From: an uncultured Pelagibacteraceae bacterium
GTDB taxonomy: Bacteria > Pseudomonadota > Alphaproteobacteria > Pelagibacterales > Pelagibacteraceae
Direction of reading: 5' to 3'
NCBI GenBank assembly: GCA_902580275.1
Contig: CACHJZ010000006.1
Span: 17,375-81,374 of the forward strand
DNA length: 64,000 nt
A program made the translations under genes and the position numbers. Shown in pieces: positions 1 to 64,000 of this stretch. How positions within the stretch are numbered: the stretch's first letter is position 1; each line of letters starts with the position of its first letter. The notes beneath the pieces were generated by a model that was not told the origin of the DNA, did not search any database, and saw only the letters and a program-made list of their open reading frames with translations.

Positions 1-2
1 TC

Positions 3-980
3 AAAAACTATACGCTTAAAGTGAATCAGAAAATTTATCTAACTATTGATAAAAAAAATGACAAAATATCAAAATTAATTTTCCCTATAACTAAAGCAAG
101 AAAAATTTTATTAAATAGGGACTACGAAAAAGACATTTTTGTATCAACAGACATTATAACTAACTTAAATAAAAAAATTATTTATAAGGAAGGCAAAATT
201 TCAAAGAGTTTATATAGAAGTGCAGTAAAGAATAAAATACCTGCAAATATAATAGTTGAATTTGCAAGAATATATGGTTTTCAAATAGATTTTCAAAGAG
301 ATATAAGAAGAAACGATACATATCAAATAATCTATGAAGTTTTTGAAGATGATAATAAAAAAATATTTAATTCAGGAAATATTATTTTTGCTGATTTAAA
401 TTTAAGTAATCAAAGCAATGCTTTTTACTATTATAATGATAATGGAGATGAGGGACACTACGATATAAATGGAAGAAGTGTCAAAAAAGCGTTAATGAAA
501 ACTCCTATTAATGGAGCAAGATTATCTTCTCCATATGGAATGCGAAAACATCCAATAGATGGTTACAATAAAATGCATAGAGGTACAGATTTTGCTGCAC
601 CTGAAGGAACTCCTATAATGGCATCTGGGGATGGGGTTGTAACAAAAGCTAGCTGGTGTGGTGGTGGAGGTAATTGTGTGAAAATAAAACATAATTCTTC
701 TTACAGTACCGTATATGCGCATATGTCAAAATTTGCAGCCAATATCAAAAAGGGGAAAAGAGTAAAACAAGGACAAACAATTGGTTACGTGGGATCAACT
801 GGAAAATCTACAGGTCCACATTTGCATTATGAAGTAATCCACAATGGAAAAAGAATTAATTCTCAAACATTAAAACTTCCTTCAGGAAAAGTGCTGAAAA
901 ATAAAGCACGAGAGATGTTCGAAGTTAGTAAATTAAAAATAAATGTTTTGAAATCAGAGATTATTGCTGGAATTAACTAG
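3..980 (+). CDS. M23 family metallopeptidase, 5' end outside window
   Basis: Probable cell-wall endopeptidase of the LytM/M23 family, acting on peptidoglycan in the periplasm. The C-terminal half carries the domain: a SSPYGMRKHP-type opening, an H-x3-D zinc motif (HRGTD), a GxVxxA-like core and the closing HLHYE, where HxH supplies zinc and catalytic histidines. The region before it resembles the OapA/LysM-like N-terminal module of this family. A GTG lies at 21, but the frame stays open to the window edge with no stop, so the true start and any signal peptide are probably upstream. The 3' end overlaps the convergent DUF4167 gene by 8 nt. Confidence 0.88.
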   Translation, partial: KNYTLKVNQKIYLTIDKKNDKISKLIFPITKARKILLNRDYEKDIFVSTDIITNLNKKIIYKEGKISKSLYRSAVKNKIPANIIVEFARIYGFQIDFQRDIRRNDTYQIIYEVFEDDNKKIFNSGNIIFADLNLSNQSNAFYYYNDNGDEGHYDINGRSVKKALMKTPINGARLSSPYGMRKHPIDGYNKMHRGTDFAAPEGTPIMASGDGVVTKASWCGGGGNCVKIKHNSSYSTVYAHMSKFAANIKKGKRVKQGQTIGYVGSTGKSTGPHLHYEVIHNGKRINSQTLKLPSGKVLKNKAREMFEVSKLKINVLKSEIIAGIN

Positions 981-1344
981 TTACTATTTTTTTTTCCTCA
1001 ATTTTTTCATCTTTAATCTGATTTGAGTTTTGGTTAATTGACTTCTCTTTACTATTATTTAATGAATTTTGATTTTTTTCTCTCTCATTAAGAATTCTTA
1101 AGTAATGATCTGAAAACTGGAAATAGCTTTCGGATAAAATTTTGTCACCAGTTGACAATGCCTCTCTAGCAAGTGAGTTGTATTTTTCTACCATTCTAGA
1201 TGCATTTTGATTATTCATCCTATGATTTTTTCTTTGAAAATTTGAATTTGAAACTAGATGCTGGTTTTCTAAATTTCTGCTCAAATTTCGATCTCCATTA
1301 GATCTAAATTTTTGTCTTTTATGATTATTTTTGTATGTTCTCAT
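973..1344 (-). CDS. DUF4167 domain protein
   Basis: Small basic protein (123 aa) of the alphaproteobacterial DUF4167 family, of unknown function. The recognisable core is a helical segment around residues 45-90 with NASRMVEKYNSLAREA and a following GD..LSESYFQFSDHYLR. The N-terminus is rich in Arg, Lys, Asn and Gln, which suggests nucleic-acid binding, but that is inference. It lies 9 nt downstream of prmC on the same strand and so is probably the last gene of the lysC-ispG-prfA-prmC run. This order downstream of prmC is common in Alphaproteobacteria. Confidence 0.8.
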   Translation of the reverse strand: MRTYKNNHKRQKFRSNGDRNLSRNLENQHLVSNSNFQRKNHRMNNQNASRMVEKYNSLAREALSTGDKILSESYFQFSDHYLRILNEREKNQNSLNNSKEKSINQNSNQIKDEKIEEKKIVTS

Positions 1345-1353
1345 TTAAAAAAT

Positions 1354-2196
1354 TTATAATTTTGTAGCAACGACACATCTATCATTGTTTGCGTAATCTT
1401 TGACTAATCTATTTATATAAAACCCTTCTTTTTTTAATAACTTAGTAACCATATATCTTTGATCATATCCAATTTCTAAAACCAGCTTTCCGCCAGTTTT
1501 TATTAAATTAGAGGATTTTTTAATCACCCTATTTAATATTGCGGAACCATCGGGGCCCCCCTTTAATGATACCAAGGGCTCAAAACCCAAGATATCTTTA
1601 ACCAAATATCTTATTTTTAAATTACTGATATAAGGAGGATTTGATATAATTAAATCATATTTACCTTTAAAAAAATTGTCAACAGATGAATTGTAAAATT
1701 TAATTCTATTTTTTAAATGATGCATTTTTGCATTAATTTTAGCCACTTTTATCGCGCTTTTAGATATATCAATTGCAGTTCCAACGATATTAGGTCGTTC
1801 TTTAGCTAACGATATAATTATGCATCCCGAACCTGTGCCGATATCTAAAACAAATTTTGTTTGTTTTTTATTCAAAAGTTTAATCGCCTCCTCAATTAAA
1901 ATTTCTGTATCAGGTCTTGGTATTAAGACATTTTTATCTACATAAAAAATATTTTTCCAAAATTCTTTTTTTTTTAATATATATGCTATCGGTTCACCAA
2001 GTTTTCTTCTTGTTATAAGTGCTCTAAAGCTTTTAAGCTGATTTTTGGTAGCTTTAATTGACCTGTCAAATATTATCTCCTTTACATTTTTTTTTATAAC
2101 ACTTGATAGCAGAAGTTCGGCATCAAGCTTTGACGTTTTAGATGAAGAATTTATAAGATCTTTATATCCATCATCCAATATTGAGTTTATATTCAT
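1354..2196 (-). CDS. prmC: Peptide chain release factor N5-glutamine methyltransferase
   Basis: PrmC/HemK methylates the glutamine of the GGQ motif of release factors using S-adenosylmethionine. The 280-aa length is normal. Visible motifs are the SAM-binding VLDIGTGSGCI (about residue 116) and the catalytic NPPY (about 186) in LIISNPPYIS. An N-terminal helical release-factor-binding region precedes the methyltransferase fold. It lies 4 nt downstream of prfA, its substrate gene, which is the classical prfA-prmC arrangement. Confidence 0.95.
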   Translation of the reverse strand: MNINSILDDGYKDLINSSSKTSKLDAELLLSSVIKKNVKEIIFDRSIKATKNQLKSFRALITRRKLGEPIAYILKKKEFWKNIFYVDKNVLIPRPDTEILIEEAIKLLNKKQTKFVLDIGTGSGCIIISLAKERPNIVGTAIDISKSAIKVAKINAKMHHLKNRIKFYNSSVDNFFKGKYDLIISNPPYISNLKIRYLVKDILGFEPLVSLKGGPDGSAILNRVIKKSSNLIKTGGKLVLEIGYDQRYMVTKLLKKEGFYINRLVKDYANNDRCVVATKL

Positions 2197-2200
2197 AAAT

Positions 2201-3271
2201 TTAATTTGTATTCATTAGCTCTTCTTGAGCTTGTAAATTTATATTTTCAATCATATCATCAAAAATCTCTCCCTCCATAAATTCACTCAACTTGTGGAGG
2301 GTTAAATTTATTCTATGATCAGTTACTCTCCCTTGAGGAAAATTATAAGTTCTAATTCGTTCTGACCTGTCTCCAGTACCAATTTTGCTCTTTCTGTATT
2401 TTGATCTTTCATCCTCTTTTTTCTTTCTCTCATATTCATATATTCTGGATCTTAAAATCTTTAAACCTTTCTCCTTATTTCTTATTTGTGATTTTTCATC
2501 TTGTTGACTAACAACAATGCCTGTTGGAATATGGGTAATTCTAACTGCAGAGTCGGTTGTATTTACACTTTGTCCACCAGGACCACTGCTTCTGAAAACA
2601 TCTATTCTTAAATCTTTCTCCTCAATTTTTACGTCTATTTCTTCTGCCTCTGGTAAAACCGCAACAGTTGCAGCTGAAGTATGAACCCGTCCTTGTGTTT
2701 CTGTTTCTGGAACTCTTTGTACTCTATGTACTCCACTTTCATATTTTAAAGTTGAGTAAATATTTTTGCCTTTGATAGATGCTATTACTTCTTTGAGACC
2801 CCCTGCCTCGCTTTTTGAAATACTTATAATTTCTAAAAACCATTTTTTATTATTACAAATTTTCTCATACATCTTAAATAAATCTGCCGCAAAGAGACTT
2901 GCTTCAAGACCACCTGTTCCAGCTCTTATTTCTAGTATTGCATTTTTTTTATCTGCTTCATCCTTAGGTAGTAAAAAAATAACTAATTTTTTTTTTACTT
3001 TTTCTATTTTAGCTGTCAATTGAGATAACTCATTATTTGCAAGCTCTATCATATCTTTATCACTTGATTTATCATTAATTATTTTTTCTAATTCTTTTTT
3101 TTCAACATCAAAAGAAGTATAAAATTTAGCGTCATCAATAATTTCATTTAGATCTGAATATTCTTTCGACATATCAGCAAATTTTTTTTTATCTATATTT
3201 GATGATGATAGATCAACCTCCAATTTAGAATGTTTACTTATAATGTTTTTAACTTTTTCTAAGGGTATCAT
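2201..3271 (-). CDS. prfA: Peptide chain release factor 1
   Basis: RF1 recognises UAA and UAG stop codons and triggers peptide release on the ribosome. The 356-aa protein has the codon-recognition P-x-T motif as PET (188-190) in [13 protein letters not shown], and the catalytic GGQ at 232-234 in [16 protein letters not shown]. PxT rather than SPF marks it as RF1, not RF2. The start overlaps the end of ispG by 4 nt, indicating translational coupling. prmC, its modifying enzyme, follows directly. Confidence 0.97.
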
Positions 3272-4371
3272 TTGTGGGTATTTTGAATTTCTTTAACTTT
3301 TTTTTCTACTAAATCTACAACTTTAGAAATAATTTCTTTATTGTTTAATTTTTCAGTTTGAACTCCATTCAAATAAAGCATATTACTATCTCTACCTCCT
3401 CCAGTTATTCCAATATCAGTAAATGCCGCTTCGCCTGGTCCATTTACTACACAACCGATTATCGAGAGTGTTATTGGCTCCGTTATATGAGAAAGTTTTT
3501 CCTCTAGTATTTTTACGGTATCAATTACCTCAAAACCTTGTCTTGCGCATGAAGGGCAAGAAATAATTTTTACTCCTCTAGTTTTTAATCCAAGTGATTT
3601 AAGAATTTCATTTCCAATTTTAACTTCTTTAACAGGGTCGTCTGATAAAGATACTCTAATAGTATCTCCAATACCTTGCATCAATAAATTGCCTAGCCCG
3701 ATTGCCGACTTTACGCTGCCTGGAATATAACTCCCAGCCTCTGTAATTCCTAAATGAAGAGGGTAATTGATTTTTTTTGATAGCTGTTTATAAGATTCAA
3801 CAGACAAAAATACATCTGAAGATTTAACGCTAATTTTAAAGTTGTTGAAGTCTAGATCTTCAATAATTTTTACATTCCTTAGAGCGCTCTCGACTAAGGC
3901 TTCTGGGCAGGGCTCTTTATATTTTTCTAATATATCTCTCTCTAATGACCCTGCATTAACTCCGATCCTAATAGAACAATTATTATCTTTTGCAGCTTTA
4001 ATTACTTCTTTAATTTTATTTTGATCTCCAATATTTCCAGGATTTAATCTTAAACAATTTGCACCATTTTCAGCAGCCTCTATAGCTCTTTTATAATGGA
4101 AATGGATGTCTGCAACTATAGGCACATCCACATGTTTAACAATTTCTTTTAACGATTTGGAGGAGTCTTCATCTGGACATGAAACACGTACAATATCTGC
4201 CCCTGCTTGAGAAATTTCTTGAATTTGTTTAATTGTCCCTTTTGTGTCAGTAGTTAAAGTGTTTGTCATGGATTGAACACTAATTGGGTTATCTCCACCT
4301 ACATCAACTTTGCCAACTTTAATCACCTTGGTTTTTCTTCTTACTATATCTCTAAAGGGTCTTATGCTCAT
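3268..4371 (-). CDS. ispG: 4-hydroxy-3-methylbut-2-enyl diphosphate synthase
   Basis: IspG (GcpE) is the iron-sulfur enzyme that reduces MEcPP to HMBPP in the MEP isoprenoid pathway. The 367-aa protein shows the N-terminal TIM-barrel signatures VQSMTNT and [10 protein letters not shown], and the three cluster cysteines in SCPSCARQG and [11 protein letters not shown] near the C-terminus. It overlaps lysC upstream and prfA downstream by 4 nt each, in a coupled leftward run. No other MEP-pathway gene is present in the window. Confidence 0.96.
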
Positions 4372-5582
4372 TTATCTAAATTAAATTCTTTATGGAGCGC
4401 ATTTACAGCTTTTTTAATATTTTTTTTGTTAATCAAAACAGAAATTTTTATTTCAGATGTTGAGATCACTTGAATATTAATTTTATTTTTTGCTAACGCT
4501 TTGAACATTCTATATGTTACACCGGGAGTGGTAATCATTCCAACTCCAATTATTGACACTTTTGAAACATTTTTCTTAATAAGAATGCTTTTAAAATTAA
4601 TTTTTTTATTTTTCATTATTAGTTTTTCTGTTTTAAAAACATCTTCATTTTTAATTGTAAAGGTTAAGTCAGTTTCCTTTCCATCAGATGATATATTTTG
4701 AACTACCATGTCCACATTAATAGAATTTTTCGATAAAGGTTCAAAAATAGATGCAGCTACTCCAGGTCTATCAACTACACCAACAAGAGTTATTTTTGAA
4801 TCATTTTTTGTAAACGATACTCCAGTTATGATCCTATCTTTTGAAATATTTTTTCTTTTTGTTATCAAGGTTCCTGGTTTGTCTATAAAAGACGACTTTA
4901 CATTAATATTAACTCTATTTAATCTAGCGTCTTGTATTGAGGCGGGCTGCATTACTTTTGCACCCAAAGATGACATTTCCAACATTTCCTCATAAGAAAT
5001 TTTTTTAATTTTTTTTGCATTTTTAATGAAATTTGGATCTGTGCTAAAAACACCTTCTACATCAGTATAAATAATACATTTTTCTGCTTTAAAGTACTTT
5101 GAAATCATAATAGCACTTGCATCTGATCCTCCTCTTTCAAGAGTGGTTAGGCGATTTTTATTATTCACACCTTGAAAACCCGTTATTATAGGCACGCCTC
5201 CACTTTTTAGATATTTTAAAATTCTATTTTTAAATACATTTATAATTCTAGATTTTTTATGCTCTCCCTCAGTAAAAATTGGAACTTGCCAACTCAACCA
5301 AGATCTAGATTTAATCCCTATATGATTTAATCTTCCAGATATGAGCGCACAAGAAATTTGCTCTCCTGCTGAAACTAATACATCATATTCAGAAGGGGCG
5401 AAATTGCTGCTTATGTTCTTTGTTTTAGAAATTAAATCATTCGTAACACCAGCCATTGCTGACGAGACAACAATAATTTTTTTTTTTGTCTTTATATGGT
5501 TAGAAATTATTTTAGCTACCTTTTTAATTCTATCTATTGAGCCTACCGATGTACCACCAAATTTTAATACAACAATTTTCAT
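4368..5582 (-). CDS. lysC: Aspartate kinase
   Basis: Phosphorylates aspartate, the first step of the lysine/DAP, threonine and methionine pathway. The kinase domain opens with [11 protein letters not shown] (residues 5-15) and includes VSAGEQIS and [11 protein letters not shown]. Two ACT-type repeats follow (about 265-404), so feedback inhibition by lysine and/or threonine is likely; effector choice cannot be read from the sequence. Length of 404 aa is typical of monofunctional LysC. First gene of the leftward run, divergent from ubiG across 68 nt that must hold promoters for both. Confidence 0.95.
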
Positions 5583-5650
5583 TGAATACTATTTTATTTA
5601 ATTTAAAAGTATGTTGATAAATAACATGTTTATTATTATGTCAATAAAAT

Positions 5651-6379
5651 ATGAAAAATAACACAATTAATAAAAAAGAAATAGAAAAATTTTCTAAAAT
5701 TGCATCTGAATGGTGGGATCCATACGGTAAATTTAAACCTTTGCATAAATTCAATCCAACTAGAATCAATTATATTAAAAAAAACACTATTGATCATTAT
5801 AAAATTAAATCTAAATCTCTTCCTCTCAAAAAGTTGAAAATTTTAGATATAGGTTGTGGTGGTGGTCTGCTTAGTGAGCCCATGTCTAGACTTGGTGCTG
5901 AAGTTACTGGTATAGATGCTTCAGAAAAAAATATTAATGTAGCTAAAATTCATTCTTTAAAAAATAAACTTAAAATAAAATATATTTGTTCATCACCCGA
6001 AAATCTTAAAACCAATGAAAAATTTGATGTAATTTTGAATATGGAAATTGTAGAACATGTAGATGATGTAAATTTTTTTTTAAAAAATAGCTCAAGGTTT
6101 TTAAAGAAAAATGGATTAATGTATATTGCTACACTAAATAAAACTTTAAAATCTTATCTTTTTGCAATAGTAGGTGCTGAATATATTTTAAGGTGGCTAC
6201 CGATAGGTACTCACGATTGGAATAAATTTCTTAAACCATTTGAACTAATTGAATATGCTAAAAAGAGCTCACTAGAAATTAAAAAAATTGATGGTGTAAT
6301 TTTTAATCCATTTAACCAGAAATGGAACATAGATACTGACAAATCAGTAAATTATATCGCATTATTTAAAAAAATCTAA
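5651..6379 (+). CDS. ubiG: Ubiquinone biosynthesis O-methyltransferase
   Basis: UbiG performs both O-methylations in ubiquinone synthesis. The 242-aa protein begins with the family-specific SEWWDPYGKFKPLHKFNPTR segment, followed by the SAM-binding ILDIGCGGGLLSEPMSRLG at about 71-90 and TGIDAS. The later LRWLPIGTHDWNKF is also typical of UbiG. Its last codons overlap the convergent DUF1178 gene by 4 nt. There is no clear Shine-Dalgarno sequence; the ATG follows an AT-only leader. Confidence 0.94.
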   Translation: MKNNTINKKEIEKFSKIASEWWDPYGKFKPLHKFNPTRINYIKKNTIDHYKIKSKSLPLKKLKILDIGCGGGLLSEPMSRLGAEVTGIDASEKNINVAKIHSLKNKLKIKYICSSPENLKTNEKFDVILNMEIVEHVDDVNFFLKNSSRFLKKNGLMYIATLNKTLKSYLFAIVGAEYILRWLPIGTHDWNKFLKPFELIEYAKKSSLEIKKIDGVIFNPFNQKWNIDTDKSVNYIALFKKI

Positions 6380-6810
6380 TTATCTTTATTTTCTATCCAA
6401 GGAATAGTGTGTGTCTCTATTCCTTCATCATTAAGATCCTGTATTTGTTCTTTTGTAGCTTTACCAAAAATACCTTTCAATTTTTTTTTTTTATTATAGT
6501 GAATTGATCTTGCTTCATAAGCAAAATTTTCTCCTACATATTTAAAATTATTTTTGATAAAATTTTGGTAGTTGTTTATTTTTTTTCTGACCTTGACTAA
6601 TCTTTCTTTATCGCTATTTTGATAATTTAAATTTTCACTTGAAAAGTTCACTACGTTTGGTGCCATTAGAGATTTAGTGATGTGTGTAGAGTTACAATAA
6701 TTACAATCGATTAGTTTTAATTTTTTTAATTTTTCATATTCTTTTGATGAAGAAAACCAACTATCAAAACTTTTTTTACATTTTTTACAAATTAATTTGT
6801 ACTTTATCAT
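6376..6810 (-). CDS. DUF1178 family protein
   Basis: Small protein (144 aa) of the DUF1178 family, common in proteobacteria and of unknown function. The N-terminus has a zinc-ribbon-like pattern, CKKCKKSFDSWF then CNYCNS about 30 residues later, followed by the conserved KSLMAPNVV. The C-terminus holds the typical GENFAYEARSIHY and GKATKEQIQDLNDEGI segments. It ends against ubiG and lies just downstream of argJ on the same strand (30 nt gap). Confidence 0.85.
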   Translation of the reverse strand: MIKYKLICKKCKKSFDSWFSSSKEYEKLKKLKLIDCNYCNSTHITKSLMAPNVVNFSSENLNYQNSDKERLVKVRKKINNYQNFIKNNFKYVGENFAYEARSIHYNKKKKLKGIFGKATKEQIQDLNDEGIETHTIPWIENKDN

Positions 6811-6840
6811 AGATATCTTAATATTTTTTACTCTTAAAAT

Positions 6841-8142
6841 TTAACTTCTGTAATCAGAATTAATTTCGATGTATTTTTTTGTCAAGTCCATTGTATACGC
6901 GGTAAACTTTTTAGATCCCATTTTTAAATCTATTTTAAGATCAATTTTTTCATTTTTCATATACTCTTTTAAAATCACTTCGTCATAATCTTTGGATAAC
7001 TCACCTCTTTCTATGATTTTATAATCACCAAAAGAGATATTAATTTTATTAAGATTTATATAAATCTGTGATTTTCCAATTGCCATGATTATCCTGCCCC
7101 AGTTGGGATCTTCCCCTGCAAATGCAGTTTTGACCAATGGAGAATTTGCTATAGAAAAAGAAATTTTTTTTGCATCCTGTTCAGTTTTTGCATTTTCAAC
7201 ATGTATTGAAATAAATTTAGATGCTCCCTCACCATCTGCAGTAACTCGTTTTGCTAAATTAAGTAATAAATTATTTAAACAATTGTCAAAATTTTTTATT
7301 CTTTCATCATTTATATTATTCACAATACTATTTTTTGCTTTACCTGTAGCAAATAAAGCAACCATATCATTTGTACTTGTGTCGCCATCGCAGCTAATTG
7401 CATTAAAAGTATTTTCAATATTTTTTTTTAAAAGTTTTTTCAAAATTTTTGAGGAAATTTTTGCATCTGTAAATACATATGCAAGTGTAGTTGCCATATT
7501 TGGATAAATCATGCCTGACCCTTTGGCGACTCCATATAATTTTACAGTTACATTTCCGATTTTGCACTCTTCCATAGCAAGTTTAGGAACTAAGTCAGTT
7601 GTCATTATTCCAAGACTTGCTTTAACCCATAAATATTTATTTTGATTATATTTAATTTTATTAACTAGCTCAGGAATAGAGTCTTTTATTTTACGGGTAG
7701 GGAATAACTCACCTATTGTACCGGTACAACCAAATAAAATATCTTTCGGTTTTATTTTTTCAAATTCTTCATCATCATTTTTTTTTTTTAAAGTTAGTTG
7801 AACAGAAAGCTCCTCAGCTATTTCTTTTAAACCTTGAAAGCCATTTTTTCCAGTAAAGGCATTAGCATTTCTTGTATTTATCAGTATTGCATTAATCTTC
7901 TTACTGTTTAATTGCTTGTTCCATTTTATATTTTCAGAGATAATTGTGGATTGAGTATAGACAGATGCGAAATTTGCGCCATCTCTAAAATAGAACAAAA
8001 CTAAGTCATCCCTTGGGGGATTATATAATTTTGCATTTACTACTGAAATTGCAACACCATCTAAATGTTCTAAATCTTGAAAGTCGCTTATTTTTGAGTT
8101 TTTATTTTTTATATTAAAAAAATTACTTAAATTTATAACCAT
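6841..8142 (-). CDS. argJ: Bifunctional glutamate N-acetyltransferase / N-acetylglutamate synthase
   Basis: ArgJ transfers the acetyl group from N-acetylornithine to glutamate in the cyclic arginine pathway. The 433-aa precursor self-cleaves before a threonine in KGSGMIYPNMATTLAYVFTDA, which is visible here. Upstream signatures such as NTRNANAFTGKNG and GCTGTIGELFP are intact, and the C-terminal GEDPNWGRI is present. argF and argD are at 19-21 kb and argB at 51 kb. Whether it also uses acetyl-CoA cannot be decided from sequence alone. Confidence 0.95.
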   Translation of the reverse strand: MVINLSNFFNIKNKNSKISDFQDLEHLDGVAISVVNAKLYNPPRDDLVLFYFRDGANFASVYTQSTIISENIKWNKQLNSKKINAILINTRNANAFTGKNGFQGLKEIAEELSVQLTLKKKNDDEEFEKIKPKDILFGCTGTIGELFPTRKIKDSIPELVNKIKYNQNKYLWVKASLGIMTTDLVPKLAMEECKIGNVTVKLYGVAKGSGMIYPNMATTLAYVFTDAKISSKILKKLLKKNIENTFNAISCDGDTSTNDMVALFATGKAKNSIVNNINDERIKNFDNCLNNLLLNLAKRVTADGEGASKFISIHVENAKTEQDAKKISFSIANSPLVKTAFAGEDPNWGRIIMAIGKSQIYINLNKINISFGDYKIIERGELSKDYDEVILKEYMKNEKIDLKIDLKMGSKKFTAYTMDLTKKYIEINSDYRS

Positions 8143-8147
8143 GCTAT

Positions 8148-8176
8148 TTAAATTATTAGTATAATACTTATATAAT
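8148..8176 (+). promoter_or_regulatory. Candidate sigma-70 promoter for secA
   Basis: TTAAAT (8148-8153), a 17-nt spacer and a perfect TATAAT (8171-8176) lie 34 nt before the secA ATG. A second TATAAT is at 8160-8165. The whole argJ-secA gap is nearly pure A/T, so chance matches are likely and the -35 fit is weak. Confidence 0.35.
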
Positions 8177-8210
8177 AAATTATATTTAATATATATATCA
8201 TAAGAGTTAA

Positions 8211-10736
8211 ATGCTTAATCCTTTAAACATACTATCAAAATTCATAAAATCTAATAATCAAAAGAAGTTAGATAAACTTAAATCTATTGTAATAAGAATT
8301 AACGAGCTCGAAAGTACAATATCTCTTCTTAAAGATGAAGAATTTTCGAAAAAGACTGAAATTTTAAAAGAAAGAGTTCGTAAAGGAGAAAATTTAGAAA
8401 TTTTATTACCTGAAGCTTTTGCGCTTGTAAGAGAAGCTTCAAAAAGAACCAGGTCAGAAAGACACTTTGATGTCCAAATTATGGGTGGAATTATGCTTCA
8501 TCGTGGAGATATTGCTGAAATGAAAACAGGAGAAGGTAAAACCCTTACCATAGTTCTCTCGGCATATCTCAATGCTCTAAAGGGAGATGGAGTTCACATT
8601 GTAACTGTAAATGATTATTTAGCAAAGCGTGATTGTAAAGAAATGGGAGTGATTTATAAATTTTTAGGACTCACCTCAGGTTATATTAATAATGATCAAA
8701 ATGATGAACAAAGAAAAACAAATTATAATTGTGATATTACTTATGCAACAAATAGTGAACTGGGTTTTGATTATTTAAGAGATAACATGAAATTTTCTAG
8801 TAGTGACCTTGTCCAAAGGGGCCATAAATACGCTATAGTAGATGAAATTGACTCTTGTCTTATTGATGAAGCTAGAACGCCTTTGATAATATCAGGAGCA
8901 GCAGAAAATAATCAAGGCCAATACATAGCTATAGATAAACTTGTAAAAAAATTAAAAATTTCAGATTATGAGATAGATGAAAAAGATCGAAATATTTTTT
9001 TGACAAATACTGGAATAAATAATGTTGAAAAGATATTTGATGAAGCAGGATTGCTTAAAAATAATAATTTGTACGATCCAAATAATTTGTCTTTGGTGCA
9101 TTTTGTGAATCAAGCTCTAAGAGCAAATCATTTGTTCAAAAAAGGTAAAGATTACCTAATTAGAGATGGAGAACTTAAAATTATTGATGAACTAACTGGA
9201 AGAATTCTAGAAGGAAGAAGATATGGAGATGGTTTACATCAAGCTTTAGAGGCGAAAGAAAGAGTAGATATTCAAGTTGAAAATCAAACTTTAGCTTCAA
9301 TTACTTATCAAAATTATTTTAAGTTGTACGAAAAGTTATCAGGTTGTACTGGAACAGCGCTAACTGAGGCAGAAGAGTTCCAAGAAATCTACAATTTGGG
9401 TGTTACTGTAATTCCAACAAATAAAAAAATGATCAGAAAAGATTTTAATGATCAAATTTTTAGGACAGAGATAGAAAAAAATCAAGCAATTTTAAAAAAA
9501 ATTAGAGAATGTTATAAAATTGGACAACCAATGTTAGTTTTTACTTCTAGTGTAAATAAGTCAGAAATTTATTCTAATCTTCTTAAAAAAAATAGTATTC
9601 CACATACAGTTCTAAATGCAAAAAATCACGAAAAAGAAGCAGAAATTATAGCTGACGCTGGAAAATTTAAATCGATAATTATCACAACAAGCATTTCAGG
9701 CAGAGGTGTAGATATTAAGTTAGGAGGTAAAAAAGAAAAAAATTTAGATCAGGAAAATAAAATAGAAAAAAATAAAATTAAAAATTTAGGTGGTTTATTT
9801 GTTCTGGGAACAGAAAGAATGGAGTCAAGGAGAGTAGATAACCAAGCAAGAGGAAGATCGGGAAGACAAGGAGATGAGGGAAATTCTATATTTTACGTAA
9901 GCTTAGAGGATGATTTGATGAGAATATTTGGCTCTGAGTCTATGACAAATGTTTTAGAAAAATTGGGATTAAAGGATGGGGAAAGCATTGATCATCCTTG
10001 GATAAACAAAGCATTAGAAAGAGCACAGCAAAAAGTTGAGTCTAGAAACTTTGACATCAGAAAAACTCTTTTAAAATTCGATAATGTTCTTAATGATCAA
10101 AGACATGTAATTTTTAATCAAAGAAAAGATATTATAAATACAAATAAGATTTTCAATTACACAGATAATTTCCTAAAAGAAGTAACTTCTGAATTAATTA
10201 AATACAAAAATAGTAAAGATTTTCAAACCCAAATAATAACTTTATTAGGTAAAAGTTTCAGTGATGATGAGATTAATGAACTAATAAAAGATGATGAAAG
10301 TAGTTTAAAAGAAAAAATAAAAATAAAATTTTCCGAGAAAAGAAATGAGAGAAAAAATTTAATTGGTGAAGAGCAAGCTGCAGAAATTGAAAAAAGGATT
10401 TTGTTACAGTCAATAGACATTAATTGGAAACTACATATACAGTATTTAGAACAGTTAAGACAAGTAATAGGGTTAAGATCCTATGGTCAAAGAGATCCTT
10501 TGATAGAATATAAGAAGGAAGCTTTTGCGCTCTTTGAAAATCTGCTTAATAAAATTAAAAATGATTTAATAAAAGTACTTATTAATCTTACTGTTATAAA
10601 CAACAATAAGAATAATAAATCAAATTTGGGAAAACCAAATATTGATCCAAAATATGCAGGAAAAAAGATGAGTCGAAATGAACCATGTTATTGTGGTTCT
10701 AAAAAAAAATATAAGCATTGTTGTGGTAGATTTTAA
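8211..10736 (+). CDS. secA: Protein translocase ATPase SecA
   Basis: Motor ATPase driving proteins through SecYEG. The 841-aa protein has the Walker A in EMKTGEGKTL (about 103-112), Walker B DEIDSCLIDEARTPL (DEID replaces the usual DEVD), the preprotein-crosslinking region, and the second nucleotide domain with TSISGRGVDIKLGG and the arginine-finger region QARGRSGRQGD. The extreme C-terminus carries the SecB- and lipid-binding zinc motif CYCGSKKKYKHCCG. It is slightly short for the family because the linker before the zinc tail is compact. It abuts the convergent accA with no spacer. Confidence 0.97.
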   Translation: MLNPLNILSKFIKSNNQKKLDKLKSIVIRINELESTISLLKDEEFSKKTEILKERVRKGENLEILLPEAFALVREASKRTRSERHFDVQIMGGIMLHRGDIAEMKTGEGKTLTIVLSAYLNALKGDGVHIVTVNDYLAKRDCKEMGVIYKFLGLTSGYINNDQNDEQRKTNYNCDITYATNSELGFDYLRDNMKFSSSDLVQRGHKYAIVDEIDSCLIDEARTPLIISGAAENNQGQYIAIDKLVKKLKISDYEIDEKDRNIFLTNTGINNVEKIFDEAGLLKNNNLYDPNNLSLVHFVNQALRANHLFKKGKDYLIRDGELKIIDELTGRILEGRRYGDGLHQALEAKERVDIQVENQTLASITYQNYFKLYEKLSGCTGTALTEAEEFQEIYNLGVTVIPTNKKMIRKDFNDQIFRTEIEKNQAILKKIRECYKIGQPMLVFTSSVNKSEIYSNLLKKNSIPHTVLNAKNHEKEAEIIADAGKFKSIIITTSISGRGVDIKLGGKKEKNLDQENKIEKNKIKNLGGLFVLGTERMESRRVDNQARGRSGRQGDEGNSIFYVSLEDDLMRIFGSESMTNVLEKLGLKDGESIDHPWINKALERAQQKVESRNFDIRKTLLKFDNVLNDQRHVIFNQRKDIINTNKIFNYTDNFLKEVTSELIKYKNSKDFQTQIITLLGKSFSDDEINELIKDDESSLKEKIKIKFSEKRNERKNLIGEEQAAEIEKRILLQSIDINWKLHIQYLEQLRQVIGLRSYGQRDPLIEYKKEAFALFENLLNKIKNDLIKVLINLTVINNNKNNKSNLGKPNIDPKYAGKKMSRNEPCYCGSKKKYKHCCGRF

Positions 10737-11843
10737 TTAATCTAAATTTAGACCAAATATTATTAAAACAATCAAAATTATAAAAATAATAAAAAAGTTT
10801 TTTCTGTTTAAGTTAATTTTTTGATTTATTTTTTCTATTATATTTTGCTGGAGAATTAGTTTATCTTTACCTTCACTTGAATACAATCCTTTTGATCTTC
10901 CCATTGATAAAAATTTGTTTTTTCTTTTTTCTAATATTTCGTTACGATCTAAATCTGAAAATTCTATTAAACTTTTTTGAATTGAATTTTTTACATTTAT
11001 TAACATTTTATTTTTATCTCTATGTGCTCCGCCGATGGGTTCTTCAATAATTTCATCAACGATTTTTAGATCTAATAAATCACCAGCGGAAAGTTTCATA
11101 GCAGTCGCTGCTTCTAGAGTTTTCTTTGGATCTCTCCACAAAATAGATGCACATCCTTCAGGTGATATAACTGAATATATAGCATTTTCTAACATCAAAA
11201 CTTTACTTGATGATGCAAGTGCTATTGCACCACCAGATCCACCTTCTCCAATTATAACTGATATGGTTGGGACCTTTAATTCCATACAACATTCTATTGA
11301 CTTAGCAATTGCCTCGGCTTGCCCTCTTTCCTCTGCTCCTACTCCTGGATATGCTCCTGGTGTATCTATAAATAAAATGATTGGTAAATTAAATTTGTCA
11401 GCTAGTTTCATCAGTCTTACTGTTTTTCTATAGCCCTCTGGTTTCATCATTCCAAAATTTCTTTCAATTCTCGTCTCAAGACTATCACCTTTTTCTTGTC
11501 CAATTATTAAAACAGAAGTATTTATGAATTTCCCAAATCCAGCAATAACAGATTTGTCTTCACCATAATATCTGTCTCCACTTAGTGGAATAAAATCGGA
11601 AAATAAATAATCAATAAAGAACTTCGATTTAGGTCTTTCCTCATGTCTTGCAACCATAGTTTTTTGCCACGGATTAAGGTTTGAATAAATTTCCTTAAGT
11701 TTTTTATCTATATCATCTTGAAGGTGTGAAATTTTATTTGTATCTACCTCGGTCAAGCCCTCTTTATTAAATGGATCCTTCAGATTCTCAAGTTCTGCCT
11801 CTAGTTCTTTAATATTTGTCTCGAAATTTAAGTAGTTTTTCAT
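10737..11843 (-). CDS. accA: Acetyl-CoA carboxylase carboxyltransferase subunit alpha, with C-terminal membrane segment
   Basis: Alpha subunit of the carboxyltransferase that makes malonyl-CoA for fatty acid synthesis; its partner AccD is encoded at 34.1 kb. Family signatures include GGAHRD, the GEGGSGGAIALA oxyanion region, ISPEGCASILWRDP and AATAMKLSA. At 368 aa it is about 50 residues longer than the usual bacterial subunit. The extra C-terminus ends in a hydrophobic run of Ile/Phe/Leu (about 349-364) that reads as a single transmembrane helix, preceded by basic residues. The start is supported by a typical YLNFETNIKELEAEL N-terminus. Confidence 0.93.
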   Translation of the reverse strand: MKNYLNFETNIKELEAELENLKDPFNKEGLTEVDTNKISHLQDDIDKKLKEIYSNLNPWQKTMVARHEERPKSKFFIDYLFSDFIPLSGDRYYGEDKSVIAGFGKFINTSVLIIGQEKGDSLETRIERNFGMMKPEGYRKTVRLMKLADKFNLPIILFIDTPGAYPGVGAEERGQAEAIAKSIECCMELKVPTISVIIGEGGSGGAIALASSSKVLMLENAIYSVISPEGCASILWRDPKKTLEAATAMKLSAGDLLDLKIVDEIIEEPIGGAHRDKNKMLINVKNSIQKSLIEFSDLDRNEILEKRKNKFLSMGRSKGLYSSEGKDKLILQQNIIEKINQKINLNRKNFFIIFIILIVLIIFGLNLD

Positions 11844-11924
11844 TATTTAAATATATTTCTTTATCAATTTTCAATAGGCAATAAAATAGTTAAAATAAAA
11901 AATCTATAAAAAATTGACTAAAGC

Positions 11925-14111
11925 ATGAAAAAACAAGAAAAATTTATAAAAATATTTGAATTGTCAGTATCAAAAGTTTTATTTGATTTCATAAATAATG
12001 AGGTTTTACGTGGAACAAATATTAACAAAAAAAGATTTTGGAGTGGCTTCAACAAGGCAGTACACCAACTTGCACCTATTAATAAAAAATTAATTCAATC
12101 AAGACATAAGATGCAAAGATCAATTGATAACTATCTGCTATCAAAAAGAGGTAAAAAATTAAATAAGAAAGATTACAAAAAATTTTTGAGGAAGATAGGC
12201 TATCTGAAAAAAAATAAGCCAAATTTTAAAATACAAACTAAAAATGTTGATAAAGAAATTTCAGATATTTGCGGTCCACAGTTAGTTTGTCCGGTTTCAA
12301 ATGCAAGATTTCTACTTAATGCAGCTAATGCGAGATGGGTAAGTTTGTACGATAGTCTTTATGGGTCAGATATAATTCCAGAAACAAAAGGTGCGGTTAA
12401 AGGAAACACTTATAATCCTATAAGAGGTAAGGAGGTAATTTCATATTCAAGGAATATTTTGGATAAGTTAGTTCCTTTAAAAGAAGAAAGTTGGAAAAAT
12501 TTAAAAGAGATCCCTAAAATTAAAAACAATAAAGTTAATTTAAAATTAATCAACAACAAACAATTTGTAGGATATTCCAAGATATCAGGCAGTTTATTTT
12601 CAATATTTTTTAAAAATAATAATTTACATATTGAAATATTATTTGATCAAACAGGAAAAATGGAAATTAATAACCCTGACGGAAATCAAGATCCATTAAA
12701 AATTCATGACATTTTTATAGAGTCAGCTATTACAACAATATGTGATCATGAGGACAGTGTGGCTGCTGTAGATGCAGAGGACAAGGTCCTAGGTTATAGA
12801 AATTGGCTACTTCTAATGAAAGGGAAACTAAATTCTTCATTTTTTAAGAATGGTAAAAAAGTTTACAGGAAGTTAAATAAAGATAAGAGTTATATTTCAC
12901 CAAATGGATCTCGACTTAAGCTTCATGGAAGATCACTTTTATTAAATAGAAATGTTGGACATTTGATGACAAATCCATGTATTTTATTAAAAGATGGGTC
13001 TGAATGCCCTGAAGGTATATTAGATGCTTTTGTAACTTCTGCAGCATGTTTGCATGATTTTAAAATTAATGGAAACTCGAGAAATAAAAGTATTTATATT
13101 GTAAAACCAAAAATGCATGGGCCAGATGAATGTTTGTTTACTGATTTAATTTTTAAGAAAGTAGAAAAAGTTTTAAAACTCAGAGAAAACCAAATTCTTT
13201 GTGGAATAATGGATGAGGAAAGACGTACCTCGGTAAATTTGAGGGAATGTATAAGGGCATTAAAAAAAAGAGTATTTTTTATAAATACTGGATTTTTGGA
13301 CAGGACTGGTGATGAAATCCATACATCTATGGAATTTGGTCCAATGGTGCTTAAAGGCGACATGAAGTCATCAAAATGGATACGTGCTTACGAAAACAAC
13401 AATGTCGAAGTAGGCTTGTCGTGTGGGTTTTCTGGTAAGGCTCAAATTGGAAAAGGAATGTGGGCTATGCCAGATCTATTGAATGATATGTTGAAGCAAA
13501 AAATCTCTCATCCCGAGTCTGGTGCTAATTGTGCCTGGGTTCCCTCACCCACAGCTGCAGCAATACACAGTTTGCATTACCATCAGGTCAATGTTTTTTC
13601 GAGACAAAAAGAAATTTTGAAAAGAAAGAAAGCAAAATTAGATGATTTACTAGAAATACCAATTAATCCATCAAATAATAAATGGTCAAAATTTCAAATA
13701 TCTGAGGAGCTTAAAAATAATACTCAAGGTATTTTAGGCTACGTCGTAAGATGGATTGACCAATCTGTAGGATGTTCAAAAGTTCCTGACATTAAGGGTG
13801 TGGGATTGATGGAGGATAGAGCCACATGTAGAATTAGCAGCCAACACATAGCAAACTGGTTGCATCATGGTGTATGTAGCAAAAAGCAAGTTTTAGAAAT
13901 CATGAAAAAAATGGCAAAGATTGTAGATAGGCAAAATCTCAAAGATAAAAGTATGAAAGACCAATCTCCTTATCAGTCTATGGGAGAAAACTATTATCAA
14001 TCAATTGCATTTAAAACAGCTTGTGATTTAGTATTTCATGGGAAGAGCCAACCATCTGGGTATACAGAACCATTGCTTCATTTTAACAGAATCATGAAAA
14101 AATCAATCTGA
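11925..14111 (+). CDS. glcB: Malate synthase G
   Basis: Condenses glyoxylate with acetyl-CoA to malate. The 728-aa length fits isoform G rather than A. Seen in order: the N-terminal helical clasp, NAANARWVSLYDSLYGSD, the inserted beta domain, the barrel with TNPCILLKDG and CGIMDEERRTSVNLRECI, and the C-terminal GVGLMEDRATCRISSQHIANWL. The upstream gap to accA is only 81 nt and shows no glycine-riboswitch core, although SAR11 malate synthase genes are reported to carry such a riboswitch. The 3' end overlaps convergent recR by 9 nt. Confidence 0.96.
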   Translation: MKKQEKFIKIFELSVSKVLFDFINNEVLRGTNINKKRFWSGFNKAVHQLAPINKKLIQSRHKMQRSIDNYLLSKRGKKLNKKDYKKFLRKIGYLKKNKPNFKIQTKNVDKEISDICGPQLVCPVSNARFLLNAANARWVSLYDSLYGSDIIPETKGAVKGNTYNPIRGKEVISYSRNILDKLVPLKEESWKNLKEIPKIKNNKVNLKLINNKQFVGYSKISGSLFSIFFKNNNLHIEILFDQTGKMEINNPDGNQDPLKIHDIFIESAITTICDHEDSVAAVDAEDKVLGYRNWLLLMKGKLNSSFFKNGKKVYRKLNKDKSYISPNGSRLKLHGRSLLLNRNVGHLMTNPCILLKDGSECPEGILDAFVTSAACLHDFKINGNSRNKSIYIVKPKMHGPDECLFTDLIFKKVEKVLKLRENQILCGIMDEERRTSVNLRECIRALKKRVFFINTGFLDRTGDEIHTSMEFGPMVLKGDMKSSKWIRAYENNNVEVGLSCGFSGKAQIGKGMWAMPDLLNDMLKQKISHPESGANCAWVPSPTAAAIHSLHYHQVNVFSRQKEILKRKKAKLDDLLEIPINPSNNKWSKFQISEELKNNTQGILGYVVRWIDQSVGCSKVPDIKGVGLMEDRATCRISSQHIANWLHHGVCSKKQVLEIMKKMAKIVDRQNLKDKSMKDQSPYQSMGENYYQSIAFKTACDLVFHGKSQPSGYTEPLLHFNRIMKKSI

Positions 14112-14711
14112 TTTTGTATCCAATCCAACTCTGTTTTTAAAAGCTGAGTAAAGTGTACCATCATCTAAATTTTCTATCTCTCCCCCAACTGGTAATCCCT
14201 GACCAAGTTTTGAAATTTTAATTGTTAGATGTTTTAATTTATCTTTAATATAATAAGCGGTAGTTTGCCCCTCAACCGTAGCACTTGTTGCAATTATCAC
14301 CTCTTCAATTTTTTCCTTTTCTATTTTTTTTTGTAACGAGTCTATGAGAAAATTCTCTTTTGTAATTGAGGAAGAGCTAATAGTGCCTCCTAAAACATGA
14401 AAGTGGCCATCAAAAATGTTAGATGACTCTATACTCCATTGGTCAGCTATATTTTCAACAACACATATTTTTTTAACCTTTTTTTTTTTCTGGTCACAAT
14501 TAGTACAATTTTCAATAGATTTTAAAGAACCACATAATTTACATCTAGACACATTAGAGTTAATTTCGTTCAAGGCTCTTACCATTGGTTTAAGAATATT
14601 TTCTCTATTTAAAATAAGTTCAAGAATGATTCTTTTGGCAGACTTAGGTCCTAACCCAGGTAATTTTGATATAATTTTTATTAGTTGATTGATTTCGTTA
14701 AGTTCTTGCAT
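14103..14711 (-). CDS. recR: Recombination protein RecR
   Basis: RecR works with RecFO to load RecA at gaps. I chose the ATG at 14711 (MQELNEINQ), 4 nt after the ybaB stop; a longer in-frame reading would run into ybaB. The 202-aa protein has the helix-hairpin-helix LPGLGPKSAKRI, the zinc motif CKLCGSLKSIENCTNC and a Toprim domain with VVENIADQWSIE. The dnaX-ybaB-recR order is widely conserved. Its end overlaps the convergent malate synthase gene. Confidence 0.95.
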   Translation of the reverse strand: MQELNEINQLIKIISKLPGLGPKSAKRIILELILNRENILKPMVRALNEINSNVSRCKLCGSLKSIENCTNCDQKKKKVKKICVVENIADQWSIESSNIFDGHFHVLGGTISSSSITKENFLIDSLQKKIEKEKIEEVIIATSATVEGQTTAYYIKDKLKHLTIKISKLGQGLPVGGEIENLDDGTLYSAFKNRVGLDTKSD

Positions 14712-14715
14712 AAAT

Positions 14716-15033
14716 TTATAATGGCCATTTAAAACCAGGTAAATTAAATCCGCCAGCCGCTTTTGAAATTTCTTCAGAGGTTCTAGTTTTGAGTTTTTCT
14801 TTTGCATTATTGTGTGCGGCAGTAATTAAATCCTCAATTATTGATTTTTCTTCATCAAGAGTGTCAGGAGAAATAAAAATTTTTAACATCTCACCATCAC
14901 CATTTAAAGTTACTTTTACCGATCCAGTACCAGAAGTGCCCTCTACAGTAATATTTTTTATTTTTTGCTGACTTTCCTTCATTTTTTCTTCTAACTCTTT
15001 AGCCTTATCTAATATTTTTGAAAAATCATTCAT
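14716..15033 (-). CDS. ybaB: YbaB/EbfC nucleoid-associated protein
   Basis: Small DNA-binding protein of the YbaB/EbfC family. The start at 15033 (MNDFSKILDKAKELEEK) matches the family better than the in-frame ATG four codons upstream, and gives an 8-nt overlap with the dnaX end. The 105-aa protein shows the GTGSVKVTLNGDGEMLKI strand region and ends with GGFNLPGFKWPL, close to the usual G-(L/M)-P-G-hydrophobic tail. It sits between dnaX and recR as in many bacteria. Confidence 0.92.
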   Translation of the reverse strand: MNDFSKILDKAKELEEKMKESQQKIKNITVEGTSGTGSVKVTLNGDGEMLKIFISPDTLDEEKSIIEDLITAAHNNAKEKLKTRTSEEISKAAGGFNLPGFKWPL

Positions 15034-16678
15034 CTTTATTTTCAACCTCCACTAATTCTGCATCAGAAAAAGTTTTAAGAATTTTTTTATAAATTTGAGA
15101 ATTTTTTATATTATCTAAAGATTTTTTTTTTAATTCCGTATTACTCTCTTTTTTTGTTTTCTCTCCCGATTTTACAGAAAGCGAAATCATCCATCTTTTA
15201 TTTGTCCACTCTAGAAGTTTTGCTGAAAGGATCTTTATAAAGTCTTTCTCTAATTTTTCATTTATAGAAATTTCTATTCTGCCATTTTCAAAACTTACAA
15301 GGTTGACATTATTTTCAAGTTCATATTTAAGTTTAATCTCTTTTTTTGTGTTGCATAACTCTATTAGGTCGTTTAAATTTTTAATTTTAATATTATTTTT
15401 ACTATTTTCATCAAAACCTGGATTTTTAAAATTTTTTTCTTGAGTAATATTTTTAATTTGGCTTATAGGTTCAGAGCTTTGCTTAATATCTGAAAGCAAG
15501 TTTTTTTTCTCAAAGCTAACTTTAGTATTTTGATCTACATTAATATTATTTGATTTAATGGATTTAATATGAAGCAATCTAACCAGAAACATTTCAACTG
15601 AGATATTTTGATCTGCTACGATATTTAATTCCTCTAATGTCTTAATTGTAAATTGCCAGAATAGTAATAGGACCCCTCCATCAAGGTTAGTTGAGATTTT
15701 CTTAACCATTTCAATCTCTTCCGTATTTAGATCAAAATTTTTCGTATTTTTCTCATAATAGCTTATATTTTTGAAATAATATAAGATTTCTAAAAAATCA
15801 TTAAGAAATACTCTTGGTTCAACTCCCTGATCATAAATTTTTCTGTAAATTTCTAACGTTTTATTTTGGTCTCCTTTAAAGATGTAGTCGAATAGTTCAA
15901 TTAGATGATATTTATCAAAGTAACCGAAAATTTTTTGTGCATCAGAAATTGTAAGTTGTTTATCCTTATCATTTGATAACAAAGCCCTATCTAACAACGA
16001 CAAGGCATCCCTTACAGATCCTTCTGAGATTTTAATAATTAATTTAAGAGCATCATCAGAAATATTTCCATTTTCATGCTCACATATTTGCTTAATATGT
16101 AAAAAAAGTTCATCAGATTTTACTCTTGATAAATCAAATCTTTGACATCTTGACAAAATTGTAATCGGAATTTTTTTTATTTCTGTAGTTGCAAAAATGA
16201 ATTTTAATCCACCTCCAGTTTCATATTGGGGTGGTTCTTCTAAAGTTTTTAATAATGCATTAAATGCTTGCTTACTAAGCATGTGCACCTCATCAATTAT
16301 AAAAATTTTATATTTAGCATTTGTAGGGCCATATCTTGATAATTCTAATAATTCTCTTACATCATCGACTGAGGTTTTGCTAGCAGCATCAATTTCTATA
16401 ACGTCTATATGGTTTGAGTTAGAAATCGACAAACAATTTTCACATAACTTTTCTTTACATAAATCTTCTAAATTATTTTTACAATTAAGAGCCTTTGCAA
16501 CTATCCTTGCAAAAGTAGTTTTTCCAACACCTCTAATTCCAGTAAAAAGATATGCATTAGGTGTTTTTTCTATTTTTATTGAATTGTATATTGTGTCACT
16601 AATAATTTTTTGACCAATCACATCTTCAAATACTACTGGTCTATATTTAAGAGCAAGTACTTTTGATTTTACATCCAT
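15026..16678 (-). CDS. dnaX: DNA polymerase III subunits gamma/tau
   Basis: Clamp-loader ATPase of the replisome. The AAA+ region has ALKYRPVVFEDVIGQ, Walker A GIRGVGKT (about 47-54), a zinc module with the expected cysteines (LCKEKLCENC), Walker B DEVHML and sensor SRCQRFD. At 550 aa it has a Lys/Asn-rich linker and a C-terminal domain, so it is tau-length or nearly so. I did not identify a programmed frameshift site with confidence in this A-rich sequence. It is followed by ybaB and recR, and the SRP RNA gene lies just upstream. Confidence 0.94.
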   Translation of the reverse strand: MDVKSKVLALKYRPVVFEDVIGQKIISDTIYNSIKIEKTPNAYLFTGIRGVGKTTFARIVAKALNCKNNLEDLCKEKLCENCLSISNSNHIDVIEIDAASKTSVDDVRELLELSRYGPTNAKYKIFIIDEVHMLSKQAFNALLKTLEEPPQYETGGGLKFIFATTEIKKIPITILSRCQRFDLSRVKSDELFLHIKQICEHENGNISDDALKLIIKISEGSVRDALSLLDRALLSNDKDKQLTISDAQKIFGYFDKYHLIELFDYIFKGDQNKTLEIYRKIYDQGVEPRVFLNDFLEILYYFKNISYYEKNTKNFDLNTEEIEMVKKISTNLDGGVLLLFWQFTIKTLEELNIVADQNISVEMFLVRLLHIKSIKSNNINVDQNTKVSFEKKNLLSDIKQSSEPISQIKNITQEKNFKNPGFDENSKNNIKIKNLNDLIELCNTKKEIKLKYELENNVNLVSFENGRIEISINEKLEKDFIKILSAKLLEWTNKRWMISLSVKSGEKTKKESNTELKKKSLDNIKNSQIYKKILKTFSDAELVEVENKDE

Positions 16679-16688
16679 AATTTAATTA

Positions 16689-16772
16689 GGAGACTAGAAC
16701 CTGAAAATCTGTCTTTACGACTGCTTCTGTTAAGATCTGATCGGGTTCAAGCAGAATCCACCTCTAGCCTCC
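16689..16772 (-). ncRNA. ffs: Small (4.5S-type) signal recognition particle RNA
   Basis: The 84-nt minus-strand sequence starts GGAGGCUAGA and ends UCUAGUCUCC; these ten bases pair completely, with one G-U. The apical part keeps the family core CAG-AUC-U ... AGAAGCAG with CAGAU further on, matching the Ffh-binding internal loop of bacterial SRP RNA. The apical tetraloop reads UAAC (16729-16732) closed by U-A, instead of the common GGAA/GNRA. The gene lies between pheA and dnaX; ends are inferred from the closing helix. Confidence 0.85.
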
Positions 16773-16827
16773 AAATCTATTATATCAGCAATAAAATTCA
16801 ATCTTCAACTACCAATATCTTAAATTT

Positions 16828-17661
16828 TTACAAGTTTCTAAACTTACTTGCATTGTATACACCAAGTATTTCTAAGCTAATCGTATGAAAACCGAGCTCT
16901 TCAAGGGATTTTTGTACTTTGGGATCTTCAATGTGTCCAACAATATCACATAAAAATAGGTATTGTTCAAAACTACTTTGATCTGAAAAACTTTCTAACT
17001 TGCTTAACGATATATCATTAGTTGCAAAGCCCCCAAGACATTTATACAAAGCCGCTGGTTTATCTTTTACTTTAAAAATACAACTGGTTATGAATTTTTT
17101 ATTTTTATGAAACTCAGGATGTTCAATTTTTTTTCCCATAAAAAGAAACCGTGTAACATTTTTTTTATCATCCTCAATGTTGCTTTTTAATATTTCTAAA
17201 TTATAAATTTTAGCAGCTAAAGTTGACGCAATAGCTGCCTCATTTTCTATTGAATTTTCACTTATATATTTTGCACTGCCAGCTGTATCAGCAGCTATTA
17301 TGGGCTCTAATTTATATTCATTAATTAATCTTTGACACTGAGAAATTGCTTGTGAATGCGATCTTACATATTTTAATTTATTTATTTTTAAGCCAGGTTT
17401 TGCAATTAAGTTATGAGAAACTTTATGGAAATGCTCAGCATAAATTTGTAACTTATACTTATTCATTAAATACTGGATATCTGCAACTCTACCTGCTATC
17501 GAGTTTTCTATTGGAATTATTGTCCTTAAATTCTCGTCATTTACACAATTTTTAAAACATTCCTCAAAAGTTTTACAAGAAATCAACTTTGCTTGAGGAA
17601 ATATCTCTGCTGCTGCCAATTGTGAATAGGCTCCTTCATTTCCTTGATATAAAATTTTCAT
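16828..17661 (-). CDS. pheA: Prephenate dehydratase
   Basis: Converts prephenate to phenylpyruvate for phenylalanine synthesis. The 277-aa protein starts ILYQGNEGAYSQLAA, has IPIENSIAGRV, and the catalytic TRF in NVTRFLFMGKK. A C-terminal ACT domain (about 190-277), with the GGFATNDISLSKLES region, is where phenylalanine feedback usually acts. No chorismate mutase domain is fused. It follows kdsB with no spacer (17661/17662), so the two are probably cotranscribed. Confidence 0.95.
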   Translation of the reverse strand: MKILYQGNEGAYSQLAAAEIFPQAKLISCKTFEECFKNCVNDENLRTIIPIENSIAGRVADIQYLMNKYKLQIYAEHFHKVSHNLIAKPGLKINKLKYVRSHSQAISQCQRLINEYKLEPIIAADTAGSAKYISENSIENEAAIASTLAAKIYNLEILKSNIEDDKKNVTRFLFMGKKIEHPEFHKNKKFITSCIFKVKDKPAALYKCLGGFATNDISLSKLESFSDQSSFEQYLFLCDIVGHIEDPKVQKSLEELGFHTISLEILGVYNASKFRNL

Positions 17662-18399
17662 TTACTTTTTATATTCTAAAATTTTTTTTAATTCTATAAA
17701 ATCTTCTTTTGTATCAACCCCAAGAACATTTTTTTTTGCTAGGATAACATTGATTGGTATTTTATTATCTAATGCTCGAAGTTGTTCCAATTTATTTTTA
17801 ATCTCGTTTTTAGTTCTTTTAAGATTAAAAAATTTTTTAAGCATATTTACACTATAATGATAAATGCCAATATGTTGGTAAAAATTTTCATGTCTTTTAT
17901 TCGGTATTCTTGTAAAATTTTTTGCTTCTTGGGGTCTGTTTTTGTTAATTTTATTTTTTGTCTCTACTTTGACTATGTTTTTATTTTTGAATACTTTATT
18001 ATTTTTAATTTTTAAGGCAAGTGTTGCAATACCTAATTTATATTTTTTAGAAATTTTATTTAAATTTTTTATATCTTTTATATCAATTAAAGGTTCGTCA
18101 CCTTGGAGATTTATTATATATTTTATATTATTATTTTTAATTTTTTTATATGCTTCCCAAATCCTATCTGTTCCTGATTGATGTTTTTTTGACGTCAGTA
18201 CAGCGAAACCTTTATTCTTTTTAATTTCCTTTACAATTTCTATATCCTCAGTAGCAACAACCACTCTTCCAATACCGCATTTTTTTGCCTTATTAAAAAC
18301 ATGAACAATTATTGATTTTCCCTTAATTTTTAATAAAGGTTTTCCAGGAAGTCTTTTAGCAGACATTCTAGAAGGTATTATAATTATAGTGTTACTCAT
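17662..18399 (-). CDS. kdsB: 3-deoxy-manno-octulosonate cytidylyltransferase
   Basis: Activates Kdo with CTP for lipopolysaccharide core synthesis. Visible signatures are IIPSRMSAKRLPGKPL (7-22), HQSGTDR, INLQGDEPLI, YQHIGIYHY, EQLRALDN and GVDTKEDF near the C-terminus. The segment between about 130 and 170 is Lys/Asn-rich and diverges from the usual FSRSPIP region, reading TRIPNKRHEN. kdsD, another Kdo gene, lies at 24.4 kb. The gene is read leftward into pheA and diverges from cycM. Confidence 0.9.
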   Translation of the reverse strand: MSNTIIIIPSRMSAKRLPGKPLLKIKGKSIIVHVFNKAKKCGIGRVVVATEDIEIVKEIKKNKGFAVLTSKKHQSGTDRIWEAYKKIKNNNIKYIINLQGDEPLIDIKDIKNLNKISKKYKLGIATLALKIKNNKVFKNKNIVKVETKNKINKNRPQEAKNFTRIPNKRHENFYQHIGIYHYSVNMLKKFFNLKRTKNEIKNKLEQLRALDNKIPINVILAKKNVLGVDTKEDFIELKKILEYKK

Positions 18400-18413
18400 A
18401 TTAACTTAGTTTA

Positions 18414-18430
18414 TGCGTCTAACAGACGCA
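18414..18430. repeat. Perfect 7-bp inverted repeat between kdsB and cycM
   Basis: TGCGTCT-AAC-AGACGCA is a perfect 7-bp palindrome with a 3-nt centre in the 100-nt divergent gap. It lies 15 nt upstream of kdsB and 69 nt upstream of cycM and is GC-richer than its surroundings. It could be an operator or a short hairpin near the 5' end of the kdsB transcript. No U-run supports termination toward kdsB; toward cycM it is followed only by AAA. Confidence 0.5.
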
Positions 18431-18499
18431 AAATCAACTATTTAAAATTAGGCAATTTATTAAATAACATGTTATATGTTCTTTCATTAAATTTATAAA

Positions 18500-19033
18500 A
18501 TGGATTCATTCGAAATTAATAAAATAATTGCAGCTATACTTGTTACAGTTCTTATTGTACTAGGGATAGGTAAAATATCAGATTTCATGTTTGCTATAGA
18601 TAAACCAACTGTAGTAGCTTATAAAGTTGAGGCTGTAGACGAAGATGGACAAGTAAGTTCGGTGAGTACTGATAGTAAAGTAGATATATCTGCATTGCTA
18701 GCAGTTGGATCTGTCGAACACGGTCAAAAAGTATTTAAAAAGTGTAAAGCATGTCATAGCATTAAAGAGGGGGGTGGAAATAACATTGGCCCAAAACTAT
18801 GGAATGTTATGTTTAGACCTGTGGGTGCTATATCGGATTACAAATATTCCAAAGCATTGCTGGAGTATAAAAAAGAGTGGAACTGGGAAGAAATGAACGG
18901 TTTTTTAATAAAACCATCAAAATGGATTAAAGGAAATAAAATGGGTTTTGCCGGGCTCAAAAATGAAAAAGATAGAGCATCTGTGATGTTGTATCTAAAT
19001 GAAAATAGCAATCAACCTAAAGCACTACCTTAA
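18500..19033 (+). CDS. cycM: Membrane-anchored c-type cytochrome (CycM-like)
   Basis: Probable electron carrier between the bc1 complex and the terminal oxidase. An N-terminal helix (about 8-24) acts as an uncleaved anchor. A charged, Ser/Val-rich linker follows, then a class I cytochrome c domain with the heme motif CKACH (82-86) in a typical GQKVFKKCKACHSIKEGG context, GPKLWNV, and the likely axial Met in GNKMGFAG (about 149). The architecture matches alphaproteobacterial CycM/cytochrome c552. The 3' end overlaps convergent argF by 9 nt. Confidence 0.9.
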   Translation: MDSFEINKIIAAILVTVLIVLGIGKISDFMFAIDKPTVVAYKVEAVDEDGQVSSVSTDSKVDISALLAVGSVEHGQKVFKKCKACHSIKEGGGNNIGPKLWNVMFRPVGAISDYKYSKALLEYKKEWNWEEMNGFLIKPSKWIKGNKMGFAGLKNEKDRASVMLYLNENSNQPKALP

Positions 19034-19951
19034 TTTATCAAAACAATACATTAAAATACTTTTTTGTACATGAACACGATTATAAGCTTGTTGCCACACA
19101 TGAGATTTTTTTCCTAAAAATACTTTCTCTGAAACTTCTTTACCTCTTGGAAGACAATGCAAAAATATACTTTTAGGAGCCAAATTTAACAATTTATCAT
19201 CAATAAAAAATTTCTTAAAAGCCTTTGTTTTGCTTTTTACATTTACTTTATCATTTAATGAAATAACTTTATCTGAAAATATTACATCAGCATTTATTAC
19301 TGCTTTTTTTGGGTCGTCAAAAATATTTATAGTCTTTCTATTTTGATTTAACCAATCTAAAATAAATTTTTTTGGCTTGTAATTTTTAGGACATCCAATA
19401 TTTAGTTTAAATGAAAATTTTACAGATGCTGCAATCAAACTATTTAGAACATTATTAGAATCACCTATCCAGCAAATATTTAACTTCGATATTGGTTTTT
19501 TCTTTATTTCCTCGACTGTAAAAATATCTGAAAGGACCTGCGTTGGATGAGATGATGGACTTAAACCATTAATTAAAGGTATTTTAATATATTTTATAAA
19601 TTCACTTATTTTTTTGTCACTATCTGTTCTCAGCATAAAACCATCACCATATGTAGATAGAATTTTTGCTGTATCAGCTAAACTCTCTCCTCCTTTTCCA
19701 AGATGGAGTTCATTTGATCTAAGAGTGATTGTTCCGCCTCCTAATTGCCTAATTGCTAAATAAAAACTAAGTCTAGTTCTTAAGCTAGGCTTTTCAAACA
19801 TTTGTATTAAAATTTTTCCCTTCAATGGAGCTCCTTTGTCTACATCGAGTGTATTAAAATTTTTTCTCTTTGATTTTCGCCTCTTAGCATCGTTTAATAT
19901 TTTTTTGAGATCATCTGTTTTGATATCTTTTAAGTTAATAAAGTGCTTCAT
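19025..19951 (-). CDS. argF: Ornithine carbamoyltransferase
   Basis: Forms citrulline from ornithine and carbamoyl phosphate. The carbamoyl-phosphate loop reads FEKPSLRTRLSF (usual STRTR is SLRTR), the next motif is HPTQVLSD (HPCQ is usual in ornithine enzymes), and the ornithine-side motif is HCLPRGKEV (usual HCLPAHRGEE). Length of 308 aa is normal. The neighbouring argD, 2 nt upstream, supports an arginine role; SLRTR also occurs in acetyl- and succinyl-ornithine transferases as I recall, so substrate deserves a check. Confidence 0.87.
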   Translation of the reverse strand: MKHFINLKDIKTDDLKKILNDAKRRKSKRKNFNTLDVDKGAPLKGKILIQMFEKPSLRTRLSFYLAIRQLGGGTITLRSNELHLGKGGESLADTAKILSTYGDGFMLRTDSDKKISEFIKYIKIPLINGLSPSSHPTQVLSDIFTVEEIKKKPISKLNICWIGDSNNVLNSLIAASVKFSFKLNIGCPKNYKPKKFILDWLNQNRKTINIFDDPKKAVINADVIFSDKVISLNDKVNVKSKTKAFKKFFIDDKLLNLAPKSIFLHCLPRGKEVSEKVFLGKKSHVWQQAYNRVHVQKSILMYCFDKLR

Positions 19952-19953
19952 AA

Positions 19954-21120
19954 TTACTTATAATTTTTACAAACTTTTTTAATAATTTTGATTGAGATAT
20001 CAATCTCAGATTTTTTTACGTTCAATGGCGGCAATATTCGAACTACATTTTCTGCAGCTCTGATTGTTAAAAGTTTATTCTGCTCAAGTAGCTTTATGAA
20101 CTTATTTTGACTATTATGAAGTTGTAGACCAATTAATAGTCCAAGTCCTCGAACTTCTTTGATTATCTCAGGATATTCTTTTTTTATTTTATTTAATTCT
20201 TTTAAATAATAATTTGAAATATTTTTAACATTATCTAAAAAATTTTTGTTCATTATTTTATCTAATACAGCATTGCCAATTTTCATTGCTAAAGGATTCC
20301 CTCCAAATGTCGATCCATGTGTTCCTGGTGTCATCCCTGAGGCAACCTTTTTGGTCATCAGCACTGCTCCAATAGGAAATCCACCTCCAATACCTTTAGC
20401 TATAGGAACTATATCAGGCTTAATTCCAGAGTATTCAAAAGCAAAAAATTTTCCCGATCTGCCTACGCCACATTGAACTTCGTCACAAATAAGTAATATT
20501 TTTTTTTGATCACAGATTCTTCTTAGGCCTTTTAAACACCATTTTGGGATAACCTTAATTCCACCCTCTCCCAATACAGGCTCAATCATAATAGCAGCGG
20601 TTTTTTTTGTAATAGATTTTTTTAGGGATTGATGATCACCATATATAAAATGATCGAAACCTGGAACTTTTGGTCCGAAACCCTCTATCATTTTTTTTGA
20701 TCCACTTGCATGAATTGCAGCAAGTGTTCTTCCATGAAAGGAATTTTTTACACAAAGTATTCTATTTTTATATGGTTTTTTTTTTGAATAGAAATATTTT
20801 CTAGCAACTTTAATAGCAGCCTCGGTTGCTTCTGCTCCTGAATTTTGAAAGATGACTGAATCTGCAAAAGTTTTTTTGGTAAGTCTTTTTGCAAGCTTTT
20901 CTCCTTCAGGTATTTGAAAAGCATTCGAGACATGCCAAACTCTCTTTGACTGATAAGATAAAGCTTTATTTAAGTGAGAATTTGAGTGACCCAAAGAATT
21001 TACGGCTATCCCTTGTACAAAATCTAAATATCTTTTACCTTTTGATGAATATAAAAAACTTCCTTTTCCTCTTTTAAAAGATATTTTTCTACGATTATAA
21101 TTATTTGCCAAGTAAGACAT
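19954..21120 (-). CDS. argD: Acetylornithine / succinyldiaminopimelate aminotransferase
   Basis: PLP aminotransferase, class III, converting N-acetylglutamate semialdehyde to N-acetylornithine; this family often serves the succinyl-DAP step too, which fits dapD/dapE at 53 kb. Visible motifs are YLDFVQGIAVNSLGHSN, NSGAEATEAAIKVAR, NSFHGRTLAAIHASGS, CDEVQCGVGRSGKFFAFE and the PLP lysine in PIAKGIGGGFPIGA. Length 388 aa is typical. It precedes argF by 2 nt and follows an ABC-2 permease gene by 1 nt. Confidence 0.93.
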   Translation of the reverse strand: MSYLANNYNRRKISFKRGKGSFLYSSKGKRYLDFVQGIAVNSLGHSNSHLNKALSYQSKRVWHVSNAFQIPEGEKLAKRLTKKTFADSVIFQNSGAEATEAAIKVARKYFYSKKKPYKNRILCVKNSFHGRTLAAIHASGSKKMIEGFGPKVPGFDHFIYGDHQSLKKSITKKTAAIMIEPVLGEGGIKVIPKWCLKGLRRICDQKKILLICDEVQCGVGRSGKFFAFEYSGIKPDIVPIAKGIGGGFPIGAVLMTKKVASGMTPGTHGSTFGGNPLAMKIGNAVLDKIMNKNFLDNVKNISNYYLKELNKIKKEYPEIIKEVRGLGLLIGLQLHNSQNKFIKLLEQNKLLTIRAAENVVRILPPLNVKKSEIDISIKIIKKVCKNYK

Positions 21121-21121
21121 G

Positions 21122-21934
21122 TTAAGTTTTTATTTTATAGCCATTTTTATAAAGAATATATGCAATAAACCAACCAATTAAAGACAGTATAGGTAAATAA
21201 ATAATTCCAAAGGAAATATCTCCATCTGATGCTCCTAAGAATCCGTATCTAAAAATATTTATTATATGAAAGAATGGATTGAAGTAGCTTATCGTTTGAA
21301 AAATAGACGGTAATTTGTCTATTGTATAAAATACACCTGACAAAAAGGCTAGAGGCGTTATTATAAAATTTGTAATTGTTGCAGTATGATCAAATTTTGT
21401 TGCCCACAGTCCAGTTATAAAACCTAAACTCCCAATAAAGAATGATCCAAAAAATGCTGAAAAAAAAATATACACTAAATTGTTAATTTTTAAATCTACA
21501 ATTAAAAAGAAAACTACTGCTGATACTATTCCTATAACTATGCTTCTAGTAACTGCAGCCAAAATAATAGAAAATGATACCTCTAACGAAGAAAGGGGCG
21601 CATAAAGAATATCAACTATATTTCCCTGCATTTTTGATATCATCAAAGAACTAGTTGAATGTGAAAAACTCTGTAGCATCATTGATTGAATAATTAATCC
21701 AGGTGCCAAAAAAACTATAAAAGAATGACCTAATACGTCTCCTCTTTCATTTCCGAGCGCAAGACTTAAAACGGACAAAAAAAGCAAACTAGAGACAAGT
21801 GGCGAGAGAAGAGTTTGAGCCCAAACCACAAAAAATCTGCTGCATTCACGCGAGTAAAGTGAAAAAAATCCTACATAGTTAATAAATCCAAATTTATTAA
21901 CTTCTAAAGTATATTTTTTTTGTATTTCAACCAT
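21122..21934 (-). CDS. ABC-2 type transport permease
   Basis: Integral membrane protein (270 aa) with about six hydrophobic segments, of the ABC-2 permease family that exports polysaccharides, lipids or drugs. The segment with PLAFLSGVFYTIDKLP and the following FNPFFHIINIFRYGFLG is the usual C-terminal signature. No ATP-binding partner lies nearby, so substrate and partner are unknown; lptB at 26 kb belongs to LPS export. It is the first gene of the leftward argD-argF run (1-nt spacing). Confidence 0.85.
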   Translation of the reverse strand: MVEIQKKYTLEVNKFGFINYVGFFSLYSRECSRFFVVWAQTLLSPLVSSLLFLSVLSLALGNERGDVLGHSFIVFLAPGLIIQSMMLQSFSHSTSSLMISKMQGNIVDILYAPLSSLEVSFSIILAAVTRSIVIGIVSAVVFFLIVDLKINNLVYIFFSAFFGSFFIGSLGFITGLWATKFDHTATITNFIITPLAFLSGVFYTIDKLPSIFQTISYFNPFFHIINIFRYGFLGASDGDISFGIIYLPILSLIGWFIAYILYKNGYKIKT

Positions 21935-22056
21935 AGATTATTATTTTTATATCTTTTTTTTTTTTGTTGAAAAAACAAAATTAAATCTTGTTTTTCAGAT
22001 TTATATGTGTGTTTATATAGTATTAATATTATTTTAAAACACAATATGTAGTGTTT

Positions 22057-22563
22057 ATGTGGACTGAAGAAAAGGTAAGAATTTTAAAAGAATTGTGGGG
22101 TAAAGGAAAAACTGCGAGTCAAATAGCGGAAATTATTGGAGGGATAAGCCGAAATGCTGTGATAGGTAAAGCTCATAGGCTAAATCTTTCAGCAAAATTG
22201 AAGAGTAAAAGTTTTAAAGAAAATAATCCTAAACAAAATCTAAATTTTAGCAATCAAGAGAGTAAAGGTTTTAGTAAGAGAAGATTAACAAGATCTAAAT
22301 TTAGATCTTTGTTAATCGAAAAAGATTTTGAACCAGAAAGTCCTAAACAACTCGAAGAATTAGATGAAAATTCATGCAAATGGCCAATTGGTCATCCAAA
22401 TGAAAGTTCTTTTTATTTTTGCGGTAGAAAATCATTAAAAGATTTTTCTTATTGTAAACTGCATTTGCTATATGCTTTTCAACCAAAAGGCAAAAAAGAA
22501 GATTTGGTAGACAAAGATGACGAGGTACCAAAATTTATAGAAAAAAAGATAAAATCAGCCTAA
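22057..22563 (+). CDS. gcrA: GcrA-family cell-cycle regulator
   Basis: GcrA binds sigma-70 and methylated GANTC sites in Caulobacter. The ATG at 22057 gives MWTEEKVRILKELWGKGKTASQIA, the classic start; an in-frame GTG two codons upstream is less likely. The helix-turn-helix continues with IGGISRNAVIGKAHRL, and the C-terminal sigma-interacting region has CKWPIGHP and FCGRKSLKDFSYCKLHLLYAF. 168 aa. The 3' end overlaps convergent SHOCT gene by 4 nt. No adenine methylase gene (ccrM) is in the window. Confidence 0.93.
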   Translation: MWTEEKVRILKELWGKGKTASQIAEIIGGISRNAVIGKAHRLNLSAKLKSKSFKENNPKQNLNFSNQESKGFSKRRLTRSKFRSLLIEKDFEPESPKQLEELDENSCKWPIGHPNESSFYFCGRKSLKDFSYCKLHLLYAFQPKGKKEDLVDKDDEVPKFIEKKIKSA

Positions 22564-22796
22564 CTTTTCAAAATTTTATCCTTTGCAATTTGAAATTCTT
22601 TTTTTGTTATTGCTCCAGATCTATACAGTTTATCTAATTTTATTAAATCTTTACTAATGTTTTTTTTTATGTTTTTCGTTATTTTGTATGAATTATTTCT
22701 CTTTTTAGCTTCTATTCCTGTTCCTACCGCTTTAAAACCAATAAAAGTGACAAAAACTAATATACAAAATATCAATATATAAATTATTAATATCAT
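22560..22796 (-). CDS. Small membrane protein with SHOCT domain
   Basis: 78-aa protein with one N-terminal transmembrane helix (about 3-22), then a basic Lys/Asn linker and a C-terminal SHOCT motif, DLIKLDKLYRSGAITKKEFQIAKDKIL. SHOCT modules are short oligomerisation-type helices in many unrelated proteins; function here is unknown. It lies 3 nt downstream of the NDUFA9-like gene, suggesting one transcript. Confidence 0.8.
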   Translation of the reverse strand: MILIIYILIFCILVFVTFIGFKAVGTGIEAKKRNNSYKITKNIKKNISKDLIKLDKLYRSGAITKKEFQIAKDKILKS

Positions 22797-22799
22797 TTT

Positions 22800-23765
22800 T
22801 TAATTTTCTAATTTTTCAGAATTTGAAAATTGCCCTCCTTCTGTCCAATTAAATGCGTACTTCATGACTGTTTCTTCAAATCTTAACTTACTTGGAAATC
22901 CAATATCAAAATTAGTAATTCCTTTCTTTGTCTTGATGTTATCGTATTTTAATAAATTTATTTGATCCAAAGTAATTAAAGGCTCAGGCAAAATTTTCAT
23001 AGCTAATGCTGATAGCTTTGCGAGGAATAATGGCATTGGTAAAAGCAAACGGTTTTTTTTTATACATTTCATTAATATTTGTAAAATTTCTTTAAAGGTT
23101 AATATTTCAGGACCTATTGCCTCTATATTTTTTGAATATAATTCATTTGAAATAATATTTGAAATTAACTCAGCCAATTCTGAAGCATGAATGGGTGTGA
23201 ATTTTGTTTTTCCATTATAATATAAAGGGAATATAGGTAACACACTTAATAAACTCATAAACTTTGTTGTTAAGTTATCATCAACACTATAAACTAATGA
23301 AGGGCGAATAATTGTTGAATCAGGTAAATTTTCTCTGATAAACTTTTCACCATTTACTTTACTGACGGCGTATTTAGAATCATTTGCATTTTCTAGACCT
23401 AAAGCTGAAATATGAATTAGTTTAGTTTTTTTTAATTTACAAATTTCTGAAAGTTTTTTTGGGAAAATTGAATGTATATTTTTAAAAGTATTAACTTTGC
23501 CTTTCTCGTGCAAAATTCCAATAAGGTTAAGACAGACATCTGTATTTGAGATTAATTCTTTTAGTCTTTCTTCATCAAAAATATTTGTCTCGATTATATC
23601 CAGATAACCAATTGGAGCTTGGGTTTTTAATAGATATCCTTTTTTATGTAAATTTCTAGTTACAGCGGTTACTCTATAATTATTTTTAACAAATCTACGT
23701 ATACAATAACGTCCAATTTGACCACTAGCTCCAAAAATTAGTATTTTTTTTGTTATCATTATCAA
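22800..23765 (-). CDS. NAD(P)-binding, NDUFA9-like complex I accessory / epimerase-family protein
   Basis: Atypical short-chain dehydrogenase of the NDUFA9-like group. Residues 6-20 hold the nucleotide motif ILIFGASGQIGRY. Later landmarks are LIGILHEKG, KLIHISALGLENANDSKYAVSKVNGEKFI, where the Tyr/Lys pair sits as YAVSKVNGE, and IIRPSLVYS. 321 aa. In alphaproteobacteria such proteins are thought to associate with respiratory complex I, which is family knowledge and not shown here. Divergent from the RNase D-like gene across 42 nt. Confidence 0.82.
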   Translation of the reverse strand: MIMITKKILIFGASGQIGRYCIRRFVKNNYRVTAVTRNLHKKGYLLKTQAPIGYLDIIETNIFDEERLKELISNTDVCLNLIGILHEKGKVNTFKNIHSIFPKKLSEICKLKKTKLIHISALGLENANDSKYAVSKVNGEKFIRENLPDSTIIRPSLVYSVDDNLTTKFMSLLSVLPIFPLYYNGKTKFTPIHASELAELISNIISNELYSKNIEAIGPEILTFKEILQILMKCIKKNRLLLPMPLFLAKLSALAMKILPEPLITLDQINLLKYDNIKTKKGITNFDIGFPSKLRFEETVMKYAFNWTEGGQFSNSEKLEN

Positions 23766-23769
23766 AGAA

Positions 23770-23798
23770 TAGACAATATTGTTTTGTATTTATATATA
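23770..23798 (+). promoter_or_regulatory. Candidate promoter for the RNase D-like gene, near-leaderless
   Basis: TAGACA (23770-23775), a 17-nt spacer and TATATA (23793-23798) sit in the 42-nt divergent gap. The expected start point, about 7 nt beyond the -10, falls only a few bases before the ATG at 23808, so the mRNA would be leaderless or nearly so. AT-richness makes this tentative. Confidence 0.3.
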
Positions 23799-23807
23799 TT
23801 ATTATAA

Positions 23808-24422
23808 ATGAATAACATTAAAGTTTTTGAAAACGACCTACCAGATATTGATTTATCAAGTGAAAAAGCAATAAGTTTGGATTGTGAGGCATTAGGTCTT
23901 GTTTTGGGAAGAGATCCACTCACTCTAGTTCAATTAGGACTTCAGTCTAAACAATTTTTTATAATAAAATTGAACAGAGAAAACTATTATGCTCCAAATT
24001 TAGTAAAAACTTTAAAAAATGCAAGTTCGCAATTTATTATGCATTATGCTAGACAAGATTTACTTTGGTTAAAATATCATTTAAACGTAAATCCCAAAAA
24101 TATATTCTGTACAAAAGTTGCCTCAAAGATAGCTAGAACTGCAAGTTCATCTCACGGGTATAAAGATCTTGTTAAAGAAATTTGTGGTAAAGACATCTCT
24201 AAAAAAGAGCAACAAAGTGATTGGGGTAACCCTAATTTATCTGAGAAACAAATTAATTATGCCGCACAGGACACTGAACATTTATTTGAAATTAGAAAAA
24301 AGCTTTTTGAAATGCTAGTGAGAGAAAACAGAAAAGATTTATTTGAAAAGTGCATGAAAGTTATCCCAATTTTGGTAGATATGGAAGTATCAGGATTTAA
24401 ATTAAATGTTTTTGAACATTAA
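23808..24422 (+). CDS. RNase D-like 3'-5' exonuclease
   Basis: Single-domain DEDDy exonuclease (204 aa), likely acting on tRNA or other RNA ends. Catalytic motifs are visible: D-x-E in ISLDCEALGL, the second Asp in MHYARQDLLWL, and Y-x3-D in INYAAQDTEHL, preceded by SDWGNPNLS. It lacks the HRDC domains of full-length RNase D, which is usual for the short alphaproteobacterial form next to kdsD/lptC. 8 nt upstream of kdsD, likely cotranscribed. Confidence 0.88.
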   Translation: MNNIKVFENDLPDIDLSSEKAISLDCEALGLVLGRDPLTLVQLGLQSKQFFIIKLNRENYYAPNLVKTLKNASSQFIMHYARQDLLWLKYHLNVNPKNIFCTKVASKIARTASSSHGYKDLVKEICGKDISKKEQQSDWGNPNLSEKQINYAAQDTEHLFEIRKKLFEMLVRENRKDLFEKCMKVIPILVDMEVSGFKLNVFEH

Positions 24423-24430
24423 AATTCTTT

Positions 24431-25402
24431 ATGAAAATTAATACTTATAAAAAAATAGCCCACCAGGTTATTGATTTAGAAATACAAGCTTTAAAAAAAT
24501 TAAGAAAATCTATAAATAGATCATTTGATCAAGCAGTAAATGCGATAGTGAAATGTCAATCAAAAATCATTTTTTGTGGAGTTGGAAAAAGTTATTTAAT
24601 AGCGTCAAAAATTGCAGCTACACTTTCTTCGGTTGGTTGTCCATCATTTTCAATTTCAGCAAATGATTGTTCGCATGGTAATCTTGGAAGCATTTCGAAA
24701 AAAGACCTACTTATTTTAATAAGCAATTCTGGAGAGACTCAAGAACTTAAACCAGTTATAAAATATGCAAATAGAAACAGAATTACTTTAATCGGAATTG
24801 TGTCGAAAAAAAATTCGCTGCTTTATAGAGCATCAGATATCAAATTGAATATACCTGAAGTAAAAGAAGCTGGATTAGGGATAGTTCCAACAAGTAGCAC
24901 AAGTGAACAGTTGGCAATCGGTGATTGTCTTGCTGTAGCAGCGTTAAATAAAAAAAGATTCAAAAAACATAATTTTAAAGAGTTTCATCCTAGTGGGAGC
25001 TTAGGCACCAAGCTTAAAACAGTTGAAGACTTGATGTTATCAGGATCAAAAATACCTTTTATAAATGAAAATTCAAATATGAAAAAAGCTCTTAAACTTA
25101 TAACTGAAAAAAAACTTGGTTTCTTGATCGCTATAGATAAAAAAAAATATACAACAGGCATTATAACAGATGGCCAAATCAGAAGAGAATCTGAAAAAAA
25201 TAACTCTTTAGTTCAACTTCAAGTAAAAAAATTAATGACAAAAAATCCAATCAGCGTAGATAAAGATATGTTAGCCGCAAAAAGTCTTGGGATAATGTCT
25301 GAAAAGAAAATAACAAGTTTATGTGTACATAAAAAGAATAGACCTAAAAAAACAATTGGTGTTCTACATATACACAATATATTAGACGAAAATATATCTT
25401 AA
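24431..25402 (+). CDS. kdsD: Arabinose-5-phosphate isomerase (KpsF/KdsD)
   Basis: Interconverts ribulose-5-phosphate and arabinose-5-phosphate, the first Kdo precursor. An SIS sugar-isomerase domain (about 30-170) shows FCGVGKSYLIASKIAATLSS, SISANDCSHGNLG, ISNSGETQEL and VPTSSTSEQLAIGD. Two CBS domains follow (about 195-323). 323 aa is normal. The last nucleotide is shared with the lptC start (TAATG), so the genes are translationally coupled. Confidence 0.94.
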   Translation: MKINTYKKIAHQVIDLEIQALKKLRKSINRSFDQAVNAIVKCQSKIIFCGVGKSYLIASKIAATLSSVGCPSFSISANDCSHGNLGSISKKDLLILISNSGETQELKPVIKYANRNRITLIGIVSKKNSLLYRASDIKLNIPEVKEAGLGIVPTSSTSEQLAIGDCLAVAALNKKRFKKHNFKEFHPSGSLGTKLKTVEDLMLSGSKIPFINENSNMKKALKLITEKKLGFLIAIDKKKYTTGIITDGQIRRESEKNNSLVQLQVKKLMTKNPISVDKDMLAAKSLGIMSEKKITSLCVHKKNRPKKTIGVLHIHNILDENIS

Positions 25403-26004
25403 TGAATAAATCTTTAGTCATTCAAGCAGGGCTTATAACACTAATATTAATAATTGGATATTTCACCTACTCATATTTGAACACAAGTAGCATTGAAGAT
25501 TTGACAATAGAATCACAAACAAACCAAATACAATCATCATATGAGAATAATGCATTAACTAAAGATCAATCAAATACAATTTTAGACTTGTCTTACAGAT
25601 CAAGCGACGAGAAAGGTAATATATATGAAATTGACTCAATTTCAGGAACTATTGACTCAAGAAATAAAAATGTTCTTTTTTTAAAAACTGTAACAGCAAA
25701 AATCTCGATCTTTAATTATGGCACTTTTTTAATTAAATCTAATAATGCAAGATATGATAAATTAACATTAGATACCCATTTTTTTGGGGCAGTAAATTTA
25801 CTTTATTTAGATCACATGATTAAAAGTGAGGATCTTTTTTTAAAATACATTGATAAGGAGATAAAAATAACAAATAATGTAATTTATAACAGTAATAATA
25901 GTTTGTTGAGAGCGGATGAGATACAATTAGATTTAATTGGTAAAAAATCTAAAATTTTTATGAAAGAAAAAAATAAAAAAGTAAAAATAACATTAAAAAA
26001 TTAA
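25402..26004 (+). CDS. lptC: LPS export protein LptC-like
   Basis: Inner-membrane bitopic component of the LPS transport bridge. Residues 8-27 form one transmembrane helix; the periplasmic part has the LptC-type beta-strand repeats (for example GNIYEIDSISGTIDS and NARYDKLTLDTHFFGAVNL). 200 aa. It is read from a shared A with kdsD and is followed with no gap by lptB. In most alphaproteobacteria an lptA gene sits between lptC and lptB; here none does. Confidence 0.82.
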   Translation: MNKSLVIQAGLITLILIIGYFTYSYLNTSSIEDLTIESQTNQIQSSYENNALTKDQSNTILDLSYRSSDEKGNIYEIDSISGTIDSRNKNVLFLKTVTAKISIFNYGTFLIKSNNARYDKLTLDTHFFGAVNLLYLDHMIKSEDLFLKYIDKEIKITNNVIYNSNNSLLRADEIQLDLIGKKSKIFMKEKNKKVKITLKN

Positions 26005-26781
26005 ATGGCTATAATTAAAAAATTCCGAATTAAATCTTTCAAAAACATTGAACCACTTTTGGAAGTTAAAAATATCTCTATTTCTTTTGAGACAAGAAAA
26101 ATTTTAGACAATATATCCTTTAGAATAAATCCAGGAGAAATATTAGGTTTATTGGGACCTAATGGAGCTGGAAAGTCAACAATTTTTAATCTTATTACTG
26201 GATTATTAAAACCCGACTATGGTCGTATATTTTTTGGAAATAAAGACGCTACGAATTATCCAATTTATACAAGAACGAGAGAATTTAAAATTGGATATGT
26301 TCCGCAATATGGTGGTTTTTTTGGAGATCTTACAACCTATCAAAATTTGAAAGCTGTTGCAGAAATATTAATTAAAGATCAAAGAGATCAAAATTCAAGA
26401 ATAGAATATCTTATATCTAAATTTGAGTTAGATTACTTAAGAAATATTAAGGCATCAGTTTTATCAGGAGGGCAAAAAAAAAAATTAGTTATAGCACTAT
26501 CTCTACTCGGTGATCCAAAAATTCTATTACTTGATGAATGTTTTGCAGCGTTAGATGTTTTAACAATTCAAATGTTGCAAAAAATAATAGTGAATTTACA
26601 AACTGAAGAAAGAATTGGAATAATCATATGTGACCATCAAGCAAGAGACTTATTATCTTGTGTGGATGTTGCAATGATTTTATCAAATTGTAAAATAATT
26701 GCGCAAGGAACTCCTAAAGAGCTTATAAATAATCCAGTCGCTCAAAATGCTTATTTTGGTAAATCTTTTAAAATAAATTAA
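26005..26781 (+). CDS. lptB: LPS export ABC transporter ATPase LptB
   Basis: Powers LPS extraction with LptFG/LptC. The 258-aa ATPase has Walker A LLGPNGAGKSTIF (51-59 core), Q-loop VPQYGGFF, signature LSGGQKKKL, and Walker B LLLDECFAALD; the usual DEPFAGVDP is altered to DECFAALDV. The H-loop reads ICDHQARDLL. About 18 extra residues precede the normal start region LLEVKNIS. Context with kdsD and lptC fixes the role; sequence alone would say LptB-like ABC ATPase. Confidence 0.9.
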   Translation: MAIIKKFRIKSFKNIEPLLEVKNISISFETRKILDNISFRINPGEILGLLGPNGAGKSTIFNLITGLLKPDYGRIFFGNKDATNYPIYTRTREFKIGYVPQYGGFFGDLTTYQNLKAVAEILIKDQRDQNSRIEYLISKFELDYLRNIKASVLSGGQKKKLVIALSLLGDPKILLLDECFAALDVLTIQMLQKIIVNLQTEERIGIIICDHQARDLLSCVDVAMILSNCKIIAQGTPKELINNPVAQNAYFGKSFKIN

Positions 26782-26785
26782 ATTT

Positions 26786-28117
26786 ATGAGTTCAAAATTT
26801 TTGTTAGTAAAAGAAAAAGTAAAAAAATTTAATAAATTTTTAGAAGTTGATGGTGATAAAAGTATTTCAATAAGATGGTTATTGCTTGCATCTCAGTCAA
26901 TAGGAATTTCAAAAGCTAAAAATTTATTAAGATCAGATGATGTATTAAGTGCGATTAAATGTTTAAAAAAATTAGGTATTAAAATTACACTTTCAAATAA
27001 CCAATGCGTAATACTTGGAAGAGGCATCAATGGTTTTAAGTATAAAAAAAACATTGTTTTAAATGCTGGAAATTCAGGAACAGTAGGAAGATTAATATTA
27101 TCTCTTTTAATAAAGTCACCTTATAAAATAAAAGTAATTGGTGATAAAAGTTTATCTAGAAGAGATTTTTCAAGAGTTATAAATCCATTAAACGAGATAG
27201 GTGTAAAATTTTACCCAAGGGGTAAAAAAAAACTTCCAATTTCAATATTGGGTTCTAACTATTTAAGACCAATCAGTTATTTCGAAAAAAAAGGATCTGC
27301 TCAATGTAAAACTTGCGTTATGTTTGCGTCTTTAAATACCCCAGGTGAAATGAGGATATTTGCAAAAAAGTCGAGGAATCATTCTGAATTAATGTTTAAT
27401 TATCTAAATATTCCCATAAAGATTAGTAGTGGAAGAGATATAGACATTATAAAAACCTCTAGTCCATATAAATTAAATAAATTTAACATAAATATTCCTG
27501 GAGACATAAGTTCTGGAGCTTTTTTTATAGCCTTAACTCTTTTATCAAAAAATTCTCAACTAACATTAAAGAACATCAATTTAAATCCTACACGACTAGG
27601 AATTTTAAAAATCTTAAAAAAAATGGGTGCAGATATTAAAACAAGTAATATCAAAATTAATAATGGTGAAAGATGTGGAGATATCTTTGTTAAAAGTACT
27701 AACAAACTTAAATCAATAAATTGTCCTGCTTCATTAAATAGTAGTGCAATAGATGAGTTTTTAATAATTTTTCTAATAGCTGCGAAATCTAAAGGAATTT
27801 CATATTTTAAAGATCTTTCTGAATTAAATAAAAAAGAAAGCCCAAGATTAAAACTTGGATCAAAAATATTAAATATGATTGGAATTAAAACTAAACTTAC
27901 AAATAGCTCAATTAAAATTTATGGAAATCCAAATATTAATTTAAATAAGGAATATGAAATCAAAAATTATTTAAAAGATCATAGGATAATGGCAATGTGC
28001 ACAATAGCTGCTTTAACATTTGGAGGGAATTGGAAAATATATGATCCTGAGTCAATTAAAACTTCTTTTCCGTCATTTCTTAAAATCCTAAGGAATAAAT
28101 TTGGAGTTAAAATTTAA
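26786..28117 (+). CDS. aroA: 3-phosphoshikimate 1-carboxyvinyltransferase (EPSP synthase)
   Basis: Sixth step of the shikimate pathway. Substrate-contacting residues of the family are present: GDKSISIRW (Lys, Ser, Arg), GNSGTVGRL, GDKSLSRRDFSR, SAQ, the IDE aspartate, KESPR and DHR. Several otherwise conserved neighbours are changed: KSISHR reads KSISIR, RPM reads RDF, and KESDR reads KESPR. 443 aa. The last nucleotide is shared with the cmk start. This aroA-cmk-rpsA-ihfB order is common in proteobacteria. Confidence 0.92.
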   Translation: MSSKFLLVKEKVKKFNKFLEVDGDKSISIRWLLLASQSIGISKAKNLLRSDDVLSAIKCLKKLGIKITLSNNQCVILGRGINGFKYKKNIVLNAGNSGTVGRLILSLLIKSPYKIKVIGDKSLSRRDFSRVINPLNEIGVKFYPRGKKKLPISILGSNYLRPISYFEKKGSAQCKTCVMFASLNTPGEMRIFAKKSRNHSELMFNYLNIPIKISSGRDIDIIKTSSPYKLNKFNINIPGDISSGAFFIALTLLSKNSQLTLKNINLNPTRLGILKILKKMGADIKTSNIKINNGERCGDIFVKSTNKLKSINCPASLNSSAIDEFLIIFLIAAKSKGISYFKDLSELNKKESPRLKLGSKILNMIGIKTKLTNSSIKIYGNPNINLNKEYEIKNYLKDHRIMAMCTIAALTFGGNWKIYDPESIKTSFPSFLKILRNKFGVKI

Positions 28118-28770
28118 TGAAGAAAAAAAAATTTATAACAGTTGCAATAGACTCTCCTGCTGCTGCTGGAGCTGGCACTCAAGCTAAGCTAATAGCGAGA
28201 CACTACAACCTTTTACATCTCGACACCGGAAGAATTTATAGGTTTATTGGTAAAATTAGTATGGACTCACCAAAAAATTTTAATTTGAAATATTTAAAAA
28301 AAAAAATTGAAAAACTTAAACTTGATGATCTAAAAGAGAGAAGCTTGCTATCTGATAAAATTGCAACAGCAGCATCTATAATTGCAAAAAATAAAAAAAT
28401 TAGAGCTTTAGTTCATAAGTTTCAGCAAAAAATTGCTTATTCACCACCCTCAAATTTTTCTGGTTCTGTTCTAGATGGAAGAGATATAACTAGCGTACAG
28501 ATGAAGGATGCTATGTTTAAGTTTTACATAACAGCAAATCTGAAAGTAAGGGCTCGTAGGAGATATAAAGAATTTAAAGCCTCACAGAAAAAAATAAGCT
28601 TTGATCAGGTGTTAAAAAGTATTAAAAATCGCGATAAATCTGACAAAAATAGAAAATATGGTCCACTTAAAAAAACCAAAGATTCGATATTGATTAATAC
28701 AACTAAACTTAGTAGAAAACGATGCTTTGAAAAAATAAAAGCAATTATGGATAGGAAAATTAAAAATTAA
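28117..28770 (+). CDS. cmk: Cytidylate (CMP) kinase with altered P-loop
   Basis: Phosphorylates CMP/dCMP. Family landmarks: LDTGRIYR (35-42, usual D-S/T-G-xx-YR), LDGRDITSVQMKDA, and RDKSDKNRKYGPLKK. The Walker A region, normally GPxxSGKGT, reads SPAAAGAGT at 13-21: the first Gly is Ser and the invariant Lys is Ala (A19), with codons TCT CCT GCT GCT GCT GGA GCT GGC ACT. 217 aa, slightly short. Its position between aroA and rpsA is the standard one for cmk. It shares one nucleotide with the rpsA start. Confidence 0.9.
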   Translation: MKKKKFITVAIDSPAAAGAGTQAKLIARHYNLLHLDTGRIYRFIGKISMDSPKNFNLKYLKKKIEKLKLDDLKERSLLSDKIATAASIIAKNKKIRALVHKFQQKIAYSPPSNFSGSVLDGRDITSVQMKDAMFKFYITANLKVRARRRYKEFKASQKKISFDQVLKSIKNRDKSDKNRKYGPLKKTKDSILINTTKLSRKRCFEKIKAIMDRKIKN

Positions 28771-30506
28771 TGGAAATTTACAAAAGTCTCGAAACAAAAG
28801 CCTCAAAAGAGTTTAAAGAATTATTAAACAGTCAACTTTCAAAAACAAAAAATTTAGCAGAAGGAAAAATAATTGAAGGTAAGATAACAAAAATTACAGA
28901 GAAATTTATATTTTTATTTATTGAAGGCCTTAAATCTGAACCAGTAATAGATATAAATGAACTAAAGAGCATGGGGTTATCAGAACAAATAAAAATTGGT
29001 AACAAAATTTCTGTGCTTTTGGAGAGAATAGAAGATAAAAATGGAGAAGTTGTTGTTTCTGCATCAAAAGCTTTAAAAATCAAAGGTTGGGATAAGTTAG
29101 TTGAGGCATATGAAAAAAGTACTCCAATAATGGGAAAGATCACCTCAAAATGTAAAGGAGGCGTAATAGTTGAACATATTGAAACTGGATCTCTTATGTT
29201 CTGCCCTGGATCTCAAATATCTGACAAACCTTTAAAAGATATATCACATTTAATGAACGAGCCTCAAAAGTTTGCTTTAATAAAACTAGATAAAGTACGA
29301 GGTAATGCATGTGTTTCTAGAAGGCAAATAATTTCTTCAAACAAGAAAGAGGATAAAGCGAAAATCATAGAAAAATATAAAGTGGGTGATGTCATAAAAA
29401 ATGCAATAGTTAAAGGTTACAGTTCTTTTGGTTGTTTCTTTGATGTAAATTCTGAGTTAGACGTTCTAGTCCACCTTCAAGAAATAAGCTACTCAAGAGT
29501 AAATCACCCTGAGGAAATTTTTAATATTGGTGAAAAACACGATTTATTGGTTATTTCAGTTGATAAAGAGAAACAACAAGTAGGATGTTCTATAAAAAAA
29601 CTTTCGCCAGATCCATTTGAACATATTTCAAATTATGAGCTTAATAAAGTTTATAAAGTAAAAGTTGTCAAACTTATGGACTTTGGAGCATTTTGTGAAC
29701 TTGAGCCTGGTTTAACAACTTTGCTTCACTCAAGTGAATTAAGTTGGACAAAGAAAAACCCATCTGCAAAAAAAATGTTTAAGGTTGGAGATGAAATTTC
29801 TTGTGTTATCACAGAAATTGACAAAGAAAAAAGAAGAGTGTCGATTTCTCACCGTTTGACAGAAAAAAACCCATATGAGTTACTTACTGAAAAACATCCG
29901 GTGGACAGTATTGTTGATGGAGAGATAGCCTCAATAAATGATTATGCAATTTATGTGAAAATTGATGGATACGAAATAGACGGCTTTCTTCATGCTAACG
30001 ACATCACTTATAATAAAAAACCTGAAGAAGAGCTTAAAAAATATAAAAAAGGGGAAAAATTAAAAGTAAAAATTCTTGAAATAAAACCTGAACAGCAAAA
30101 AGTTAGAGTTGGCCTTAAACAAACTGAGCAAGACCCGTTTGATTGGTTTAAAGATAAAAAAGTTAATGAGGCTATAACAGTAAAAGTGATAGAAACTGAT
30201 AGCAAAGGTTTATTAGTTGTTCCAGAGGGAAGTAAGATTGAGTTAAATATTAAAAAATCCCAGATTGCTATAAATGCCTCTGATGCAAGACCAAACAGAT
30301 TTATTAAAGGAGATAGAATAGATGCTGCAATACAAGAATTAGACTTAAAGAAGAGAAAAGCTAGTTTGAGTATCAAATTACTAGAGGAGCTTCAAAATAA
30401 AGAAGCCGTATCTAAATTTAGTTCACCTTTATCAGGAAAAAATCTTCCATTTTCATCATTATCGGATAAACTTGAAATAAAAGAGAATAAAAAAAAGAAA
30501 GAATAA
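28770..30506 (+). CDS. rpsA: 30S ribosomal protein S1
   Basis: Binds mRNA on the 30S subunit. The 578-aa protein consists of about six S1-type OB-fold repeats; repeats 3-5 are clearest, with GCFFDVNSELDVLVHLQEISYSR, GAFCELEPGLTTLLHSSELSW and YAIYVKIDGYEIDGFLHANDI. Each is followed by the usual basic segment. The Lys-rich tail is typical. Translation is coupled to cmk (TAATG). In a genome with few visible Shine-Dalgarno sequences, S1 is likely important for initiation. Confidence 0.96.
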   Translation: MEIYKSLETKASKEFKELLNSQLSKTKNLAEGKIIEGKITKITEKFIFLFIEGLKSEPVIDINELKSMGLSEQIKIGNKISVLLERIEDKNGEVVVSASKALKIKGWDKLVEAYEKSTPIMGKITSKCKGGVIVEHIETGSLMFCPGSQISDKPLKDISHLMNEPQKFALIKLDKVRGNACVSRRQIISSNKKEDKAKIIEKYKVGDVIKNAIVKGYSSFGCFFDVNSELDVLVHLQEISYSRVNHPEEIFNIGEKHDLLVISVDKEKQQVGCSIKKLSPDPFEHISNYELNKVYKVKVVKLMDFGAFCELEPGLTTLLHSSELSWTKKNPSAKKMFKVGDEISCVITEIDKEKRRVSISHRLTEKNPYELLTEKHPVDSIVDGEIASINDYAIYVKIDGYEIDGFLHANDITYNKKPEEELKKYKKGEKLKVKILEIKPEQQKVRVGLKQTEQDPFDWFKDKKVNEAITVKVIETDSKGLLVVPEGSKIELNIKKSQIAINASDARPNRFIKGDRIDAAIQELDLKKRKASLSIKLLEELQNKEAVSKFSSPLSGKNLPFSSLSDKLEIKENKKKKE

Positions 30507-30512
30507 AAAAAA

Positions 30513-30806
30513 TTGGCTATTGTAAAATCAAAGCTACTCCAAAAAATTTACAAAAACTATCCAAATTTTTTCAAAAAAGATTTAGACAAATTTTTTGATA
30601 TAATTCTAAACGAAATAAAGTACTCGCTAAAGAAAGGAAATAGAGTTGAATTGAGGGGTTTTGGGACATGGTCTTCAAATTTACAAAAGGCTCGAATTTC
30701 TAGAAATCCCAAGACTGGCGAAAGATTAAGAACACCTGAAAAAAAAACAATAAGGTTTAAAATGTCTAAAGATTTATTTAATAAAATAAACAATGAAGAA
30801 GTATAA
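30513..30806 (+). CDS. ihfB: Integration host factor subunit beta
   Basis: DNA-bending nucleoid protein of the HU/IHF family (97 aa). The start is TTG at 30513, giving MAIVKSKLLQKIYKNYPNFF; no ATG lies before conserved residues. The DNA-binding arm reads RVELRGFGTWSSNLQKARISRNPKTGE, with the intercalating Pro in RNPKTGE. Position after rpsA is the usual one for ihfB. It overlaps the pyrF start by 14 nt. Confidence 0.93.
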   Translation: MAIVKSKLLQKIYKNYPNFFKKDLDKFFDIILNEIKYSLKKGNRVELRGFGTWSSNLQKARISRNPKTGERLRTPEKKTIRFKMSKDLFNKINNEEV

Positions 30807-31467
30807 AGTATTTGTTGCTTGCGATACTGCAAATATTAGAAAAGTAAAAAATATAATAAAACACACAAAAAATTCAAAAATTAAAATTGGTTATAAGTTT
30901 GGGCTTGAATTTTTAAATTCAAAAAGTGGAAGAAAATTTCTATCCACACTAAAAAATAAAATAATTTTTGCTGATTATAAGCTTCATGACATACCGAATA
31001 CCTGTAACTCAGCTATTAAAGCAATTAAAGATCTTAATATAAATTATTTGACAATTCATATTAGTTCTGGCTTAGAGGCCCTAAAAGCTGCAAAAAAAGC
31101 CTCAGGTAAGATCAAACTTGTTGGTGTCAGCATACTTACATCTTTAGATAACAAATCGGTAAAAGAGATTGGTTTTAAAACAAAAGTTATGGATCTTGTT
31201 AAACAGCAAGCAAGGTTGGCTGCTAAAGCTAAATTGGATGCTATAGTTTGCAGTCCGCATGAAACCAAGTTGGTAAAAAAAATATTTAAAAAAGAAATTA
31301 TTACACCTGGTATTAGATTTGAGGCAAAATTAGATGACCAAAAAAGAGTAATGACTCCAAAAAGAGCTTTTAAAAATGGAAGCGACTGGATAGTTATTGG
31401 AAGACCTATAATACAAGGCAAAATTAAAAATAATTTAAAAAAGTTAAGCGATCATTTAAAACAATGA
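30793..31467 (+). CDS. pyrF: Orotidine 5'-phosphate decarboxylase
   Basis: Last step of UMP synthesis. The 224-aa barrel has the catalytic Lys/Asp tetrad as IIFADYKLHDIPNT (usual D-x-K-x2-D-I-P-N-T), GVSILTSLD, and the phosphate site ITPGIRFEA and IVIGRPI. The first residues, KVFVACDTANIRK, match the usual opening ALD. It overlaps ihfB by 14 nt and trpF by 4 nt. Confidence 0.94.
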   Translation: MKKYKVFVACDTANIRKVKNIIKHTKNSKIKIGYKFGLEFLNSKSGRKFLSTLKNKIIFADYKLHDIPNTCNSAIKAIKDLNINYLTIHISSGLEALKAAKKASGKIKLVGVSILTSLDNKSVKEIGFKTKVMDLVKQQARLAAKAKLDAIVCSPHETKLVKKIFKKEIITPGIRFEAKLDDQKRVMTPKRAFKNGSDWIVIGRPIIQGKIKNNLKKLSDHLKQ

Positions 31468-32081
31468 CACTTAAATGTAAAATATGTGGAGTTTCTGACT
31501 CTAAAATTTTAAACTTTATTGTAAATCATAAATATTCACCACAATTTATTGGTTTCATTGTAAACTACCCAAAATCAAAACGTTATGTCGAATTAGATAA
31601 ACTTAAAGAATTAATAAACATTGATAAAAGAAATACACAATTTGTAGCTGTTTTGGTTAAACCGAATGAAGATATATTAGAAAAAATAAAAGACTTAAAA
31701 TTTGACTATTATCAAATATATGACACCAAACCGGAACAAATTAAGTCAATAAAAAGCAAATATAATAAAAAAATAATTTCTGCTATTACAGTAGAAGCTA
31801 AAACGGATGTAGAAAAATATAAAGAATTATTACCTTTTTCTGAAATAATATTATTTGACTCAAAAGGATATGAAAAGTCTATAGGGTTCGATCATAGTAT
31901 GCTAGAAAATATAACAGATAATTTTAATAAAATGATTGCTGGAAATATTCAAATCGACGATATTTTTAAATACAAAAATAAAAAATATATAATTGATGTT
32001 AGTGGATGCCTTGAAGATACTAGTGGAAAAAAAAATATAGATAAAATTGACAAATTTTTGTCTGAAATAAATAAGGTATGA
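31464..32081 (+). CDS. trpF: Phosphoribosylanthranilate isomerase, divergent
   Basis: TrpF isomerises phosphoribosylanthranilate in tryptophan synthesis. The catalytic Cys is in LKCKICGVSD, and FIVNYPKSKRYV is intact. The catalytic Asp region reads ILFDSKGYEKSIGFDHSML; the usual GGTGxxFDW glycine loop is changed to YEKSIGFDH. The end reads IDVSGCLEDTSGKKN in place of VDVSSGVE..PGxKD. 205 aa. Overlaps pyrF and trpB by 4 nt. Context is the strongest support. Confidence 0.82.
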   Translation: MTLKCKICGVSDSKILNFIVNHKYSPQFIGFIVNYPKSKRYVELDKLKELINIDKRNTQFVAVLVKPNEDILEKIKDLKFDYYQIYDTKPEQIKSIKSKYNKKIISAITVEAKTDVEKYKELLPFSEIILFDSKGYEKSIGFDHSMLENITDNFNKMIAGNIQIDDIFKYKNKKYIIDVSGCLEDTSGKKNIDKIDKFLSEINKV

Positions 32082-33310
32082 AATTAAAAAAAAAAATATC
32101 TGTTTTAGACCAACATGATAAATATGGTTTTTGGGGTGGTAAATTTGGTGGAAATTTTGTTCCTGAAACTCTGAAAAAACCTATTCATGATCTTGAATTA
32201 TTGTTTGATAAGTTGAAAAAAGACAAAATATTTCTGAAAGAGAGGGATAAATATTTTAATAATTGGGTTGGGGCACCTACAAGATTTATTAAATTAAATA
32301 ATCTTACTAATTTTATAGGAGGTGCTCAAATCTGGTCTAAAGTTGTATCTGATGCAAATGGTGGTGCTCATAAAATTTACAATGCTACAGTTCATTGTTT
32401 ATTGGCAAAAAGGTCTGGAAAAAAAGTAATCTGTGGAGATACAGGCGCAGGATATGCAGGCAAGATGCTAAGTATGGCTGCAAAGAAGTTTGGACTCAGA
32501 TGTAAAATTTTCATGGGTGCAAAAGATATAGAGCGACAACAACCAAATGTAAAAGCAATGAAAAAGAATGGAGCAGAGGTCGTCCCGGTTTATACTGGAA
32601 GTCAAACCTTGGTTGATGCAGTTTCTGAATGTATGAGATTCTGGGTCGCAAATTGCGACACAACTGCTATGTGCGTTGGTTCAACAGTTGGGCCAAATAT
32701 TTTTGTTAGAATATGCGGATGGTCAACCAGCCAAATTTCCAGAGAACTTAAAGCACAAATTTTAGAAGAATTTGGAAACATTCCAAAAAAATTGAAACTT
32801 TACAATTGCGTTGGGGGAGGAAGTTCAAGTTTTGGTTTTTGGAATGAGTTTATGGATTATGACAAAAAGCAAGTAGAGTTTATTGGTGTCGAAGCAGGAG
32901 GACCAGCTAAAAGTAAAAAACATGCGGCACCGCTAACTTATGGTTCAAAAATTGGTGTACTTCATGGTGCAGCTCAATATGTTAATCAAAATTCTGACGG
33001 TCAAATTGAGGAAACGGAATCAATTTCTGCTGGTTTAGATTATCCAGGAGTATCACCACTTCATTGTTTTCTCAAAGATACCAAACGCGCAAGATATACC
33101 GCGGCAAGTGACGAAGATGCCTTGCTAGCTTTTAAAATAGTTTCAAAATATGAAAACTTGAGACCATCCTTGGAACCCAGCCATGCATTTTCTGTGGCTA
33201 TTACTGAGGCCAAAAAACTTTCTAGGGATACTATTGTTGTGGTTAATAGTTGTGGAGATGCATATAAAGACAGAAAAATATTGAAAAAAAGATTAGGTAT
33301 TTCATTATGA
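32078..33310 (+). CDS. trpB: Tryptophan synthase beta chain, highly divergent active site
   Basis: PLP enzyme joining indole and serine. The PLP lysine is kept (K99 in GGAHKI), as are the residues equivalent to Salmonella D305 (GLDYPGVSP) and E350 (SLEPSHA). Several near-invariant positions differ: KREDLNHTGAHK reads KVVSDANGGAHK; catalytic E109 is D121 in GDTGAGYAG; Q114-H115 are Tyr-Ala; GGGSNA is GGGSSS; and S377 of LSGRGDKD is Cys in SCGDAYKD. 410 aa. Overlaps trpF and trpA by 4 nt. Either a true but divergent TrpB or a repurposed relative. Confidence 0.85.
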   Translation: MKLKKKISVLDQHDKYGFWGGKFGGNFVPETLKKPIHDLELLFDKLKKDKIFLKERDKYFNNWVGAPTRFIKLNNLTNFIGGAQIWSKVVSDANGGAHKIYNATVHCLLAKRSGKKVICGDTGAGYAGKMLSMAAKKFGLRCKIFMGAKDIERQQPNVKAMKKNGAEVVPVYTGSQTLVDAVSECMRFWVANCDTTAMCVGSTVGPNIFVRICGWSTSQISRELKAQILEEFGNIPKKLKLYNCVGGGSSSFGFWNEFMDYDKKQVEFIGVEAGGPAKSKKHAAPLTYGSKIGVLHGAAQYVNQNSDGQIEETESISAGLDYPGVSPLHCFLKDTKRARYTAASDEDALLAFKIVSKYENLRPSLEPSHAFSVAITEAKKLSRDTIVVVNSCGDAYKDRKILKKRLGISL

Positions 33311-34107
33311 TTAGTCCAATAAGTAAAGCATTTAATATTGCAAAAAAACAAAACAGGCCCGCGTTGTTGACTTATACAGTTGCAGGAGATTATACAAAAA
33401 AAAAATCTTTTGAAATATTAAAGTCAATTTCAAGACATGTTGATATTTGCGAGTTAGGATTTGCACATAATACTCCCATAGCTGACGGTGGACAAATCCA
33501 AACAAGTGCTTATAGAGCTATAAAAAATGATACAAAAATAAAAGATGTTTTTCAAATAGTTAAGAAATTTAAAAAAACTAAATTTCCTAAACCCATTATT
33601 CTTATGGGTTATTTTAATATGATATTGCAATATGGAGAAAATAAATTTTTAAATCACTGCAAGAAAAATAAAGTAGATGGTTTAATTGTAGTAGATTTGC
33701 CTTGGCCAGAAAACAAAAATTTTGCTAAAAAATGCAAACAAAGATCAATCTGTTATATCCAGCTTCTTTCGCCAACAACGTCATCCAGCAGACTTAGATC
33801 TATAGTAAAAGACTCTCATGAAATGATTTATTATATTTCAATGCTTTCAACAACAGGTGGAAAGTTAAAAGTTTCGCCATCTAAGATCATGACAAATTTC
33901 AAAAAAATAAAAAAAATCAATCCAAATAAAAACTGTGTTATTGGTTTTGGAATAACAGAGAATACTATTTCAAAATTAAAATCAGCTGATGGACTGGTCG
34001 TTGGAAGCGCAATATGCAAAGAAATTACCAAAAGTTTGCAAAAAAGACAAAATCCTGTCACAAAAGTAGACAATATGGTAAAAAAGCTTAAATCTAAAAT
34101 AATATGA
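33307..34107 (+). CDS. trpA: Tryptophan synthase alpha chain, divergent
   Basis: Cleaves indole-3-glycerol phosphate to indole. Both catalytic acids are in place at the Salmonella positions, E49 (CELGFAH) and D60 (PIADGG). The loops around them are altered: VPFSDPLADGP reads FAHNTPIADGG, and loop 6 SRSGVTG reads SMLSTTG (178-184), losing R179 and G181. ILMGYFNMILQYG and VVGSAI are normal. 266 aa. The divergence parallels that of the adjacent TrpB. Confidence 0.87.
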   Translation: MISPISKAFNIAKKQNRPALLTYTVAGDYTKKKSFEILKSISRHVDICELGFAHNTPIADGGQIQTSAYRAIKNDTKIKDVFQIVKKFKKTKFPKPIILMGYFNMILQYGENKFLNHCKKNKVDGLIVVDLPWPENKNFAKKCKQRSICYIQLLSPTTSSSRLRSIVKDSHEMIYYISMLSTTGGKLKVSPSKIMTNFKKIKKINPNKNCVIGFGITENTISKLKSADGLVVGSAICKEITKSLQKRQNPVTKVDNMVKKLKSKII

Positions 34108-35039
34108 ACTGGATAAAAAAAACTCTTCGAATTGGTGAAAAAATAAAAAGACTAATTAACAAGCATAGACCAACAAAAGAGGAAATGGAAAAGAGTGATT
34201 GGACATCATGCTGCAAAGGGCCAATACTTAAAAAAGATTTAGAAGACAATTTATGGTGCTGCAACTTGTGCGGTAAACACCATCGTATTAATTCACGTCA
34301 GAGATTTGATGTTTTCTTTGGAAAAGAAAATTACGAAATTCTAAAAACGCCAATGCCAATCGATGACCCAATTTCATGGAAAGATACAAAACCTTATACA
34401 AAAAGACTGAAAGATGCCAGAAAGAAAAATGATCAAGAGTGTGGTGTATTAATTGCTAAAGGAAAAATAAATAATATTGAGTTAGTTTGTGCAGCTATGA
34501 ACTTTAATTTTATTGGTGGTTCAATGGGTACTGCTGAAGGAGAAGCAATTATATCAGGTATCCAGCACTCAATTGATAACTCAATTCCATTTGTAATTTT
34601 TACTTCAACTGGTGGAGCCCGGATGATGGAGTCTGGTTTAAGTTTAATGCAAATGACAAGAACAGTTTTGGCAGTTAATGAGCTTAAAAATAAAAAATTA
34701 CCTTATATTGTATGTATGTGCTCACCCACTAGTGGTGGGGTAACCGCTTCGTTTGCAATGCTTGGCGATATTCAAATAGCAGAACCTGGAGCAGAAATAA
34801 TTTTTGCTGGCCGTCGTGTAATAGAATCCACAATCAAAGAGGAATTGCCAGAAAACTTCCAAACTGCTGAACACACAATGAAATGTGGGTTTATTGATAC
34901 AATAATAGCAAGGAAAGATTTGCCTGAAAAAATAGGAACATTATTAGCAATATTGCTTAACAAAAATTCTGAGGTAAATTCTTCTTCAGGAAATGAAACT
35001 TCAGAAAATACTCAGCAACTTTCAAAAGTTGCATCCTAA
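34104..35039 (+). CDS. accD: Acetyl-CoA carboxylase carboxyltransferase subunit beta
   Basis: Beta subunit of carboxyltransferase, partner of AccA (10.7 kb). The crotonase-fold core is clear: FIGGSMGTAEGEAI, TGGARMMESGLSLMQM (usual SGGARMQEG), SPTSGGVTASFAMLGDI and FAGRRVIE (usual FAGPRVIE). The N-terminal zinc ribbon is degenerate: the first CxxC reads CCKG (36-39) and the second is CNLC (53-56), with a two-residue deletion between. 311 aa with a Ser/Glu/Asn tail. Overlaps trpA by 4 nt and folC by 47 nt. Confidence 0.92.
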   Translation: MNWIKKTLRIGEKIKRLINKHRPTKEEMEKSDWTSCCKGPILKKDLEDNLWCCNLCGKHHRINSRQRFDVFFGKENYEILKTPMPIDDPISWKDTKPYTKRLKDARKKNDQECGVLIAKGKINNIELVCAAMNFNFIGGSMGTAEGEAIISGIQHSIDNSIPFVIFTSTGGARMMESGLSLMQMTRTVLAVNELKNKKLPYIVCMCSPTSGGVTASFAMLGDIQIAEPGAEIIFAGRRVIESTIKEELPENFQTAEHTMKCGFIDTIIARKDLPEKIGTLLAILLNKNSEVNSSSGNETSENTQQLSKVAS

Positions 35040-36261
35040 AGAAATTGATCTTAGCTTAGATCGTATAAAAAACCTCTGCGAAAAATTAGGGAATCCCCAG
35101 AACGATATAAAATGTATTCAGGTTTGTGGAACCAACGGAAAAGGAAGCACAATTTCTTTTTTACATTCGATACTCAAGGAGGCTAAAATAAAATGTAATG
35201 TTTATACTTCGCCTCACGTAAGGTCAATTAATGAAAGATTTATTTATAATGATGAAATTATAAGTGATGATGAACTTGCAGAATTATTGAAAGAAGTGGA
35301 GGATATAAATGACGGCCAACCTCTTACATATTTTGAAGCTCTAACAGCTGCTTTTTTTTACGGGTGTCGAAAATTTAAAGATAATATTGTTCTTGCGGAA
35401 TTTGGTCTTTTTGGAAGGGGAGATGCAGTTAATATCTTAGACAAAAATCTTTGTAATATTGTGACATCAATTAGCGAAGATCATTTAGATTGGCTGCCAG
35501 AAAATGAAAGAAATATAGAAAGAATTATTTTTGAAAAAACTTCATCATTACTTGAGTCGAATATAATAGTTGCAAAACAATCTTCTAAAGAAATTACTGA
35601 AAGTATTAAAAAAAATATTTCAAAAAATAAAGCGAATAAATATTTTTTTAAAGAAGACTATAATTTTATTTTGAAAGAAAACGATTTTTTTTATTACGAG
35701 GATAAATATGGAGGTTTAAAAATACCTAAACCAAGCATGAAAGGTCAATTTCAGTTAGAAAATGCATCTTCAGCAATTGCATCATTGCGAGTTTTAGAAA
35801 ATTTAAATATCAAAGATAAACACATAATAAATGGAGTAAAAAAGGCCTATAATTCAGCTAGGATTGAGGAAATTAAATCTGGCAAACTTAAAAATTTAGT
35901 AAGAGATAATATGCTAATTTTAGATTCATCTCACAATCCTGGTGGATCCAAATCTTTAAATGAGTATCTTCAAACTTTAAATTGCAATAAGCACGTTATT
36001 ATTGGTATGATGGAGAACAAAGATCATGAAAAATTCATAAGCTATTTTAAAAATATTTCATCTTTGACTGTTATTGATATTCCCAATCAAGTAAATGCAA
36101 TCAGCGGAAAAAATTTAAAAGAAAAATTTAAAAATTTTTCAAATTTAAGTTTTAGTGAAAACATTGAGCAAGCTTTGAAAAATTTAAGGTTAAATCAAGA
36201 TGATATTGTTATAATAACTGGATCTATTTATTTAACAGGAGAAGTGCTAAATCTTAATTAA
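34993..36261 (+). CDS. folC: Folylpolyglutamate / dihydrofolate synthase
   Basis: Adds glutamate to folates. The ATG at 34993 gives MKLQKILSNFQKLHPKEIDLSLDRI, whose HPKEIDLSL segment is conserved in the family, so the 47-nt overlap with accD is probably real. The P-loop is CGTNGKGST, followed by TSPHVRSINERF; the usual EVGLGGRLDATN is EFGLFGRGDAVN. ILDSSHNPGGSKSL near the C-terminus is typical. 422 aa. Ends against trxA with a 4-nt convergent overlap. Confidence 0.92.
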   Translation: MKLQKILSNFQKLHPKEIDLSLDRIKNLCEKLGNPQNDIKCIQVCGTNGKGSTISFLHSILKEAKIKCNVYTSPHVRSINERFIYNDEIISDDELAELLKEVEDINDGQPLTYFEALTAAFFYGCRKFKDNIVLAEFGLFGRGDAVNILDKNLCNIVTSISEDHLDWLPENERNIERIIFEKTSSLLESNIIVAKQSSKEITESIKKNISKNKANKYFFKEDYNFILKENDFFYYEDKYGGLKIPKPSMKGQFQLENASSAIASLRVLENLNIKDKHIINGVKKAYNSARIEEIKSGKLKNLVRDNMLILDSSHNPGGSKSLNEYLQTLNCNKHVIIGMMENKDHEKFISYFKNISSLTVIDIPNQVNAISGKNLKEKFKNFSNLSFSENIEQALKNLRLNQDDIVIITGSIYLTGEVLNLN

Positions 36262-36575
36262 AGATTTTCTTGTAAAAAATCTCGCATTTGTTGTTCAGGT
36301 AATCCACCAACTTTTCTTGCAACTTCGACACCTTTTTTGTAGACGACTACTGTAGGTACTCCACGCACTGCAGCAGCAGATGCGGAATTAATTGCTTTCT
36401 CGTCTATATCTGCATAGTAAAAATTTGCTTTATCTTTAAACTCATCTGAAAGCTTTTCCATAATCGGTTTAAGAACTTTGCAAGGTCCACACCAAGAAGC
36501 TGAAAATTGAAGAATTGAAACATCTTCATTTTTTACTTTACTCTCAAAGTCGCTGTCTGAAAAATCTATAAGCAT
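36258..36575 (-). CDS. trxA: Thioredoxin
   Basis: General thiol reductant, 105 aa. The redox motif WCGPC is at residues 28-32 in FSASWCGPCKVLKP, and the cis-proline segment is RGVPTVVVY. No signal peptide, so cytoplasmic. Placement next to folC in opposite orientation is found in other alphaproteobacteria. It is 34 nt downstream of the exonuclease I gene on the same strand. Confidence 0.95.
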   Translation of the reverse strand: MLIDFSDSDFESKVKNEDVSILQFSASWCGPCKVLKPIMEKLSDEFKDKANFYYADIDEKAINSASAAAVRGVPTVVVYKKGVEVARKVGGLPEQQMRDFLQENL

Positions 36576-36609
36576 TTAGTTTGTTTAAATTATTATCGTC
36601 GAAAGTCAA

Positions 36610-38043
36610 CTAGGCATTTTCATATTTTTGCTGAACTGACATAACATAACTATTGATAGTTTCTAAAGTTTTAAGTGTTTCTGCATCATTCTCATTATCG
36701 TACTGATCTCTAAGTGTATCAATTTCTGAAAAACACATATTAACAGTCCACCATCTTTCTTTTTTTTCGCTCAAAATCCTTTTAGCTATTCCTCTTTTTA
36801 CGGAGTTAAAAATATCTTTTGGTAAAGTATCTGGTGATTCTTGATATATGATTTTTTTTCCAAAAGCTCTCATTCTTTCATCATCAAATTTATCAAGTAA
36901 CTTGAGTTTATCCTTCCAAGATGCACTGTGCCAGGCTGGAAATAAAGCTGTATCTTTGTTTGAAGTAAATTTTGTATATATACTTTCTTCAGCATAAATA
37001 TCCTCTTGGGATTTAGTTTGTTCTTTTTCCTCTGCATTTTCTCTTAAAGCGGTTAAGATATTTTGAGAAAATTTTTCATTGGTTCTTATCAACTCAGCTC
37101 TTTTTTTTAATAAATCTGATGTCATTACATTATATGGTTCGAACTTCATGCCTTCTTCGGCATCCAAAATCACTGGCGCCTTATTAGATCTAATTGTCCT
37201 TAGAAATTTAGGTGATTTTTTCATTTCGACCTTAAGCTCGTTTATTGACATATTGAGTAATGGAACTGGATCAACTCTTAAGTCTACAGCTTGTCCCCAC
37301 TGATAAACAGGATGTATACAATATTTGGGATGTAAAGGTGTGCATAAATGGAATTTATTTTTTCCATAGTAGTATTCTACCAAAGTAATCATTTGCTCCT
37401 TTTTAAAAATGGTCTCTGTATCTGCCTTACTGTAGGTTCTTAAAAGCGATGGCCATAGTTCTGGTTTACTTTTCTCTTTTACAAGTTTTAAGATTTTATA
37501 AGTGTTAATTGCGTCTACTTGTGCTGTGTGGGCAGCTGATACATCTAAGCCTTGAAGCCTGCTAAGAGATTCGAGCTTCATACTGACGTTGCCTTTTTCA
37601 TTTAGCTCTGTTTTCAATATTTTGGGATTAACACCATATGCTGCTCTTATAATATTCAAGGCATCATGACGTTTATTTGGAGAAGCGTTAGTTATGTAGG
37701 GATATCTCAGGTTTTTAAAGAAAGATTTTCTAATAAGTTCACAATCGAAATTTATATTGGAGAAGCCCATGAAAATTGCTGGCGACCACTTCTTAAAAAT
37801 CTTTTCGACTTGATCAAGTAGCATGTAATTTGAAAGATTTGATTTAGTTAATTGATCAATTGTAGTTCCATTTACCAATAAGGCTTTAGCTTGTGGGATT
37901 TCTCCCTCAGGAATCCTTCCTCTTAGGTTAAATCTGTCAATTTCTTTGAAATTTTCGTCAATTAGAACTCCACCTATTTCAATTATTGAGGACCATTCTG
38001 TAATGGCCCCAGTGCTCTCTATATCATAAATAGCTATCTTCAT
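36610..38043 (-). CDS. sbcB: Exodeoxyribonuclease I
   Basis: Single-strand 3'-5' DNA exonuclease of the DnaQ (DEDDh) superfamily. The N-terminus reads IYDIESTG (D-x-E), GFSNINFDCELIRKSFF holds the next Asp, and AAHTAQVDAINTYKI the His-x4-Asp. The ExoI-specific region follows with LVEYYYGKNKF and HPVYQWGQAVDLRVD. 477 aa matches the family. It heads the sbcB-trxA leftward pair, and a RecB-fold nuclease and RmuC lie just upstream. Confidence 0.93.
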   Translation of the reverse strand: MKIAIYDIESTGAITEWSSIIEIGGVLIDENFKEIDRFNLRGRIPEGEIPQAKALLVNGTTIDQLTKSNLSNYMLLDQVEKIFKKWSPAIFMGFSNINFDCELIRKSFFKNLRYPYITNASPNKRHDALNIIRAAYGVNPKILKTELNEKGNVSMKLESLSRLQGLDVSAAHTAQVDAINTYKILKLVKEKSKPELWPSLLRTYSKADTETIFKKEQMITLVEYYYGKNKFHLCTPLHPKYCIHPVYQWGQAVDLRVDPVPLLNMSINELKVEMKKSPKFLRTIRSNKAPVILDAEEGMKFEPYNVMTSDLLKKRAELIRTNEKFSQNILTALRENAEEKEQTKSQEDIYAEESIYTKFTSNKDTALFPAWHSASWKDKLKLLDKFDDERMRAFGKKIIYQESPDTLPKDIFNSVKRGIAKRILSEKKERWWTVNMCFSEIDTLRDQYDNENDAETLKTLETINSYVMSVQQKYENA

Positions 38044-38161
38044 AATTTTTTCTTCTAGAAGTTTTTGATGTATTTAGGATTGTAAAAAGAATTTAACTTT
38101 TTGCGTCTAAACAAGTAGCTTCTAGTTAACTTAAACTCTTTTATTACTTGATTTAATAAAG

Positions 38162-38848
38162 TCAAGAAGTATTACTCATTTCATAAAACTTTTTTACTCT
38201 TCCTAAAAATAAGTTTTGATACATTTCTAATTCTGCACCTTCAATTTTAAATTCTTGGTACAAGTTATCCACAGTACATAATAAAATTACTCCTGCTTTC
38301 ATTTTTGTTCCATGAACAATATCGTGAGCCAGCGTATATGCTCCGAGTTGTAAAAAGTAATCCTGAATATAGTCTGATTTTTTTGGTTTATTGCTCTGCT
38401 TGAAATCAATACATACTTCTTGACCCATAAATTTTCCAATTAGGTCAGCCGTTCCGGCATATTTTTCTGGATAAAAAACAGTTTCTTCAATTCCATAAAT
38501 TTCTTCTAACTTTCCCTTAATTCCTTTCTCAATTATTTCTTTAGCCATAATTTTATATTGCTCGTTACTTTCAAAAAAACTTTCATTCACTCTGCCCTTT
38601 AAATAATCTTCAATATATGAATGCATAGATGAGCCTCTTGAGGATGCTTCAGTTTTAATTCTATTTGCTTCTTTATAACCAACTCGCTGTTTCCACAATT
38701 CAAGCGATGCTTTATCCTCTTCTGACTTAGTGGCCGAAAGTATTGATGTCACGCTTGGAAGCTTTTTATCACCAAATAAGTACTTTCTAAAACCATCTTC
38801 ATTTGAACGAGAAGACTTAGGATAATTAAACTTGTTATTCCACTTCAT
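38162..38848 (-). CDS. RecB-like PD-(D/E)XK exonuclease (MGME1-like)
   Basis: Predicted DNA exonuclease, 228 aa. The RecB-family motif set can be read in order: H76 (RGSSMHSYIEDYL), E121, GTAD135, the D148-F-K150 core in EVCIDFKQS, and Q167-x3-Y171 (LQLGAYTLA). The arrangement resembles the mitochondrial MGME1 / phage exonuclease group. LPSVTSILSAT near residue 30 is also typical there. Flanked by sbcB and rmuC, it looks like part of a DNA-processing set. Substrate is not known. Confidence 0.85.
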   Translation of the reverse strand: MKWNNKFNYPKSSRSNEDGFRKYLFGDKKLPSVTSILSATKSEEDKASLELWKQRVGYKEANRIKTEASSRGSSMHSYIEDYLKGRVNESFFESNEQYKIMAKEIIEKGIKGKLEEIYGIEETVFYPEKYAGTADLIGKFMGQEVCIDFKQSNKPKKSDYIQDYFLQLGAYTLAHDIVHGTKMKAGVILLCTVDNLYQEFKIEGAELEMYQNLFLGRVKKFYEMSNTS

Positions 38849-38884
38849 CCAATGCTTATATTGTTTATTTATAATAAAATGAAA

Positions 38885-39937
38885 TTAATTTTTAAGTTGT
38901 TTTGAACTTTCTGTAAATTTTTCAACATTTTCATTTTTTGCAGCAATTTCAACTTGCTCGGGATCTTTTATATTTTCTAAAGTTCTTGAAATAGATCTTG
39001 CATCTTTACCAAAGTTATCAACCACAGTCATTGCCTCTTCAAGTTTTTTTCTTAACAACAATATATTATCAAAGTGTTTCGAAAAACGTGTCGATATGAT
39101 TTTTAAATCGTCGTAAATCTGAGTAGCATGTTTTTGAACTTTTAGAGTTTGGAAACCTAAATGAAAAGACTGTATTAATGCACAAATTGTATTTGGTCCT
39201 GCAATTGTAACCTTGTATTTTTTTCTTAGTTCCTCCATTAAAAGTTCCTTGGTTTTTGGATCTCTGTAACTTGCTAATTCAGCATAAAGTCCTTCGGTAG
39301 GAACGTAGATAATCGCAAAATCGCAAGTTATTGGTGGATTTATATATTTTTGATTAACAGTTTTTGACTTCGACCTAAACGCAGAAGCCAATTCGTTTCT
39401 AGCAGATGATAATGCTTCTTTATCTTTATTTTGAAAAGCTTCATCAACTGCCTTATATTTTTCAATCGGCCAATGGCTATCTATAGGGCACAATACATCA
39501 TTTTGAAGTTTAACCGCGAACTCAACCAAATCTCTTGTCTCATCTGGTTTCATTTTAGCATTTGCAATGTATTGCGAAGACGGCAGTAAATCCTGAAGTA
39601 AATTAGCTAGTGAAAATTCGCTCAAACCTCCATACTGCTTAACCCCCGCCAAAATTCTGCTAAAATTTGATTGTGAATTTTGAATATCCTCAACTTGTTT
39701 ATTAAAAGAGGCTACTTTTTCATCTACCCTTGATAAAGTTCCCGTCATATCTTTTGCAACTTCTTTACTCATATTACTAAAAGACTCATTAAGTGAAACT
39801 TTTAATCCTGTGATGTCATCCTTAATCTTTGACAGTTCTGTAAAATCTTCTTTATTCGAGTTTTTTTGAAGTTTCAAAAATAAATAAACGTTAAAAAACA
39901 ATACAGCCGCTACTAAAATAATTATTAATATATCCAT
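38885..39937 (-). CDS. rmuC: DNA recombination protein RmuC homologue
   Basis: RmuC-family protein, thought to be a nuclease limiting rearrangements. Order: one N-terminal membrane helix (about 3-18), a coiled-coil region with SRVDEKVASFNKQVED, then the conserved domain with YGGLSEFSLANLLQDLLPS, FAVKLQNDVLCPIDSHWPIEKY, FAIIYVPTEGLYAEL and ITIAGPNTICALIQSFHLGFQ-like (VTIAGPNTICALIQ) segments. 350 aa. It is 36 nt upstream of the RecB-fold nuclease gene on the same strand. Confidence 0.9.
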   Translation of the reverse strand: MDILIIILVAAVLFFNVYLFLKLQKNSNKEDFTELSKIKDDITGLKVSLNESFSNMSKEVAKDMTGTLSRVDEKVASFNKQVEDIQNSQSNFSRILAGVKQYGGLSEFSLANLLQDLLPSSQYIANAKMKPDETRDLVEFAVKLQNDVLCPIDSHWPIEKYKAVDEAFQNKDKEALSSARNELASAFRSKSKTVNQKYINPPITCDFAIIYVPTEGLYAELASYRDPKTKELLMEELRKKYKVTIAGPNTICALIQSFHLGFQTLKVQKHATQIYDDLKIISTRFSKHFDNILLLRKKLEEAMTVVDNFGKDARSISRTLENIKDPEQVEIAAKNENVEKFTESSKQLKN

Positions 39938-39968
39938 GATTCTATTATATGAGATAATATAGAATAAA

Positions 39969-40094
39969 ATGGAATTAGTAATTAAATTATTTGTATTAAT
40001 AAGTTTAATATTAGCTTTATATGTGTTGATACGTAATTTTGATGTCTTAAAAATAATATTAATATATTTTAAAGATTTATTATTTAGAAAATAA
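39969..40094 (+). CDS. Possible 41-aa single-helix membrane protein
   Basis: An ATG-to-TAA frame of 41 codons fills the gap between rmuC and hisG and runs convergently into hisG, overlapping it by 15 nt, as neighbouring convergent genes do. The peptide is hydrophobic at residues 3-22 and ends in LLFRK, so it would be a one-helix inner-membrane protein. There is no homology evidence, and AT-rich DNA often yields such frames by chance. Confidence 0.4.
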   Translation: MELVIKLFVLISLILALYVLIRNFDVLKIILIYFKDLLFRK

Positions 40095-40769
40095 CTTTAT
40101 TAAACCCTGTAACCCTTTTTTACTTTTTGATTTTTTTGAGCTCAGTAAGCAAGCTTGTGATTTTAGTATTTCACCATCACTTAAAGGTCTAAGGTGATTT
40201 TTTTTCATTGTAGTTCCTGTGCTGGAAATATCGCTTATTAACATAGCAGTATCCATTGCGGGCATTAATTCTGTACTTCCTAAAGACTTTACAATAGTGA
40301 AATTTGTAACGCCTCGTTTGTACAAAGCATCACGCGTAAGATTTGGGTACTTCGTGCCAATACGAATTAGTTTTTTGTTTTTTCTTCTATAATCTTCTGC
40401 AACTTCATCTAAATCTAAAGTTGTGAAAACATCGATAAATTCTTTTCGAACAGCTAGCTGCAAAGTAGCAAAGCCAAATTTAAGTTTCTTTTCAACTTTT
40501 ATATTTTTTTGAATATTTATCTCAGACTCCATCAGTAAATCAAAACCACTTATTCCTAAATCAATATTTCCTAAAGATAGTTGATCAATAATTTCTCTAG
40601 CATGAAGAAATAATACTCTTATATTTTTTCTACCCTTAACTTTGGCTACCAGCCCTCTTTCACCATCTTCGGTGTAAATTTTTAAATTATTTTTCCTGAA
40701 AATTTTTTCAGACTCTTCTTTAAGTCTTCCTTTTGAGACAATACCTATATTAATAATATCTTTATTCAT
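40080..40769 (-). CDS. hisG: ATP phosphoribosyltransferase, short form catalytic subunit
   Basis: First enzyme of histidine synthesis. The 229-aa protein is the short HisGs type lacking the C-terminal regulatory domain, consistent with an adjacent hisZ. Visible motifs: NIGIVSKGRLKEES, the LGNIDLGISGFDLL region, IRIGTKYPNLTRDAL and the phosphate loop VKSLGSTELMPAMDTAMLISD. It overlaps hisZ by 8 nt. Confidence 0.92.
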   Translation of the reverse strand: MNKDIINIGIVSKGRLKEESEKIFRKNNLKIYTEDGERGLVAKVKGRKNIRVLFLHAREIIDQLSLGNIDLGISGFDLLMESEINIQKNIKVEKKLKFGFATLQLAVRKEFIDVFTTLDLDEVAEDYRRKNKKLIRIGTKYPNLTRDALYKRGVTNFTIVKSLGSTELMPAMDTAMLISDISSTGTTMKKNHLRPLSDGEILKSQACLLSSKKSKSKKGLQGLIKLFSK

Positions 40770-41823
40770 AAACTCCCAAATTTACTGCCGCTCCAACTGC
40801 TGGTATTTTTCTAAGACCTAAATTTTTTGAGGACAAGTCGTTATATCTTCCACCTGCAATAAATGTTTTTGTCTTACCTTTTATTTTTACATCTATTGAA
40901 AATAAGAATGAGCTGTAAAACTCCACCTCTCTACCTCTACCGCTAGATGCTGAAAATTCGAATTTAAGATTTTTTTGGTTGGATGTTGAAATGGGAAAAA
41001 ATTCCTTTGCAACAGAAATATTTAAATTATATTTTTTATAAAAAGTGTTTAGTTTTTTTGGTGCATCTTTTAAAGAACATTTAATTTTAAGAAATTCTTT
41101 AATTATCTTTGAACTTGTTTTTCCTGTTCTAGTCAATCTTGGATCGTTGATTTTTCTCTCATATCGTTCAATTATTTCCTCATATGTTCTTCCAGCAATC
41201 ATTTTTTTTGGATATTCCTTTTTCATTTTCAAATATGTTTTGTGATCTCCTGCAACAATGAAGGGGTCTATGTCTGAATTGCTATCTAGCCTTTTTAGTA
41301 ATTGTGAAAAATATTCTTTATTCCAATAAAATTTAATAAGACGATCCTTCCATCTTTGGGGTATAGAAAGTTTTTGAATTAATAATTCGAATAGCTTAAA
41401 ATTACCAATTTCAACCTTAGCTTTTTTAAAACCTGTTTTTTTTAAAACTTTTATGGATGTATCTATTATTTCTCTATCATCTTTATTTTCATCTTTAGAT
41501 GAAAAAATTTCCATTCCTATTTGTTTTATTAAAATATTTTTCTTGTTATAGGATTTTCTAAATGCACTGCCAGTATAAAATACTTTTTCCTTATTAAATC
41601 TGTTTCCTTGAGCGTAACGTAATACTGAGGAAATTGTTAAATCTGGTCTTAAACATAACTCTTCGCCGTTTGAGTTATAAAATGAAAATAGATATTTTCT
41701 AAAATTTTCCCCCGATCTTTGCAAAATGTATTTGGTTTCCAAAACAGAGTCGAGTTCAATTTTGTTAAATCCCTGCGATTTAATTAATGCAAGGATTTTG
41801 TTAGATGAATTTTTTGATTTCAT
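40762..41823 (-). CDS. hisZ: ATP phosphoribosyltransferase regulatory subunit
   Basis: HisZ is a catalytically inactive HisRS-like protein that activates short HisG and mediates histidine feedback. The ATG at 41823 (MKSKNSSNKILALIKS) is preferred; an upstream in-frame ATG would lengthen the overlap with hisS. 353 aa. Class II synthetase-like segments remain, such as LCLRPDLTISSVLRYAQG and the later AGGRYNDLS, but the histidine motifs are eroded. Overlaps hisS by 23 nt; the hisS-hisZ-hisG order places two paralogues in tandem. Confidence 0.9.
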   Translation of the reverse strand: MKSKNSSNKILALIKSQGFNKIELDSVLETKYILQRSGENFRKYLFSFYNSNGEELCLRPDLTISSVLRYAQGNRFNKEKVFYTGSAFRKSYNKKNILIKQIGMEIFSSKDENKDDREIIDTSIKVLKKTGFKKAKVEIGNFKLFELLIQKLSIPQRWKDRLIKFYWNKEYFSQLLKRLDSNSDIDPFIVAGDHKTYLKMKKEYPKKMIAGRTYEEIIERYERKINDPRLTRTGKTSSKIIKEFLKIKCSLKDAPKKLNTFYKKYNLNISVAKEFFPISTSNQKNLKFEFSASSGRGREVEFYSSFLFSIDVKIKGKTKTFIAGGRYNDLSSKNLGLRKIPAVGAAVNLGVYE

Positions 41824-43198
41824 TGATAAAGTTTTCTTTTGGAATTGTAATTTGATTGTTTTCCCCTTTTGCGCCAAGCAAATTTTTCAGTGTAATGGTA
41901 TTCTCTTTAAACTCGTTTTCTCCACAAATTATCGCTACCGGACATCCTCTTTTATTTGCATAAGTTAGTTGCTTTCCAAGATTTTTTTCACTATCTAAAA
42001 AAATTTCAGAGTTAATTCTGTTATCTCTTAGAATTTTGAGTATTTCGTAATAGTTCTTGAGGTATTTTTTATCCATCACGCAAACAATTGCTGGTTTCTT
42101 GCTATCAACTTTTATTTGTCCTAACTGCAAAATTGCAAACAATAGTCTGTCTACTCCAATACTAAATCCGGTGCCTGGAATATCTACTCCTTTAAACCTT
42201 GATATTAGCTTGTTGTACTGACCACCTGAACAAATGCTGCCAATATCAACCTCCTTGCCCTTATTGTTAGTAATTTTAAATTTCACATTAGTTTCAACAC
42301 AGAATCCGTCATAATATGCGAGACCTCTTACAATTGTAAAATTAGTTTTAACCTGGTCGCTATAATCTCCATAACTTAAAATCTCATATAATTGCTCAAT
42401 TTCGTTGATGCCCTCTAGAGTGAGTGAATTTTTAAAATTTTTCTTAAGTTCTTTAAGGTCTTTAATTTTTAAGAAATCGATTATTTGAGATGCTTGATCA
42501 TCGCTTAAATTTGCACCTTTTGTAACTGCACCGCTTTTATCTTTTCTTTCTTTTTTCAATAAATCCTCAACACCTTTTAATCCAAAACCTGGTTTATCAA
42601 GCTTGTCTATTGCTCTCATAACTTTAACTTGTTTTTCCTCTGGAATTTTTAAGTCTTGTATTAAACCCTGGATTATTTTTCTATTACTCACGTTAATGAT
42701 AAATTGATCTTTTTTAAGCCCACAATTTATTAAAGTGCTTGCTATTAAATTGCATAATTCTGCATTTGATTGTGCTGGATTTACGTTTCCAACTATATCG
42801 CAATCTGCTTGTGTAAATTCTCTGTAACGAGCGTTACCAGCTTTTTCGTTTCTAAAAACATTTTGTATAGCATAACGTTTATAGGGAAGAGGAAGTTGTT
42901 GATTATTCTGTGCAACAAATCTGGCTAGAGGACTTGATAAGTCATATCTAAGTGTGATATTTTTCTCTCCATCATTAAAAGTAAATACATCAGACATAGG
43001 ATTGCTATCTTCATCTGCAAGAAATGACCCAATATTTTCACTTATTTCAAAAGATGGTGTTTCTAATGGTTCAAAACCATATTTTATAAAATTTTCCTCA
43101 ATTAACTTAAGAAGTTTCTTTTTGAGGTATAATTTTTTTTCCCATCTATCTTCAAAACCTGTAGGTAATCCAGGTATAAGCTTTTTATTTTTTTCCAT
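41801..43198 (-). CDS. hisS: Histidyl-tRNA synthetase
   Basis: Charges tRNA-His. I place the start at 43198 (MEKNKKLIPGLPTGFEDRW); the open frame extends further but only through the tRNA-His gene. Motif 2 reads VFRNEKAGNARYREFTQAD, the RNEKxG type of the alphaproteobacterial HisRS group rather than the RxERPQ type. Later, GLAYYDGFCVE and SGGQYNKLISRF are the histidine-binding motifs. 465 aa. The tRNA-His 3' end is 4 nt upstream, so no ribosome-binding site separates them. Confidence 0.94.
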   Translation of the reverse strand: MEKNKKLIPGLPTGFEDRWEKKLYLKKKLLKLIEENFIKYGFEPLETPSFEISENIGSFLADEDSNPMSDVFTFNDGEKNITLRYDLSSPLARFVAQNNQQLPLPYKRYAIQNVFRNEKAGNARYREFTQADCDIVGNVNPAQSNAELCNLIASTLINCGLKKDQFIINVSNRKIIQGLIQDLKIPEEKQVKVMRAIDKLDKPGFGLKGVEDLLKKERKDKSGAVTKGANLSDDQASQIIDFLKIKDLKELKKNFKNSLTLEGINEIEQLYEILSYGDYSDQVKTNFTIVRGLAYYDGFCVETNVKFKITNNKGKEVDIGSICSGGQYNKLISRFKGVDIPGTGFSIGVDRLLFAILQLGQIKVDSKKPAIVCVMDKKYLKNYYEILKILRDNRINSEIFLDSEKNLGKQLTYANKRGCPVAIICGENEFKENTITLKNLLGAKGENNQITIPKENFINEIKKFI

Positions 43199-43202
43199 TT
43201 TT

Positions 43203-43277
43203 TGGTACCCTGGCTTGGGATCGAACCAAAAACTAAAGTTCCACAAACTTTCGTGATAACCATTTCACCACCAGGGC
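43203..43277 (-). tRNA. tRNA-His (GTG)
   Basis: 75 nt including encoded CCA. Acceptor GCCCUGG pairs with CCAGGGU; D stem GUGA/UCAC; anticodon stem AAAGU/ACUUU with loop UUGUGGA (anticodon GUG); T stem UUUGG/CCAAG with loop UUCGAUC. The discriminator, base 73, is A, not the usual bacterial C, so the diagnostic G(-1):C73 pair cannot form although a G is encoded at -1 (43278). A TATAAA (minus strand, 43288-43293) lies just upstream as a possible -10. Confidence 0.97.
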
Positions 43278-43333
43278 CTTTCTTTGTTTTATACTAATTG
43301 TCGTTAATTTTAAATTTATAATATGATTAAATT

Positions 43334-43391
43334 GCTAGCGTGCAGCCAGCATGGAAATGATGTCTGTGTGTATTTGCGATTTTGTAAATCG
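43334..43391. other. Two short hairpins in the tRNA-His / csp intergenic region
   Basis: Within the 227-nt gene-free stretch 43278-43504, GCTAGC-GTGCA-GCCAGC (43334-43350, 6 bp on the minus strand with a G-U) and CGATTT-TGT-AAATCG (43377-43391, 6 bp) form hairpins. The GC-rich first hairpin stands out from the AT-rich surroundings. Neither has a U-run. They may belong to a small RNA or leader; nothing identifies a family. Confidence 0.4.
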
Positions 43392-43442
43392 TTATAATCA
43401 TAAATGAGTTAAATACCTGAAAAAATTTTAAATGCAACAATT

Positions 43443-43488
43443 AATTGTATAGGGATTTGGAATTTAACCATTCATCCCTATTACAATT
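43443..43488. other. Long stem-loop directly downstream of csp
   Basis: AATTGT + ATAGGGAT (43443-43456) pairs with ATCCCTAT + ACAATT (43474-43488) through 14 base pairs with one bulged T (43482). A further 4-bp GAAT/ATTC helix lies inside. It starts 17 nt beyond the csp stop. It could end the csp transcript, protect its 3' end, or be part of a separate RNA; there is no adjacent long U-run. Confidence 0.6.
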
Positions 43489-43504
43489 ATTGATTTTTAG
43501 AAAA

Positions 43505-43717
43505 TTAAGATTTCTTTTGAAGTTTAACAGCCGAAGGTCCTTTAGGGCCATCTTCTATTTCAAACTGTATTTCGTCACCTTCATTTAGGAAACGAAGTCC
43601 TGCTTCTCTTACTGCGCTTGCGTGAACAAACACGTCTTTTTCCTTGTCTTCTCTCTCAATAAAGCCGTAGCCCTTTTTACCATTGAACCACTTGACCTTC
43701 CCGTTTAATGTACTCAT
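43505..43717 (-). CDS. Cold-shock domain protein
   Basis: 70-aa CspA-like nucleic-acid chaperone. RNP1 is [10 protein letters not shown] and RNP2 is VFVHASAV, both intact. N-terminal [15 protein letters not shown] and the C-terminal [11 protein letters not shown] are standard. It stands alone, with 106 nt to tRNA-Phe upstream and a strong stem-loop downstream. Which of the several possible csp paralogues it is cannot be told. Confidence 0.95.
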
Positions 43718-43823
43718 ACTTTTTTTACTCTTTCTTCTAATTGTTTACTTATAGCTAAATTAGCTGAAGACTAGTTATTAGATTTTAAAATTTAATGCAA
43801 GCGTTTAATTTTGAATTTTGAGG

Positions 43824-43896
43824 TGGGTCCCCCTGGAAACGAACCAGGTCCTAACGCTTTTCAGGCGTTCGTGCGCACCAGCTACACCAGAGACCC
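43824..43896 (-). tRNA. tRNA-Phe (GAA)
   Basis: 73 nt without CCA. Acceptor GGGUCUC pairs with GGGACCC; anticodon stem AACGC/GCGUU with loop CUGAAAA (anticodon GAA); T stem CCUGG/CCAGG with loop UUCGUUU. The following bases are CCT, so CCA is not encoded, unlike tRNA-His and tRNA-Thr in this window. It begins 5 nt after the infA stop and is probably cut from an infA read-through transcript. Confidence 0.96.
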
Positions 43897-43901
43897 ATTA
43901 A

Positions 43902-44117
43902 TTAAAATCTAAAAATTATTCTCCCTTTAGTTAAATCGTAAGGTGTTACCTCTACAGTTACATTGTCACCTTGAAGAACTCTAATTCGATTTTTCCTAAG
44001 CTTTCCAGCTGTATGCGCTGTGACTATATGATTGTTCTCTAACTTAACTCTGAACATTGCATTTGGAAGTAGGTCAATAACTTTCCCTTTGAATTCCAAT
44101 AAATCTTGCTTTGACAA
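43902..44117 (-). CDS. infA: Translation initiation factor IF-1
   Basis: 71-aa OB-fold factor binding the ribosomal A site during initiation. The sequence [20 protein letters not shown], then [20 protein letters not shown] and [11 protein letters not shown] is diagnostic and nearly canonical. It is 2 nt downstream of hisD and upstream of tRNA-Phe, so it is part of the murA-DUF2948-hisD-infA leftward run. Confidence 0.97.
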
Positions 44118-44119
44118 AC

Positions 44120-45394
44120 TTAGTTTCTCCTTATTCTAGATTTTATACTTTGAGTATGACCATGTAATTGTTCAAACTCCGAAAGAGTTATAGCTGGATT
44201 TCCAATTTTTTCTACCCCTAATTTACTTAATGTTACAATTGATATTTTTTTAGTAAATTCATTTAAATTTAAACCTGAACTAAATTTTGAAGACCCAGAA
44301 GTTGGCAAGACATGATTGGTTCCAACTGTATAGTCTGATGCGCTCATCGGAGTATTAGGTCCATTACAAATACTGCCAGCATTTTTGATTTGGTTTTCAT
44401 ACTTTTTAAAATTTTTTACATTAAGTTCAAGATGTTCTGGTGCTATTTCGTTTATTGCTTCAATTATTTGTTTATTATTCTGTACTAATACAAATAAACC
44501 ATTTTTTCTTAATGACTTTGTGGCGATAATTTTTCTAGGTAGGTCGCTTAAAATTTGTTTAACTTCTATTAATGCTCTTTTTATCAAATTTTTATCTTTA
44601 GTGACTAGTATGCATTGACTATCTGGGTCATGTTCCGCTTGTGAAACTAAAGATGTTGCGACTTGAGATAAATCTGAATTTTTATCCGCAAGAACACATA
44701 TTTCGGATGCTCCAGCAAACATTGTTTCTGTACCCAAAATCTTTCCGGATAATTGTCTTTTAGCCTCTGCCACATACCTATTACCTGGCCCAACTACTTT
44801 ATTTACTTTTTGAACAAATGCTAAGCTTGCAATTGCTTGTGCTCCTCCCATTGAAAAAATTTCTTTGATACCTAATTTTTTTGCTGCGTAAAGAACTGCA
44901 GGATTTAATTTATTATTTATTTTTGGTGTAGCTAATACAATTCTTTTTACTCCTGCTATTTTAGCAGGAATACAATTCATTAATAAGGTTGAGGGCAAAT
45001 TACCTGGAACATATACGCCAACCGAGTCGATGGGAATAGTTTTATATTCTAATTTATTTTTATATTTATCTACCAATTTTATTTTTTTTAAATTTCTAGC
45101 TTGCAATCTATGAAATTTAGAAATTCTTTCATAAGCATAATCAATTGCCTTTTTTACATTTTTGTCCAGACACTTAATTGAATTATTAATCCTTTTTTTA
45201 GATAAGATTATTTCCTTATTTTTAGAATATTTATACTCATATTTTTTTAGAGCTTTTAACTTGTTTTTTTTAACATCATTTATAATTTTATTAACTAGAT
45301 CAACGTCACTATTATTTGAATTTCTTCTTTGATCTAGAAAATTAATTAATTTATTATGTCCTGATCTGTGATTGTATTTAATAATCTTAATCAT
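44120..45394 (-). CDS. hisD: Histidinol dehydrogenase
   Basis: Zinc enzyme for the last two steps of histidine synthesis. Seen: [21 protein letters not shown]-type NAD region (GVYVPGN), [25 protein letters not shown], the catalytic EHDPDSQ, and [17 protein letters not shown] with the zinc His and later GHTQSI. 424 aa is normal. Its 5' end overlaps the DUF2948 gene by 8 nt, the usual alphaproteobacterial order murA-DUF2948-hisD. Confidence 0.95.
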
Positions 45395-45785
45395 TTTTTA
45401 AATTTTGATCCTCTAATACTACCTCTACTATTTCTGCCGTTAATGTTATAATTCCATTATCTGAAAATAATAGTGTTATTTCATATCCTTTGTCATTTTT
45501 GAAAAGGTTAATTGCAACTAATTCCAGCAATGACTCTGCGTTTCTATGGTCAATATTTTTTGATTTTGATTTTTCTATATATTCGAATTTAACTATACTT
45601 TTTACCAATTCTCTTGAATTTTCTTTTTCTCTAGCAATTCTCTTAATTAAAAACAAAAAAATTTTGTTATTTGGTAAATACTTTATTTCGTCAATTTTAA
45701 TTTTTCCGCCTTCACAACATGCTGAAATCACTTGCAAATCTTGTGGGGATTGGGCAATAATTTTTTTAAGATATTTTTTAGTCAT
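45387..45785 (-). CDS. DUF2948 family protein
   Basis: 132-aa alphaproteobacterial protein of unknown function, recognised by position between murA and hisD and by AQSPQDLQVISACCEGGKIKID near the N-terminus and the C-terminal ILTFSDNGIITLTAEIVEVVLEDL-like strand region (here ITLLFSDNGIITLTAEIVEV). It shares one nucleotide with the end of murA and overlaps hisD by 8 nt. No catalytic motif is evident. Confidence 0.8.
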   Translation of the reverse strand: MTKKYLKKIIAQSPQDLQVISACCEGGKIKIDEIKYLPNNKIFLFLIKRIAREKENSRELVKSIVKFEYIEKSKSKNIDHRNAESLLELVAINLFKNDKGYEITLLFSDNGIITLTAEIVEVVLEDQNLKND

Positions 45786-47047
45786 CAGGATAATCTTTTA
45801 ATTTTGGCACCCACTTTTTTAAGTTTATTCTCTATACTTTCGTAACCTCTATCTAAATGATAAATTCTATTAATTATTGAAGTTCCTTTAGAAACAATTG
45901 CTGCAATCACCAATGCAACTGAAGCTCTTAAATCACTAGACATTAATTCAGCACCCTCTAAATTTGAATTTCCTTTAATAATAGCTTTATTTTTAATAAT
46001 TGAGATTTTAGCTCCTAACCTTTTCAACTCACCAATATGTGTAAATCTGTTTTCAAATATTTTTTCTTGAACAACTGATTTTCCATTAGCTTTGCATAAC
46101 AATGCCATAAACTGCGCCTGCAAATCAGTTGGAAAACCATTGTATTCCTTCGTTTCTAAAAATTTAATATTTTTTATTTTTTTTGGTCCCTTAATAAAAA
46201 TTGTTTCACCAGAAGTTTTGATTTTAGCTCCAACCTTTTTTAAAAGTTTTATTTCTGTGTCAATTATTCTTGGGTTTAAACCATGAATTTTAAGTTCTCC
46301 TTTCGAGATTGCTGCTACAACACAAAAAGTACCACATTCTATTCGATCTGACATAACAGAATAGCTCACACTTTTTAATTTTTTAACTCCCTCAATTTCT
46401 ACAGATCTTTTTCCAATCCATTTAATTTTTGCTCCTGCTTTATTTAAGAAATTTGTTAGATCTAATTTAATTTCAGGCTCGATAGCACAATTTTTTAATA
46501 TTGTTTTTCCTTCTGCTAAAGTTGCTGCAAGAATTGCATTTTCAGTTGCTCCTACTGATATCTGTGGAAACTTAATTATAGATCCTTTTAAACCTCTTAT
46601 GGCATTTGCGTAAATATATCCTTTTTTAATTTTATGCTTCATTCCTAGCTTTGCTAATGCATTAAGATGAAAATTAACTGGCCTAGCACCAATTAGGCAC
46701 CCTCCAGGCAAAGAAGTTATCGCTTTTTTGTATTTTGACAAAAGTGGACCAAGCACTAAAATTCCAGCTCTCATAGTTTTTACTAAAGAATAAGAGGCAA
46801 ATGTTTTAATATTTTTTTTTTTAATTTTGACAGAGTTCTTAACTTTATTTATCTTTACATTAAAACCTAGTGATTTTATTAAGTCTAACATCGTTGAAAT
46901 ATCCTTTACATTAGGTAAATTTTTTATTTCTACTAGATCATCAAAAAGAATTGTGGCTGCTAGAATTGGTAGTGAAGCATTTTTACTACCTGAAAGTTTT
47001 ATTGTTCCCTTAATTTTACAGGGACCGTTTATTATAAATTTGTCCAT
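45785..47047 (-). CDS. murA: UDP-N-acetylglucosamine 1-carboxyvinyltransferase
   Basis: First committed step of peptidoglycan synthesis. The 420-aa EPSP-synthase-like protein has the catalytic Cys C117 in SLPGGCLIGARPVNFHL, the fosfomycin-target type, and GSKNASLPILAATIL at the N-terminus. FPTDLQAQFMAL and SDLRASVALVIAA are standard. It begins 2 nt after dcd and shares one nucleotide with the DUF2948 gene. Confidence 0.96.
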   Translation of the reverse strand: MDKFIINGPCKIKGTIKLSGSKNASLPILAATILFDDLVEIKNLPNVKDISTMLDLIKSLGFNVKINKVKNSVKIKKKNIKTFASYSLVKTMRAGILVLGPLLSKYKKAITSLPGGCLIGARPVNFHLNALAKLGMKHKIKKGYIYANAIRGLKGSIIKFPQISVGATENAILAATLAEGKTILKNCAIEPEIKLDLTNFLNKAGAKIKWIGKRSVEIEGVKKLKSVSYSVMSDRIECGTFCVVAAISKGELKIHGLNPRIIDTEIKLLKKVGAKIKTSGETIFIKGPKKIKNIKFLETKEYNGFPTDLQAQFMALLCKANGKSVVQEKIFENRFTHIGELKRLGAKISIIKNKAIIKGNSNLEGAELMSSDLRASVALVIAAIVSKGTSIINRIYHLDRGYESIENKLKKVGAKIKRLS

Positions 47048-47049
47048 GA

Positions 47050-47604
47050 CTAGACTTTAGGTAATGTGACCCCTTTTTGGTCCATATATTTACCTTCACG
47101 ATCAGAATATGTGGTCTCTGGTTTTTCGTTTCCTTTTAAAAAGATAAATTGGCATGCTCCTTCATTTGCATATATTTTTGCTGGCAATGGTGTTGTATTT
47201 GAAAACTCAAGAGTAACATTTCCACACCATGATGGTTCTAATGGGGTTACATTTACTATTATTCCACATCTTGCATAAGTCGATTTGCCCAAGCAAATTA
47301 CCAAGACATCATCTGGAATTCTAAAATATTCTACAGTACTAGCAAGAACAAAAGAGTTTGGTGGTATTATACATTCAGAGCTGTTTTTTGTAACAAAGCT
47401 TGTTGGTCTAAAGTTTTTTGGATCAACAATTTCAGTATTAACGTTTGTAAATATTTTAAATTCGCTTCCAACTCTCGCATCATAACCATATGAGGATACA
47501 CCGTAAGATATATTGTTGCCCCTTATTTGTTTATCTTCAAATGGTTCGATCATTTTATGATCAATTGCCATTTTTTTAATCCACTTATCAGACTGGACTG
47601 GCAT
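47050..47604 (-). CDS. dcd: dCTP deaminase
   Basis: Makes dUTP from dCTP, supplying dUMP for thymidylate. The 184-aa trimeric fold has [15 protein letters not shown], the [10 protein letters not shown] segment, [26 protein letters not shown] with the catalytic Ser/Arg, and the C-terminal [12 protein letters not shown]. Its start ATG shares one nucleotide with the stop of a 33-codon gene upstream (TAATG). murA follows 2 nt later. Confidence 0.95.
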
Positions 47605-47705
47605 TATTTACTCTTTTTATTTATTTTTTTTTGAAAAAGTTTTCTTTTTTTTAAATTTTTTTTAAGTGCCTGTTCAAGTTTTAAAAGATTTTGTTTTTTG
47701 CTCAT
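47604..47705 (-). CDS. Very small basic protein (33 aa), coupled to dcd
   Basis: An ATG-started frame of 33 codons fits exactly between the 79-codon gene and dcd: its ATG overlaps the upstream stop (ATGA) and its stop overlaps the dcd start (TAATG). The product, [17 protein letters not shown] onward, is highly basic and helical and ends KKINKKSK. Precise start/stop coupling on both sides argues for translation; function is unknown. It is too short for most gene callers. Confidence 0.6.
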
Positions 47706-47941
47706 TTATCTTTTTCAGGATTCGTTAAATCCTCAAGAGTAATCGTTTTTGATATATCATGCATTTTTGACTCTTCTTTCGGTTTAGTCAATCCATCTTT
47801 TGCAGCTTTTTTCGCTCTTCTCTCAGCAAGTTTTCTTTCTCTTTTGGCTTGCTTTTCCATAGCCTTTGCGCCTCTTGTTGACTTATAATCGTAGTGAATT
47901 CCCATGACATTACCTATATCTAAATATAACTTATTTTCCAA
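47702..47941 (-). CDS. Small charged hypothetical protein
   Basis: 79 codons from 47941; an internal ATG at 47905 (MGIHYDYKSTRGAKAMEK) is a credible alternative start. The middle is a Lys/Arg/Glu/Ala-rich helix with KQAKRERKLAERRAKKAAKDG, likely a coiled or RNA-binding helix, and the end is acidic. I do not recognise a function. It is the first gene of the coupled run leading to dcd and murA. Confidence 0.65.
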   Translation of the reverse strand: MENKLYLDIGNVMGIHYDYKSTRGAKAMEKQAKRERKLAERRAKKAAKDGLTKPKEESKMHDISKTITLEDLTNPEKDK

Positions 47942-48000
47942 AAAAATTAAGGCAATAATTTGAAAAAAATTTATTTATACACTATTTATAATTGTGAAAT

Positions 48001-48076
48001 GCCCCTTTAACTCAGGAAGTAGAGTATTTCCATGGTAAGGAAAAAGTCGTCCGTGCAAGTCGGGCAAGGGGCACCA
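48001..48076 (+). tRNA. tRNA-Thr (GGT)
   Basis: 76 nt with encoded CCA. Acceptor GCCCCUU pairs with AAGGGGC; D stem ACUC/GAGU; anticodon stem UUUCC/GGAAA with loop AUGGUAA (anticodon GGU); T stem GUCCG/CGGGC. The T loop is UGCAAGU, so position 55, nearly always U (pseudouridine), is G. It faces the convergent membrane-protein gene with only 3 nt between. Confidence 0.95.
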
Positions 48077-48079
48077 TAA

Positions 48080-48802
48080 TTATTTTTTATAAAAAATTTT
48101 TCTTAAAAAAATTGTACAAATAATTAAAATAAAGAAGGCTCCCAAAGGAACATAAATTTCAGGGGAAGAAATAACGTCCATTATTCCAGGTGGTTTTAAT
48201 TTTTTACCAATAATTGTTTCTAAACCACTTCCTATTGAAACAACTAGAAAAACTTGAGGAATAATACCAATTAAAGTTGCTAAAAAAAAATTTATTATTT
48301 TTACGTTAAACAGGGTTGGTAATATACAACTTAATTGCCATGGAATACCTCCAATAAACCGATAGATTAAAAGATAAATAAATTCTGATCTTTTAAATTT
48401 AACTTCTAAATTTTCAAACTTATTTAAAAATTTTTCCCTTACAAAATCTTTTAAAAAAAAATTTGCAAAAATATATAAAAATGATGCACCAATACTTAAA
48501 CCTAAAACAGCTATAAATGAACCAACCCATTTTCCAAGGACGAAGCCTGCTAATAATGCAACAGGAGATCCAAATCCTAAAAAAGGGAAAACCCATAAAA
48601 TTGTGAATAACAAAAAAAATAGAGATAATAAAAAAATGTTCTTTGTTTTTATTTGTGAAAAATATTCAACATTATCTTTAATAAACTCATAGGAAGAAAG
48701 CTCTTGCAAACTAAACTTGGAAAATAGGTAATAAAGAAATATTCCCACAATAATGAGATAAAATAAACCAATATATATTTTAATTTTTTTTACTTTTTCC
48801 AT
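48080..48802 (-). CDS. TVP38/TMEM64 (VTT-domain) membrane protein
   Basis: 240-aa integral membrane protein of the DedA/VTT superfamily. Five to six hydrophobic helices are visible. The signature is FLGFGSPVALLAGFVLGKWVG and later YRFIGGIPWQLSCILPTLFNV, with the re-entrant GGIPW region. Such proteins are implicated in lipid scrambling or membrane homeostasis in other systems; no specific role can be assigned here. It diverges from rpmH. Confidence 0.87.
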   Translation of the reverse strand: MEKVKKIKIYIGLFYLIIVGIFLYYLFSKFSLQELSSYEFIKDNVEYFSQIKTKNIFLLSLFFLLFTILWVFPFLGFGSPVALLAGFVLGKWVGSFIAVLGLSIGASFLYIFANFFLKDFVREKFLNKFENLEVKFKRSEFIYLLIYRFIGGIPWQLSCILPTLFNVKIINFFLATLIGIIPQVFLVVSIGSGLETIIGKKLKPPGIMDVISSPEIYVPLGAFFILIICTIFLRKIFYKK

Positions 48803-48833
48803 TAATTTTAATCGTAATTGTAAAATGTTCTAT

Positions 48834-48862
48834 TTGCTATTTATATATTTAATTATTATAAA
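48834..48862 (+). promoter_or_regulatory. Candidate sigma-70 promoter of rpmH-rnpA-yidD-yidC
   Basis: TTGCTA (48834-48839), a 17-nt spacer and TATAAA (48857-48862), followed by GGGCG. Expected start near 48869, giving a leader of about 28 nt before rpmH. It matches consensus at 4 of 6 and 5 of 6 positions with ideal spacing, and it is the only upstream region available to the run. Confidence 0.55.
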
Positions 48863-48896
48863 GGGCGAAATTTATTAGAAAATTAAACCATATTTT

Positions 48897-49031
48897 ATGA
48901 AGAGAACATACCAGCCAAGTAGATTAGTAAGAAAAAGACGCCACGGTTTTAGATCCAAAATGAAAACTAAAGGGGGGAGAAAACTGCTTGCGAGACGAAG
49001 AGCAAAAGGTAGAAAGAAACTCACAGTTTGA
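48897..49031 (+). CDS. rpmH: 50S ribosomal protein L34
   Basis: 44-aa ribosomal protein. [20 protein letters not shown] and the following [17 protein letters not shown] are unmistakable, with the usual MKTKGGRK loop. The TGA stop shares one A with the rnpA ATG. It starts the typical rpmH-rnpA-yidD-yidC group. No dnaA is present upstream, so this is not evidence for the replication origin. Confidence 0.97.
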
Positions 49032-49372
49032 TGAAATTAAGAATCTGCTCGTTAAGTAAAAATGAGGATTTTAAATCTATTCTTAGTGGAAAAAAAATAA
49101 ATAATAAGTATTCAACAATTTTTTTTAAAAAATTGGATCATTTAAGTTCTAAACAACTAAATATGAGCTTTATAGCAAAAAAGAAACTAGGTAACGCAAT
49201 AATAAGAAATAAGATAAAAAGAAGATTAAAAAATATAATGAGAGATTTGGTCAAGCAACTCAAAATAAATTACAAGTATTCTTATTTAATAATTGCAAAA
49301 AAAATTGTATTTAATGATAAATTTGTAGATATAAAAAAGGAATTATTTTTAAATTTTAAAAAAATTAAATGA
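49031..49372 (+). CDS. rnpA: Ribonuclease P protein component
   Basis: Protein subunit of RNase P, which matures tRNA 5' ends. The ATG at 49031 is preferred over an in-frame TTG one codon earlier. The RNR motif reads AIIRNKIKRRLKNIMRD (usual RNRIKR), on the conserved helix; the preceding KKLGNAI is normal. 113 aa. Overlaps rpmH by 1 nt. Confidence 0.92.
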   Translation: MKLRICSLSKNEDFKSILSGKKINNKYSTIFFKKLDHLSSKQLNMSFIAKKKLGNAIIRNKIKRRLKNIMRDLVKQLKINYKYSYLIIAKKIVFNDKFVDIKKELFLNFKKIK

Positions 49373-49375
49373 TTG

Positions 49376-49612
49376 ATGAGAAATATCTTAATATTTTTAA
49401 TAAAAGTTTATAAGAGATTAATATCTCCTTACCTAGGCAGTAATTGTAGATATTTACCAACATGTTCAGATTATTTTATTGAGAGCTTAAAAGAATATGG
49501 AGTAATTAAAGGTGCTTTTTTGGGCATAAAAAGAATTCTAACCTGTCATCCGATTAAATTTTTAGGTGGTGGCGATGGCTATGACCCAGTTTCAAAAAGG
49601 AAGAATAAATAA
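49376..49612 (+). CDS. yidD: Membrane protein insertion efficiency factor YidD
   Basis: Small amphipathic protein assisting YidC insertion. The start at 49376 is the first ATG after the rnpA stop. The 78-aa protein has [23 protein letters not shown], the diagnostic [21 protein letters not shown] and the C-terminal GGGDGYDPV. It lies between rnpA and yidC as usual, and yidC starts 4 nt after its stop. Confidence 0.96.
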
Positions 49613-49616
49613 ATAT

Positions 49617-51287
49617 ATGGATACAAAAAATGTTATCGCAGCCATATCTCTTAGTGCAGCAGTAATAATTTTATATGGTTTATTTTTTGCACCTAGTCCA
49701 AAAGAAATAAAAAAATTAGATCAAGAAAAGACCAATCTAACCTCAGAAGCACCAAAACTTGATACTAGTGAAAAATTAATCGAAATTTCTAGAGAAGAGG
49801 CAATTAAAGAAAGTGAAAGAGTTCAATTTGAAAATAAAAATATTAAAGGTTCGATCTCTCTTTTGGGTGGAACCATTGATGATTTAGTTTTTAAAAATTA
49901 TACAGAAACTTTAGAAGGTGAAAATAAAATTACATTGTTACACCCAAAAAAATTTAGTCAAGGTTACTATGTAGAAACAGGTTGGGTCAGTAGCAGTAAA
50001 AATATCGACCTACCCGATACTAAAACTGTTTGGAGCATAGAAGGAAATAATAAACTTGCACCTAATCAACCTATCACTTTAAGATGGAATAATAACCAAG
50101 GTATCATTTTTAAAAAGAAAATTGAAATAGATGAAAAATTTTTATTTTCTATTGATCAATCAATCATAAATAAAACTGATAAATCTTACGATTTTTATTC
50201 TTATGGTCAAATCGTCAGAAATAAAGCACCAGAAATAACTAATTTTTATATTCTTCACGAGGGATTAATCGGGGTTTTTGATGATCAGCTAGTCGAAGAA
50301 GACTACGAAGACATAGAAGAAAAAGAATTTTCAAAAAATGCAAATTCTGGCTGGTTAGGAATTACAGACAAATATTGGATAACAACACTAATACCCCAAG
50401 AAAATAAATCTTTTAGAGCAGATTTTGATTTTAAAAATAAATTTAGGGCAAACTTTATTGAAACCAAACCTCTTGAATTGAAACCAAACGGAGATGTGTC
50501 CAGCAATGTGAGAGTTATTGTTGCAGCAAAAGAAGTTGATGTGATTGATGGATATGCGGAGAGTTCAAAAATTGCAAAATTTGACCTAGCAATTGACTGG
50601 GGTTGGTTTTATTTTTTCACAAAAAACTTTTTCTTTGCAATAGACTATTTTTTTAAACTTACCGGAAACTTTGGAATTGCTATAATTTTAATTACAATTT
50701 GTATAAGAATATTATTTTTTCCATTAGCAAATTATTCTTTTAGATCGATGGCTAAGATGAAAGTTTTACAGCCTGAAATGACAAGACTTAAAGAATTGTA
50801 CAAAGATGATAAAATGAAACTACAGCAAGAGATGATGGCATTGTATAAAAAAGAAAAAGTAAACCCAGTCTCTGGTTGTTTGCCAATTTTTATACAAATA
50901 CCGTTCTTCTTTGCAATTTATAAAGTTCTTTTCGTGACTTTAGAAATGAGGCATCAGCCATTTTATGGTTGGATTGAAGATTTGTCAGAAAGAGACCCAA
51001 CATCAATTTTTAATCTTTTTGGTTTAATACCCTGGGATCCTCCATCATTTTTGATTATTGGTGTTTGGCCTTGTCTTATGGGTTTGACAATGTATTTACA
51101 ACAAAAATTAAATCCTACGCCACCAGATCCAATACAGCAAAAAATCTTTATGTTTTTCCCTTTATTTTTAACAATTATCTTGGCTCCATTTCCATCTGGT
51201 CTAGTTATTTATTGGACAATAAACAATGTATTAACTATGGCTCAACAAGTTGTGATCATGAAACAGACCAAAGTAAAAACTACCTAG
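49617..51287 (+). CDS. yidC: Membrane protein insertase YidC
   Basis: Inserts and folds inner-membrane proteins. The start at 49617 (MDTKNVIAAISLSAAVIILYG) gives the first membrane helix; an upstream in-frame ATG lies inside yidD. A large periplasmic beta domain (about 60-330) follows, then the conserved core with FPLANYSFRSMAKMK, EKVNPVSGCLPIFIQIPFFFA and PFPSGLVIYWTINNVLT. 556 aa. The next gene, argB, starts 5 nt after the stop. Confidence 0.95.
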   Translation: MDTKNVIAAISLSAAVIILYGLFFAPSPKEIKKLDQEKTNLTSEAPKLDTSEKLIEISREEAIKESERVQFENKNIKGSISLLGGTIDDLVFKNYTETLEGENKITLLHPKKFSQGYYVETGWVSSSKNIDLPDTKTVWSIEGNNKLAPNQPITLRWNNNQGIIFKKKIEIDEKFLFSIDQSIINKTDKSYDFYSYGQIVRNKAPEITNFYILHEGLIGVFDDQLVEEDYEDIEEKEFSKNANSGWLGITDKYWITTLIPQENKSFRADFDFKNKFRANFIETKPLELKPNGDVSSNVRVIVAAKEVDVIDGYAESSKIAKFDLAIDWGWFYFFTKNFFFAIDYFFKLTGNFGIAIILITICIRILFFPLANYSFRSMAKMKVLQPEMTRLKELYKDDKMKLQQEMMALYKKEKVNPVSGCLPIFIQIPFFFAIYKVLFVTLEMRHQPFYGWIEDLSERDPTSIFNLFGLIPWDPPSFLIIGVWPCLMGLTMYLQQKLNPTPPDPIQQKIFMFFPLFLTIILAPFPSGLVIYWTINNVLTMAQQVVIMKQTKVKTT

Positions 51288-51292
51288 AATTG

Positions 51293-52138
51293 ATGGACCT
51301 TAAAAAAATTTTGCCTGAAAATGGTCCTCCAATAGATCAGGTTTCTAAATATATTGAAAAATATAAAAATGATTTGATAGTTATTAAATACGGAGGAAAT
51401 GTTTTTATTGATAGAAATATTTTTAATAATTTTATCGAAGACATTGGTATTTTAAATAAGTTAGGCTTATCAATTGTGGTAATTCATGGCGGAGGACCTC
51501 GAATAAAAAGAGAGCTAGATAAATCAAATATTACTTCAACTTTTATTAGAGGTTTAAGGGTTACAGATGCAAAAGTAATAAATATTGTTGAAAAAGTATT
51601 AATTGAATTTAACGAGGATATAGTTTCATCTTTAAATGAAAAAGGTGTTAAAGCTATATCTTTAAATACAAAGCAGAACTGTGTAATTGAAGTAATTCCA
51701 GAGGCTAAGGAGCTGGGATTTGTTGGAATACCAGACAAAATCAATGTTCATATAATTAAGAAACAAATTAAAAATAATTTAATTCCAATAGTATCTCCAC
51801 TTGGGCTTGGAACTAATAAACAAGCATATAATATAAATGGAGATAGTGCTGCTGGGGCTATAGCAAAATCTCTTAAGTCGCGGAGGTTGTTGCTAATGAC
51901 AAATGTTGAAGGTGTATTAGATAAAAACAAAAAACTTATACAGGAAATATCTTCATCTGAAATTTTGAATATGGTTAAAAATGGAACCATAACTGAAGGT
52001 ATGATACCTAAAATAAATACATGTTTAGATGCAATAAATAATGGTGTTACAGCTGTTGCTATTATTGATGGAAGAAAAAAACACTCCGTCCTATTTGAAA
52101 TTTTTTCAGATAAAGGTTCGGGAACTTTGATTAGATAA
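51293..52138 (+). CDS. argB: Acetylglutamate kinase
   Basis: Second step of arginine synthesis. I place the start at 51293 (MDLKKILPENGPPIDQV); the open frame extends back through the end of yidC but without family sequence. Motifs: VIKYGGNVFID, VVIHGGGPRIKREL, TDAKVINIVEKVL and NINGDSAAGAIA. 281 aa. Directly follows yidC, with no ribosome-assembly GTPase gene between them. The usual arginine-regulated N-terminal helix is short. Confidence 0.94.
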   Translation: MDLKKILPENGPPIDQVSKYIEKYKNDLIVIKYGGNVFIDRNIFNNFIEDIGILNKLGLSIVVIHGGGPRIKRELDKSNITSTFIRGLRVTDAKVINIVEKVLIEFNEDIVSSLNEKGVKAISLNTKQNCVIEVIPEAKELGFVGIPDKINVHIIKKQIKNNLIPIVSPLGLGTNKQAYNINGDSAAGAIAKSLKSRRLLLMTNVEGVLDKNKKLIQEISSSEILNMVKNGTITEGMIPKINTCLDAINNGVTAVAIIDGRKKHSVLFEIFSDKGSGTLIR

Positions 52139-52147
52139 TTATTTAAA

Positions 52148-52819
52148 ATGGAAGAACTTAAAACTAAAAAAAATTTATTATTAGATTTAGATGGAACAGT
52201 TTATCAAGATTTAGAAGCTGTTTTTGGACAGGTTTCTAGATTAATGACAAAATATATTTCTGAAAAATTACATATAGACTTAACTAAAGCCAAAGAATTA
52301 CAAACCAATTATTTTTATAAATATAATACTAGTCTCAATGGATTGATGATACATCACGATATTCCACCTAAGGAATTTCTAAAATATGTTCATAATATAG
52401 ATCTTTCCTTTATGAAGAAAGATACAGTTTTAAGAGAACAATTAGAGAATTTAGATATGAGAAAGTTAATTTTTACAAATGGAAGTACTGATCATGCAAA
52501 AAATGTGCTTAGCCATTTGGGTATTGAAGATTTATTTGAGGGAATATTTGATATCAGTGATGCAGAATATAGACCTAAACCCGAGCCGAAAGCATTTGAT
52601 TTGATGGTAAAAAAATTTGGGATAGATCCAAATAGTACAATTTATGTAGAAGATATTGCTAAAAATTTATCAATAGGCAAAGAAAGAGGTTGCACAACAG
52701 TTTGGTTAATAAATGATGAACAGTGGGGTAAAATGGAGTCCGATAAGGATTACATTGATTATAAAATTGAAAATCTATCTTTATTTTTAAAAGAAATAAG
52801 GTTATTAAAAAGTAAATAA
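52148..52819 (+). CDS. HAD-family pyrimidine 5'-nucleotidase
   Basis: 223-aa haloacid-dehalogenase phosphatase, of the SDT1/YjjG-like pyrimidine nucleotidase group. Motif I is LLLDLDGTVY, motif II FTNGSTDH, motif III the Lys in YRPKPEPKAF, and motif IV YVEDIAKNL. The C1-type helical cap contains the TNYFYKYNTSLNGLM segment typical of this subgroup. It sits 9 nt after argB and 3 nt before dapD, a pairing seen in other alphaproteobacteria. Confidence 0.87.
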   Translation: MEELKTKKNLLLDLDGTVYQDLEAVFGQVSRLMTKYISEKLHIDLTKAKELQTNYFYKYNTSLNGLMIHHDIPPKEFLKYVHNIDLSFMKKDTVLREQLENLDMRKLIFTNGSTDHAKNVLSHLGIEDLFEGIFDISDAEYRPKPEPKAFDLMVKKFGIDPNSTIYVEDIAKNLSIGKERGCTTVWLINDEQWGKMESDKDYIDYKIENLSLFLKEIRLLKSK

Positions 52820-52822
52820 ACT

Positions 52823-53650
52823 ATGACTATTGAAAAAATTATAAATGAAGCTTGGGAAAATAAAGATCAAGTAAATCAAGATTCAGATCAATCTTTAAAA
52901 GATGCAATTAATCAGGTTATAAAAGATTTAGATAGTGGTAAATCTCGTGTTGCAGAAAAGATTAATGGTGAATGGAAAACTCATCAACATCTTAAAAAAG
53001 CAATTATGTTGAGTTTCAGGATTTATCCCATGGAAAATTTAAATGGTCCATACAGTAGTTGGTATGACAAAGCTCATCTGTTAAAAGGTAAAACTGCAGG
53101 CTGGACAAAAGAGCAACATGAAGCTGCGGGCTTTCGTATGACGCCAAATAGTCCCGTACGTCCTGGGTCTTTTATTGGAAAGAATGCTGTTCTTATGCCT
53201 TGTTATGTAAACATAGGTGCGTACGTTGGAGCTGGAACAATGATGGATACCTTCAGCCGTGCTGGGAGCTGCTGTCAGATTGGAGAAAATTGTCATATAT
53301 CAGCTGGATCAGGTATTGGTGGAGTTTTAGAACCAGCTCAAGCTCTTCCAACTATAATTGAAGATAATGTTTTTGTTGGTGCAATGTCTGAGGTTGTTGA
53401 AGGTGTAATAGTTGGAGAAGGATCAGTTTTAAGTATGGGAATGTATATTGGTCAATCAACAAAAATTGTTAATAGAAAAACTGGTGAAATATCTTATGGA
53501 AAAATTCCTCCTTATTCTGTAGTTGTTCCTGGATCTTTACCTGATAAGAATAATTCAAATGCACCATCACTAAGTTGTGCAGTAATAATTAAACAAGTTG
53601 ATGAAAAAACTAGATCAAAAACATCAATTAATGATCTTTTAAGAGAGTAA
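52823..53650 (+). CDS. dapD: Tetrahydrodipicolinate N-succinyltransferase
   Basis: Succinylase branch of lysine/meso-DAP synthesis. The 275-aa protein has an N-terminal helical domain and a left-handed beta helix with hexapeptide repeats: NAVLMPCYVNIGAYVGAGTM, DTFSRAGSCCQIGENCHIS, GIGGVLEPAQALPTIIEDN and SVLSMGMYIGQSTKI. dapE follows 2 nt later. Together they supply DAP for peptidoglycan. Confidence 0.96.
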   Translation: MTIEKIINEAWENKDQVNQDSDQSLKDAINQVIKDLDSGKSRVAEKINGEWKTHQHLKKAIMLSFRIYPMENLNGPYSSWYDKAHLLKGKTAGWTKEQHEAAGFRMTPNSPVRPGSFIGKNAVLMPCYVNIGAYVGAGTMMDTFSRAGSCCQIGENCHISAGSGIGGVLEPAQALPTIIEDNVFVGAMSEVVEGVIVGEGSVLSMGMYIGQSTKIVNRKTGEISYGKIPPYSVVVPGSLPDKNNSNAPSLSCAVIIKQVDEKTRSKTSINDLLRE

Positions 53651-53652
53651 AA

Positions 53653-54810
53653 ATGCAAAAAATTAATGAGCTTCAATTAGCTAAAGAGCTAATAAGATTT
53701 CCATCTATAACACCAACAGATGCTGGTGTGATGAGATTTTTAGAAAAGAAATTAAAAAGACTTGGTTTTAAGACAAAAATATTAGAATTTAGAGAAAAAA
53801 AATCTAAACCAGTTAAAAATTTATATGCAAGGTTGGGGAATAAAGCGCCTAATTTTTGCTATGCCGGACATTTAGATATTGTGCCTCCAGGTAATATTAA
53901 AGACTGGACGGTTAACCCTTTTAAACCATCTGTTAAACAAGGTCACCTAATTGGGAGAGGTGCAAATGATATGAAAGGTTCTGTTGCTGCTTTTGTTTCG
54001 GCTGTGAGTATATTTTTAAATAATAACAAAAAGTTTAAAGGATCAATTAGTTTTTTAATTACTGGAGACGAGGAAGGCGATGCAATTAATGGAACAAAAA
54101 AAGTTATAGACTATCTTAAAAAGAAGAAGGAAAAAATTAATTTTTGTTTAGTGGGTGAGCCTACTAATCCAAATAGATTAGGTGAAATGATTAAAATAGG
54201 TCGTAGGGGTAGTTTAACTGGAATACTTACAATACTTGGCATTCAAGGGCATGTTGCTTATCCACATAGAGCAAATAATCCTTCAACAACATTAATAAAA
54301 ATTTTAAATGAATTAAAAAATTTTAGATTTGATAAAGGAACAAAAAATTTTCAGCCATCAAACCTAGAGGTTACAAAAATTAATATAGATAATAATGCTG
54401 ATAATGTTATTCCAAGAATGGCCCAAGCCACTTTTAATATTAGATATAATGATAAACATTCATCAGATTCTTTGAAAAAAAAACTTAACAAATTATTTAG
54501 TAAAATTTGTAAAAAAAACAAATCTAAATTTAAAATAGAATATAGATTATCTGGTGAAGCTTTTTTAACAAAACCAGATGCAACAACATTTATGATTCAA
54601 AATATCGTAAAAAAAATAACAAAGATAAAACCAAAGCTTTCTACAACTGGTGGAACTTCAGATGCTAGGTTTATAAAGAATATATCTCCATGTTTAGAGT
54701 TTGGATTAGTTGGTAAAACTATGCACAAAGTTGATGAAGCAGTATCTTTAGGTGATTTAAAAAAATTAACAAAAATTTATTCTTTAATCTTAGATAATTA
54801 TTTTTCGTGA
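53653..54810 (+). CDS. dapE: Succinyl-diaminopimelate desuccinylase
   Basis: Two-zinc M20 amidohydrolase. Metal and catalytic motifs: CYAGHLDIVPPGN, GRGANDMKGSVAA, ITGDEEGDAINGT, and the second-metal Glu in LVGEPTNPNRLGE. Near the C-terminus, STTGGTSDARFIKN and VGKTMHKVDEAVSL are diagnostic for DapE rather than other M20 enzymes. 385 aa. Its stop overlaps the GTG start of the deacetylase gene (GTGA). Confidence 0.95.
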   Translation: MQKINELQLAKELIRFPSITPTDAGVMRFLEKKLKRLGFKTKILEFREKKSKPVKNLYARLGNKAPNFCYAGHLDIVPPGNIKDWTVNPFKPSVKQGHLIGRGANDMKGSVAAFVSAVSIFLNNNKKFKGSISFLITGDEEGDAINGTKKVIDYLKKKKEKINFCLVGEPTNPNRLGEMIKIGRRGSLTGILTILGIQGHVAYPHRANNPSTTLIKILNELKNFRFDKGTKNFQPSNLEVTKINIDNNADNVIPRMAQATFNIRYNDKHSSDSLKKKLNKLFSKICKKNKSKFKIEYRLSGEAFLTKPDATTFMIQNIVKKITKIKPKLSTTGGTSDARFIKNISPCLEFGLVGKTMHKVDEAVSLGDLKKLTKIYSLILDNYFS

Positions 54811-55733
54811 AGACAGCAATAATTTCATCGGATACATCAATAAATCATCTAACAGGTGATGGTCATCCAGAACAGCCAAAAAGAGTTGTAGCTATTACTG
54901 AAAAACTTAAAAAACAAAAAAATTTAATTTGGGATAAGCCAAGTCCTTTTGATCATAATATTTTAAAAAAAGCTCATGATGAAAATTATATAAATATGGT
55001 TCAAAAAAGTTTTCCAAATGAGGGAATAAAATTTTTAGATGGAGATACAATTATCTCACCAGGAAGTAAAGATGCCACAATAGATGCTGTAGGTTCTGTA
55101 ATTAAAGCAATTGATGGTGTTGAAAATAAAAGATTTAAAAATGCTTTTTGTGCAGTACGACCCCCTGGTCATCATGCAGAAAAAGATAAAGCAATGGGTT
55201 TTTGTATTTATAATAATTGTGCAGTTGCAGCTCATTATCTTATTGAAAAATTCAATTATAAAAGGGTAGCTATTTTTGATCCAGATGTTCATCATGGAAA
55301 TGGTACACAAAACATTTTCTTTGATAATAAAAATGTTTTATACCTATCAACTCATCAATATCCTTTTTACCCTGGAACCGGAAGTGATAAGGAAGTAGGA
55401 AATTATGACAATATTTTTAATGTTCCTCTTCCAGCGGGAACGAATACTGAGAAGTATATGAATGCACTGGATAGGATTTTAGATAAATTAGTAAAATTTA
55501 AGCCAGAATTTCTTATTTTTAGCATGGGGTTTGATGCAAACATTGCTGATCCTCTCGCTCAGTTCGAGTTAAAGTCAGAAGATTTTTATGAAATTACAAA
55601 AAGAGCACTTAAGGCAACTAATGAATTTACAAAAGGTAAAGTTATATCAGTATTAGAGGGTGGGTATGACCTTAATGCTCTTGCTGAAAGTGCCTTTAAT
55701 CATGTAAACGCCTTGACTGAAAATAATACATGA
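54807..55733 (+). CDS. Histone deacetylase-family amidohydrolase
   Basis: 308-aa class II HDAC-like deacetylase. Zinc and catalytic residues are intact: tandem His H122-H123 in RPPGHHAEKDKAMGFC, D160/H162 in FDPDVHHGNGTQ, and D243 in SMGFDANIADPLAQ. The charge-relay and Tyr regions are also present. The start is GTG, overlapping the dapE stop by 4 nt. The substrate could be an acetyl-lysine protein, acetylpolyamine or small molecule. Its stop overlaps the SET gene start by 4 nt, so they are translationally coupled. Confidence 0.92.
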   Translation: MKTAIISSDTSINHLTGDGHPEQPKRVVAITEKLKKQKNLIWDKPSPFDHNILKKAHDENYINMVQKSFPNEGIKFLDGDTIISPGSKDATIDAVGSVIKAIDGVENKRFKNAFCAVRPPGHHAEKDKAMGFCIYNNCAVAAHYLIEKFNYKRVAIFDPDVHHGNGTQNIFFDNKNVLYLSTHQYPFYPGTGSDKEVGNYDNIFNVPLPAGTNTEKYMNALDRILDKLVKFKPEFLIFSMGFDANIADPLAQFELKSEDFYEITKRALKATNEFTKGKVISVLEGGYDLNALAESAFNHVNALTENNT

Positions 55734-56200
55734 AATTATATAAAATAAAAAAATCAAATATCGACAAAAAAGGTCTTTACGCTACAAAAAATATTAAAGT
55801 CGGCACTAGAATAATTCAATATAAAGGTAAAATTATTACCAATAGAGAAGTTGAGAGAAACCCTAAATATAATAATGACAAAGACATATACTTATTTGAT
55901 ATAAATAAAAGATATTCGCTAGATGGTGATTTCTCATGGAATGTGGCTAAAAATATTAATCATAGTTGTGATCCAAATTGCGAAGTCGATGGTACAGGAT
56001 ATAAAATTTATGTAACTGCAATTAAAAATATTAAAAAGAATGAGGAACTAACATATGATTATGGATTTTCATATGATGAGGATTATAAACAGTTTCCATG
56101 CAAATGCCGCTCAAAAAATTGTTGTGGTTATATAGTTCGATCAGAAAGTCGATGGAGAATAAATAAAAAGTTTAGAAAAACCTCTAGGATTAATAAATAA
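55730..56200 (+). CDS. SET-domain protein lysine methyltransferase
   Basis: 156-aa compact SET enzyme. N-terminal KGLYATKNIKVGTRIIQYKG is the SET-N. The active-site pseudoknot is intact: NHSCDPNC (77-84) and ELTYDYGF (106-113), followed by a post-SET zinc motif C124-x-C126-x4-C131 with a nearby Gly. Such eukaryote-type modules methylate protein lysines; the target here is unknown. It begins within the deacetylase stop (ATGA). The 3' end overlaps convergent truA by 11 nt. Confidence 0.93.
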   Translation: MKLYKIKKSNIDKKGLYATKNIKVGTRIIQYKGKIITNREVERNPKYNNDKDIYLFDINKRYSLDGDFSWNVAKNINHSCDPNCEVDGTGYKIYVTAIKNIKKNEELTYDYGFSYDEDYKQFPCKCRSKNCCGYIVRSESRWRINKKFRKTSRINK

Positions 56201-56933
56201 CCTTCTTAAGAAATAAGCCATGGGGTGGTGCTGGGGGTGCACACAATATTCTTTTTTTTGATAAAGTGACTTCTTTGAATTTTTTAAAATTCCATTTTCC
56301 CTCACCTAAATATTTAAGGCAACCAACCATTGATCTAACCTGGGTCTGAAGAAATGATCTAGATTTAAATTCAATTGAAATTTGATTTTTTTTTTTTGAT
56401 ATATTGACTTTTTCTAGAGTTCTGATGGGACTTTTTGCTGAACATGACGAAGATCTAAAAGTTGAAAAATCTCTTTTTCCAATTAAAAATCTTGCTCCCT
56501 TTTTAATATCATCCAAGTTAATTTTTTTTTTAATATGCCAACCTCTATCTTTATTAATTGTTGGAACACTTTCTCTATTAAAGATTATATATTGGTAAAC
56601 TCTTGCTTTTGCCGAGTATCTAGAATGAAACTTTTCGTTTTTTTTTTTAATGGTTAATATAGAAATTGAACTTCTATTTAGTATAAAATTTAATCTGTTA
56701 TGAAATTTTTTAACATCGAAAATTTTTTTTTTGGTATCAAAGTGAGCAGACTGTGAAATAGCATGAACGCCTGCATCTAATCTTCCTTGGCCTACTACCG
56801 ATATTTTTTCTTTCAGAATTCTTTTTAATGAATTTTCAATTGTCTTCTGAACTGATTTGCCTTTTGGTTGAGATTGCCAGCCAATAAAGCTTGTTCCTAC
56901 ATATTCTATTAGAATATGATATCTAAAGATCAT
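56190..56933 (-). CDS. truA: tRNA pseudouridine(38-40) synthase
   Basis: Modifies the tRNA anticodon stem. The catalytic Asp lies in QGRLDAGVHA (usual GRTDAGVHA; T is L here). Other TruA marks: YVGTSFIGWQSQ, DFSTFRSSSCSAKSPIRTLEK and RSFLQTQVRSMVG. 247 aa. It overlaps fmt by 11 nt upstream and the convergent SET gene at its end. The def-fmt-truA order is common. Confidence 0.94.
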   Translation of the reverse strand: MIFRYHILIEYVGTSFIGWQSQPKGKSVQKTIENSLKRILKEKISVVGQGRLDAGVHAISQSAHFDTKKKIFDVKKFHNRLNFILNRSSISILTIKKKNEKFHSRYSAKARVYQYIIFNRESVPTINKDRGWHIKKKINLDDIKKGARFLIGKRDFSTFRSSSCSAKSPIRTLEKVNISKKKNQISIEFKSRSFLQTQVRSMVGCLKYLGEGKWNFKKFKEVTLSKKRILCAPPAPPHGLFLKKVIY

Positions 56934-57852
56934 TTAGATTTGAACCTTTAATAATTCTTGATCCAAGTAAGAATTCTCCTGATTTTTGAGCTTTTTTTCC
57001 CTCTCTTTGAATTTCAACTATTTTAAGTGATTTTTCTTTACATCCTATCTCTAGATTTTCACTTAAAACAATTCCAGGTTCTCCTTTAGCATTTCCTAAT
57101 TCTGCTTTTAGAATTTTATGCCTCTCACCTTTGTAAGTAAACCAAGCTCCTGGTGTTGGAAACAATCCATTGACTAAGCCTAATATTTCGTCTGCTCTAT
57201 TATTCCAGTTTATCTTACCTTCGGCTTTTTGAATCTTACGAGCATAGCTTGCTTTATGATCATCTTGTTCAACAAAATTTGCTTTTCCATCTATTATGTC
57301 ATCAATTTCATTGAGAATTTTTTCAGAGGACAACATTGAAAGTTTTTCAGATATGATTTCTGTGTTGTCATACTTATTAATTTCAATTTCAAATTTATTA
57401 CATATTGGGCCTGCATCTAATTTATTGTTAATTTTCATTATGCTTATTCCAGTTTTTTTATCTAAGTTCATTATTGCCCTTTGAATTGGGGCTGCACCTC
57501 TCCAAGATGGTAATATTGATGCATGAATATTTATAAACCCTTTTTTTGTTAAAGTTAAAAAGTTTTCAGGTATTATTTTCCCATAAGCAACTACTATTGC
57601 AAGCTCGGCTCGAAGTTCTTCCAGGAAACTGTATTCTTTTAAATTACCTTTTAAATTTTCAGGAGTCCTTACATCGATGTTTAAAGTCTCAGCCATGTTG
57701 TGTACTGGTGATTTTTGAGTTTTCATTCCTCTGCTAGACTTCTTTGGAGGTTGTGTATAAACCACAGAAACTGGATAACCATTTTGATACAACGATTTTA
57801 GAATCGGAACGGAAAAAACTGGTGATCCCATAAAGACAATATTTTTTAACAT
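56923..57852 (-). CDS. fmt: Methionyl-tRNA formyltransferase
   Basis: Formylates initiator Met-tRNA. The 309-aa protein shows FMGSPVFSVPILKSL, the formyl-transfer site INIHASILPSWRGAAPIQRAI with catalytic Asn/His, and PGAWFTYKGE in the C-terminal OB domain. The IQRAIMNLDKKTGISIM-type segment contains the catalytic-loop continuation. It shares one nucleotide with def and overlaps truA by 11 nt. Confidence 0.96.
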   Translation of the reverse strand: MLKNIVFMGSPVFSVPILKSLYQNGYPVSVVYTQPPKKSSRGMKTQKSPVHNMAETLNIDVRTPENLKGNLKEYSFLEELRAELAIVVAYGKIIPENFLTLTKKGFINIHASILPSWRGAAPIQRAIMNLDKKTGISIMKINNKLDAGPICNKFEIEINKYDNTEIISEKLSMLSSEKILNEIDDIIDGKANFVEQDDHKASYARKIQKAEGKINWNNRADEILGLVNGLFPTPGAWFTYKGERHKILKAELGNAKGEPGIVLSENLEIGCKEKSLKIVEIQREGKKAQKSGEFLLGSRIIKGSNLNDL

Positions 57853-58376
57853 TAAACTACAATTCTATCAGAATTTTGCTTTACCTTTGAAAGTTTTTTG
57901 ATTATCAAATCTTTTTTTAATTTTGATAAGAAGTCTATTATTAGCTTTCCATCCAAATGATTTATTTCGTGTTGAATACAAGTTGATAAAAGATCATCAC
58001 ATTTCATATTTTTTTTTTTACCTTCAATATCAATGTATTCCACTATACATGTTTTTGGTCTTTCGATTTCAATAAAAGTATTTGGGATTGATAAACATCC
58101 TTCTTCATACTTCGATTTTTCTTTACTCAAATGTTTTATTACTGGATTTATAAAGCATAGTGGCTTTTTTTGTTCATCTTTCTGCTGTACATCCAAAACT
58201 ATAACCCTTTTAGGTATTCCAACTTGAATAGCAGCCAATCCAATTCCTTTATGATGATACATAGTTTCAAACAAATCATTAATTAATTTTTTTTCTTCTT
58301 GATTAATCTTTTCAATATTTTGTGATTTTTTTCTAAGAATTTCATCGGGGACTGTAATTAGTTTTTTGACTGTCAT
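57852..58376 (-). CDS. def: Peptide deformylase
   Basis: Removes the N-formyl group from nascent proteins. Motif 1 GIGLAAIQVG, motif 2 EGCLSIPN with the metal Cys, and motif 3 QHEINHLDG with metal His residues and catalytic Glu (usual HEIDHLxG or HELDHLxG). 174 aa. It shares one nucleotide with fmt and lies 12 nt downstream of a long unknown gene. Confidence 0.96.
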   Translation of the reverse strand: MTVKKLITVPDEILRKKSQNIEKINQEEKKLINDLFETMYHHKGIGLAAIQVGIPKRVIVLDVQQKDEQKKPLCFINPVIKHLSKEKSKYEEGCLSIPNTFIEIERPKTCIVEYIDIEGKKKNMKCDDLLSTCIQHEINHLDGKLIIDFLSKLKKDLIIKKLSKVKQNSDRIVV

Positions 58377-58388
58377 ATCTTTTAACTA

Positions 58389-60137
58389 CTATACTTTTAC
58401 AGGAATAACTTGAAGGATAATATCATTTCTAATCTTATCAATATTAAGCTTATTTAATGTACTGATTATGAAATATATAGTTTCTGTACCAAGATCTACC
58501 AAATCGTCTTCACCGATAATTTCAACCAATCTAAGTAAAATCATAGCAATTTCTCCATCATTTATCATTACTTCGATATCTGTTGGTATATTTGATTTAT
58601 TTAAATCAAGCATATTTTCATATTTTTCTGGAACTTTAATTCCATCTGATATCAATGATTCAATCAAAATATTATCTTTAGTTGAAAAATAATATTTTTT
58701 ATTTTTTTTTATTTTTTTAAGCATTTTATCCAAATCTTTTTCAATTTTTTCCTTGGAAATATTTCCATTAAAATAATTAATAATTTTTGATTGGTGTAAA
58801 ATTTTATTGTTATACTTGATTTTCTGTTTATCTTTTCCTAATTTGGATAATTGCAGTTCGTAGAATTCTAAATTTTCAACAGAAATTTTTTCTCTATCAA
58901 TAGTTTGGATCAATCTGAGAAGCTCTTTGTCAAAAGCTTTACCCAATCTATCATCGTCGAATTCTTTTTTTAGTATTTCTAGTAACTTGATTTGTGTGTC
59001 TGGATCTTTTGAGACTAAAAAAGCTTGGTATAATAATGCTCTTGCTTCATGATTTGGTAACAGTCTATAAGCATCAAAAACCGATATAATTTGATAAATA
59101 TTAAACTGAAACCTTGTGTACAAATCCAATAAATCGGATTGCTTATAACTTCCATCATTAGTAGCTTTTTCAAATGATTTAATTTTCTCTCTATCCTCTA
59201 AATCGATGTCATTTACTTTTGTTAATAGATTATTAGATGACAAATACTGCCAAATAATTTTTTTAGTATTTTCATTTGGTTCAAATGAAAAATTTTTAAT
59301 AGATAAATAAGATAAGTGAAAATTAAGCAAATTTTCTTGAGAAATTCTGATTTCAGAATTATTGTTATATCCCATTAAATAATTAAAACTTTTATCAAAA
59401 AAATTATCTTTAAAACCCGCCTCTTTTATTAAATCATACTGCAACTGTGCAATTTCTTTTTGATCCTTTTGTATTAAGCAATATATTTTGTACTTCAAAA
59501 TATAATCATTTTCTGGAAGTGTTTTAATAATTGAGAATATTTCGCAAGCATTATCAATTTTTCCAAGTGATAAATTTTTATCCAAATAGTGCTTTATTAG
59601 TTCACTATTAAATTTTTCTTGATCATTTTTCATTATAAATTCTTTTATAAGATCCAAATTATCTTTTTTAATTAACCAGTGAATTTTGAGATTTATAAAT
59701 TTATCAATACTAATGTTCTTTTCAGGAGGGAAAGCATTAGTTAAAATAATTTTTTCATAAATTTTTTGCGCATCATTAGATAGTTCAATATTTTGTATTT
59801 TTTCAATTATTTTAATAATTTTTTCCCCATCTGATAAATCCCACATGTTTAGATTTAAATCGTTTTCGGCTGGATCATAAAGCCCAATTAATTCGATTTT
59901 ATTAGACTCTATTTTTTCCTCTTGCTCCACATATATAAGATTTGAATTGTTAGAGATAACATTTGAATTTGTAAAATCATTGGGTAAATTTTTATTGCTT
60001 TCTAATTTTATACTATCTTCATTTTTAATATTTTCTAAATCCCAAATATCAATTGGTTCATTTGAATTTGAACTATTGGAAATTAATACAAAAAATAAAA
60101 ATGAAAATTTTTTACTTAATGACTTTAAAATTTTCAT
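58389..60137 (-). CDS. Unknown exported protein, 582 aa
   Basis: I do not recognise this protein. A cleavable signal peptide is probable at residues 1-26 (basic start, hydrophobic FSFLFFVLIS core, small residues SNSSNSN). A short motif occurs twice, IDIWDLEN at about 29 and NMWDLSDG at about 98. The rest is long, charged and helix-rich, with no cysteine cluster or catalytic motif visible; a helical-repeat scaffold is possible. It overlaps a 61-codon membrane-protein gene upstream by 26 nt and precedes def by 12 nt. Confidence 0.8.
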   Translation of the reverse strand: MKILKSLSKKFSFLFFVLISNSSNSNEPIDIWDLENIKNEDSIKLESNKNLPNDFTNSNVISNNSNLIYVEQEEKIESNKIELIGLYDPAENDLNLNMWDLSDGEKIIKIIEKIQNIELSNDAQKIYEKIILTNAFPPEKNISIDKFINLKIHWLIKKDNLDLIKEFIMKNDQEKFNSELIKHYLDKNLSLGKIDNACEIFSIIKTLPENDYILKYKIYCLIQKDQKEIAQLQYDLIKEAGFKDNFFDKSFNYLMGYNNNSEIRISQENLLNFHLSYLSIKNFSFEPNENTKKIIWQYLSSNNLLTKVNDIDLEDREKIKSFEKATNDGSYKQSDLLDLYTRFQFNIYQIISVFDAYRLLPNHEARALLYQAFLVSKDPDTQIKLLEILKKEFDDDRLGKAFDKELLRLIQTIDREKISVENLEFYELQLSKLGKDKQKIKYNNKILHQSKIINYFNGNISKEKIEKDLDKMLKKIKKNKKYYFSTKDNILIESLISDGIKVPEKYENMLDLNKSNIPTDIEVMINDGEIAMILLRLVEIIGEDDLVDLGTETIYFIISTLNKLNIDKIRNDIILQVIPVKV

Positions 60138-60297
60138 TAGGTATTAATTTTTCAATTTTTTTATTTGGTGCAGGAAAATTAATTTGATCTATCATAAATA
60201 ACAAGGCTATAAAAATAAGGAAAACAAAAATTAATTTTATAAATAATTTTATATAATTATTTGATTTGCCTATACTTGTTTTTTTATAAAAATGCAT
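60112..60297 (-). CDS. Small single-pass membrane protein, 61 aa
   Basis: A short frame with one strong transmembrane helix (about 17-38, LFIKLIFVFLIFIALLFMI) between a basic N-terminus and a periplasm-type Pro/Lys-rich tail. It heads the leftward run into the unknown exported protein and overlaps its start by 26 nt, suggesting coupling. The positive-inside charge pattern supports translation. Function unknown; it may partner the exported protein. Confidence 0.6.
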   Translation of the reverse strand: MHFYKKTSIGKSNNYIKLFIKLIFVFLIFIALLFMIDQINFPAPNKKIEKLIPNENFKVIK

Positions 60298-60329
60298 ATA
60301 ACGTTTAATAATTTCAAATTAAGACAAAT

Positions 60330-60358
60330 TTGTGTTTTTTCAACACTGAAATTATAAT
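60330..60358 (+). promoter_or_regulatory. Promoter-like sequence abutting the aroK start codon
   Basis: TTGTGT (60330-60335), a 17-nt spacer and perfect TATAAT (60353-60358) end exactly at the ATG at 60359. If active, transcription would start inside the first codons of aroK, which are needed for the first strand. It may drive a shorter transcript or be fortuitous. Confidence 0.4.
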
Positions 60359-60877
60359 ATGAATAAAAACCTAGTATTAATAGGAATGATGGGTTCTGGT
60401 AAATCAACGATCGGAAAAGAAATTTCCAAAAAAAGTAGCCTTAAATTTAAAGATATAGACCAATTAGTTGAGAATGATCAAAAAATGAAAATTAGAGAAA
60501 TATTTGAAAAAAAAGGGGAAAATTTTTTTAGATCAGTAGAGGAAAAAATAGTTTTAGAAACTATAAAATTACCCAATCAAGTTATCGCTCTCGGTGGTGG
60601 CTCATTTCTAAATAGGAAAATTAGAACCGAAGTTTTAAAGAGCAATATTTCTTTTTGGTTAAATTGGAAAAATATTTCTATTGTAGAAAGAATATTTAAA
60701 AGCAAAAAAAGACCAAAATTAGACTTTTTAACTGAGAAGGACATTCTTAAACTAATTAATTTAAGATCAAAAACTTATTTAAAAGCAGATTTTAAGATCA
60801 ATTGTGATAATTTAAATAAATATCAAATTGCAAATAAAATTTTAAAAATCTATGAAAATGAAAAAAATTATAGTTAA
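60359..60877 (+). CDS. aroK: Shikimate kinase
   Basis: Phosphorylates shikimate. The 172-aa protein has the P-loop GMMGSGKST (9-17), the substrate Asp in FKDIDQLV, FRSVEEKIV with the Arg, the ALGGGSFLN glycine loop, and SKKRPKL lid. The start ATG is needed to keep the first beta strand NLVLIG. It overlaps aroB by 26 nt. Confidence 0.95.
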   Translation: MNKNLVLIGMMGSGKSTIGKEISKKSSLKFKDIDQLVENDQKMKIREIFEKKGENFFRSVEEKIVLETIKLPNQVIALGGGSFLNRKIRTEVLKSNISFWLNWKNISIVERIFKSKKRPKLDFLTEKDILKLINLRSKTYLKADFKINCDNLNKYQIANKILKIYENEKNYS

Positions 60878-61958
60878 CACATCTGATGGAAAATACCCAA
60901 TATATATTGGTAATGGTTTAAGTAATTACTTTGGCAATTTTCTGAGAATGAACAATTTATTCCCATCTAAAGTTTTATTAGTAATAGATGATAAACTACC
61001 GAAAAAAATGGTAAAGAAAATTAAAGAGTCATATAAAAAGAAAATTTTTTCAATATATTTACACTCTAACGAAAAAAATAAATCTCAAAAAACTGTTGAT
61101 AAAATTATCAATATTTTGTTAAAAAATGATTTTAATAGAAATGATTGCCTTGTATCTATTGGTGGTGGAATTCTTGGGGACTTATCAGCCTTTGCGGCAA
61201 GTATATTTAAAAGAGGACTTTTATACATTAATATTCCTACGACGTTGTTAGCTCAAGTAGATTCATCTATAGGAGGAAAAACTGGTATTAATTCTAAGTT
61301 TGGAAAAAATCTAATTGGTTCTTTTTATCAACCTAAATTCGTCATATCAGATACTACTTTTTTAAAATCTCTACCAAAAAGAGAAATACTATGTGGATAT
61401 GCAGAGATTTTCAAACATTCATTAATCTCTGATAGGAATTTTTTTTATTATTTAGATGATAATATTCAAAAAATAATAAATTTAGAAAAAAATTATATTG
61501 AAAGATCAATTTTTAAAAGCTGCATTATAAAAAGAAATATAGTAGAGAAAGATTTTAAAGAAAACGGTCTCAGGAAAATATTAAATTTTGGCCATACTTT
61601 TGGTCATGCTTATGAGGCTGCCTTAGAATATTCCTCAAATCTTAATCATGGTGAAGCAGTAATATTAGGTTTATCAAGTGCTGCTAAATTTAGTCAAGAT
61701 ATCAAGATATTAAGTACAAATGAGTATAACTTAATTTCACAACATATAAGAAAAGTAAGTAGAAAATTTTTTTTAAAAAATTATTTTAAAGAAAGACATA
61801 TTCAAAAAATAGTTAAATTTATGAAAATAGATAAAAAAAATTCTGACGATAAAATTAACTTAATTTTAATAAAAAAAATAGGAAATGTTAATTTTAATAA
61901 AAAATTTACTATTGAAAAAATTCAAAAATTTTTTCTGAGCTATTTCAATACAATCTGA
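60852..61958 (+). CDS. aroB: 3-dehydroquinate synthase
   Basis: Second step of the shikimate pathway. Landmarks: GGGILGDLSAFAAS, NIPTTLLAQVDSSIGGKTGIN, LCGYAEIFKHSLI, and the zinc site LNFGHTFGHAYEAAL and LNHGEAVILG. 368 aa; the C-terminus is Lys/Asn-rich. A second in-frame ATG two codons later is possible as start. It overlaps aroK by about 20-26 nt and convergent bolA by 19 nt. Confidence 0.95.
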   Translation: MKMKKIIVNTSDGKYPIYIGNGLSNYFGNFLRMNNLFPSKVLLVIDDKLPKKMVKKIKESYKKKIFSIYLHSNEKNKSQKTVDKIINILLKNDFNRNDCLVSIGGGILGDLSAFAASIFKRGLLYINIPTTLLAQVDSSIGGKTGINSKFGKNLIGSFYQPKFVISDTTFLKSLPKREILCGYAEIFKHSLISDRNFFYYLDDNIQKIINLEKNYIERSIFKSCIIKRNIVEKDFKENGLRKILNFGHTFGHAYEAALEYSSNLNHGEAVILGLSSAAKFSQDIKILSTNEYNLISQHIRKVSRKFFLKNYFKERHIQKIVKFMKIDKKNSDDKINLILIKKIGNVNFNKKFTIEKIQKFFLSYFNTI

Positions 61959-62200
61959 ATAGAATGAATATATTTTTTTAATTCCAATTCTAAAATTGAA
62001 TAAATTTTTTTAGTAGAATCAATTTTGCTCATGCTAGAAAGTTCTTTGGATTTTATAAAAATTTTTAAGTGAAATTTATTTTTTTGAAAATTTTTATGTT
62101 TTAAATGTAAGTGTGTTTTATCTTCAATGATAATTTCGTCAATATTTACTCTATTTGTTATTTTTTTTTTAATTGTGTCATTTAAGTCATTTATATTCAT
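61940..62200 (-). CDS. bolA: BolA family protein
   Basis: 86-aa protein of the BolA family, which partners monothiol glutaredoxin in iron-sulfur handling. THLHLKHKNFQKNKFHLKIFI with the variable loop and helix is recognisable, followed by FIKSKELSSMSKIDSTKKIYS. The C-terminal IHSIQIVLK matches the usual HALSI...A end. It diverges from the J-domain gene across 23 nt, an order typical of Alphaproteobacteria. Confidence 0.85.
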   Translation of the reverse strand: MNINDLNDTIKKKITNRVNIDEIIIEDKTHLHLKHKNFQKNKFHLKIFIKSKELSSMSKIDSTKKIYSILELELKKYIHSIQIVLK

Positions 62201-62223
62201 AATTTTTTATGTATTATTATATC

Positions 62224-62751
62224 ATGAAAACTATATGCGATTGGAATAATTGTTTTGAAGCTGGAGAATATCGTGCTCCAATAGAAAAAGATAACTCTAA
62301 AAATTATAGGCTCCTTTGCTTAAAACATGTAAAAGAATTTAATAAAAATTGGAACTATTTTTCTGGAATGTCTGATGAGCAAGTTGTAGATTTTTTAAAG
62401 TCTGATATGACATGGCACAAAAAAACACAAAAATTTAGTTCATCTGATAATTTTTTTAAAGTGCTTTGGAACAATGTTTTAAGTGATAGTTCTACGAATA
62501 AGAATTTGAGAGATGAATTTATTGAAAAAAATAAAATAGATTTCAATCAAAATGATATAAAAGCATTTGGAATATTGGGGGTTAAAGTGGGACTAAAATG
62601 GGACAAAATTCAGGAAAAGTTTAAAAAACTTGTCAAAAAATTTCACCCTGATATTAATGCTGGAGATAAAAGCTTTGAAGAAAAACTAAAAGTAATTACT
62701 CTAGCGTACACACAACTAAAAAATACTTATAGGCATAAAATTGGAAAATAA
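62224..62751 (+). CDS. J-domain (DnaJ-like) protein
   Basis: 175-aa protein with a C-terminal J domain containing the HPD motif in LVKKFHPDINAGDKS, preceded by FGILGVKVGLKWDKIQEK. The N-terminus has cysteines CDWNNC and LCLKH that may bind zinc. The ATG at 62224 is preferred to an upstream in-frame ATG. J-domain proteins of this type precede cobS/cobT in many alphaproteobacteria. It overlaps cobS by 11 nt. Confidence 0.9.
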   Translation: MKTICDWNNCFEAGEYRAPIEKDNSKNYRLLCLKHVKEFNKNWNYFSGMSDEQVVDFLKSDMTWHKKTQKFSSSDNFFKVLWNNVLSDSSTNKNLRDEFIEKNKIDFNQNDIKAFGILGVKVGLKWDKIQEKFKKLVKKFHPDINAGDKSFEEKLKVITLAYTQLKNTYRHKIGK

Positions 62752-63715
62752 TTTAAATATTAAACCAGATATTAAAATATCGGTAAATCAAACATTTGGT
62801 ATTGATAGCGACATGGAAATCGAGGCTTTTTCTAAAAAAAATGATTATGTGCCTGAGATAGATAGAAATTATATATTCGATAAAGATACAACTTTAGCAA
62901 TTTTATCAGGATTTGCTTTTAACAAACGTGTTTTGATTCAAGGTTATCATGGAACTGGTAAGTCAACTCATATAGAGCAGATAGCAGCAAGATTAAATTG
63001 GCCATGTGTAAGAATAAACTTAGACAGTCATGTAAGCAGGATTGATCTAATCGGAAAAGATGCGATTACTATAAAGGATGGGAAACAAATTACAGAATTT
63101 AAAGAAGGTATATTGCCATGGGCTATTCAAAATTCAATCGCTTTAGTTTTTGACGAATATGATGCCGGTAGACCTGATGTGATGTTTGTCATTCAGAGAG
63201 TATTGGAGGCAGATGGAAATTTCACTTTACTAGATAAAAATAAAGTAATTAAACAAAACAAATATTTCAGACTTTTTGCTACAACTAATACGGTCGGTTT
63301 GGGTGACACAACTGGTCTCTACCATGGTACTCAGCAAATTAACCAGGGTCAAATGGACAGATGGAATATTGTAAGTACATTAAATTATTTGAGTTTAGAA
63401 AAGGAAATGGAAATAGTTTTAGCTAAAAATAAAAATTTAAATAATAATAAAGGAAAAGAGAAAGTTTCAAATATGATAAAAGTAGCATCACTTACAAGAA
63501 AAGGTTTTATTGCTGGAGATATATCTACTGTTATGAGTCCTAGAACAGTTCTTCATTGGGTTGAAAATTCAGATATTTTCAAAGATGTTGGATATGCATT
63601 TAGAGTAACTTTTCTAAATAAATGTGATGAGGTCGAAAAAAATATAATATCTGAATACTATCAAAGATGCTTTGGAGAAGAATTACCTGAATCTATGATC
63701 AAAATTCAGGGTTGA
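62741..63715 (+). CDS. cobS: Cobaltochelatase CobS-like AAA+ ATPase
   Basis: AAA+ subunit of the aerobic cobaltochelatase. The TTG start at 62741 is favoured because PDIKISVNQTFGIDSDM, upstream of the first ATG, is conserved in CobS. Walker A GYHGTGKST (about 68-76), RINLDSHVSRIDLIGKD, Walker B VFDEYDAGRPDVMF, and LYHGTQQINQGQMDRW are nearly canonical. 324 aa. No other cobalamin gene is in the window. Overlaps the J-domain gene by 11 nt and cobT by 1 nt. Confidence 0.93.
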   Translation: MENNLNIKPDIKISVNQTFGIDSDMEIEAFSKKNDYVPEIDRNYIFDKDTTLAILSGFAFNKRVLIQGYHGTGKSTHIEQIAARLNWPCVRINLDSHVSRIDLIGKDAITIKDGKQITEFKEGILPWAIQNSIALVFDEYDAGRPDVMFVIQRVLEADGNFTLLDKNKVIKQNKYFRLFATTNTVGLGDTTGLYHGTQQINQGQMDRWNIVSTLNYLSLEKEMEIVLAKNKNLNNNKGKEKVSNMIKVASLTRKGFIAGDISTVMSPRTVLHWVENSDIFKDVGYAFRVTFLNKCDEVEKNIISEYYQRCFGEELPESMIKIQG

Positions 63716-64000
63716 TGAGCAAAGAGAACAATATAAAAGAAAAATTTAAAATTGCTTTGATGTCAACAGAAAAAGCTATTTCTGATGACTACATAAAAAA
63801 ATTGAAAAAAGAAAAAATTTCAAAAAACAAAGATTATTTTGAAATTGACTCTCTCAACTCAATCGAAGAATTTGTTAAATATAGAGCTGAAAGCGACTCC
63901 AGGGCATTATTAAAAAAATTTTGTGATGAGAGTATTTTAAAATCTAATTATCCAAAAAATACCTCATGTAAATCTTTATATGAATTTTCAGAAAGAATTC
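63715..64000 (+). CDS. cobT: Cobaltochelatase CobT-like subunit, 3' end outside window
   Basis: The ATG shares one nucleotide with the cobS TGA. The first 95 codons are open to the window edge and encode a helix-rich N-terminus with KIALMSTEKAIS and RAESDSRALLKKF, matching the CobT start (usually FKRATxxAxRAIA and a RGxxDxxALxxRxHD-like segment). The metal-binding von Willebrand domain expected at the C-terminus lies outside. Confidence 0.8.
   Translation, partial: MSKENNIKEKFKIALMSTEKAISDDYIKKLKKEKISKNKDYFEIDSLNSIEEFVKYRAESDSRALLKKFCDESILKSNYPKNTSCKSLYEFSERI

Follow-up and report, generated by a model that had tools for sequence, protein, structure and literature searches.

A single-origin lineage of Pelagibacteraceae cmk without the Walker A lysine probably encodes a working (d)CMP kinase

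The cmk gene in the window (the whole 64-kb stretch of DNA that was analyzed, from an uncultured Pelagibacteraceae genome of 1.18 Mb in 18 contigs) encodes a (d)CMP kinase homologue that lacks the P-loop lysine. This lysine was lost once within the Pelagibacteraceae, and the altered form was then kept across four genera. Because the gene is well conserved and is the only copy of its family in the closed genomes checked, we consider it probable that it encodes a working (d)CMP kinase with a rebuilt donor-phosphate site; the enzyme would be catalytically active, with ATP as donor. The lysine-less Cmk is a variant subfamily and not an ordinary member of the Cmk family, since its descent, fold, and acceptor site are those of Cmk but its Walker A lysine position is non-canonical. 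The gene and its neighbors, the latter named by position and from a preliminary description of this DNA, are as follows.

26786..28117, + strand: aroA, upstream neighbor, start/stop overlap with cmk; order matches relatives
28117..28770, + strand: cmk, lysine-less (d)CMP kinase homologue, 217-aa ORF above the cut-offs of TIGR00017 and PF02224
28770..30506, + strand: rpsA, downstream neighbor, start/stop overlap with cmk; order matches relatives

The cmk product (217 aa) begins MKKKKFITVAIDSPAAAGAGTQAKL and scores 141 bits against NCBIfam TIGR00017 ((d)CMP kinase; cut-off, 135.55) and 147.1 bits against Pfam Cytidylate_kin (PF02224; cut-off, 26). The preliminary description had placed cmk in the standard aroA-cmk-rpsA position, and this was confirmed by the start/stop overlaps on both sides and by the conserved gene order, which was found in 78 of 80 named-record loci (the best 80 of 446); of the two exceptions, one had no aroA match and the other no rpsA match in the stretch examined. 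In E. coli, cmk is also flanked by aroA and rpsA, but ycaL lies between aroA and cmk.

The changes that set this gene apart lie in the P-loop.

28153..28179, + strand: altered P-loop S-P-A-A-A-G-A-G-T, residues 13 to 21, among the lowest-entropy 10-residue segments of the lysine-less rows
28153..28155, + strand: Ser13 codon TCT, replacing the first P-loop Gly
28171..28173, + strand: Ala19 codon GCT, replacing the P-loop Lys (E. coli K18)

The reading of the P-loop as SPAAAGAGT with alanine for lysine, made in the preliminary description, was borne out by translation of the ORF, and the Walker A lysine pattern G-x-x-x-x-G-K-[GST] is absent from the window Cmk. Deviant Walker A proteins such as MinD and ArsA likewise depart from the standard use of lysine around a P-loop, but they keep the P-loop lysine and have a second one, whereas the window Cmk has none in its P-loop. 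We aligned 178 distinct Cmk rows, sorted by residue 19 alone (Ala, Gly, or Ser versus Lys; nothing else occurs), with residue 13 unused in the sorting: 110 rows are lysine-less, all from Pelagibacteraceae, and 68 are lysine-bearing (30 Pelagibacteraceae, 18 from the sister family, 19 from other Alphaproteobacteria, and 1 from E. coli). Residue 19 is Ala in 101, Gly in 6, and Ser in 3 of the 110 lysine-less rows and Lys in 68/68 lysine-bearing rows; residue 13 is Ser in 109 and Ala in 1 of the former and Gly in 68/68 of the latter, a split along the residue-19 groups that exceeds chance. Codon 19 in the 110 lysine-less rows is GCA (55), GCT (37), GCG (8), GCC (1), GGA (6), TCA (2), or TCC (1), and the use of all four Ala codons indicates that the residue has been retained while the DNA drifted; Ser13 is encoded by all six Ser codons across these rows. 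Four P-loop endings occur among the 110 (GAGT, GGGT, GAGS, and GSTS), none of them with Lys, and Thr/Ser21 is retained in every row. The GSTS ending is confined to three rows, from genera g227 and g228, and in the same rows DGRD has become NGRD, suggesting that metal binding has decayed further.

These rows also bear on whether the window gene is a sequencing or assembly error or is decaying locally. Decayed cmk genes exist elsewhere (slot copies with many stops in genomes G378 and G237, and a frame change in G422), none of which concerns the window; against error or decay, no position of GCT matches AAA or AAG, so that, as had been argued, no one-base slip explains it. As 110 distinct rows share this P-loop class and dN/dS is low as well, we reject this explanation as having practically no chance of being right. 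The comparison with relatives that the preliminary description had proposed as a check thus found the absence of lysine to be common to 110 distinct Pelagibacteraceae rows. A rewired genetic code was likewise rejected, since the P-loop ORFs of the single-contig genome G012, adk and gmk among them, read GK normally, as does lptB within the window. Viral origin was rejected too: 20 viral stretches matched a peptide pattern and 0 were confirmed.

In a first search of relatives, a match was found in 56/61 genomes, the window's own included, and in 31/36 other genomes of the same genus. Twenty of these 31 matches are 56 to 80% identical to the window Cmk and all are lysine-less; the other 11 are 33 to 39% identical and all carry the P-loop lysine. 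By score, 49 of 72 matched same-genus genomes are of the lysine-less kind (a hand count at E <= 1e-86, where all sequences examined were lysine-less). Named genomes scanned with peptide patterns yielded 446 encoding stretches, and the 80 best of these, all lysine-less (80/80), were retained; this selection favors close relatives of the window because one of the two patterns spans Ser13-Pro-Ala-Ala, although neither spans residue 19. Almost all of the best 80 come from uncultured Pelagibacteraceae (SAR11), with one record titled Parcubacteria. The lysine-less rows come from four genera: the window's own, g227, g228, and g238. Genus, family, and order surveys were scored by match score, with sequence read for fetched loci only. 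In the class survey, 260/289 genomes had a match; 20 P-loops, mostly of the best-scoring matches, were read and all have Lys, G000 and G322 were known otherwise, and the remaining 238 matches were counted without P-loop reading. Left out of the 178 rows were identical strings, the pseudogene loci L169, L178, L180, and L181, and the contig-end fragments L160, L163, L164, L166, L168, L171, L177, and L165, the last with a readable P-loop (DSPAAAGGGT) that is lysine-less too; two pairs within the 110 lysine-less rows are >98.5% alike. Loci L298 to L329 stand outside the 178-row count, and those whose P-loops were read agree with it.

A maximum-likelihood tree was built from 84 of the 178 rows with the P-loop columns removed. 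All 30 lysine-less rows in it form one clade (support, 100/98), so a single change suffices, and this clade together with 25 lysine-bearing Pelagibacteraceae rows is split from the rest, E. coli included, again with 100/98. The lysine-less Cmk thus descends from within the (d)CMP kinase family, and with the root placed outside the Pelagibacteraceae Cmk group, the change at residue 19 was a loss of lysine. The lysine-bearing Pelagibacteraceae Cmk that share this larger clade comprise a type in the aroA-rpsA slot (G004, G013, and G104), a relocated type (G322 and G016), and that of genus g230; they have the canonical P-loop lysine, and while some sit in the same slot, the relocated type lies elsewhere, with aroA adjoining rpsA. 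Seven genomes in which aroA adjoins rpsA have their lysine-bearing cmk at another location. Lysine-bearing and lysine-less Cmk co-occur within one genus and in the same slot in different genomes, which suggests that the contents of the slot have been swapped between the two kinds.

The lysine-less cmk is not decaying and is under purifying selection. Median pairwise dN/dS (Nei-Gojobori, own script), over the same 890 shared pairs for all four genes and with the pairs not independent of one another, was 0.162 for cmk, 0.181 for pyrF, 0.249 for aroA, and 0.260 for lptB. Across the 110 lysine-less rows, the top four of the 199 10-residue segments by conservation are those starting at residues 9 to 12, and they stay in the top five when the set is thinned to 34 or 6 rows; the segment at 12 to 21 ranks 5 at 34 rows and 4 at 6 divergent rows. 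The relaxed constraint expected at the donor site of a pseudokinase is therefore not seen, with the P-loop segments ranking 1 to 5 of 199. This strong conservation of the P-loop, together with the invariant Arg and Asp residues described below, argues that the donor loop was replaced and then held rather than abandoned.

The acceptor site and lid were compared with those of E. coli Cmk at the following positions.

28240..28242, + strand: R42 (E. coli R41), 110/110 lysine-less and 68/68 lysine-bearing rows
28474..28485, + strand: D120-G-R-D123 (E. coli D129 to D132); R122 and D123 in 110/110, D120 in 107/110 with Asn in 3
28549..28563, + strand: putative lid arginines R145, R148, and R149 (E. 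coli R154, R157, and R158), 110/110 each
28630..28653, + strand: R172-D173-xx-D176-xx-R179 (E. coli R181/D182/D185/R188), 110/110 each

We take the CMP contacts of the E. coli enzyme to be S36, R41, S101, R110, R131, D132, R181, D185, and R188, to which T37, R42, S87, R96, R122, D123, R172, D176, and R179 correspond in the window Cmk. The Arg and Asp residues of this set (E. coli R41, R110, R131, D132, R181, D185, and R188) are present in 110/110 lysine-less rows, and the others vary little (Ser 99 and Ala 11 at S87; Thr 109 and Ser 1 at T37), so this contact set is retained. The preliminary description was right that the remaining motifs are intact, DGRDI (120 to 124) and RDKSDKNR (172 to 179) both being present, and it erred in taking RDxxDxxR for the lid: this motif instead aligns to E. 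coli R181, D182, D185, and R188, most of which are presumably CMP or phosphate contacts. The lid arginines are more likely R145, R148, and R149, as their E. coli counterparts R154, R157, and R158 are, we assume, those of the lid. An AlphaFold model of the window Cmk, predicted with 39 of the 80 named-record loci as additional input, had a pLDDT of 84.7 and a pTM of 0.80; its least certain blocks are residues 11 to 20 (pLDDT 59) and 181 to 190 (pLDDT 57). The model has the CMP kinase fold: CMP kinases top both the Foldseek and the VIA-align lists, and the best structural match is 2cmk (Z, 21.2; rmsd, 2.6; 204 residues), tied with 3r20. Further structural matches (adenylate kinases, shikimate kinases, and others) reflect the common fold. 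Thus, the lineage resembles bacterial Cmk (E. coli 2cmk/1kdo, S. aureus 2h92, and S. pneumoniae 1q3t) in fold, family score, and CMP-site and lid residues, but unlike them it has no P-loop lysine, Ser for the first Gly, Asn194, and an invariant K/R186.

The last two of these differences, with the position favored earlier, are located as follows.

28186..28188, + strand: K24 codon, candidate of the preliminary description, basic in both groups by alignment
28666..28695, + strand: loop L184 to I193 (LKKTKDSILI) with K186, candidate compensating charge, conserved specifically in the lysine-less clade
28696..28698, + strand: N194 codon, replacing the usual Asp; Asn in 108/110 lysine-less and Asp in 56/68 lysine-bearing rows

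The lysine is indeed absent, and the earlier suggestion that another residue would have to take its place stands, whereas the residue named for this, K24, is an ordinary feature of the family: it is Lys or Arg in 66/68 lysine-bearing rows and non-basic in 5/110 lysine-less rows, and because lysine-bearing enzymes retain it too, K24 is unlikely to be the compensating residue. Position 186, on the other hand, is basic in 110/110 lysine-less rows (107 Lys and 3 Arg) versus 16/68 lysine-bearing rows, and it is the sole invariant basic position of the lysine-less rows that is not conserved in the lysine-bearing ones, where the others are at least 82% conserved; S. aureus Cmk also has K/R at the aligned position, which in E. 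coli Cmk is P195. The segment 184 to 193 ranks 5 of 199 among the lysine-less rows (110 rows), 7 after thinning to 34, and 22 at 6 very divergent rows, versus 78 among all lysine-bearing rows and 81 and 103 among those of Pelagibacteraceae before and after thinning. As the lysine was lost a single time on the tree, the association with K186 amounts to one event, beyond statistical testing. The region around 184 to 194 presumably borders bound ATP, by homology to adenylate kinase. In the mechanism that we propose, the P-loop changed once, in a Pelagibacteraceae ancestor, from D-G-x-x-x-x-G-K-[GST]-[TS] to D-S-P-A-x-[AS]-G-A-G-T, losing its lysine and retaining its Thr/Ser along with the CMP-site and lid arginines; the donor-phosphate site would then have been rebuilt, with K186 and the lid arginines covering the donor phosphates. 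The most likely source of the missing charge is R145, R148, and R149 together with Lys186 of the LKKTKDSILI loop, which would place K186 in contact with the donor phosphates. K/R39, basic in 107/110 lysine-less rows and absent in three, would be our second-choice candidate after K186. We hold only tentatively the fuller reading in which the catalytic charge has moved to K186 near the C terminus, so that this would be a natural kinase lineage without a P-loop lysine (P-loop S-x-x-x-x-G-[A/G/S]-[G/T]-[T/S]) and the sole recognizable CMP kinase in many SAR11.

The same changes could instead mean that the enzyme uses another phosphoryl donor or catalyzes another reaction (with another NTP, polyphosphate, or pyrophosphate, or running mainly in reverse), for which the lysine would be unwanted. 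By homology, G13S, K19A, the 184 to 193 loop, and D194N would all lie on the donor side, and the acceptor-site Arg and Asp residues are unaltered, as such a switch would have it; yet an NTP-using kinase has just this fold, these lid arginines, and this P-loop Thr, and nothing points positively to a different donor, so we regard this as improbable, the more so than the loss of kinase activity considered below.

Nucleoside monophosphate kinases are taken to need the P-loop lysine almost without exception, and its presence serves to classify proteins as active or dead; adenylate kinase P-loop lysine mutants lose most of their activity. For mycobacterial dephospho-CoA kinase, kcat is reported to be down by only 19% in K14A and little changed in G8A, and the authors propose Arg140 near the lid as compensation (PMC3019153). 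The same paper describes conflicting results for Lys-to-Ala P-loop changes, some enzymes being fully inactive; as K14A and G8A keep most of their activity, a P-loop kinase can survive a change of this sort (PMC3019153). K14A works without the P-loop lysine, as is proposed here for the lysine-less Cmk, but it is an engineered single mutant with a different acceptor (PMC3019153). A keyword search of open-licence literature, mostly from listings, found no report of a lysine-less Cmk. If our preferred reading is true, a conserved, single-copy, lysine-less SAR11 lineage would show that the lysine rule fails in nature, and because both forms of Cmk occur within one genus, and even at one chromosomal slot, it would offer a clean system for the study of how a P-loop enzyme is rebuilt. 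If the protein is inactive, many SAR11 cells are without a recognizable CMP kinase, and pyrimidine and lipid-CMP recycling would have to be redrawn.

In this last case, the protein would still bind CMP as a sensor, buffer, or partner with its kinase activity lost, and CMP would be phosphorylated weakly by another NMP kinase or go unrecycled. The loss of the canonical donor lysine and of the first glycine, the loss of the DGRD Asp in 3/110 rows, the retained CMP-site Arg and Asp residues, the presence of both types in G104, and the decayed slot copies of G378 and G237 would fit this. On the other hand, a dead donor site would not need a P-loop among the most conserved segments with Thr/Ser21 in 110/110 rows, the lid arginines are invariant, no further Cytidylate_kin gene exceeds the cut-off in four single-contig genomes, and an intact second lysine-less copy accompanies the decayed slot copies of G378 and G237; we therefore think it unlikely. 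The four genomes (G012, G106, G409, and G733, with P-loops read) each have one Cytidylate_kin gene above the cut-off, which is lysine-less, and G106 has one additional match below it. Motif scanning of G012 turned up adk- and gmk-like ORFs of the usual kind, and a tblastn search using four types of Cmk gave one strong locus (the contig being partly masked). Cytidylate_kin2 (PF13189) as a replacement was above the cut-off in 0/6 genomes, its two weak matches being the lysine-less cmk itself. The fallback in the preliminary description, that another kinase does the job, accordingly gained nothing from these searches, which were limited to a second Cytidylate_kin in the four single-contig genomes and Cytidylate_kin2 in the six; a different kinase with side activity on CMP may still take part. 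Because E. coli cmk is not essential, retention of the gene alone is no proof of catalysis.

The large surveys left 61/399 and 23/247 genomes without a match, and eight no-match genomes were examined in all (G011, G015, G029, G030, G032, G320, G368, and G266). True absence of cmk was rejected in these eight: rpsA was also missing, or had a weak S1-type match only, so the locus lies outside those assemblies. The weak S1-type matches sit inside another large ORF, and in a further genome, G855, pieces of cmk lie on two contigs. G422 has a lysine-less cmk with a frame change and no other copy; either faulty sequencing or genuine loss may lie behind this, and genuine loss would mean that cmk can be lost.

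A divergent lysine-less cmk lies outside the slot in three genomes, G237, G378, and G104. In G237 and G378, the copy in the aroA-rpsA slot is a pseudogene with many stops, nearest the lysine-less type, and the second copy is intact and lysine-less; one lysine-less gene has thus apparently replaced another. G104 has an intact lysine-bearing cmk in the slot and a lysine-less copy elsewhere, so one genome can harbor both kinds, and they may not be wholly interchangeable; the pair would also fit two different jobs. Transfer of CMP-activated sugars releases CMP, and the contexts of two of the three extra genes (G237 and G378) point to such sugars, whereas that of G104 does not. The extra cmk of G237 closes a series of genes on one strand that includes those for a cytidylyltransferase (above the PF02348 cut-off; its best NCBIfam model, PseF, scores 137 bits, below the cut-off of 206), for an aminotransferase, and for a formyltransferase-like protein; 23S rRNA comes shortly after. 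That of G378 adjoins a NeuB-family gene on the opposite strand (Pfam above the cut-off, NCBIfam models below), with a KdsC-like HAD gene, below the cut-off, three genes further on. In G104, the extra cmk adjoins an ATP-sulfurylase-family gene and a B12-binding radical SAM gene.

Seven genomes forming part of the window's genus (G019, G003, G016, G035, G002, G322, and G022; loci L244 to L250) have rpsA directly after aroA, and in these genomes a cmk with the P-loop lysine is found at a genomic site other than the aroA-rpsA slot. Elsewhere, the slot itself holds a decayed or frame-changed copy:

L236:3708-4343, (-) strand, decayed cmk in the aroA-rpsA slot of genome G378
L239:3932-4329, (+) strand, decayed cmk in the aroA-rpsA slot of genome G237
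L241:4361-5003, (+) strand, frame-changed cmk in the aroA-rpsA slot of genome G422

The surroundings of the extra lysine-less copies in G237 (L238) and G104 (L234) include the following features:

L238:414-7080, rRNA-adjacent run with lysine-less cmk and a cytidylyltransferase gene
L238:4328-7080, 23S rRNA
L234:4290-4368, (+) strand, AdoCbl-II riboswitch in a SAR11 genome

The cytidylyltransferase of the L238 run is PseF-like, with a PseF score below the cut-off. At L234, the riboswitch lies 5' of an open reading frame that looks like a TonB-dependent receptor gene, and a B12-binding radical SAM gene adjoins.

Cmk of genus g230 (L286, L288, and L289) retains the lysine in a P-loop with the unusual ending GKNT, in which Asn occupies a position that is Gly, Ser, or Thr in the other aligned Cmk sequences. 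The lysine-less GSTS form (L283, L284, and L285) has NGRD in place of DGRD; both the P-loop lysine and the acidic residue of DGRD are therefore altered.

A SAR11-type lysine-less cmk is also present in L079, a record titled Parcubacteria (ARS72); this title is probably wrong, since L079 and the Pelagibacteraceae record L081 share 99.5% identity. Two further genera of Pelagibacteraceae have cmk within an open frame of 657 to 669 aa (L276 of G520; G719, G730, G739, G746, and G754), where it is apparently fused to aroA.
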